From the NCBI GenBank assembly GCA_015660315.1, contig DQLG01000283.1, positions 1 through 32,597 of the forward strand: a stretch of DNA of 32,597 bases, written 5' to 3'. Shown in pieces: positions 1-32,597 of the stretch. The notes beneath the pieces were generated by a model that saw nothing but the letters and a program-made list of their open reading frames with translations, ran no database searches and was not told where the DNA came from. Every line of letters begins with the position of its first letter. Positions within the stretch are counted from its first letter, which is position 1. Source of the stretch: Candidatus Latescibacterota bacterium (GTDB taxonomy: Bacteria; Latescibacterota; UBA2968; UBA8231). The position numbers and the translations under genes are program-made.

Positions 1-123
1 AAAAGGGCCTGGTCGTGGCGACGGCCCGGGGGACTTTAAATAAGCTCGCCACGGTCATACCCGGAGCCCCACACTCAACGGGCAGGTTTTTTAAAAACAC
101 GGCTAACGCATATTGCAAGCGGG
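1..123. other. Intergenic edge, nothing recognised
   Basis: I see no convincing coding frame, RNA gene or terminator in this short stretch downstream of the minus-strand ACT gene. It contains short A/T runs but no stem followed by a T-tract that I would call a terminator. Confidence 0.4.
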
Positions 124-498
124 TCATTTGAGAATCGAATAACCCGCGTCAGTCAAGGTCACACAAGCTTTTTCCAAGTCGTCCTGGCGCACCAGGAGAT
201 AGTCGGTTTTGTAGCTGGAAACGGAGAAGATGCTGATGTCGGCGGCGGCTAAAGGGGCCGTCAGGCCGGCGAGGATGCCGACGGCGTCGAAGGGTAGCGA
301 GCTGTCAACGTAGAAGCAGCGCCAGCCGGATTCGCATGTCGCGCCGGGCGGTATGTCGGTTTCGGGCAGGACGAGAGATAGTTCGTCGGGGGTGCGCGTG
401 ATGGAGTAGAAATCGGTGTCGGTCATGGGCGGATCGGCCTCGGGTGGCAGGGTGCAGATGGCGAGAATCTGCGGGAGAAGACGGAGTGTCAAGGGCAT
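124..498 (-). CDS. ACT domain-containing protein (CASTOR/ACT_7-like)
   Basis: This 124-residue protein looks like the small stand-alone ACT proteins of the CASTOR/ACT_7 type, which are presumed amino-acid-binding sensors. The N-terminus (MPLTLRLLPQILAICTLPPE) and the C-terminal segment with SVSSYKTDYLLVRQDDLEKA are typical of that family, and the length is normal. The ATG shares one base with the stop of the upstream zinc-ribbon gene (TAATG), which supports this start and suggests translational coupling. It is the last gene of a minus-strand run that begins with the PhyH dioxygenase. The ligand cannot be told from sequence. The family call is from recognition of motifs, not from an alignment. 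Confidence 0.8.
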   Translation of the reverse strand: MPLTLRLLPQILAICTLPPEADPPMTDTDFYSITRTPDELSLVLPETDIPPGATCESGWRCFYVDSSLPFDAVGILAGLTAPLAAADISIFSVSSYKTDYLLVRQDDLEKACVTLTDAGYSILK

Positions 499-752
499 TA
501 CTTCCTCGACATGCCCTTGGTGTAAACCTTGCCCTGTATGATTTTGTGGGCCCGTTGGCCCTGCATCATCTTAAAACGCGCGAACTCCTGGCCGCAGTGC
601 GGACACTTGAGGTCGCCGGCAGTGCGGTCGTCGACAATGCGGTCCTCGAGGCACTTGACCAGGCCGCCGCGTCCACCCTTGCGGTATTTGTAGAGCAGGC
701 TGCGACAGGCGGCGCAGAAGATCGAGATGGTGCGGATATCCTTGCGCGCCAT
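498..752 (-). CDS. Small zinc-ribbon protein
   Basis: An 84-residue protein with two Cys pairs, FCAAC near residue 13 and CPHC near residue 50, spaced as in a zinc ribbon. A further Cys lies in LVKCLED, and the C-terminal half is basic (FARFKMMQGQRAHKIIQGKV). This fits small cytoplasmic zinc-binding proteins of unknown function that may bind nucleic acid or protein. The start ATG overlaps the stop of the small ORF upstream (TAATG), and its own stop overlaps the ACT gene start in the same way, so three short genes are chained. I do not recognise a specific gene name. Confidence 0.75.
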   Translation of the reverse strand: MARKDIRTISIFCAACRSLLYKYRKGGRGGLVKCLEDRIVDDRTAGDLKCPHCGQEFARFKMMQGQRAHKIIQGKVYTKGMSRK

Positions 753-889
753 TAAAGCTCTTGGAGGGCGTCGGGTTTGGGCATCTCGGGAAACGGCACG
801 GCTATGATGGCCTTGCGCCCTTTGACCAGGACGTGGGCGAACCGGCGCCGGCCGTCGATCAGTTTGCCCGCGTCTTTAGAAATGGGCAT
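752..889 (-). CDS. Possible 45-residue protein in the PhyH/zinc-ribbon chain
   Basis: A short frame beginning MPISKDAGKLIDGRRRF and ending FPEMPKPDALQEL fills the gap between the PhyH stop and the zinc-ribbon start. Its TAA overlaps the zinc-ribbon ATG (TAATG), the same arrangement seen one gene further on, which is the main reason to believe it. The start is uncertain. The ATG at 889 overlaps the end of phyH by 14 bases and has no clear Shine-Dalgarno. An earlier in-frame ATG at 949 has GAGGG just upstream, but it would add a Cys- and Ala-rich segment that looks like out-of-frame phyH sequence. The function is unknown. Confidence 0.45.
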   Translation of the reverse strand: MPISKDAGKLIDGRRRFAHVLVKGRKAIIAVPFPEMPKPDALQEL

Positions 890-1613
890 CGGCGGCGTGC
901 AGGGCGCCGATGCCTTTCTGCATGCGCAGCAGTTGGCGTTGGCGTTCATTTAAGCCCTCGTACCATTCGGGCGGGAAGCCGTCGTGCGGATCGAGTTGAA
1001 AGACCAGCATGTGCTTTCTATAATGGCCGAAAAGAGCGTGGCGGGTGCGGTCGCTGGTATTGGCGCCGCCGCCGTGCCAACATTGGCCGTTGAAAACGAT
1101 TACCGAACCGGCCGGTGCGGAGGGTTGAGTTTCATGTTTGACTTCGAACCCTTCTGGCGGGGCACCCAAACCGCTTTTATGCGAGCCGGGCACGACGCGT
1201 GTGCCGCCGATTTCGGGGCTGAAGTCGTCGAGCATCCAGACGGTGTTCATCATCACCGGGGTGTCCATATTGAGCATATAGACCGGGATGTCGCTGTGCA
1301 GGCCCTGGTAGCCGTCGCCGGGGCGGACGATACGCGAGTTGAGGCTGCCGAGAATTAGCGAGGGCTGGAGAAAATGTTCGAGCAGCGGCAGGACGCGGGG
1401 GTGGTCGATGCACTGGTGGAAGATGCGGTCGAGTACTGGCAGGTTGGAGACGTGGCGGGCGGAGCCGCGGTGGGTATGTTCGGTGCCGTGTTCTTCGGCA
1501 CAGCGGATGAGGGTTTCGCGCATGGCTTCGGCGGTGTCGGCGTCGACTACGCTTTCTAAGATGGTGAAGCCGTAGATTGCCAATTCTTGTAGGGCTTGTT
1601 CTTGTTCGTTCAT
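876..1613 (-). CDS. Phytanoyl-CoA dioxygenase (PhyH) family protein
   Basis: A 245-residue Fe(II)/2-oxoglutarate-dependent dioxygenase of the PhyH family. The iron-binding facial triad is visible as H106-x-D108 in GYQGLHSDIP and H180 in QCWHGGGANTSD, with R191 (RTRHALFGH) as the likely 2-oxoglutarate-binding Arg. PhyH relatives hydroxylate small molecules and the substrate here cannot be predicted. I chose the ATG at 1613 because it has an AGGAG eight bases upstream. The frame stays open to an ATG at 1667, but those extra 18 residues (MSEGNTPKRS...) are encoded largely by the inverted-repeat element at 1638-1746. The gene heads a short minus-strand run with the small ORF, zinc-ribbon and ACT genes. 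Confidence 0.88.
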   Translation of the reverse strand: MNEQEQALQELAIYGFTILESVVDADTAEAMRETLIRCAEEHGTEHTHRGSARHVSNLPVLDRIFHQCIDHPRVLPLLEHFLQPSLILGSLNSRIVRPGDGYQGLHSDIPVYMLNMDTPVMMNTVWMLDDFSPEIGGTRVVPGSHKSGLGAPPEGFEVKHETQPSAPAGSVIVFNGQCWHGGGANTSDRTRHALFGHYRKHMLVFQLDPHDGFPPEWYEGLNERQRQLLRMQKGIGALHAADAHF

Positions 1614-1637
1614 GGTCGGCGCTCCTGGGGTGCTGAC

Positions 1638-1746
1638 GGATCGTTTCGGGGTGTTCCCTTCGCTCATTCTCGCCGACCATCCCTGGTCGGCTCCGAGGTG
1701 AAATCTGGGATTACAATCCGCTCAGGGGAAAACCCCGAAACGATCC
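1638..1746. repeat. Inverted-repeat structured element, copy 1
   Basis: The ends form a 21-base inverted repeat with one mismatch (1638-1658 against 1726-1746, outer bases GGATCGTTTCGGGG / CCCCGAAACGATCC). Inside is the segment CCCTTCGCTCATTCTCG, then a perfect 7-bp stem CCGACCA-TCCC-TGGTCGG, then CTCCGAGG. A second smaller stem, GGATT-AC-AATCC, is flanked by CTG and CAG. The copy at 4820-4954 has the same scaffold with different stem sequences. There is no coding capacity for a transposase, so it is either a MITE-like element or a structured regulatory repeat. It lies directly upstream of phyH and overlaps its longest possible reading frame. Confidence 0.75.
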
Positions 1747-1833
1747 TCGGCTAGAATAGTTGCCGTCGATTATGGATTGCATGCGTTAGAGTTTTTTATG
1801 AGGTGAATCACAGCCGCGTATGAAAAAGTATAA

Positions 1834-2553
1834 TTAAATAGGATAGAGCGCGTTTATAATCATGCGCAATGAGAGCAGTGTGATCAAGGTCTTGAAGACT
1901 TTGCGAAAGAAGACCTCGGAAAGATGGTCGCGGATTTTAGTGCCGAACCAGGAGCCTGCGATTACCGCGACGAGCATGCCGGCGATGAGTGGCAGATAGG
2001 GGGTGTAGACGAAGCCGATGAAGCCGAAGACCAGGATTTTGCACAGATGTGTCGCCGTCATGACGCTGCCGTGCGTGACGACCAGGCGGTCTTTGGGTAA
2101 TTCTTCGCGGACTAGGAAGGCGTTGGTCAAGGGGCCGGTGACACCGACGAAGAGGGAGAAGAAGGTCTGGATAGCGCCGAGGATGACAAAATGCCCGGGT
2201 AGGCGGAAGGCGCGTTTGGGGATGGGGACCCAGGTGACGATTAGCACGAAGATCCCGAGGTAAAGTGGGAGATAATCGAAGCTGAGGCGGATGACGGCGC
2301 TTGCACCGACGATAGAGCCGAGCGTTGCACCGGCCAGAAAAGGCCAGAAGATACTCCATTCGATATGGCGCAGGCCGAAGAGCACGCGGCTCGAATTTGA
2401 GGCGAGTTGCACGGCGCCGTGCACGGGCACGATGGCGGCGGCGGGCAAGAGGCCGGGCATGACCGAGATCAGCATAATGCCGCCGCCCATGCCGATGACG
2501 GCGGTGAAGGTTGAGGTTAGGAAGGAGACCCCGATCAGGAAGATGGGTTCCAT
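1834..2553 (-). CDS. TauE/SafE family sulfite exporter (CuyZ-like candidate)
   Basis: A 239-residue hydrophobic protein with about seven to eight predicted membrane segments. The N-terminal glycine-rich first helix (LTSTFTAVIGMGGGIMLI) is typical of the TauE/SafE (formerly DUF81) permeases. Members export sulfite, sulfoacetate and related anions across the inner membrane. The gene starts directly after the stop of the PLP lyase gene (TAAATG), so the two are surely co-transcribed. A TauE/SafE exporter next to a D-cysteine-desulfhydrase-like lyase is the arrangement described for cuyA-cuyZ, where cysteate is desulfonated and sulfite exported. The family is clear and the substrate is inferred from context. 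Confidence 0.88.
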   Translation of the reverse strand: MEPIFLIGVSFLTSTFTAVIGMGGGIMLISVMPGLLPAAAIVPVHGAVQLASNSSRVLFGLRHIEWSIFWPFLAGATLGSIVGASAVIRLSFDYLPLYLGIFVLIVTWVPIPKRAFRLPGHFVILGAIQTFFSLFVGVTGPLTNAFLVREELPKDRLVVTHGSVMTATHLCKILVFGFIGFVYTPYLPLIAGMLVAVIAGSWFGTKIRDHLSEVFFRKVFKTLITLLSLRMIINALYPI

Positions 2554-3579
2554 TTATTCAGCGAGCACGTCCTGCGCGTAGGCGAATAGGGCGGGGTTGC
2601 CACCGGTGTGCAGGAAGATGGCCTCGCCGTCGAGACGGCCGTCTGATGCATGCGCGAAAAGGCCGGCAAGTGCTTTGCTGGTATAGACGGGGTCGAGCAG
2701 GATGCCTTCGGTGCGGGCGAGGGTGCGCAATGCGTTGAGGCCTTCCGGTGAAGGCAGGCCATAGCCTTCACCGACGAAGGTGTCATCGTTGTCGAAATCG
2801 GCTGCGCTGAGTTTGGTATCGAGGCCGAGACGGTGGGCGGCTTGATTGGCGAGGTCGGCCATATCCTGGTGGCGGTCGTCTATATTGGGCAGGGGGCAGA
2901 AGCCGCGCACTTTGATCGGCGATTCGAGGTAGGTCAACCCCAACGCGACGCCGGCTTGCGTGGTATCTAAGGCGGCGAGGTAGAGATATTCGGGGGCGAT
3001 GTTTTGCGCTTGGCACTGGCGGGCGATTTCGACGCCGACTTCGACATAAGCGATGACGTCGAGATCGATAGTGGATTCGCGGCGTGGCCAGTAGACCTTC
3101 TTCCCCTGCGCGGTTAGCTCGTCGACCTTGGCCTGGATCGCGCCGGTCTGGATGATGTGTTTGCCCTCTTCCAGCACCGTAATATGTGCGCCGAGCAGGT
3201 GTTGCAACAGGTTGTTGCCCTGTGATTCGGTCTTGTCGATATCGCGCACCGGTCTCAGGATCAGGTGGAGCTCCAGGCCTAATTTGGCGCAGGCGGCGGC
3301 GAGTTGGCGGCAATAGTTGGATTGTACCGCCGCGCCCGAGACGATGGTATCGGCGCCCGCTGCTAACGCATCAGCGAGGGAAAATTCGAACATCCGCGTC
3401 TTGTTGCCGCCGAAGGCCAGGCCCGTCAGGTCGTCGCGTTTGATATGCAGCGCCGGGCTTTTGAGATGGGCGGCCAGGCGCAGCATGGGTTCCAGCGGGG
3501 TTGGCCGGACTGAGGCTAACGGCACGCGCGGTAGCTTGGCGATGGCGGTGTCGAGGGTTGCTGCTTTTGTAGCGTTCAT
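2554..3579 (-). CDS. PLP-dependent lyase, D-cysteine desulfhydrase/L-cysteate sulfo-lyase family
   Basis: A 341-residue fold-type II PLP enzyme of the ACC deaminase/D-cysteine desulfhydrase family, normal in length. The PLP-binding Lys is K60 in RDDLTGLAFGGNKTR, followed by the SGAAVQSNYCRQ segment that contacts the cofactor and substrate carboxylate. The family includes D-cysteine desulfhydrase, ACC deaminase and L-cysteate sulfo-lyase (CuyA), which yields pyruvate, ammonium and sulfite. The adjacent TauE/SafE exporter favours CuyA, because released sulfite must be exported or oxidised. One base separates its ATG from the stop of the upstream Gfo/Idh gene. The general class is secure and the choice among substrates is inference. 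Confidence 0.85.
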   Translation of the reverse strand: MNATKAATLDTAIAKLPRVPLASVRPTPLEPMLRLAAHLKSPALHIKRDDLTGLAFGGNKTRMFEFSLADALAAGADTIVSGAAVQSNYCRQLAAACAKLGLELHLILRPVRDIDKTESQGNNLLQHLLGAHITVLEEGKHIIQTGAIQAKVDELTAQGKKVYWPRRESTIDLDVIAYVEVGVEIARQCQAQNIAPEYLYLAALDTTQAGVALGLTYLESPIKVRGFCPLPNIDDRHQDMADLANQAAHRLGLDTKLSAADFDNDDTFVGEGYGLPSPEGLNALRTLARTEGILLDPVYTSKALAGLFAHASDGRLDGEAIFLHTGGNPALFAYAQDVLAE

Positions 3580-3580
3580 C

Positions 3581-4678
3581 TTATTTGCCCTTCGACCAGC
3601 CTTTGCGCGGCAGCTTGGAGAGTGGATTCTGGCGATGGCACTCTTCGATGACGGCGACTTGTACGCGTGCCTGCTGCGGTGTGATCTGTGCTTTGGCGCC
3701 TTCGCGCAAGACGGCGTAGACGTGCTCGTAATAGGTTTTGGACATAAAGGCGAAGGCGTTTTGCTGGGTCTTGCTCGGTGTCCAGGTCTTCTCGATCATC
3801 GGCAAGTCCTCGCGGCAATAGCTCGGGCCGGGCAACGAGCTGCGGATGACTTTTTGCGCGGCTGCTTTCTTGGGGTTGTAATAGCGCCAGGTCAGGCCCG
3901 ATGGCCCGCCCGAAAGACCGCCGCGTTCGCCGTGCACGGTGTACATGGGTTGCGGGAAAGTGGTGCAGGAGGATATTTCGACGTCGATCACGGGTTTGTC
4001 CTTGGTGCGCAGCAGGATTTTCACATAGTCTTCGGCATCGCCAGAGGTGTTGGCGCGGTCCATCGCACAAAGAATATGCTGCGGCTTTTTAAAATCGAGC
4101 AGCCGCATGGCCTGGTCCATCGGGTGCGGACCGGTGTTGAGCAAGTTGCCGCCCTTGTATTCTTGCAGGGTCTGCCAATCCCAACGACGGGCGAAGCCGC
4201 TGAAGGAGAGCGAGACCTGCACGATACGGCCTAGCACGCCGGAATCGATGACTTGCAGCATTTTCTGGAACTGCGGTGCGTTGCGCGATTGTTGGAAGGG
4301 CAATAGCTTGCGACGCGCGGCGCGGGCGGCGGCGATCATCTTGTCGAGTTCGGCGACGCTCCAGGCGAGGGGTTTTTCGCAGACCGTGTGGTGCCCGGCG
4401 TTGAGGGCGTCGATGCTACCCTGGGGGTGGAGCTGGCTAGGAAGGGCGTTGACGACGAGGTCGAGGTCGTCGCGAGCGAGCAGGTCGTGGTAGTTGGCGT
4501 AGGTGGCACAACCCATTTCGCTCTCTGCGCGCTTGCGGCGGTCACGCAAAAGATCGGAGATGGCGACTATTTGGAATTTGCGCGGGGCGGTTTTGAAGTA
4601 GCGGCAGTGGATATCGAGGCCGGAACGGCCTTGGCCGAGCACGGCGACGCGGATGGGGCCTTTTTTCTTGGCTGGCAT
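3581..4678 (-). CDS. Gfo/Idh/MocA family oxidoreductase
   Basis: A 365-residue NAD(P)-dependent dehydrogenase. The Rossmann motif lies at the N-terminus (VAVLGQGRSGLDIH, G15-x-G17-x2-G20), and the family signature CEKPLAWS holds the conserved catalytic Lys. Members oxidise or reduce sugars, inositols and related polyols. The protein is full length. It is the first gene of the minus-strand trio with the PLP lyase and the TauE/SafE exporter, with gaps of one and zero bases. The 315-bp region upstream contains inverted-repeat element copy 2 and separates it from the divergent cupin gene. The substrate is unknown, and a role in sulfonate or sugar breakdown would be a guess. Confidence 0.9.
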   Translation of the reverse strand: MPAKKKGPIRVAVLGQGRSGLDIHCRYFKTAPRKFQIVAISDLLRDRRKRAESEMGCATYANYHDLLARDDLDLVVNALPSQLHPQGSIDALNAGHHTVCEKPLAWSVAELDKMIAAARAARRKLLPFQQSRNAPQFQKMLQVIDSGVLGRIVQVSLSFSGFARRWDWQTLQEYKGGNLLNTGPHPMDQAMRLLDFKKPQHILCAMDRANTSGDAEDYVKILLRTKDKPVIDVEISSCTTFPQPMYTVHGERGGLSGGPSGLTWRYYNPKKAAAQKVIRSSLPGPSYCREDLPMIEKTWTPSKTQQNAFAFMSKTYYEHVYAVLREGAKAQITPQQARVQVAVIEECHRQNPLSKLPRKGWSKGK

Positions 4679-4819
4679 GCGGTGGACTCCGTAGGTGTAT
4701 GGGATAGGTGCGCGTTTATGTTGGGTACTGGGAGGAGGGGTGTCAAGGGTTTGTGGGGGGAGGGGAGGGTGTGTAATTTAAATGGTGTTGAGAATGTCGG
4801 CGGGGTTTGTGGTGTGGAT

Positions 4820-4954
4820 GGTCCGTTTGGGGACATCCCCTTCGCTCATTCTCGGAACACATCCTGTGTTCCTCCGAGGGCTATCCCCCTACGCCACATT
4901 CCTGTGGCTCCAGGGGACAGCAAAGCCGCTCACGGGGATGTCCCCAAACGGACC
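4820..4954. repeat. Inverted-repeat structured element, copy 2
   Basis: The ends are a perfect 21-base inverted repeat (4820-4840 against 4934-4954, outer bases GGTCCGTTTGGGGAC). Inside, the segment CCCTTCGCTCATTCTCG is the same as in copy 1. It is followed by a 7-bp stem GAACACA-TCC-TGTGTTC and CTCCGAGG. A second hairpin then has CCCCT/AGGGG as the lower stem and GCCACA-TTCC-TGTGGC as the upper stem. The stem bases differ from copy 1 but pair fully within this copy. The element occupies most of the region between the divergent Gfo/Idh and cupin genes, 39 bases before the cupin start. I find no TSD that I can be sure of. Confidence 0.78.
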
Positions 4955-4993
4955 TCGGGCACGTTGTTCTCAATTGTTATATGTGAGTGAGAG

Positions 4994-5788
4994 ATGAAGC
5001 ACGTCCATATTGCTGAGTTGAATCGGGAGGGTGGGCCGGTTTTTGCCGGTCAGCGCTTTGAGACGCCTTGGTCGGTGTTTGATTATTGCGCTTTAGAGCC
5101 GGGGGAAGTGCGTTCTATTGCGGGTGAGGGAGAACGTTGCGAGCAGGGGTATGTGTTGTTGGGGGGGCCAGCTGAATTGGCGGTGGAATCGTTTCGCAAG
5201 GAGAGTGATGAGTCTTGGGGATCGAGGGGGACGAGTGGTGAAGGGCCGGGGTTTATTATCGCGCCGATAGCCTATGACCACGAGCTGGGGAATTTGACGG
5301 AGCGCGTATTCGGAGTGTTCGACGTGCGGGTCGCGATGGATAGGGGGCAGATGGGCAAGGTGGAGCGGGATACTTTTGTGCGGACGGGGTCTTTCGCCCA
5401 GGCCGAGCTCAAGTGGCGCGACGCGATACACGGCGGTTGCGGCAGGATCGCTACCCGGCACGTGCTCAAACCGGAGGATTTTCGCAGCACTTGGACTTTT
5501 CTCGACCACGCCATTTTGAGCGAGGGCGGGTCAGTGGGTTATCACTATCACGACGCGTTGGAGGAAAGCTTTGTGATTTTGCAGGGCGAGGGTTTGATGA
5601 CGATTGACGACGAGACTTTCGCAGTGGGGCAGGGGTCGGTGACCTGGCAGGGTATCGGACAGGGGCACGGCATTTACAACCCAGGCCCGAAGGAGTTAGA
5701 ATTTGTGCGCATCGCCGTGGCACAAAGGGACGAAGAATATACTACGATCGATTTGCACGACGACCTGTCGTCGCGCGAACCGACTTGA
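4994..5788 (+). CDS. Two-domain cupin protein
   Basis: A 264-residue protein with two cupin folds. The C-terminal domain has the metal-binding motif 1 as GYHYHDALEESFVILQGEG (H-x-H-x4-E) and a second motif around GQGHGIYNPGP, so it probably binds one metal ion. The N-terminal domain lacks an obvious full metal motif and may be structural. A GAGAG precedes the ATG. It begins a plus-strand run with the DUF3500 gene 13 bases downstream and the GH13 gene after that. Such cupins include isomerases, dioxygenases and sugar-binding proteins, and I cannot choose among them. Confidence 0.82.
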   Translation: MKHVHIAELNREGGPVFAGQRFETPWSVFDYCALEPGEVRSIAGEGERCEQGYVLLGGPAELAVESFRKESDESWGSRGTSGEGPGFIIAPIAYDHELGNLTERVFGVFDVRVAMDRGQMGKVERDTFVRTGSFAQAELKWRDAIHGGCGRIATRHVLKPEDFRSTWTFLDHAILSEGGSVGYHYHDALEESFVILQGEGLMTIDDETFAVGQGSVTWQGIGQGHGIYNPGPKELEFVRIAVAQRDEEYTTIDLHDDLSSREPT

Positions 5789-5801
5789 GAAAGGGAGAGC
5801 A

Positions 5802-6773
5802 ATGGACCAGGCCGATACCGTAGGGCGTATGGCCGAGGCGGCTAGTAATTTCCTCGCCGGCCTAGATGCCACGGGGCAACAAAAGGCGGTCATCGATTTT
5901 GCCGATACGGTTGAGCGCGAAAATTGGCATTACATACCGCGCGACCGGGCGGGATTGCCGCTGAAGGAGATGGACGAGAAGCAGCGGGAGCTGGCACACG
6001 CGCTGGTGGCGACGGGGGTGAGCGCTCAAGGCTACGAGAAGCTTTCGACGATTATGTCGTTGGAGCCAATACTGGCCGAACTTGAGGGCGGTGGGCGGCG
6101 TTTCCCGCGCGATCCCGAGCTTTATTATGTTAGCGTCTTCGGCGCACCGGGCACCGACGCGCCTTGGGGCTGGCGTTTCGAGGGCCATCATATTTCGCTC
6201 AACTACACGCTGGTCGAGGGGCGGATGTTGGGGCCGACGCCGCTGTTCTTCGGTTCGAACCCCGGCGAGGTGCGCCACGGTGAACAAACGGGTTTGCGGG
6301 CGCTAAAAGAAGAGGAGGACCTAGGGCGACAGCTTTTGCATGCGCTCGACGGCGAGCAAAAGACGGTAGCCATCGTTGACGAGCAGGCGCCGGGCGATAT
6401 TATCACTACCAATGTGCCCTATGTGCGTGGCGAGGTGCAGCCGGAGGGTTTGGGCAGCCAGGAGATGAATGCGGCGCAGCGCGACATTCTGCACGCCCTC
6501 GTCGAGACCTATGTCAAACGCTTGCCCGAGGCGGTCGCGGAGGCCGAGTGGGCGCGGTTAGCGGGAGCGGATTTGCAGGCGGCGTGTTTTGCATGGGCGG
6601 GTGCCGAGGAGCGCGGTGGGCCACATTATTATCGGGTGTTGGGACCGAGCTTTCTCGCCGAATACGACAATACGCAAAATGATGCCAACCACATCCACGC
6701 GGTCTGGCGCGATTTGAGTAATGATTTTGGTGAGGATATTCTGCGGCGGCACTATAAGGAAGGCCACGCCTGA
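5802..6773 (+). CDS. DUF3500 domain-containing protein
   Basis: A 323-residue protein recognisable as DUF3500 from GWRFEGHHISLNYTLVEG near the middle and from the C-terminal stretch EYDNTQNDANHIHAVWRDLS. Conserved His residues in those two segments could bind a metal. The function of the family is not established. I chose the ATG at 5802 because AAAGGGAG lies just upstream. An earlier in-frame start at 5703 would run through the end of the cupin gene. No signal peptide is evident at this start, whereas many relatives in other bacteria are exported. It lies between the cupin and GH13 genes and is probably in the same operon. Confidence 0.88.
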   Translation: MDQADTVGRMAEAASNFLAGLDATGQQKAVIDFADTVERENWHYIPRDRAGLPLKEMDEKQRELAHALVATGVSAQGYEKLSTIMSLEPILAELEGGGRRFPRDPELYYVSVFGAPGTDAPWGWRFEGHHISLNYTLVEGRMLGPTPLFFGSNPGEVRHGEQTGLRALKEEEDLGRQLLHALDGEQKTVAIVDEQAPGDIITTNVPYVRGEVQPEGLGSQEMNAAQRDILHALVETYVKRLPEAVAEAEWARLAGADLQAACFAWAGAEERGGPHYYRVLGPSFLAEYDNTQNDANHIHAVWRDLSNDFGEDILRRHYKEGHA

Positions 6774-6801
6774 AAATTTATTCCATCCTGGAGATTATGC
6801 T

Positions 6802-8937
6802 GTGACCGATACGGCCGTACTCGGCTTGCGTGCCGCGTTTTACCAGCAGTTGCACTGTCGCTACCAACGCCATGCCTTCGACAATTGGTTGGTTTGGGGC
6901 GGCAACGAGATCATTGAAATAGACGGTACAACGTATGGACCGACCTTAGCGAGGGCCTATATCGAGCCGGGCAAGACGTCGGCTCGGGCTACGGTGCGTT
7001 GTCAGCTCTTCATCGACGCCATCGACGCAAGCGCCGTCCGTGCGGAGGACATCGATGCGCGATTGTGGACTGATGTCGATGACACGGGCTCGTATATCGA
7101 GATGCAACTGGTTACCGACGGGCAAGGCGCGGCGGTGCCCGACGGCAATAATCTCGTTTTCGAGTCGCCGGCCTTCGATTTGTCGCGCACCGGCGCCTTT
7201 AACTACACGGTAGAGTTTTCCGCCGATAGCCACGTCGAAGCAGGGCGCAAGGAATGGATCAGTCTCAACGACTTGGCCAAAAATAGCGACGGCGTGGTCG
7301 TGGTCAGCCCGCAATGGGTGCGACAGGGGCCGACGATCGCCGAGGTGTGCGCGCGCAAGGTTGACGCTCGGGTCGAAGAGGGCACTTTTCGTTCGGGCAC
7401 GCTCGCAGACATAACGCGACGGTTGGCGGATATACCGGCCGATGTGATCTATCTGCTGCCCTTTTTTCTGCCGGGTTTTGCAGATCTGCATACCGGAGAG
7501 GACGTGCGCAAAGGCAGCCTGGGTAGCGTCTATGCGGTGCGCGACTTCTTTCGGATCGACCCCGAGCTAGTTTCGCCGCTGGCCAACGTAGATCTGGCGG
7601 GATTGGTGGAGGAAGGGCTGGTGCGTCCGGGTGAAGTGGATGAGATGGAGGCTTTCGCTGGCATGTCGACGGCAGCGGCGCAACGGGCGCTTGGTCGTGA
7701 GGCACTCGTGCAACTGGTCGGTCGTGCCGAGTTGCGGGCATTGACCCGGCGGGCCCACGCACTGGGCAAGAAGGTTATTTTTGATCTGGTGTTGATGCAG
7801 AGCAGTCGCGATTGCCCGTTGATCGAAGAACATCCCGAGTGGTATCTGCTCGACGAAAATGGCGCGCCGCGCATACACCAGATTGCTTGGTTGGTCTATT
7901 CCGATGTGGCGCTTTTCGACTTGGTCTACAACCGGCCATTGCAGGACTATCTGTTGGAGGTCGCGCCCTATTGGATCGAGCAATGCGATTTCGACGGGGT
8001 GCGCATCGACGCCAGCCAGACGATCGATCGTCCCTTCCTCAAAAAGCTTAAAAACCGCATCCAAGCTACCCAACCACAAGCTCTGGTGCTAGGAGAGACC
8101 TTGTGTCCGCTGGCGGAGGCTGTGGATATCCCGGTGGATATGGTCTATGCGCTATTGGTCGACTTTCATCGGGATGTCGAACACGCCGGACCGCTCGTCG
8201 ATTTTATCGAAGAGACCAATCGTGTCTATGCGCCAGGCACGGTGGCAATGGCCTATTTCGAAAACCACGATAGCCCGCGGGCCACGCAGGTATGGCACGA
8301 TCGTTTTGCTGAACTCTTGCAACACGACGAGCAGGCGCGTTCTTATTGGCAGGCACTTGCAAACCAGAGCCATGGTCGTGGGGAGGCGCTGTTGATGGCG
8401 CTGCTCAAAAACTTGCAGACCGCGCTTATCGATAGCTCGGCGGGTTCGGCCTCGGGGTGTGTCCTGGCTCGGGGCCTGGAACTGGGCAGCGAATGGGGCG
8501 AGCAGACGCGCACCGATTTCGAGACGGAGACCCTGTTGAATTTTGCCTGGTCTGAACGTGAGCCGAACGCGAGCCTGGTGCGGGCCTATGCGCAATTGCT
8601 GGAACTGCAAAGCGCATGCCCCGAATTCAGCGCCGGGGAAGTTTACTTCCACCGCAATAACGCCGGCGGTGATGTGGACGATCGCATCCTGGCTTATGTC
8701 CGTTATAGCGCCCGCGGAGCGGTGCTGGTAGCCCATAATCTCGATCCACGCACGCCCCACCGAGCCCATTGCAATTTTGACTATTTGCCCGGCTCGCCGA
8801 TGCCGCGCGAAAAATGCTTCGACACCTATGAAGCCTTCGCGATCGAGACGGCGGCGGTTGGTGACGGTCTTTTCGAGCTTTGTCTTATGCCCTTACAGAC
8901 GCAGGTCTGGCGACTCGGTCAAGCGCCTTGCCTATAA
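6802..8937 (+). CDS. GH13 (alpha-amylase family) glycosidase
   Basis: A 711-residue protein with a non-catalytic N-terminal part of about 200 residues, then a TIM-barrel GH13 domain. The three catalytic carboxylates are present: D403 in DGVRIDAS (nucleophile), E432 in LVLGETLC (acid/base) and D490 in YFENHDS (transition-state stabiliser). It should act on alpha-glucosidic bonds, either as hydrolase or transferase. No signal peptide is seen, so it is likely cytoplasmic. I prefer the GTG at 6802, preceded by GGAG, because the longer frame from 6721 overlaps DUF3500. It follows the cupin and DUF3500 genes with a 28-base gap. The exact GH13 subfamily is not clear to me. Confidence 0.88.
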   Translation: MTDTAVLGLRAAFYQQLHCRYQRHAFDNWLVWGGNEIIEIDGTTYGPTLARAYIEPGKTSARATVRCQLFIDAIDASAVRAEDIDARLWTDVDDTGSYIEMQLVTDGQGAAVPDGNNLVFESPAFDLSRTGAFNYTVEFSADSHVEAGRKEWISLNDLAKNSDGVVVVSPQWVRQGPTIAEVCARKVDARVEEGTFRSGTLADITRRLADIPADVIYLLPFFLPGFADLHTGEDVRKGSLGSVYAVRDFFRIDPELVSPLANVDLAGLVEEGLVRPGEVDEMEAFAGMSTAAAQRALGREALVQLVGRAELRALTRRAHALGKKVIFDLVLMQSSRDCPLIEEHPEWYLLDENGAPRIHQIAWLVYSDVALFDLVYNRPLQDYLLEVAPYWIEQCDFDGVRIDASQTIDRPFLKKLKNRIQATQPQALVLGETLCPLAEAVDIPVDMVYALLVDFHRDVEHAGPLVDFIEETNRVYAPGTVAMAYFENHDSPRATQVWHDRFAELLQHDEQARSYWQALANQSHGRGEALLMALLKNLQTALIDSSAGSASGCVLARGLELGSEWGEQTRTDFETETLLNFAWSEREPNASLVRAYAQLLELQSACPEFSAGEVYFHRNNAGGDVDDRILAYVRYSARGAVLVAHNLDPRTPHRAHCNFDYLPGSPMPREKCFDTYEAFAIETAAVGDGLFELCLMPLQTQVWRLGQAPCL

Positions 8938-8998
8938 TAGTATTCGTCTCTAACTTGCATAGACCTAAAATAAAAGAATCTAAAAAAGGGAGTTTGTT

Positions 8999-9700
8999 GT
9001 GAAAGTAATGCGCCTGATCGCCATCGCATTTATCGCCTTGGTTGCCTGCGCCGAACAGGCCCAAGCGCCGCCCGACCCGCAAACAGAAGAAGAGAAAAAG
9101 CGTTACGCCATCGGCTTGTCGGTGGCTGGAAACACGCTCGGGACCTTCAAGGGCGAGTTCACCGCCGAAGAAGTAGCGATGATTGCCGAAGGCTTCAAGG
9201 CCGGAATGGTCGAAGGAGAGCCGGCGATCGATATGAACGATTACGGCCAGGAACTCAACGACTATCTGCAGCAGCGTTTTGCGAATGTGCAGGCTCGTAC
9301 CCAGGAACAGGCCGTCGGTGAGAAAGAAATGGGCGTGGCTTTTATTGAGCAGGCCGCCGCCGAGCCGGGTGCGGTCAAAACAGCTTCCGGCCTGGTTTAT
9401 ATCGAGCAGGTAGCAGGTAGTGGTGCCCAACCTCAACCAACGGACAAGGTCAAGGTTCACTACCACGGTACGCTGATCGATGGTACGGTCTTTGATTCTT
9501 CGGTCGAACGAAACGAGCCAGTAGATTTCCCGCTCAATCAGGTTATAGCGGGGTGGACCGAAGGCGTGGCGATGATGAAGGTCGGCGGCAAAGCCAAGCT
9601 GGTTATTCCGCCAGAATTGGCCTATGGTGACCGTCCCACTGGAAAAATCCCACCGGGGTCGACGTTGATTTTCGAAGTTGAGTTACTGGGCATCGAATAG
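8999..9700 (+). CDS. FKBP-type peptidyl-prolyl isomerase, lipoprotein (FkpA/Mip-like)
   Basis: A 233-residue protein. Residues 1-17 form a lipoprotein signal with lipobox LVAC (Cys17). Residues of about 35-115 are the helical dimerisation domain typical of FkpA/Mip ([19 protein letters not shown]). The C-terminal FKBP domain has [29 protein letters not shown] and [10 protein letters not shown], which line the active site. It should catalyse proline isomerisation and act as a chaperone in the envelope. The start is GTG at 8999 with GGGAG upstream. A 61-base A/T-rich gap after the GH13 gene could hold its own promoter. The next gene follows by ten bases. Confidence 0.93.
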
Positions 9701-9710
9701 GAGAGGCGGG

Positions 9711-10517
9711 ATGACGAAAATTGGTGCAATTCACTACAACTGGCCCGGTTATGATCTGGAGGGTTTTGCCCGCCGGGCCAGCGAGATCGGTTACGAGCAT
9801 TGCGAGCTACAGATCGGTGATATTTGGGACGGCGAGTCCAAGGACGGCGAGAAGTCGGCCGAGGCCACGCGCGAGCTTTTGGCGAAATACGGCATGCAGG
9901 CTTCGGCGGTGGCGGCGGGTAACGACTTCCTGCAAGCCGATCCGGCGGACTTCGAAGCACAGATCGAGCGCTATCGCTATGTTTGCCAGATCATTCCCGC
10001 CACCGGCACGGATATCGTGCGCTCGGACGGGGGCTGGAATCGCAACGACCAGGTGCCCGAAGATCAGTGGGATGCGATGATGCTCGAGGCCTTTAAGCGC
10101 TGCGCCGATTTTCTCGAACAGTACAACGTGCGCATCGCGCTCGACAACCACGGAATTTCGACCAACGACGGTGATTGGCAGTTGAGTCTGATCGAGCGGG
10201 TCGGCTCGGATCGGCTCGGTGTCAACCTCGACACGATGAACTACCGCTGGTTCGGGCACGAGCTGGACCAGATTGATCGCTTCTACGAGATTCTGGCGCC
10301 GCATGTGTTCCACACGCATATGAAAGACGGGACGGGTTCACGGCAGGATTACAAGGGTGCAGCGTTGGGCGATGGAGAAATCCATCTGGACCACGTGGTC
10401 AAATGTCTAAAAGAAGTTGGTTACGACGGAGCTTGGACGGCGGAATACGAAGGAGCGGAGGCTGAGGGCGGGGTGGGCTACGAAAAATGCTACGGGTGGC
10501 TTAAAGAGAAGATCTGA
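9711..10517 (+). CDS. Sugar phosphate isomerase/epimerase (xylose isomerase-like TIM barrel)
   Basis: A 268-residue protein of the AP-endonuclease-2/xylose-isomerase-like family. Candidate metal ligands line up along the barrel: D145 with H147 (ALDNHG, where many relatives have Glu), D174 (NLDTMNYRW), H201/H203 (VFHTHMKDG) and E245 (TAEYEG). Relatives isomerise or epimerise sugars such as hydroxypyruvate, inosose and psicose. The ATG at 9711 has AGGAGAGG upstream and is preferred to an earlier in-frame ATG inside the FKBP gene. The gene converges with the small membrane-protein gene, and only three bases separate their stops. The substrate is unknown. Confidence 0.87.
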   Translation: MTKIGAIHYNWPGYDLEGFARRASEIGYEHCELQIGDIWDGESKDGEKSAEATRELLAKYGMQASAVAAGNDFLQADPADFEAQIERYRYVCQIIPATGTDIVRSDGGWNRNDQVPEDQWDAMMLEAFKRCADFLEQYNVRIALDNHGISTNDGDWQLSLIERVGSDRLGVNLDTMNYRWFGHELDQIDRFYEILAPHVFHTHMKDGTGSRQDYKGAALGDGEIHLDHVVKCLKEVGYDGAWTAEYEGAEAEGGVGYEKCYGWLKEKI

Positions 10518-10520
10518 GCT

Positions 10521-10841
10521 CTATTCGATTTTGCGGATTTCGCTGCGCTGCTTGCGCGCGTCTTCATCCTCCTTGATATCGTTCATGTCTATCTTTATGC
10601 GATTGAAACGCTTTTCGAGCTTGATCTTTTTGGTCGTCAGCAAGCCTTTATTTTGCACAGCCACATTTTTTTGGCTCTGGACTATTTTAAGCCGGCTTAG
10701 GGCCTCCTGCTTGAGACTGGACACGTGGCTGATTTGGTGTTTCATGCGCCCGATCAGCTGTGCGGTCCCCACCTTAGCGCCAACCGAGGCAAACATCAAG
10801 AACAGCGCGGTGATCATGGCCGGTACTTCAATTCCTTCCAT
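10521..10841 (-). CDS. Small membrane-anchored coiled-coil protein, unknown
   Basis: A 106-residue protein with one hydrophobic segment near residues 8-30 (PAMITALFLMFASVGAKVG) followed by a highly basic, helical C-terminal part rich in Lys, Gln and Arg (about residues 35-106), which could form a coiled coil. I do not recognise a family. It lies downstream of the HAD gene on the same strand with a 39-base gap. The charged tail next to one membrane helix suggests a small inner-membrane protein, but nothing points to a function. Confidence 0.6.
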   Translation of the reverse strand: MEGIEVPAMITALFLMFASVGAKVGTAQLIGRMKHQISHVSSLKQEALSRLKIVQSQKNVAVQNKGLLTTKKIKLEKRFNRIKIDMNDIKEDEDARKQRSEIRKIE

Positions 10842-10880
10842 GCGATTTTCCCTCTCTTATTTTGCAAAATATACGAAGCG

Positions 10881-11504
10881 TTAAAAATCAGGCAAGTTTT
10901 TATTTCCTATGACTTCGACTAATTCGTGCTCTGTTTTGGCGGCATCGCGAAAGAGCACGGTTGCCAAATTGAGTTGGGCCGCCGCCGCTATGCAGCGTGG
11001 GTTGTCGTCAATGAGCACAGCTTCTTGTGGTTGGCAGCCGATCTGCTGCAATGTATAGTGGAACGCGGCCGGCTCAGGCTTGAGTAAACCGATTTCCTGT
11101 GACAAGAATATTTTCTCGAAGACATCAAGTGTGTTGCAAACGCGTTGTACCCCCTGCCACAGCACGACATTATTATTGGAAAGCGCGTAGAGCGGGTAGT
11201 CGGTGGCTAATTTCCTGAGCAGGGGACCGACACCCTCGATTTCGTGTAGGATCAATTCTTCAAAAGCGCGGCCCAGTTCGTCGTCCGTGGCGTGTATTTT
11301 AAGGCCCGTGCGGAAGGCGGCGAAGAATTCATCGGCGCTGATTTCACCGCGTTCAAAGGCGTAGAATTCGGTGCTGTCGTGTAGCCATTGCCCTAGGCTT
11401 TCTTCGTCGTGGTGGCCTTCGACTCCGGGTAGGTGGACGAGGCCGGGCAGACCGGCGGTGCGCACTACGGTGTCGCAGAGGTCGAAGATCAGGGCGCGGA
11501 TCAT
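10881..11504 (-). CDS. HAD superfamily hydrolase (subfamily IA)
   Basis: A 207-residue HAD-type phosphatase. Motif I is IFDLCDTVV, with the nucleophilic Asp at residue 8. The position two residues on is Cys rather than Asp, similar to the D-x-Y-[GD]-T variants in this superfamily. Motif II is YALSNNN, motif III is the Lys in LLKPEPAAF, and motif IV is VLIDDNPRC. It carries the helical cap of subfamily IA. The ATG overlaps the hrpA stop by four bases (ATGA), so it is translated from the same mRNA as hrpA. The substrate is unknown, and loss of the second motif I Asp leaves open whether it is a phosphatase or another HAD activity. Confidence 0.87.
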   Translation of the reverse strand: MIRALIFDLCDTVVRTAGLPGLVHLPGVEGHHDEESLGQWLHDSTEFYAFERGEISADEFFAAFRTGLKIHATDDELGRAFEELILHEIEGVGPLLRKLATDYPLYALSNNNVVLWQGVQRVCNTLDVFEKIFLSQEIGLLKPEPAAFHYTLQQIGCQPQEAVLIDDNPRCIAAAAQLNLATVLFRDAAKTEHELVEVIGNKNLPDF

Positions 11505-14500
11505 CGGATCTGCCGGATCTGCTCGATCTTTTTGTCGAGTCGTTTGGGGGAAATCGGATGGGCGGTGCCCAACTCCTGGGCGAAGACCGAGACGCGATAT
11601 TCTTCCAGCATCCAGCGCAATTCCTCGATTAGTTTCTTTCGCTCGGGCGAATTATCTTCGGCGGTGAATTTCCCCAACGGGTTTTGGTAGATCTTGATCA
11701 GGTCTGCTTTTTGCGCGTCTTTGCGCGGGTCGGTCTTGTTTCGTTCTGCGCGGACTTGCACCGCTTTTAGGTAGCGGAGCAGGTGGCTGAGCTGACGGAA
11801 GGGGACGTGAGCTAGGAAGTCGGCTGGCTCCAGCCGTTCGAGATCTGCGTCGAGCCCGAGATAGGTCTGGCCGGAGAGCAGGATTTCTCGGCGGGCTTTG
11901 AGCAGGCCGTCGACCAGCGAGATAAAACGTGGGGCCAGGCCGCGCAGCAGTTTTTCTGCTTGCTCGAGCGTAGCAGTAAAATCGCTTTGGCACAGAGGCA
12001 GGATCTTTTCGCGGTGGAAGAGATAGCGTTCGAGGTGTTCAAAAGCCTGTTCGCGCAGTTCAAGGGGGCTGCCTTGGTAGAGCGCCTTGAACTGCGCCAA
12101 TTCTTTCAGCTCGCGTTGCAGCCAGGCCAGCTTGTCGCCGAGTGCCAGGGTGCAGAGTCCGAAAAAACCTTCGCGCGAACGGGCCTCGGCTTCGGCGCGG
12201 CTCTTGCAGAGCGTGAGGGAAATGCCGGCTTCGCCCCGGTCGAGGCCGGGCCAGCCGTAGAGCGGCACGCCGCCGACTTGTGTGATTTCTACCCTTTCGG
12301 GCAGATCGCCGAAATCCCATTCGGTTACACTCTCCCGTTGCCATTGTTGTGCGGCTTTTTTCCAGGCGTTGAGCTCTGCTGGGGTATCGTGTTGCTCGAG
12401 GCTTTGTGTTAGTTGCTGCAGGTTGCGGCCGGCGGCGATCGGCTGGTCGTCGGTTCCCTGGACCTCGATGCGCATCTTGAGATGGTCGGGCAATTCGTCG
12501 GCGTGCCAATCGGCGGCTTGGATGTGGATGCGGTAATTTTGCCGGATGTGGTCTTGCAGAGATTCGAGGAAGGTCGGGTGCGTCGGTTTAAGGGCCGAGG
12601 CGATATCCTTGGCTTTTTCGGGAATCGGTAGCAATTGTTTGCGGATCGCCTTGGGCAGCGCGCGCAACAGGGCGGTGATCTTTTCCTGCAATAGGCCCGG
12701 TACCAGCCATTCGAGCACCTCCGGGTCGACGGCCTGGGCGAGTTTGTAGGGCAGGGCGACGGTGATGCCGTCTTCGTCTTGGCCCGGGCTGTAGGCATAG
12801 CTGAGAGCCAACTCCTCGCCGTCGAAATCTAACACGTCGGGGAAGGCCTGTTCATCGAAGTCGGTGCGCGTGGCGCCGAGCAGATCCTCTTCCTGCATCA
12901 ACAGGAAGTCGTCGGCCTTGTCCTTGATGAAGCGGTTGAGGTCGTGCAGTGAGGACACATCGTCGAGGTGCCGGGTGTAGAAGTCGACAGCGGCTTGTTC
13001 AATATCGACAGCCGCGGCTTTCGTACCGGGCGCCCGGGTCTGCCAGGTTTCTAGTTTCTGGCAGAGGCGGGTATTGCGTTTGAGAAATTCGTGGGGGGTA
13101 TGCACGGCGCCGGGCACCAGCGCTTCGCGGATAAATATTTCGGTGGCTTCGCGGGTATTGATACGGCTGTAGCCGATGCGCCGGGTGAGTAGTTCGAGGC
13201 CATAGAGGGTGAGTTTTTCGCGCACCAGCACCCGGCCCGAGCGGGCGTTGAAATAGGGTTGGTCGTAGGAGGCGCGGTAGAGGTGGCTGCCCAGTTCTTC
13301 CAGCCATTCGGGTTGGATGCGGGCGACGGTGCGGGCGAAGAGGCGGGAGGTTTCGACGATTTCGGCAGAGACGATCCAGCCGGGCGTCTTGTCCTTGTTG
13401 CGTTGTTCGTCTTCGGCGGCCTTCTTTTTTTCGTTGCGCTGGAAGAGCCCTGAACCGGGGAATACCATGACTTCGCGGTTGCGCGCCGCTTTATAGAGGT
13501 TGCCCTCTTCTTTGCAGGCTATGCTCGACAGCAGGCCGGTGAGTATAGCGCGGTGGATCGCGTCGTATTCGGCGGGTTGCTCGTTAAAGCGGAAGCCCTT
13601 TATCTCGCGCAGGGATTCCTTGATCTGCTGGTGTATATCTCGCCACTCGCGCATGCGCATATAAGAGAGGTAGTGCGCCTTGCAGAATTTGCGTAGCTGA
13701 TTCTGCGAGGAGCTTTCCATCTTGTCGTGATAGGTGCTCCAGATATTGAGAAAGGCGAGGAAGTCGCTGTTCTTGTCTTGGAATTGCCGGTGCATAGCAT
13801 CGGCTTCGGCTTGTGCTTCTAAGGGGCGCTCGCGCGGGTCTTGCACGCTGATCGCGGCGGCGATAACGAGCACTTCGGACAGCGCGTGCTCCTCGCGGGC
13901 CTGCAGCAACATGCGCGAGACGGTGGGGTCGATGGGTAGGCGGGCCATATCGCGCCCGGTGCGGGTGAGCTTGCGGTTTTCGTCGAGCGCGTTGAGTTCG
14001 CGCAGGAGTTGGAAGCCGCCGCCGATGGCTTGTTTGGAGGGCGGGTCGATAAAGGGGAAGGCTTCGATTTCGCCGAGCTTGAGGTTGATCATGCGCAGAA
14101 TAACCTCGGCGAGGTTGGCGCGCTGGATCTCGGGTTGCGTGTATTCGTCCCGTGCGAGGAAGTCTTGCTCAGAGTAGAGGCGAATGCAGATGCCGTCCTC
14201 GACGCGGCCGCAGCGGCCTTCGCGCTGGCGGGCGCTCGACCGGGAGATCGCTTCGATGGGCAGGCGCTGGGTGTGCGTGCGTGGGTTGTAGCGCGAGAGC
14301 CTAGCCAGGCCGGAGTCGATGACGTAGCGGATGCGGGGAATGGTCAGCGAGGTCTCGGCGATATTGGTGGCCAATACGACGCGGCGGCTACCCCCGGATG
14401 AGAAGACGCGTTGTTGTTCGGAGGCGGTCAGGCGGCCGAAGAGCGACAGGATTTCGAGGCCGCGCAACTTGCGCTCTTCGAGCCGCTCGCGGGTTTCGCG

Positions 14501-15406
14501 GATATCGCGCTCGGAAGGTAAGAAGACCAGCAGGTCACCCTGCCGCGATTCCTGCAGGACCTTGTCGACCGAATCGACGGCGGCATCTATATAGGTGTAG
14601 TCGCCGCGGTCCTGCATCATTTCATCGAGCGGCCAATAGCGCACCTCGACGGGGAACATCCGACCGGAGACCTCGATTATCGGTGCGTCGTCAAAGGCCT
14701 TGGAAAAAGTTTCGGTGTCGATCGTTGCCGAGGTGATGACGATTTTGAGCTCGGGGCGTTTGCGGCGCAGCAGCCGCAGATAGCCGAGTAGAAAGTCGAT
14801 ATTGAGGCTGCGCTCGTGCGCTTCGTCGACGATGATGGTGTCGTATTCGAGTAGGTCGGGGTCGGTCTGTGTTTCGGCGAGCAGCATGCCGTCGGTCATG
14901 ACCTTGATACAGGTCTCAGGTGCGGTCTGGTCACGGAAGCGGATCTTGCAACCAACATCGCGGCCATAAGTGACCTTGAGCTCTTCGGCGATGCGCTGGG
15001 CGATAGACAGGGCGGCGACGCGGCGCGGTTGCGTAACGCCGATGCGCGCGTCTTGGCCGCGGCCGGCTTCGAGACAAATCTTGGGCAGTTGTGTGCTCTT
15101 GCCCGAGCCGGTTTCGCCGGCGATGATGACGACGGGATTTTCTTTGATCGTCGCGAGGATTTCGTCTTTGCGGTCGCTGATCGGCAGGGCGGGTGGATAG
15201 GTTGGCTCGGGTCGATTTTTGTGGCGTTTTTCGCGCAGGCGGGAAGACCCGCGGGCCTGGCCTAAGAGGTGGTCGATCTCTTTGGGGTCGAGGCGTCGGC
15301 GGCGGTTCAGCCGGCGTTCGATGCGGACTCGGTCCTGCTGCATGCACTGGGGCAGTAGGGCCTTGAGTTCGGCGACTGGGTGCGTTTTTTTGGGCGTTTC
15401 GGTCAA
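11501..15406 (-). CDS. hrpA: ATP-dependent RNA helicase HrpA
   Basis: A 1301-residue DEAH-box helicase, almost the same length as E. coli HrpA. Walker A is GETGSGKST at residues 97-105, DEAH is at 194-197 (VDEAHERS), motif III is SAT, and motif VI is QREGRCGR. The long C-terminal region after the helicase core is also HrpA-like. HrpA acts on RNA and has been linked to mRNA processing and rescue of stalled ribosomes. The start is unsure. The first in-frame codon is TTG at 15406, and the residues after it match the usual N-terminus in spacing, but I see no good Shine-Dalgarno. The next Met is at 15343. The HAD gene overlaps its end. Confidence 0.94.
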   Translation of the reverse strand: MTETPKKTHPVAELKALLPQCMQQDRVRIERRLNRRRRLDPKEIDHLLGQARGSSRLREKRHKNRPEPTYPPALPISDRKDEILATIKENPVVIIAGETGSGKSTQLPKICLEAGRGQDARIGVTQPRRVAALSIAQRIAEELKVTYGRDVGCKIRFRDQTAPETCIKVMTDGMLLAETQTDPDLLEYDTIIVDEAHERSLNIDFLLGYLRLLRRKRPELKIVITSATIDTETFSKAFDDAPIIEVSGRMFPVEVRYWPLDEMMQDRGDYTYIDAAVDSVDKVLQESRQGDLLVFLPSERDIRETRERLEERKLRGLEILSLFGRLTASEQQRVFSSGGSRRVVLATNIAETSLTIPRIRYVIDSGLARLSRYNPRTHTQRLPIEAISRSSARQREGRCGRVEDGICIRLYSEQDFLARDEYTQPEIQRANLAEVILRMINLKLGEIEAFPFIDPPSKQAIGGGFQLLRELNALDENRKLTRTGRDMARLPIDPTVSRMLLQAREEHALSEVLVIAAAISVQDPRERPLEAQAEADAMHRQFQDKNSDFLAFLNIWSTYHDKMESSSQNQLRKFCKAHYLSYMRMREWRDIHQQIKESLREIKGFRFNEQPAEYDAIHRAILTGLLSSIACKEEGNLYKAARNREVMVFPGSGLFQRNEKKKAAEDEQRNKDKTPGWIVSAEIVETSRLFARTVARIQPEWLEELGSHLYRASYDQPYFNARSGRVLVREKLTLYGLELLTRRIGYSRINTREATEIFIREALVPGAVHTPHEFLKRNTRLCQKLETWQTRAPGTKAAAVDIEQAAVDFYTRHLDDVSSLHDLNRFIKDKADDFLLMQEEDLLGATRTDFDEQAFPDVLDFDGEELALSYAYSPGQDEDGITVALPYKLAQAVDPEVLEWLVPGLLQEKITALLRALPKAIRKQLLPIPEKAKDIASALKPTHPTFLESLQDHIRQNYRIHIQAADWHADELPDHLKMRIEVQGTDDQPIAAGRNLQQLTQSLEQHDTPAELNAWKKAAQQWQRESVTEWDFGDLPERVEITQVGGVPLYGWPGLDRGEAGISLTLCKSRAEAEARSREGFFGLCTLALGDKLAWLQRELKELAQFKALYQGSPLELREQAFEHLERYLFHREKILPLCQSDFTATLEQAEKLLRGLAPRFISLVDGLLKARREILLSGQTYLGLDADLERLEPADFLAHVPFRQLSHLLRYLKAVQVRAERNKTDPRKDAQKADLIKIYQNPLGKFTAEDNSPERKKLIEELRWMLEEYRVSVFAQELGTAHPISPKRLDKKIEQIRQIR

Positions 15407-15488
15407 TTTTTACAATAAGTTATGACATGTTTTATAATCTTAGAAATTTAAGGATGGGTGTTAATAGTAGCAAATGAAGAAAAGGCGC

Positions 15489-15507
15489 AAAAAATCCGTC
15501 TGGACGG
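15489..15507 (-). terminator. Weak terminator-like hairpin
   Basis: Read on the minus strand, CCGTC-CA-GACGG is followed by one A and six T residues. It lies 56 bases past the stop of the GT39-like gene. The stem is short and the loop tight, so efficiency is doubtful. Confidence 0.3.
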
Positions 15508-15562
15508 TGGGTGTGATTTTTTTGAAAGACCAGAAAAATCGATGAGCGCCTAAGCACGGGCC

Positions 15563-16582
15563 TTAGTAGAGATGCCAGTAACTCCAGATATAACAGAGCG
15601 CTACGGTGGCCCAAAGGCCCTGGCGGGCCCAGCGCGGATAGAGTCTGAGGCCGATCGCCGCTAGTCCGAAGAGGCAAGGCAGGGCGCACAGCAGCAGCGC
15701 TTCGCTTTGCGGGGTAAACAAATAGAAAGGGCAAGGCGCCAACAGACCTAAAATCAGCAGTCCATGGCGGGGGTCCTTGCGCCAATCGGCGGCGCGCAGT
15801 CCGGAGATGAGCAATAGGATCATGACGAGCATGCCGGGCAGGGCTTTGGGCAGTGCGAGGTTGGTGCTGAGTAGGGCGAAGAGTGGGATGGCCTCGCTGG
15901 TCTGCTGCGGCGTCAGTGCGGGCAGGCGCACGCTGAGAAAATGGAAAAACGGCTGCCAGAAGACGAGCAGGAAGATGGCTAAGACCAGGGCTTGCGCCGA
16001 CCACCACCAACGCTGTTTGTCGCGGGTGTAGCGCTCGCGATAAAGCAGTACGGTAACGCTTTGCAGCAAGGGCAGAAAAACCAGGCCGGCTTGCAGGCCC
16101 CACGAGAGGATTGAGGCGATAATCCAGGCGCCGAGCCAGGTGCGTTCGCCGGCGCGCATATATTCGAGGAAAAACCAATAGGACAATAGCGCGGCGACCA
16201 GCGCCAGGGTGGCCGGTGATATGGCACGGGCTTGGGCGACGAGGAAGGGGGCGCCGGCCAAGAGCAGCAGGGCGCTTGATGTGGCGTGGGCGCCGGCCAT
16301 CGCACGTATGACCCGGGTGCATAGGAGTAAGGCCAAGAGCCCGGCTAGTACGCCGGGTAGGCGTAGCCACAGCGGATGTGTACCCGCTTCCTGCCAGAGC
16401 CCCAGAAGTAGCAGATAGAAGGGGCTGTAGATGGTGCTCAATTGTAAAACGAGCGGTTGGCTGGCGCGCTCGAGCAGATCGGCTTCGTGTACGGTGAGCG
16501 AAAGACTGCCGGGTGCGTAGAGCGAAAGAGCGGTTAAGAGCGCTAGGCCCGAGAGCAGGGCAATGGAGAAGTCGCGGTGCAT
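15563..16582 (-). CDS. Polytopic membrane protein, GT39/ArnT-like glycosyltransferase candidate
   Basis: A 339-residue protein with about nine to ten hydrophobic segments. After the first helix comes a loop with TVHEADLLERASQ and then STIYSPFYLLLLGLWQEAG and LWLRLPGVLAG. That order resembles the first periplasmic loop and second helix of PMT/GT39-type transferases, which move sugars from lipid carriers. The usual D-E acidic pair appears only as H-E-A-D. The protein is shorter than the typical 450-550 residues, so it may be a reduced member or a different polytopic family. It starts seven bases after the amidohydrolase stop on the same strand and is likely co-transcribed with it. Confidence 0.62.
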   Translation of the reverse strand: MHRDFSIALLSGLALLTALSLYAPGSLSLTVHEADLLERASQPLVLQLSTIYSPFYLLLLGLWQEAGTHPLWLRLPGVLAGLLALLLCTRVIRAMAGAHATSSALLLLAGAPFLVAQARAISPATLALVAALLSYWFFLEYMRAGERTWLGAWIIASILSWGLQAGLVFLPLLQSVTVLLYRERYTRDKQRWWWSAQALVLAIFLLVFWQPFFHFLSVRLPALTPQQTSEAIPLFALLSTNLALPKALPGMLVMILLLISGLRAADWRKDPRHGLLILGLLAPCPFYLFTPQSEALLLCALPCLFGLAAIGLRLYPRWARQGLWATVALCYIWSYWHLY

Positions 16583-16589
16583 GGGATGT

Positions 16590-17858
16590 TTAGGCGTCAG
16601 TGCGCCATAGGCGCGGTATGGGGTTGGCCGCTTGTAACTCGGGCAGATGCCAGTAGGCCTCTTCCTCTGGTATTTCCTGCAAGTGCGGGCAGGTCATGCC
16701 GTGGCGGTCCCAGACGACCTCGCCGGCGCGCAGGGTCATCGCGCATTCGAGACGATGCTGAGCTTCGATACAGGCCCAGCCGCAGTCGCGGTAGTAGAAG
16801 TTGCCTTCGAGCACGCCGAGTATGGCGACATCGGCTTCGGAGCCGGGTGTTAGGGAGCCGAGTTGCGGTCGTTGGATCGCGCGGGCGGGGGTGACGGTCG
16901 AACGGTAGATCACCTCTTGCAGCGGCATGCCCATGGCCAGGCACTTGGACATCGTGTCCAACATGGAATGCACGTGGCCGTTGATATTGCCCATATGCAG
17001 GTCGGTGCTGATCGAGTCGGGCGGGAAGCGGTCAGCGATCGCTGGCATGGCCGCCCGATACCAGAAACTGGCCGCCCCGTGCCCGAGGTCGAAGTGGATG
17101 CCCTTTTTGCGCGCCTCGCGCATATAGTCGTAAACCTCGCCCTGTTCGTCGATAATAGGAAACTGCCTGGCGAAGACATGCGTGTGTATATCGCCCGGGC
17201 GCAGGTGTTTGAGCAGCAGGTCGGGATAGGAGCGCTCCGGCGGCCGCGGCCAAAAATCGACCATGACCGGCATTTTGCAGAGTTCACCGGCCTCGACGGT
17301 GGCGTCTACCGAAGCCCAGGGCGGGTGTGCGTCGTCGAAGGGCTCGGTGGTCCAGTAGTGGGCGGTTTTGATGCCGACGCAGACATCGTCGTGGGCGGCG
17401 GCGGTTTCGGCGGCCTTTTGCGGATCGAGATTGGCGACGATTTGCTCGGGCTCGCCCATGCCCGGCGCGGCGATATTGACGAAACCCAGGATGCGGGTCT
17501 TGGATGTCTCGATCACGGTTTTGCGAAAGTGCTCGAATTCCTCGGCGCCGGCGGTGCCGGTGTCGACGCAGGTGGTGACGCCTTCTTTAAGGAAGTGCGC
17601 GTCGGCGTTGAGGCTGCCCACCAGCATACCGGGGCCGCGTGCGCGGGTGTGGTAGGCGTGTACGTGGATGTCGAGCAGGCCGGGCGTGACGACGAGGTTG
17701 CCGACGTCGATGACGCGGTCGGCCTCCTCGGTGGGGATATTCTCTTCGACGCGGGCGATGCGGCCATCGAGAATGCCGACGTCGCAGAGGGTATCAATAT
17801 CGTTGGCCGGGTCGATGACGTGGCCGCCCTTGAGCAGAATTTCGAGTTTGCGGGGCAT
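16590..17858 (-). CDS. Amidohydrolase/deacetylase family metallohydrolase
   Basis: A 422-residue amidohydrolase-superfamily enzyme (dihydroorotase-like branch). Metal-site residues are visible: H65-x-H67 in LDIHVHAY, K154 in VGIKTAHY as the likely carbamylated Lys, H205/H207 in DIHTHVFAR, H240 in FDLGHGAASF and D266 in STDLHMG. The N- and C-terminal beta-sandwich strands are present. Relatives cleave N-acyl amino acids, hydantoins or other cyclic amides. I chose the ATG at 17858 (MPRKLEILLKGG), where the family's N-terminus normally begins. The frame is open to 17930, but the extra residues do not look conserved. A 480-bp divergent region separates it from membrane protein A. Confidence 0.87.
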   Translation of the reverse strand: MPRKLEILLKGGHVIDPANDIDTLCDVGILDGRIARVEENIPTEEADRVIDVGNLVVTPGLLDIHVHAYHTRARGPGMLVGSLNADAHFLKEGVTTCVDTGTAGAEEFEHFRKTVIETSKTRILGFVNIAAPGMGEPEQIVANLDPQKAAETAAAHDDVCVGIKTAHYWTTEPFDDAHPPWASVDATVEAGELCKMPVMVDFWPRPPERSYPDLLLKHLRPGDIHTHVFARQFPIIDEQGEVYDYMREARKKGIHFDLGHGAASFWYRAAMPAIADRFPPDSISTDLHMGNINGHVHSMLDTMSKCLAMGMPLQEVIYRSTVTPARAIQRPQLGSLTPGSEADVAILGVLEGNFYYRDCGWACIEAQHRLECAMTLRAGEVVWDRHGMTCPHLQEIPEEEAYWHLPELQAANPIPRLWRTDA

Positions 17859-18127
17859 GTTATTTCCAGTATGGCTAGCGGGCAAGTCCAATTCCAGCCA
17901 CAAGATAGACCAGGGAAAAGAGAGCGTCAAATAAGGCTGCTAATCCGTGGGAAAAATGAAGTCTAAGGCGTGCTTAACACATCGCTTATAACGACCCGAC
18001 AGAAATGTGTTTAGCAGGCGTGTCGCCTAGTGCAGAAAATCCCCGCAACAGCAATATCTGTATCCCGAAAAGGTGTGATCGGTCACTATTTTCTTTGCGA
18101 CAACGATGTCCCCTTCGATGGTATCTT

Positions 18128-18143
18128 GCGACAGATCTGTCGC
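18128..18143. promoter_or_regulatory. 16-bp palindrome, candidate enhancer-binding-protein site A
   Basis: GCGACAGATCTGTCGC is a perfect palindrome. Its centre lies about 95 bases before the -24 GG of the sigma-54-like promoter, about 119-120 bases before the predicted transcription start. A closely related site sits at 22797-22816 in front of the paralog at 23009, at nearly the same distance. That spacing suits an upstream activator sequence for a sigma-54 activator. The activator is not identified. Confidence 0.6.
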
Positions 18144-18227
18144 GCAATAGATGGCATTGAGACGGGTAGTAGACCTCATTTCTCGCAAATTGACCTGAAT
18201 AAGCGATTTATCAACCCCTCGGCACTG

Positions 18228-18244
18228 TTGGCACGGATTTTGTT
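18228..18244 (+). promoter_or_regulatory. Sigma-54-like -24/-12 promoter of membrane protein A
   Basis: TTGGCACGGATTTTGTT matches the consensus TTGGCACG-N4-TTGC-W except that the -12 GC is GT. The GG and the -12 G are separated by ten bases as required. The predicted start is near 18255, which gives an 84-base leader to the ATG at 18339. The copy at 22902-22918 has the same GT variation. Confidence 0.6.
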
Positions 18245-18338
18245 TTTGTCCACTGATATTCAGCGGATTGGCTCGTTTCGCATGCGGACACGGGCTTGTT
18301 CCGGTCGAGACCCTATACGACCCGGCTTTAGGTAGGTT

Positions 18339-20132
18339 ATGGACGAACCCGTTTCCGCACAGCGATGGATTATCAACCTGCCCTGCGATATGCTGTTCTT
18401 CATTGGCACCCCCCTGCTCTCATTGGGGGTGTTATTGCTCGCGGGAGCCTATTACGCATCGGTCGATATCGCCTGGTTCGTACTCGCTTTTTTCGCGGTG
18501 GGGCATCACTTGCCCGGCTTTATGCGCGCCTATGGCGAAAAGGAACTCTTCGATCACCACAAGGCCCAATTTCTCATTGCTCCAGTGGTGATCGCCGCCT
18601 TCGTCGGTTGGAGCGTCTACAACGGCCATTTGGGTTTCTTTATTTTTCTCGCGCTGTGGGACATGTGGCACTTCTTCATGCAGCACTTCGGTCTGATGCG
18701 GATTTACGAGGTCAAGCAGCGCAAGCCCTTCAATCTCAGTTCGCGGTTGGACTGGCTGCTGCTCGCCGTCTGGTACGGCTATATCATCATCGCCAGCCCG
18801 CACTACCTGATCAATTTCCTCGAGCGCTGCCATCGCTACGGCTTTGGCTTCTACACCTGGATAAGGCCGGAGCAGGTGCACTCCTTGCGCGAGTGGGCGC
18901 TCTATGCCGCCATCGCGCTCTCGGTAGTGTACGTAGCCAACGCCTTGCGCGAGTGGAGCAGCGGGGTACCCGTGGTCTGGCCCAAGCTATTCATTTCGCT
19001 GACGACATTCGCCACCGTCTACTACGCCTATATCGCCCTTGAGGATATCATCCTGGGTTATGCAATCGTCGCGCTGGCGCACGATATCCAGTATTTCGCC
19101 ATCGTCTGGATCTACAATAACGGGGTGCTCAAACGCTCGCGAGAACTGGGCGCCTCCTTCTTCCGCTTTCTCTTCACCGACGGTCGGTTCCGGCTGATCC
19201 TGCTCTACGTCGCGTTGATCCTAGCCTATGGCGGCATCGAGGCCATAGGAAGGGTGACGGGCAGTCGTGCTATCTACGACGTCGTCAAGGTGATCATCGT
19301 CACTTCGGCTTTTATGCACTATTACTACGATGGCTTCATCTGGAAAGTGCGCAAGAAGGAGTTTCGCAGAAATTTGGTGGAGGAGCGGGCAGGCGTTGGC
19401 GACGAGGCCGGGAATGGGATGCGCTGGTGGCACGGTCTGCGGCCGCCGGACGGGCAGAAATCGCACTGGGCTGGTTGGCCCTTTTTCCTCGGTTTTGGCG
19501 GTCGATCGTCCCGGCGCTCCATTGAATATGCGACCGAACTCGGCCGACAGCTGCTCTATTTTGGCGTGCCCGTTCTCTTTTTGGCCTGGACCGATACCGC
19601 CTACACCATTTCGGATGTCTCGGTGCGGGATTATCTGGCGCAACTGACTCCGAGCATGGCCAAAAGTCACGATGACTTAGGCGTGTCGTTCACCCGTGTG
19701 GGCGAGTTGGACCGGGCCATTGCGGCACATCTAAAAGCCATAGAGGTGGACGCCGGTTATGCACGCGCTCATACCCATCTGGGCATTGCCTACTCGCTCA
19801 AGGGAGACCGCGAACGGGCGATAGGGTTGCACCAACGGGCCATAGAGATCGATCCCGAATTGCCGCAGGTGCACTACAATCTCGGTGTCGACTATTTCGG
19901 TCTGGGGCAGTTGGCCGAAGCGCGGGCGGCTTTTGCCCAGGCCATCGTTATAGACGAACACTACAGCCGGGCCTATCTGGCATTGAGCGAGGTCTACGGC
20001 CGCGAGGGCGATTGGGCGCAGGCGCAAAAATATCGTGAACTGGCGCTGGAGGCGGACGAGGTTTCTAGACGGGGCGCGTTGAGCAGAAATGCGCTGCCTT
20101 GGACTACGGGCACCGCATTGAGCGATCACTGA
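18339..20132 (+). CDS. Histidine-motif polytopic membrane protein with TPR tail (paralog A)
   Basis: A 597-residue protein of a family I do not recognise by name. Residues of about 15-335 form roughly eight membrane segments with conserved histidines: GHHLP (H56, H57), W107-D-M-W-H111-FFMQ-H116, H248-DIQY and H327-YYYD-GFIWK. Their places at membrane borders suggest a bound metal or heme, as in membrane di-iron or Brp/Blh-type enzymes, but that is inference. One more hydrophobic segment lies near 404-418. Four TPRs follow (about 443-578). If that last segment spans the membrane, the TPR side follows from the topology, which I cannot fix. The ATG has AGGTAGG upstream. It is paralogous to the genes at 23009 and 31497 and is followed by the RIC gene. 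Confidence 0.85.
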   Translation: MDEPVSAQRWIINLPCDMLFFIGTPLLSLGVLLLAGAYYASVDIAWFVLAFFAVGHHLPGFMRAYGEKELFDHHKAQFLIAPVVIAAFVGWSVYNGHLGFFIFLALWDMWHFFMQHFGLMRIYEVKQRKPFNLSSRLDWLLLAVWYGYIIIASPHYLINFLERCHRYGFGFYTWIRPEQVHSLREWALYAAIALSVVYVANALREWSSGVPVVWPKLFISLTTFATVYYAYIALEDIILGYAIVALAHDIQYFAIVWIYNNGVLKRSRELGASFFRFLFTDGRFRLILLYVALILAYGGIEAIGRVTGSRAIYDVVKVIIVTSAFMHYYYDGFIWKVRKKEFRRNLVEERAGVGDEAGNGMRWWHGLRPPDGQKSHWAGWPFFLGFGGRSSRRSIEYATELGRQLLYFGVPVLFLAWTDTAYTISDVSVRDYLAQLTPSMAKSHDDLGVSFTRVGELDRAIAAHLKAIEVDAGYARAHTHLGIAYSLKGDRERAIGLHQRAIEIDPELPQVHYNLGVDYFGLGQLAEARAAFAQAIVIDEHYSRAYLALSEVYGREGDWAQAQKYRELALEADEVSRRGALSRNALPWTTGTALSDH

Positions 20133-20134
20133 CC

Positions 20135-20163
20135 GCTAGTCGTGCAACGAGGACACGACTGGC
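20135..20163 (+). promoter_or_regulatory. Intercistronic hairpin before RIC gene
   Basis: GCTAGTCGTG pairs with CACGACTGGC (ten pairs including one G-T wobble) around a nine-base loop. It lies in the 61-base gap between membrane protein A and the RIC gene. There is no T-run, so it is not a standard terminator and may affect mRNA stability or translation of the second gene. Confidence 0.4.
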
Positions 20164-20193
20164 GTCAAAATCATCTTACAGGGGAGAACGAAT

Positions 20194-20916
20194 ATGGAGC
20201 AAATCGATATCCACACTCCGATTGGCCAATTGGCGGTCGCCAACCCGGGTCGCTTGGGTTTGTTCGAGCATCTGGGGCTCGATTATTGTTGCACGGGTGG
20301 ACAGTCGTTGGAGGAGGCCTGCCGCGCGGTGGGAGTCGACGTAGAAGACGCGTTAGCGCAATGGGTGACCTACGATGCGGAGCGCACCGGTGTCGATGGA
20401 GGTGACCCGGACGGGCTCACGCTGTGCGAATTGGCCGACCACATTGAAGAGCGACACCATGTCTATTTGCGTCAGGTGCTGCCGGAGCTCGCGCAGATGC
20501 TCAAGAAAGTCGTTCACGTGCACAGGGACAGCCAGCCTTGGTTGGCCGACCTACAACAGGTTTTCTCCGGTCTCGCAGCCGAGCTCGATATGCATATGAT
20601 GAAGGAAGAGCAGGTGCTTTTTCCACTGGTCCGCGAGCTATCGATGGCGACGGTGTTACCGGTTTTTCACTGCGGTAGCGTCGACTGCCCAATCGCCGCG
20701 ATGGAACACGAGCACGACAGTGCAGACCAAGCTCTCAGGAGCATGCGGCGGTTGAGTGACGACTACAGGGCCCCACTGGGCGCTTGCAACACCTTTCGCG
20801 GCTTGATGGCCGGTCTGGCCGAGCTGGAAGAAGATCTGCACCTGCACATCCACAAGGAAAATAACATACTCTTCGCTCGCGCCAGCGCAGTGGAGGAGGG
20901 ATTGCGGAAAGGCTGA
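20194..20916 (+). CDS. Iron-sulfur cluster repair di-iron protein (RIC/YtfE/ScdA family)
   Basis: A 240-residue protein. The N-terminal ScdA_N domain has LGLDYCCTGGQSL with Cys32-Cys33. The C-terminal hemerythrin-like domain shows IEERHHVYLRQ (H88/H89), LDMHMMKEEQVLFP (H134, E138), MEHEHD (H172/H174) and HIHKENNILF (H216-H220, E222), which supply the di-iron ligands. RIC proteins restore Fe-S clusters and relieve damage after nitric oxide or oxidative stress, and act in the cytoplasm. GGGGAG precedes the ATG. It lies 61 bases after membrane protein A and is probably transcribed with it from the sigma-54-like promoter. It converges with the TPR lipoprotein gene. Confidence 0.93.
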   Translation: MEQIDIHTPIGQLAVANPGRLGLFEHLGLDYCCTGGQSLEEACRAVGVDVEDALAQWVTYDAERTGVDGGDPDGLTLCELADHIEERHHVYLRQVLPELAQMLKKVVHVHRDSQPWLADLQQVFSGLAAELDMHMMKEEQVLFPLVRELSMATVLPVFHCGSVDCPIAAMEHEHDSADQALRSMRRLSDDYRAPLGACNTFRGLMAGLAELEEDLHLHIHKENNILFARASAVEEGLRKG

Positions 20917-20935
20917 AGGCGATTGTGTCCTGTCG

Positions 20936-22639
20936 CTATTGGCTGCGGGCTGCAAGCCATGTCCGCGCGTGCCGCATTTGCGGTAGCTCTTCGTCGGCGT
21001 TGTTCCAATGCCGCAAAAAATCCCTGTAGGCCTCGACCGCCGCCGCCGTCTGGCCACTGAGTTCGTATGAGCGGGCCACACCCCACAGCGCATGCCCGTT
21101 GTGGGGGCGAATCTCAAGGGCCTTGGCGAAGGCTTGCCGCGCCGCTTGCCAGTGTTGCGCGCGCAACTGTGCCGCACCGAGGCTCTCCCACGCCAGCCGC
21201 GCGGATTTGGGCGGATCGGGATAACCCAATCTTTGCTGCTGTTCCGTCGCTTGCTGCAAGAGATCGACCGCGCTGGCGGATTCGTCCCGGGCACTGTGGA
21301 TATGACCCTTGAGGTCGAGGGCCCACAGGGAGATCGCATTGACGCGCCGCCGCGAGTAAAAGACGTCCCGGGTCTCTCCCGTTGAGAAGGTGAACTTCCA
21401 CTGAAATTCCTCGATCGCTTCGGCCTGCACTGCCGCTGCCGTCAAGCGTCCTTCCGCCACGGCCGCCATGCCCTTGGCGTAGGCTAGCGCGCAGTTGGCA
21501 TAGTCCTGGGCAAAGGTTTGCGCCAGGGTGTCGTTGGCGGTGATTTTGGCGAGTTCGCGGACGGCCTGCTGCCAGCGTCCGTAGCGCATGTGCAGACGCG
21601 GCAGGGCCATCCGACCCTGATAGAAGAACAGCGGCCGTCGGGCGTGCAGCGGCACTTTTGCCAAGCGTTCGGCCCATTGCAAACCCTCGCGATAGCGCCC
21701 GTCTTCGGCGCAGTTGGCCAGCAGATAGCTGAGGTTGTGCACGTAGTTCCAGGTGCGCGTTACCGGCACGCGCCGTCGAGCCATATAGCTCGAATCCACT
21801 TTCATCGCGGCAATGAAGGCTTGGCGCGCCCGTTCGTACATGCCCAGGCGATAATAAACGTGCCCGGGCATGTGCATGAGGTGGCCGGCATTAGGCGTTA
21901 AGGAGGGCAGCTTTTTTGCGCTGGGCAGCGCCTCTTGCAGATGCGGCCCCCCTTCGACCAGGTGAATCCAGTAGTGGTGCGCGCCGGGATGCTCGGGGTG
22001 GGAATCGAGCAGGTCGCGCAACAACTCTTGCAATCGAGGTTTGGCCAGGTCGGGGGGCAGGTCGAGATTCCTGTTGCGGACCAGAAAGCGGAAGAGGATG
22101 AGTTTGGCCTCGGCGTCGTCCGGATACTGGTCGATCAGCGCTTGCATCTGCCGGACATAGGCCGGGCCCCCGCGCCGATAGGGCAGCGAGTCGAGCAGGG
22201 TCGAGGCGCGGATATAGGACTGTTCATGTGCCGACGCCGTGGTCATCAGCGCCTTGGCCCTTTGCAAGGCCTGCCTTTTCTTGCGGCGGTGCCCCACTTT
22301 GTTGTTGGCCGTGATGGAGTAGTAGATGCCCCAGTGCGCCATGGCAGAGCTGCTGTCCAGGCGCGCCGCTTCCGCAAAGGCCAACATCGCCTCGTAGTAC
22401 CAGAAGCCATGTAGCAGGGACAAGCCCTGGTTGAAGTAGAGCTGCGCCCGTTCTGAGTGGGTGCTAATGGCCAGGGTGCTCTGGCCGACGCCTTCCATCA
22501 ACGGCGGTCGCAGCAGGGGGCCGGGCGGTTTTGTCGCGGCGCAGCCCAATAGCAGGCCGAACGCCAGCGCGATGGCGCTAGCTTGCAGACCGGTCGCTGG
22601 TTGGGGGTGTGCGCCGCCGGTCGTGAGTTGATCTGTCAT
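20936..22639 (-). CDS. TPR-repeat lipoprotein
   Basis: A 567-residue protein. Residues 1-33 form a lipoprotein signal with lipobox LLGC (Cys33). The rest is helical, with several TPR-like units. The first has YFNQGLSLLHGFWYYEAMLAF followed by ARLDSSSAMAHWGIYYS, a pattern seen in exported TPR proteins that accompany cytochrome and PQQ genes. A typical TPR closes the protein (HNGHALWGVARSYELSGQ). It probably acts as a scaffold at the membrane surface. I chose the ATG at 22639 because it places the hydrophobic signal near the N-terminus; the frame is open to 22753. It is transcribed divergently from the operon that begins at 23009. Confidence 0.82.
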   Translation of the reverse strand: MTDQLTTGGAHPQPATGLQASAIALAFGLLLGCAATKPPGPLLRPPLMEGVGQSTLAISTHSERAQLYFNQGLSLLHGFWYYEAMLAFAEAARLDSSSAMAHWGIYYSITANNKVGHRRKKRQALQRAKALMTTASAHEQSYIRASTLLDSLPYRRGGPAYVRQMQALIDQYPDDAEAKLILFRFLVRNRNLDLPPDLAKPRLQELLRDLLDSHPEHPGAHHYWIHLVEGGPHLQEALPSAKKLPSLTPNAGHLMHMPGHVYYRLGMYERARQAFIAAMKVDSSYMARRRVPVTRTWNYVHNLSYLLANCAEDGRYREGLQWAERLAKVPLHARRPLFFYQGRMALPRLHMRYGRWQQAVRELAKITANDTLAQTFAQDYANCALAYAKGMAAVAEGRLTAAAVQAEAIEEFQWKFTFSTGETRDVFYSRRRVNAISLWALDLKGHIHSARDESASAVDLLQQATEQQQRLGYPDPPKSARLAWESLGAAQLRAQHWQAARQAFAKALEIRPHNGHALWGVARSYELSGQTAAAVEAYRDFLRHWNNADEELPQMRHARTWLAARSQ

Positions 22640-22790
22640 AGTCGGCTGGTGGTTGCGGGTGGAGGTAGGCGGTCGGGCGGTTTGGTCTCGGTGGGCAATA
22701 GCAAAATTCCGGCCAGGAAAATAGACAGTGTACTGGGGTTGAGATTGGCGCACCTGTCTTGTGTTCTATGACGACCACGTCTCTATTTGA

Positions 22791-22822
22791 CCATTATCGC
22801 GACAGGCTTGTCGCGACAATGG
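22791..22822. promoter_or_regulatory. Palindromic site B, candidate enhancer-binding-protein site
   Basis: The core TCGCGACA-GGCT-TGTCGCGA (22797-22816) is a perfect inverted repeat, extended by CCATT/AATGG with one A-C mismatch. It shares GCGACAG-N2-[CT]TGTCGCG with site A. The centre is about 98 bases before the -24 GG and about 122 bases before the predicted start, which matches site A within three bases. Confidence 0.6.
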
Positions 22823-22901
22823 CGGGTTTTGCCGGCGGCTTTTATCGCTAATCCCGTCATTATTCACTCTATTTAAGAAATTCTGCGCCGGCGTTTGTTT
22901 A

Positions 22902-22918
22902 ATGGCATGAAAATTGTT
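22902..22918 (+). promoter_or_regulatory. Sigma-54-like -24/-12 promoter of the operon from 23009
   Basis: ATGGCATGAAAATTGTT matches TGGCACG-N4-TTGC-W apart from T for C in the -24 box and GT for GC at -12. The spacing is GG-N10-GT, the same as in promoter A. The predicted start is near 22929, leaving an 80-base leader before the ATG at 23009. Confidence 0.58.
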
Positions 22919-23008
22919 TGTCAGATTCTTTTCGGCGTTCCCCACTGAGACGCGTTCGTTGTTGCACGGGGGGATGATGCATTTGACGCTGTAAAGAGGA
23001 GTCAAGCC

Positions 23009-24913
23009 ATGACGACTGCGACTGCTACTAGCACAACTCGCGATCACAGGTGGATAATCTCGCCGGTGCACGATACGCTCTTTTTTATTTTTACCCCGGT
23101 GCTGGCGTTTGCGATTCTGGTGCCTCTGCGGACGTCGTGGGATTCGCAGGCCATCCAATTCTTCATCCTGTGTTTCTTCGCCCTCGGACATCACTTCCCG
23201 ACCTGGCTGCGGGCCTATGGCGAGCCCGATTTGCTCAATAATTACAAGGAGAAGTTCATCATTGCGCCCCTGGTCGTCTTGGCCGTCGTGGGGTTGGCGC
23301 AATTCTATGTGCTGCACGGCTTGTTCTTGATGGTGGTGATCTGGGAGGTCTGGCACCTCTTCATGCAGCACTACGGCGTCATGCGCATCTACGACGCCAA
23401 GCAGAAGATCTTCGCCAAGCGGGACGTGCACCTGGACTGGCTGCTAACCTTCTTCGCTTTCCTGACGGTCATCTTTTATAGTGCCGAGTATATGCACCGC
23501 ATCTTCGACACCTACTTGAAAGTGGGTCTGACGTTTTTTGATCCCGCGGTGTTCGCAATACTGCAGCCCCTGCTGCTCGCGATCACGCTGGTCATCGCCG
23601 CGGCCTATGTCTGGAATATCGTCCAGCGCCTGCACCGGAGGCAGCCCGTGAGTTGGCCGAAGATCGCCTCTATGGCGTCGGTGCTCTTTCTCGCCTTCTT
23701 CGGCTTCATTTATATCGGCGACCTAGTGATCGGCTACGCGGCGTTCGCGATGTATCACGACGTGCAGTATTTCGCCATCGTCTGGGTCTACGATAATCAG
23801 TTGGTCAATAAGGGGCAAAAGCGCACCACGGCGTTCCTGCGGACCCTTTTCGCTTCGCGGGCGTTGCCGCTGGTCGCCCTTTATATGCTGGTGTGTTTCA
23901 GTTATGGCAGCATCAATCTGCTGGTGGGGTATCTGAATTCGGGCTTGGCCATCAAGATCGTCGAAATCTTCGTCATCAGCTCGACGCTTTTGCACTACTA
24001 TTACGACGGCGTTATCTGGAAGGTGCGGCAGCGGGACACGCGGGCTTATCTGGGGGTGGAGGAAGATCCCGAGCCGGACCGGCACAGGGAAGTATTCGAT
24101 TTGTTCAAGTTGAATACTGGGGTCCATCGCCTGGGCAACTACCTAAGGGAAACGGGCCGTCAGTTGCTCTATTTCGCCCTGCCGGTGGCACTGCTGACCC
24201 TGGTCCAGCTCTACTGGCCGGTGGACGCGGTCCAGGCGCGGGAGGATTTTGCCGAGGTCTTTCCCGACTTGCCGGGGGCGCACAACAACCTGGGCGTGGC
24301 CTATGCCGGTCACGGCGATGTGGAAAGGGCGCGGCAGGAGTACGAAAAATCGGTGGTGCTCGATCCCTCCTTCTACGAAGCCCACCTGAACCTGGGCTTG
24401 GTCCACGCCCGCCAAGGGCGGGTGCAGGAGGCCCATCGCGAGTACGAGATCGCCCTGCAACTCAAGCCCGATTACGTGCAGGCGCTCAACGCCCAGGGCC
24501 TGGTCCTCATGGGCAGAGACGAGCACGAAGAAGCCATCGCGCGTTTTGAGGCGGCGGTGGGGGAATTTGACTATGCCCCGGCCTACAACAATCTGGGGCT
24601 GGCGCTATTGCAGCAGGGGGATTTTGCGCGGGCGGTTGCAGCCTGGCACAAAGCCATCGACATTGCCCCCCGCAACGCGTCTTATCACTTCAACTTGGGC
24701 CTGGCTTATGAGCAGCAGGGCAGCGATGGGCAAGCCCTTGCGGCCTTCAAAGAAGCTGTAGCGCTGCAACCAGACTATGTCAAAGCCCATCTGAGTATGG
24801 TCCGCACTTACCGGCGGGCGGGCAAGCTCAATCAGGCGCGGCAGGCACTGCAGCGGCTGCTCGAGTTGGATCCTGGCAACCAGGCCATAATCCGCATGCT
24901 GGATCAGCTTTGA
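23009..24913 (+). CDS. Histidine-motif polytopic membrane protein with TPR tail (paralog B)
   Basis: A 634-residue paralog of the protein at 18339. The membrane part (about residues 20-340) keeps all the motifs: GHHFP (H61, H62), W112-E-V-W-H116-LFMQ-H121-YG-VMRIYD, H250-DVQYFAIVW and H329-YYYD-GVIWKVR. A further hydrophobic segment near 385-402 precedes about six TPRs (422-625). AAGAGGAG lies upstream of the ATG. It is the first gene of a run that continues to the right edge, and its TGA overlaps the ATG of the PQQ dehydrogenase gene. Conserved His and Asp/Glu near membrane borders suggest a metal or heme enzyme or electron carrier. Neither the cofactor nor the reaction is known. Confidence 0.85.
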   Translation: MTTATATSTTRDHRWIISPVHDTLFFIFTPVLAFAILVPLRTSWDSQAIQFFILCFFALGHHFPTWLRAYGEPDLLNNYKEKFIIAPLVVLAVVGLAQFYVLHGLFLMVVIWEVWHLFMQHYGVMRIYDAKQKIFAKRDVHLDWLLTFFAFLTVIFYSAEYMHRIFDTYLKVGLTFFDPAVFAILQPLLLAITLVIAAAYVWNIVQRLHRRQPVSWPKIASMASVLFLAFFGFIYIGDLVIGYAAFAMYHDVQYFAIVWVYDNQLVNKGQKRTTAFLRTLFASRALPLVALYMLVCFSYGSINLLVGYLNSGLAIKIVEIFVISSTLLHYYYDGVIWKVRQRDTRAYLGVEEDPEPDRHREVFDLFKLNTGVHRLGNYLRETGRQLLYFALPVALLTLVQLYWPVDAVQAREDFAEVFPDLPGAHNNLGVAYAGHGDVERARQEYEKSVVLDPSFYEAHLNLGLVHARQGRVQEAHREYEIALQLKPDYVQALNAQGLVLMGRDEHEEAIARFEAAVGEFDYAPAYNNLGLALLQQGDFARAVAAWHKAIDIAPRNASYHFNLGLAYEQQGSDGQALAAFKEAVALQPDYVKAHLSMVRTYRRAGKLNQARQALQRLLELDPGNQAIIRMLDQL

Positions 24914-27828
24914 TGCAGGATCGGGGAGGCACCGCTTGGTCTAACAAGGCACTGGTGGTTTTATCGGTGCTCGCGTTGCTCGCGGCGGGCGTCTGTTTTT
25001 TCAGTGCTTGCTCGTCGCCGACTGCGCCCGTCGGCGATTGGCGCTATCACAGCGGGGACGCGGCCAGCAGCAATTTCACCCAGTTGGATCAGATCGATCG
25101 CAGCAATGTTGACCAGTTGCGCATTCTTTGGCGCTGGCAGGCGCCCGACTGGGATATAGTCCAATCGGGGCAGCGGGTGATGTACGGCGAACACCAGTCG
25201 ACGCCATTGGCCGTCGATGGCGTGCTCTATGTCAGCACCCCGCTCAATCAGGTGGCGGCGATCGATGCGGCCAGCGGCCGGACGCTGTGGACTTATGACC
25301 CCGAGTCGTGGAAAAAACCCGCTTGGGCCAGCGGCCGCCACCGCGGGGTCTCCTATTGGACCGACGGCGAGGTCGAGCGCCTGTTCTTCGGCACCCAGGA
25401 CGCCTATCTGATCGCCCTCGACGCCCGGACCGGCCAACCCGCGGCGGAGTTCGGGCGCGGTGGTCGCGTCGATTTGGCCGAGGGCCTGCGGCGGCCGATC
25501 GACCGTCGCGAATACGCCGTCATGTCGCCGCCGATCGTCTGTCGCGACGTCGTCGTCGTCGGATCCTCGATCCTCGATTCCCACTTTTCTAGCCGGGAGC
25601 CGAAACGGGTCGTAGCTCCCGGCGACGTGCGCGGATTTGCCGTGCGCAGCGGGCAGCAGTTGTGGCGTTTCCAGTCCGTGCCGCAGGAGGGTGAGGCGGG
25701 CAACGAGACCTGGGGCGACGGCGCCTGGCGCGATTATGGCGGTGTCAACGTGTGGACGATGATGAGCGCCGACGAGGACCTGGGCTATGTCTATCTGCCC
25801 TTCAGTTCCCCCAACAACGATTTCTACGGGGGCGCGCGGCCAGGCGACAATCTTTTTTCCGGCAGCCTGGTCTGCCTCGACGCACAGAGCGGCGAACGCG
25901 TCTGGCACTACCAGATCATGCGCCACGAGCTGTGGGACTACGATCTCGCGGCGGCGCCGGTGCTGACGGATATCGTCGTCGACGGCCAAAGGATCAAAGC
26001 CGTGGCGCAGGTGACCAAGCAGGGATTCTGCTTTGTATTGGACCGGGAGAATGGCAAACCGGTCTGGCCGATCGAAGACCGTGCCGTGCCCGCTTCAACG
26101 GTACCGGGCGAACGCGCGGCCGCGCGCCAGCCTTTCCCCACGCGACCGCCGCCTTTTGAGCGCCAGGGTTTGCTCGCGGACGACCTGATTGATTTCACGC
26201 CCGAATTGCGCCAGCGCGCCCAGGAGATTATCGCGCCCTATGGCGAGAGTCCGCTCTACGCGCCGCCCTCGTTAGAGGGCACCGTGGTTATGCCCGGCAT
26301 CGGCGGCGGCGCCAATTGGTCGGGGGCTGCGGTCGATCCGCAAAAGGGCGTGCTCTACGTGCCCTCCTTTACCCACGCGACGCTCGTATGGCTGCAAAAG
26401 TCCGCCAGCCCCGATGCCTATCACGCCTACTTCGGCCGCTTCAGCAACTCCCTTGCGGGCCCGGACGGCCTGCCGCTCAGCAAGCCGCCCTACGGCCGCA
26501 TTACCGCGATCGATCTCAACTCGGGGGAAGCGCTGTGGATGAAAGCGGTCGGCCGTGGTCCGGTCGACCACCCGGCGATCCGCCACCTCGGCCTGTCCGA
26601 TTTGGGCTGGGATCGGCGGGTCTTTCCGCTCTTGACTCCGAGCTTGCTCTTTGCCGCGCCGCATCCGGCCAATTCACTGCGCAGCGTGCAAAACTACTTC
26701 GTCGACGACGAAGCCTTGCTCTGGGCTTACGATCCGGCGAATGGCGACCGGCTGGCGAGTGTCGAGCTGCCCGGCAATGCCCGGGGCAATCCCATGAGTC
26801 TGGCGGTCGATGGTCGCCAGTTGATCGTCGTGCCCATCGGCGGTGGCGACCGGCCGGCCGAGCTGGTGGCGTTGGGGCTGCCCCTGAGCGAGGATGAGCG
26901 GGCGGCCGACCGCCTATTGCGCTTGGACGCGGACCATCCGCGGTACTATCGTGCGCTCGACGCATTGGACGGCGGCGAGATGGCCGTTTTGCGCCAGCTA
27001 CTGCAAGACCATCCGCAACTGGGTGTGGCGCGCGGTTATCTGGGCCAAGCCCATGGTTATCCGTCTCTGCGGGGAGCGACCTTGCTGCACCATGTGGCCG
27101 GCCATGCGACGCGCAAGCGGCTGCCGGAAAACGCCGTCGCCATTGCCGAGTTGTTGCTGGACCACGGCGCGGTAGTCGATGCAGTGACGGAGGGCGGAGC
27201 GACGCCCTTGGAACTGGTCGCCGGCAGCGCGCACGCGCGTTGGGCGGGATTGCAGAGCGAGCTCATTGCGGCGTTGGTGAAAGGCGGGGCGGATGTCGCC
27301 AGAGAAGACGGCAAATACGTCTGGCTGGCGCTGGTCGGCGGCGAGCGGGAAGCCGCCACCGCTCTGGTGGCCAATGGCGCGCCCGTCGATCTGCGTTTTG
27401 CCGCCGGTCTCGACCGCAGCGATTTGATGGCGACCTTCTTTGGCGACGACGGCCTCAGGGCGGGGGCCGGGGGGCTCTATCGGCCCGACTCTATCCGACC
27501 TGTGGATTTGAGCGATCAGCAAATCCTCGACGAGGCGCTCGCCTATGCTTGCCGCAATGGCAGTCTTAAGGCCGCCGAGTATCTGCTCGCGCGAGGCGCC
27601 AATATAGATGCCAAACCCGACGGCTTCTCGCCAGTAGTCGGCCAGGGCAGCACCGTGCTGCACAAGGCGGTCGAAGCCAATAACCGCGAGGTGTTGCAGT
27701 ATCTGCTCGCGCGCGGGGCCGATGCCACGATCAGGGATAATCGCTTCAATGCTACGCCGCGCGGTTGGACCGAGTTTTTGGGTTATCCCGAGTTGATGCG
27801 CGTCATGCGGGAATTCGCAGCGAATTAA
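24913..27828 (+). CDS. PQQ-dependent dehydrogenase fused to ankyrin repeats, lipoprotein
   Basis: A 971-residue protein. A signal with a lipobox-like FSAC (Cys33) suggests anchoring on the outer face of a membrane. Residues of about 40-660 form the eight-bladed quinoprotein propeller, with GVNVWTMMSADEDLGYVYLP, NDFYGGARPGDNLFSGSLV and HELWDYDLAAAP typical of glucose/quinate/pyranose-type PQQ dehydrogenases. The Asp in WDYD is a usual active-site residue. From about 690 to 965 come ankyrin repeats (for example STVLHKAVEANNREVLQYLL and ARGADATIRD). No heme c motif is present, so electrons must pass to another protein. The ATG at 24913 overlaps the preceding stop (TGATG). The ankyrin fusion is uncommon, and the substrate is not predictable. 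Confidence 0.9.
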   Translation: MQDRGGTAWSNKALVVLSVLALLAAGVCFFSACSSPTAPVGDWRYHSGDAASSNFTQLDQIDRSNVDQLRILWRWQAPDWDIVQSGQRVMYGEHQSTPLAVDGVLYVSTPLNQVAAIDAASGRTLWTYDPESWKKPAWASGRHRGVSYWTDGEVERLFFGTQDAYLIALDARTGQPAAEFGRGGRVDLAEGLRRPIDRREYAVMSPPIVCRDVVVVGSSILDSHFSSREPKRVVAPGDVRGFAVRSGQQLWRFQSVPQEGEAGNETWGDGAWRDYGGVNVWTMMSADEDLGYVYLPFSSPNNDFYGGARPGDNLFSGSLVCLDAQSGERVWHYQIMRHELWDYDLAAAPVLTDIVVDGQRIKAVAQVTKQGFCFVLDRENGKPVWPIEDRAVPASTVPGERAAARQPFPTRPPPFERQGLLADDLIDFTPELRQRAQEIIAPYGESPLYAPPSLEGTVVMPGIGGGANWSGAAVDPQKGVLYVPSFTHATLVWLQKSASPDAYHAYFGRFSNSLAGPDGLPLSKPPYGRITAIDLNSGEALWMKAVGRGPVDHPAIRHLGLSDLGWDRRVFPLLTPSLLFAAPHPANSLRSVQNYFVDDEALLWAYDPANGDRLASVELPGNARGNPMSLAVDGRQLIVVPIGGGDRPAELVALGLPLSEDERAADRLLRLDADHPRYYRALDALDGGEMAVLRQLLQDHPQLGVARGYLGQAHGYPSLRGATLLHHVAGHATRKRLPENAVAIAELLLDHGAVVDAVTEGGATPLELVAGSAHARWAGLQSELIAALVKGGADVAREDGKYVWLALVGGEREAATALVANGAPVDLRFAAGLDRSDLMATFFGDDGLRAGAGGLYRPDSIRPVDLSDQQILDEALAYACRNGSLKAAEYLLARGANIDAKPDGFSPVVGQGSTVLHKAVEANNREVLQYLLARGADATIRDNRFNATPRGWTEFLGYPELMRVMREFAAN

Positions 27829-27862
27829 TATCGCAGTGGACGCTGGGCGAGCAATGTTATCG

Positions 27863-27899
27863 GCGTTTGTAAACGCGAAGTGCCAAGGGAGACCTTGGC
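27863..27899 (+). promoter_or_regulatory. Two small hairpins before halogenase-like gene
   Basis: GCGTTT-GT-AAACGC (27863-27876) and GCCAAGG-GAGA-CCTTGGC (27882-27899) lie in the 99-base gap between the PQQ dehydrogenase stop and the ATG at 27928. The second has a GNRA tetraloop (GAGA), which favours an RNA structure. There is no T-run. They could modulate mRNA stability or internal processing. Confidence 0.4.
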
Positions 27900-27927
27900 G
27901 AACGAGTCCACGACGAAGGGAAACAAG

Positions 27928-29172
27928 ATGACAAATGCATCTGCCGCAAACGATTCCTACGACGTCGTCGTCGCCGGCGGCGGCCCGGCCGGCGCGACTT
28001 TGGCCGCATTTCTCGCGCGCGCCGGTTACCGTTGCCTCATCTTCGAACGCGCGAAGTTCCCCCGCTACCATATCGGTGAATCCCTTATCCCGCAGACCTA
28101 CGGCACGCTCGACCGCTTGGGGCTGTTGCCCAAGTTGAGGGCTTCGAACTTTCCGCAAAAGCACAGCGTGCGCTTCGTATCGCCCACCGGCAGGGTCTCG
28201 AGTCCGTTCTACTTCTCGGATAGAATCCAGGGCGAGGGGGCGCAGACATGGCAGGTAGAGCGCGGCGAATTCGATCGCATGATGCTCGACCACGCCCGCG
28301 AACAGGGCGTGGAAGTGCGCGAGGAAACTCGGGTTGAAGAGGTGCTGTTCGCAGGAGAGCGCGCCGTGGGTTTACGCGCCGTCCGGGAAGGCGCGCAAGC
28401 ATACGAGATCGACGCGCGGATCGTGGTGGACGCATCGGGCGGGGCGACGCTTATCGGACGCCAGCTCGGGTTGCGGGGGGATGTCCCGGGGCTGGTGAAA
28501 GCTTCGATCTGGACGTATTATCGCGGCGGCGCGCGCCTCGAAGGCATCGACGCCGGCGAAACGACGATTTTCCACATTGGCGAAGGCGGCTGGTTTTGGT
28601 ATATCCCGCTACCCGATGACCTGGTCAGCGTCGGCATCGTGGCCTCGCCCGAATATCTCTTTGCCCAGACCGAGGAAAAGGAAGCGATTTTCCTCGGCGA
28701 GGTCGAGCGTTGCGCTCCGCTCAAAGAACGGCTCGCCCGGGCCGAGCACGTCGGCCCGGTCCGCGGTTATCGCCAGTTGGCCTACGCGAATCGGCAGACC
28801 TCCGGCGCGGGTTGGCTGATGGTCGGCGACGCCCGGGCCTTTCTCGATCCGATCTACTCCTCGGGGCTCTTCCTCGCCCTGGCTTCGGCCGAGCTGGCGG
28901 CGGAGTGCGCATGCGAGGCGCTGGCGGCGGATGATCTTTCCGCCGCCCGGCTGGGGCGGTTTGAGCCGGAGTTGACGGCGGGGGTCGAGGTGATCCGGCG
29001 ATTGATCCACGCCTTCTACGATCCGCAATTCAGTTTCGGCGCTTTCGTCGAGCGCTTTCCTGGGCAGCGCGGTGCACTCATCGACTGTCTGACCGGGGAC
29101 GTGCTCGACAAGGACATGAGCCCTTTCCTCGCGGCGCTAGCCCAGATGACGTCTCCACCAGAGCCGTTTTGA
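27928..29172 (+). CDS. Flavin-dependent halogenase-like FAD oxidoreductase
   Basis: A 414-residue flavoprotein. The FAD-binding AGGGPAGA is at residues 16-23, and VGDARAFLDPIYSSG is the second FAD motif near 309-323. The halogenase signature W-x-W-x-I-P is present as WFWYIP (222-227). K78 in FPQKHSVRF matches the position of the catalytic Lys in halogenases of the CmlS/PltA type. Such enzymes use FADH2, O2 and a halide to halogenate a substrate, usually with a separate flavin reductase, which is absent here. Geranylgeranyl-reductase-like oxidoreductases are the alternative. AAGGGA precedes the ATG at 27928. The longer frame from GTG at 27880 runs through a hairpin. Confidence 0.82.
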   Translation: MTNASAANDSYDVVVAGGGPAGATLAAFLARAGYRCLIFERAKFPRYHIGESLIPQTYGTLDRLGLLPKLRASNFPQKHSVRFVSPTGRVSSPFYFSDRIQGEGAQTWQVERGEFDRMMLDHAREQGVEVREETRVEEVLFAGERAVGLRAVREGAQAYEIDARIVVDASGGATLIGRQLGLRGDVPGLVKASIWTYYRGGARLEGIDAGETTIFHIGEGGWFWYIPLPDDLVSVGIVASPEYLFAQTEEKEAIFLGEVERCAPLKERLARAEHVGPVRGYRQLAYANRQTSGAGWLMVGDARAFLDPIYSSGLFLALASAELAAECACEALAADDLSAARLGRFEPELTAGVEVIRRLIHAFYDPQFSFGAFVERFPGQRGALIDCLTGDVLDKDMSPFLAALAQMTSPPEPF

Positions 29173-29177
29173 TCCGG

Positions 29178-29762
29178 ATGTATGCATTTAAAGCCCTTAT
29201 CGTTTTGCTCGCGGCGCTAGCGACGGTAACTGGTGCTTGGTTGTGGCATGTGTCGGCGGCGGAGTCGTCGGTGCTCGATCTGGCAGATAGACCGATCGAC
29301 CCCTTCGCCGCCGACGGCACTGCGGCGACCGTGCTGATTTTCGTGCGCACCGATTGCCCGACCTCCAACCGCTATGCACCGGAGGTGCAGCGGCTATTCG
29401 ACGAATACGCGTCCCGCAACGTGGCCTTCTGGCTGGTCTACGTCGATCGCGGCGAAACGCCGGTGGAGATTCGCCGCCACCTGGTCGAATACGGCTATCA
29501 GTTGCCCGCGGTGCGCGATATGCGGCATGCCCTGGTCGATATGAGCGAAGCCACGGTCACGCCGGAAGCGGCAGTATTCGCACCTGATGGGGAGGTGGTC
29601 TATCGCGGTCGTATCGACAACCGCTATACCGAGTTTGGCAAGGGCCGCGCCGCGCCCACCCGCCGCGACCTGGAGCAGGCGCTGGACGCGGTGCTGGCCG
29701 GTCGCCGCGTGCTTCATGCCAGGACGCAGTCGGTGGGTTGTTATATCGAGGACCTGAAATAA
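29178..29762 (+). CDS. Membrane-anchored redoxin domain protein
   Basis: A 194-residue protein with an N-terminal hydrophobic segment (residues 4-24), which is either a signal peptide or an anchor. A thioredoxin-fold redoxin domain follows. The active site is RTDCPTSNRYAPEV, with a single Cys60 where thioredoxins have C-x2-C. A second conserved Cys lies at the C-terminus in SVGCYIEDLK (Cys188). Proteins of this kind often sit beside cytochrome/PHM-type copper monooxygenase genes, as here, and may deliver electrons or protect the copper site. The start is uncertain. A TTG at 29169 overlaps the halogenase stop, and the ATG at 29178 lies five bases after it. Its stop overlaps the next ATG (TAATG). 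Confidence 0.85.
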   Translation: MYAFKALIVLLAALATVTGAWLWHVSAAESSVLDLADRPIDPFAADGTAATVLIFVRTDCPTSNRYAPEVQRLFDEYASRNVAFWLVYVDRGETPVEIRRHLVEYGYQLPAVRDMRHALVDMSEATVTPEAAVFAPDGEVVYRGRIDNRYTEFGKGRAAPTRRDLEQALDAVLAGRRVLHARTQSVGCYIEDLK

Positions 29763-31468
29763 TGCGCAGGCGAATCGAGTTTGTGCCGCTATTCGCCTGC
29801 TGTGTGCTCGCTGCGATGTGCAGCGGCTGCCAGGAACAAGGGCCGTCCGGCGGGGGGCCAGTGACCTTTAATCGCGATTTGGCCCCGATCGTGCTGGCGA
29901 CTTGCGCCGAGTGTCACCGCCCCGGCGCGTCGGGCCCGTTTCCTCTATTGAGCTACGAGGATGTGAAAAAGCACTCGACGCAGATCGTCGAAGTGACGGC
30001 TTCGGGGTATATGCCGCCGTGGAAACCCGACGCCGGCTATGGCGAGTTCGTCGGCGCGCGTCGGCTCCAGCCCGAGCAGGTCCTGGCGTTTGAGCAGTGG
30101 GTCGTCGATGGCGAGCTCGAAGGAGATCCCGTCGAGCTGCCAGAGCCGCATTGGAATAGCGACTGGCAACTGGGAAAGCCGGATCTGGTGGTGCAATTGC
30201 AGGAGCCCTATATGCTGGCCGGGGGCGGGATCGACGTCTATCGCAATTTCGCAATTCCCCTCCCGGTGGCGACTAGGCGCTATGTGGAAGCCGTGGAATT
30301 TCGCACTCACAATGAGCTCGTCACCCATCACGCCGTGGTGATGCTCGACCCCACCGGCAAGGCCAGGCTGCACGACGAGCGCGACGACGAGCCGGGGTTC
30401 GGCGGCATGGAGTTCGGCGATGCGCAGGGCCCCGACGGCCACTTTATTGGCTGGACACCCGGTAAAACCCCGTTTAGGGACCCGGACCTGGCGTGGCGGT
30501 TGGATCCGGGTACCGACCTGGTCGTGCAATTGCACATGTTGCCTTCGGGCAAGCCGGAGGAGGTCCAGGTCAGCGTCGGGCTCTTTTTCACCGACCGACC
30601 GCCGACCCGCCAATCGGCACTTTTGCGCTTGAGCAGCAAGATTTTGGACATTCCACCCGGTGCGCCGGATTACGCGGTGGCGGATGCCTATGTCTTACCC
30701 GTGGACGTGGAGGTGATCAGCGTTTATCCGCACGCCCACTACCTGGGCAAGCGGATCGCGGCTTTCGCCACTTTGCCGGACGGGACTGTGCAGTGGCTCA
30801 TCCGCATGAGCGAGTGGGATTTCGCCTGGCAGGACGAATATCGCTATGTCCGGCCTGTCTTCCTGCCCAAGGGCACGACCTTACAGGTGGAGTTCACCTT
30901 CGACAATTCGGCCGCCAACCCGTTTAATCCCCGCGACCCGCCCGTCCGGGTCTTCTACGGTCGGGGCTCGTACGACGAGATGGCCGATTTGACGCTACAG
31001 GTAGTGCCGCGCAGCGGAGGGGACCGGGATATTTTGCGCTGGGACCATCAGCGCAAGTGGTTGGCGCAGGAAATGGAAGGTTTGCAGACCGTGTTAAAGG
31101 CCCATCCCGAGCAACCCGACAACCACCACACGCTGGCCATGCTCTACCAGCAGACCGGGCGGGGCGAAGAGGCCTTGTCCCACTTTGCCGAGGCACTGCG
31201 CCTCAAACCGGATTATGCCGAAGCCCATGTCAATATGGGAATCGCCCTGGCGTCGCGTCGCGATTTGCCCGGCGCCATTGAGCACTTGCAGCGCGCGCTG
31301 GCGATAAAGTTGGATTATGTGGAGGCGCATTTCAATTTGGGTTTGGTACTGCAGATGGTGGGCCGCACCCAAGAAGCCCGGCGGCATCTGGCCATCGTGG
31401 TGGCCCAGCGCCCGGAGATGGCCGGCGCCATCGAGAGCCGCCTCGCCCGATTGGCGGGGTCGAATTAG
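29762..31468 (+). CDS. Cytochrome c/copper type II ascorbate-dependent (PHM-like) monooxygenase/TPR fusion
   Basis: A 568-residue exported protein. A lipoprotein-type signal ends at CSGC (about residue 23). A cytochrome c motif C48-AE-C51-H52 follows, with M84 in MPPW as a possible axial ligand. Residues of about 130-415 form two PHM-like domains with the full copper set: H189-H190 and H258 for CuH, and H324-x-H326 (YPHAHYLG) with M407 for CuM. About three TPRs (451-553) end the protein. PHM-type enzymes hydroxylate C-H bonds with O2 and a reductant, and here the attached heme and the redoxin next door could supply electrons. The ATG overlaps the redoxin stop. The substrate is unknown. Confidence 0.88.
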   Translation: MRRRIEFVPLFACCVLAAMCSGCQEQGPSGGGPVTFNRDLAPIVLATCAECHRPGASGPFPLLSYEDVKKHSTQIVEVTASGYMPPWKPDAGYGEFVGARRLQPEQVLAFEQWVVDGELEGDPVELPEPHWNSDWQLGKPDLVVQLQEPYMLAGGGIDVYRNFAIPLPVATRRYVEAVEFRTHNELVTHHAVVMLDPTGKARLHDERDDEPGFGGMEFGDAQGPDGHFIGWTPGKTPFRDPDLAWRLDPGTDLVVQLHMLPSGKPEEVQVSVGLFFTDRPPTRQSALLRLSSKILDIPPGAPDYAVADAYVLPVDVEVISVYPHAHYLGKRIAAFATLPDGTVQWLIRMSEWDFAWQDEYRYVRPVFLPKGTTLQVEFTFDNSAANPFNPRDPPVRVFYGRGSYDEMADLTLQVVPRSGGDRDILRWDHQRKWLAQEMEGLQTVLKAHPEQPDNHHTLAMLYQQTGRGEEALSHFAEALRLKPDYAEAHVNMGIALASRRDLPGAIEHLQRALAIKLDYVEAHFNLGLVLQMVGRTQEARRHLAIVVAQRPEMAGAIESRLARLAGSN

Positions 31469-31496
31469 CCGTTTTCCCCCTCGAAGAGGAGCCGCA

Positions 31497-32537
31497 ATGG
31501 ACAGCACCGTTTTCCGCCCGGCCTACATCGTAGACCGCAAGCACGATTATCTCTGGTTCATATCCCTGCCCTTCGCCGCCGTGGCCTTTGCGGTGATGGC
31601 GCAGCAATACTTGCCGGGCGGGGCGCTGGCCGCAGTCACTTTCTGGATAACAGCGCCGCATTTTTTCCTCACCGGGGTGCGCCTCTACGGCTCGCCGATC
31701 GAGTTTCAGCGCTGGCGGGAACGCCTGATCCTCAGCCCGGTGCTGCTCGTCCTGCTGGCCTTTGTCCTGATCAAGTACGCGCCGCTGACCCTGGTGCTGC
31801 TGGTCACCCTGTGGGACTATCAGCACAGTCTGATGCAGCAGCACGGATTTGCGCGCATCTACGACTACAAGGCCAAGGCCGGGACGACCAGTACCAAATC
31901 CTTCGACCTTTATTTTAACTGGGTCTTCTTCGTCAATATGCTGCTGGTCTCGCCGCTATTTTCCACCGTCTGGGTGCGCACGCTGCACGAGTGGAGCATC
32001 CCGGTCGGCACCGAGACCGTGCAATTGGTGCAGGATCTGAGTTGGATCGTTACCATCGCCTACGGGTTGGTCTACGTCGGGCACGCGATCTGGTGCGTGC
32101 GCAAGGGCTACGCGCTCAATCCACTGAAATATCTCTTCCTCTTCGCCAGTTATTTCCTCTGGTACTATATCAGCTTCACCACCAGCTATCTGATGGTCTA
32201 TATGCTGGCGCACCGCATTATGCACGGTATGCAGTACAATGTCATAATCTACTTTTTCAATCGCACCAGGGTCGAGCGCACGGGCGGGGATTCGGCCCTG
32301 CTGCGCTATCTGGCCGAGGCCAAGAACTTCAAGGGCTTCCTGTTCATCTGCGCTATCTGCACGCTGGTCTGGATCGCCCTTACCGAAGGTCATATGGGCC
32401 CCCTGGGTTTCGGGATGGCCCGCGCCGACCTGGATCTGCTCAGTTATTCCCTGGTTAGTTCCTTCGCCATGATCCACTATTGGTACGACGCCTTTATCTG
32501 GAAGGTGCACCGGACCGAAACCCAGAAAGGTCTCTGA
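31497..32537 (+). CDS. Histidine-motif polytopic membrane protein without TPR (paralog C)
   Basis: A 346-residue membrane protein of about eight hydrophobic segments, related to those at 18339 and 23009. It retains W106-D-Y-Q-H110-SLMQ, the R-IYD-K segment, H243-GMQY and H327-YWYD-AFIWKVH. It differs at two sites. GHH is replaced by PHF (H55 only), and MQHFG becomes MQQHG, which moves the second His by one residue. An additional H239 lies four residues before H243. It ends after the last motif and has no TPR tail, but the protein encoded just upstream ends in TPRs. GAAGAGGAG precedes the ATG at 31497, and the frame from 31317 is an out-of-frame extension into the PHM gene. Its function is unknown. 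Confidence 0.84.
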   Translation: MDSTVFRPAYIVDRKHDYLWFISLPFAAVAFAVMAQQYLPGGALAAVTFWITAPHFFLTGVRLYGSPIEFQRWRERLILSPVLLVLLAFVLIKYAPLTLVLLVTLWDYQHSLMQQHGFARIYDYKAKAGTTSTKSFDLYFNWVFFVNMLLVSPLFSTVWVRTLHEWSIPVGTETVQLVQDLSWIVTIAYGLVYVGHAIWCVRKGYALNPLKYLFLFASYFLWYYISFTTSYLMVYMLAHRIMHGMQYNVIIYFFNRTRVERTGGDSALLRYLAEAKNFKGFLFICAICTLVWIALTEGHMGPLGFGMARADLDLLSYSLVSSFAMIHYWYDAFIWKVHRTETQKGL

Positions 32538-32548
32538 GGGTGCCCATC

Positions 32549-32597
32549 ATGAATATCACCCGCTATCTCCGCGTCCACGTGATACTCTTCGCCATCG
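32549..32597 (+). CDS. Start of a further gene, truncated by the window edge
   Basis: An open frame beginning MNITRYLRVHVILFAI runs off the right edge. GAGGG lies eight bases upstream of the ATG. A GTG nine bases earlier is also in frame. The hydrophobic N-terminus suggests a signal or membrane segment. The gap of 11 bases after paralog C indicates the same operon. Too little is visible for a family call. Confidence 0.55.
   Translation, partial: MNITRYLRVHVILFAI

Follow-up and report, generated by a model that had tools for sequence, protein, structure and literature searches.

A putative sigma-54 regulon with matched palindromic enhancer sites around a four-histidine membrane protein family in a Latescibacterota bacterium

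Sigma-54 promoters controlled by NtrC, NorR, PspF and the Desulfovibrio enhancer-binding proteins (EBPs) combine a −24/−12 element with paired palindromes about 100 bp upstream, in genomes that hold rpoN and EBP genes, and a single intergenic enhancer can serve divergent promoters. A locus of a Candidatus Latescibacterota bacterium has the same layout, including a candidate enhancer between divergent promoters, but it contains no gene for the activator. The kind of switch is already known; the new parts are the motif GCGACA-N4-TGTCGC, which appears to be uncatalogued, the putative bidirectional enhancer and the target genes. We know of no characterised EBP with this site, and literature text searches for the motif together with sigma-54 gave no match to a described EBP site. 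The half-site does have a parallel outside this class. The RegA/PrrA proteins (ActR, RoxR) have no AAA+ domain and do not act as sigma-54 activators; they share the GCGAC/GTCGC half-sites, and the Fis-type helix-turn-helix (HTH) of PrrA (1umq) resembles those of the C46 regulator of this genome and of EBPs linked to the palindrome in other phyla. Inverted repeats of the GCGNC type are bound by RegA, which is the counterpart of PrrA; its listed sites, for example GCGACCGTTCGTCGC, are 15-mers with an N3 spacer (PMC5359404), whereas the sites here are 16 bp long with N4. The spacers of PrrA sites are said to vary. The sequence-only reading had left the half-site without a parallel, a claim that falls as written with this match to RegA/PrrA-type GCGNC half-sites.

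The window, the whole stretch of 32,597 nucleotides that was analysed, contains two paralogs that lie behind these promoters. Paralog A (18339..20132, + strand) joins TPR repeats to a multi-helix membrane domain in which four histidines are invariant, and 61 nt past A starts the gene of a RIC/YtfE/ScdA-type di-iron Fe-S repair protein (20194..20916, +; TIGR03652 above cut-off), which is probably on the same transcript. A TPR protein whose N-terminus resembles a lipobox (20936..22639, −) is divergent from paralog B (23009..24913, +), in which a membrane domain of the same type as that of A is again joined to TPR repeats. The B gene run continues with a PQQ-dependent dehydrogenase-type beta-propeller with C-terminal ankyrin repeats, whose gene overlaps B (24910..27828, +), a halogenase/QhpG-like FAD-dependent oxidoreductase (27880..29172, +), a thioredoxin-like protein (29169..29762, +), a TPR protein that weakly matches cytochrome c (29738..31468, +) and a third paralog, which has the A/B membrane domain but no TPRs (31317..32537, +; homology over 31497-32534). 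Most genes of this run overlap, and we infer one transcript for it. The combination of a PQQ-dehydrogenase-type propeller with C-terminal ankyrin repeats (24910-27828) looks unusual.

The multi-helix membrane family is found at 18339-19400, 23009-24200 and 31497-32534 of the window; in A and B it is joined to TPR repeats. H56, H111, H248 and H327 (A numbering) are invariant, together with further polar residues. The membrane domain has no Pfam match in A, B or the third paralog, and the domain of A, modelled at pLDDT 75.5, has no PDB match by fold (E≤0.001) or by sequence profile.

The main palindromic sites are GCGACAGATCTGTCGC upstream of A (18128..18143) and TCGCGACAGGCTTGTCGCGA upstream of B (22797..22816), the latter reading TCGCGACA-GGCT-TGTCGCGA; both are without assigned strand, both were found where the sequence-only reading had placed them, and both are called on sequence, genome count and shuffles. 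A pattern search of the 5.56-Mb draft genome gave four exact copies of GCGACA-N4-TGTCGC, and the copies before A and B are the only intergenic ones, the remaining two lying inside coding sequences. With up to one mismatch there are 28 copies in the genome against 24 for the reversed control, so that only the exact palindrome is informative (all genome-wide statistics given here are pattern searches of the draft genome with reversed-pattern controls). When the upstream regions of A and B were shuffled with dinucleotides preserved, 0 of 5000 pairs had in common an inverted repeat of the same 6-mer with the same spacer.

Each main palindrome is followed by a −24/−12 element, TGGCACGGATTTTGTT for A (18229..18244, +) and TGGCATGAAAATTGTT for B (22903..22918, +), again at the positions proposed before. 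Scored against a hand-weighted consensus, they rank first and third among the 65,164 window positions. The gap between palindrome and element is 85 nt at A and 88 nt at B, the distance from the palindrome centre to the −24 GG measures 94.5 and 97.5 bp (earlier given as about 95 and 98), and both palindromes fall within the 80-200 bp upstream range of sigma-54 enhancers. Both elements fit the strict pattern TGGCAYG-N4-TTGY, which arose in 4 of 5000 shuffled upstream regions of A and 7 of 5000 of B; in the whole genome it occurs 19 times, compared to 11 times for the reversed control. The shuffle counts of element and palindrome bear out the claim that the matched parts are hard to get by chance. 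The −12 boxes on the + strand both read TTGTT, as had been noted, which is weaker than TTGC and counts against the sigma-54 reading. Setting the start about 12 nt past the −12 G, transcription is predicted to begin near 18254 (+) for A and 22928 (+) for B, with leaders of about 85 and 81 nt (84 and 80 in the earlier prediction).

We found two further parts at this locus that are absent from the sequence-only reading. The first is a second, weaker enhancer site with the core GAC-N6-GTC exactly 31 bp upstream of each main palindrome, again without assigned strand: GCGACAACGATGTCCC at A (18097..18112), an 11/12 match, and ATGACGACCACGTCTC at B (22768..22783), whose match of only 7/12 counts against the proposal. 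This core occurs 23 times in the window (background 7e-4 per position), and the only two pairs of it in the whole window no more than 70 bp apart are those of A and B, both at 31 bp. A spacing of 31 bp corresponds to three helical turns and would fit two EBP dimers on the same face of the DNA. The second part is a third −24/−12 element, TGGCCGGAATTTTGCT (22700..22715, −), that points toward the TPR lipoprotein gene from a distance of 83 nt to the B palindrome and ranks seventh of 65,164. It reads TGGCCGG-N4-TTGC, with two −24 positions off the strict pattern, and the probability of meeting so high a score by chance among 21 positions is about 0.002. The divergent start is predicted near 22690 (−), leaving a leader of about 50 nt to the ATG at 22639. 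Judged from this arrangement, the B palindrome may be bidirectional, serving both the B gene run and the divergent TPR-lipoprotein gene. At the A palindrome the window scan gave no divergent sigma-54 promoter (best score 4.8, rank 250).

The relatedness of A and B (35% identical over the membrane domain) raises the question whether the upstream palindromes were copied along with the genes, or arose by chance, and have no regulatory meaning. The palindromes agree at 13 of 16 positions and their flanks at 22/60 and 20/60; flanks this dissimilar speak against duplication while the palindrome, the core of the −31 site and the −24/−12 element match. Duplication also leaves the divergent third promoter unaccounted for, and the shuffle tests argue against chance. 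We consider this reading very improbable.

The sigma-54 reading hinged on rpoN, and the gene is present in the genome (Sigma54_DBD, E=6.7e-62), together with strong EBP AAA+ matches, nine complete and two partial. Credible intergenic sigma-54 promoters also precede pspA-like, amt and hsp20-like genes (products by our own reading), and none of these promoters has GCGACA-N4-TGTCGC. The string QPIAQPIAQP is present both in the truncated EBP that ends contig C296 and in the HTH fragment with which contig C247 begins (G000; L054, L164), so the two contigs probably adjoin.

The agreement of the half-site with RegA ChIP-seq sites such as GCGACCGTTCGTCGC (PMC5359404) would suit a different arrangement, in which a non-EBP regulator of the RegA/PrrA type, or another dimeric factor, binds the palindromes and works with sigma-70, the −24/−12 elements being incidental. 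In an HTH_8 scan of the genome the matches above cut-off were confined to EBPs or EBP fragments, with no stand-alone REC plus Fis-HTH regulator found in the 84% complete draft. No sigma-70 consensus site is directed at A or B, and an activator working with sigma-70 would be unusually distant at about 120 bp from the start. Three strong −24/−12 elements at matched distance would also be left unexplained, and we regard control through sigma-70 as distinctly unlikely.

Control through sigma-54 gains from what is seen in other phyla. Among 85,000 species genomes, the palindrome followed by a strict sigma-54 element at 72-102 nt occurs at 31 loci, against about 2 expected from uniform-composition arithmetic alone, and 7 of the 31 have a further copy (at least 11/12) within 150 bp upstream. 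Four Zixibacteria loci and one Cloacimonadota locus have an EBP gene directly before tandem palindromes, and in those Zixibacteria the palindromes are kept while the surrounding DNA has largely diverged. Like the promoters of A and B, these promoters (L124, L139, L141, L145 and L130) have the exact palindrome, 94-100 nt before TGGCA..TTGC, and tandem sites. They differ in the adjacent EBP gene, in a distance of 64-68 bp between tandem sites, and in their targets, which are a GxxExxY-like protein (by our reading) or a response-regulator EBP. Each of these genomes has one such promoter region, so the layout there is local. This recurrence is independent evidence, at the level of sequence, for the motif as a putative EBP enhancer.

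The Zixibacteria loci (L124, L139/L213, L141, L145) show a conserved unit composed of the EBP gene, tandem sites 67-68 bp apart, the sigma-54 promoter and the GxxExxY-like gene. In the Cloacimonadota locus (L130) two EBP genes flank three perfect palindromes spaced 64 bp apart, and in Planctomycetes the exact palindrome precedes a sigma-54-like element at glnA-like and amt-like genes (L146, L153, L140). Several of the 31 loci are nif genes, perhaps by coincidental overlap with NifA sites, and were for that reason left out of the support. The NifA enhancer site, which we take to be TGT-N10-ACA, is absent from both palindrome regions of A and B on inspection, and a NifA reading was set aside.

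Within the phylum, the comparison with related loci gave a mixed answer to the expectation that palindrome and spacing be conserved: the layout recurs elsewhere, but the A orthologues are without this control and B has no close orthologue. Orthologues of A are 67-76% identical through genus and family and lie in other operons without the palindrome (L063-L075, L079, L080). No relative in 64 genomes of the phylum is more than 57% identical to B, and the B paralogues at 53-57% (L018-L028, L046) are likewise in other operons without the palindrome. In these 64 genomes the full architecture occurs in non-coding DNA at this locus only; the other full matches, in C206 and its counterpart in G005 and in G052, seem to lie in coding sequence. 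The looser pattern GACAN4TGTC-N74-104-TGGCN7TTGY has 16 matches in 25 family genomes, 3 of them in the window and several in coding sequences, compared to 1 for the reversed control. One match in the genus-mate G006 is intergenic and lies upstream of a histidine-kinase-like gene; its two sites are separated by 30 bp, and the gap measures 83 nt. A conserved AAGACATGTCTT palindrome is found before an MTVAP-type B paralogue in G000 and G005 (L046, L024), without a clear sigma-54 element.

It had been suggested to look for an NtrC-family activator gene near the locus, and the annotation of the window contig has no EBP gene. With the draft genome at 84% completeness, the actual EBP may be missing from it. 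The palindrome-linked EBPs of other phyla have a common recognition helix, [MLI][HQD]R-xxx-QR, and by hand alignment its best match in the genome is the C46 regulator (GMHRSSFQRLLKKH; mean BLOSUM 64), followed by C66 at 51, all other EBPs scoring 36 or less. C46 has REC, AAA+ and HTH_8 domains, and its gene adjoins, and comes after, a PAS histidine-kinase gene. It resembles the NtrX/NtrC two-component EBPs in its REC-AAA+-Fis order and in its HTH, whose best PDB match is NtrX (5m7n, E=3e-6), with PrrA (1umq) as a weak match; it differs from them in a GAFTNA loop in place of GAFTGA and in a RegA-like QR recognition helix. NorR with the same loop change, G266N, is still active and even constitutive (PMC2941729). 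Neither rpoN nor the EBP genes of C46, C66 and C518 have a palindrome of at least 10/12 with N4 spacing nearby. The genus-mate G005 has a C46 orthologue that is 94% identical, yet no exact palindrome-promoter outside coding sequences, which weakens the case for C46. We name C46 as the leading candidate, and only tentatively as the activator.

The position of a RIC/YtfE-type gene directly past A draws attention to NorR, since RIC is a classic nitrosative-stress gene, and an NO-responsive EBP of the NorR type could control the locus through the same sigma-54 architecture. NorR too works with several enhancer sites, and the C145 and C82 EBPs have GAF-like N-termini before the AAA+ domain. The HTHs of C145 and C82 are, however, unlike those of the palindrome-linked EBPs, C145 adjoins an amt-type sigma-54 target, and what is presumably the NorR enhancer site, GT-N7-AC, is absent from both palindromes on inspection. 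We regard a NorR-type activator as unlikely.

The architecture, as read from the DNA, very likely reflects functional sigma-54 control by one EBP, and with good confidence we propose that the locus forms a sigma-54 regulon of its own. The sequences, their spacings and rarity, rpoN and the EBPs of the genome and the recurrence of the layout elsewhere are observed; we infer that an EBP binds and activates, that the genes are co-regulated, and which EBP is involved. An AAA+ EBP with a Fis-type HTH would bind two sites 31 bp apart (core GAC-N6-GTC, the strong site being GCGACA-N4-TGTCGC), then contact RNA polymerase-sigma-54 held at −24/−12 elements whose distance to the palindrome centre is 92-98 bp, and open the promoters by ATP hydrolysis. 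Site pair A would act on the A-RIC genes and site pair B on two opposed promoters, one for the B gene run and the other for the divergent TPR-lipoprotein gene. The sequence-only proposal of one EBP on matched sigma-54 promoters is well supported by the palindromes, their spacing, the −31 sites, the divergent promoter and the recurrence beside EBP genes, and its suggestion that this EBP controls the whole region fits, since the promoters cover A-RIC and the B run as well as the TPR lipoprotein gene. The inducing signal may be redox or nitrosative stress, a suggestion somewhat short of an even chance, for which the sole grounds are the presence of the RIC gene and of redox enzymes among the putative targets. 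It is conceivable, more speculatively, that an EBP branch with the RegA/PrrA-like helix [MLI][HQD]R-xxx-QR uses GCGACA-N4-TGTCGC across several poorly studied phyla, and that here it runs a redox/nitrosative-stress regulon around the four-histidine membrane family from an enhancer that fires both ways. If so, there would be a motif-to-helix rule for sigma-54 activators with seemingly uncatalogued sites, and regulons would become predictable in uncultured phyla. The Fe-S repair protein, the PQQ-type dehydrogenase, the redox enzymes and the four-histidine membrane family would belong to one regulon, which would be a first clue to the function of this membrane family.
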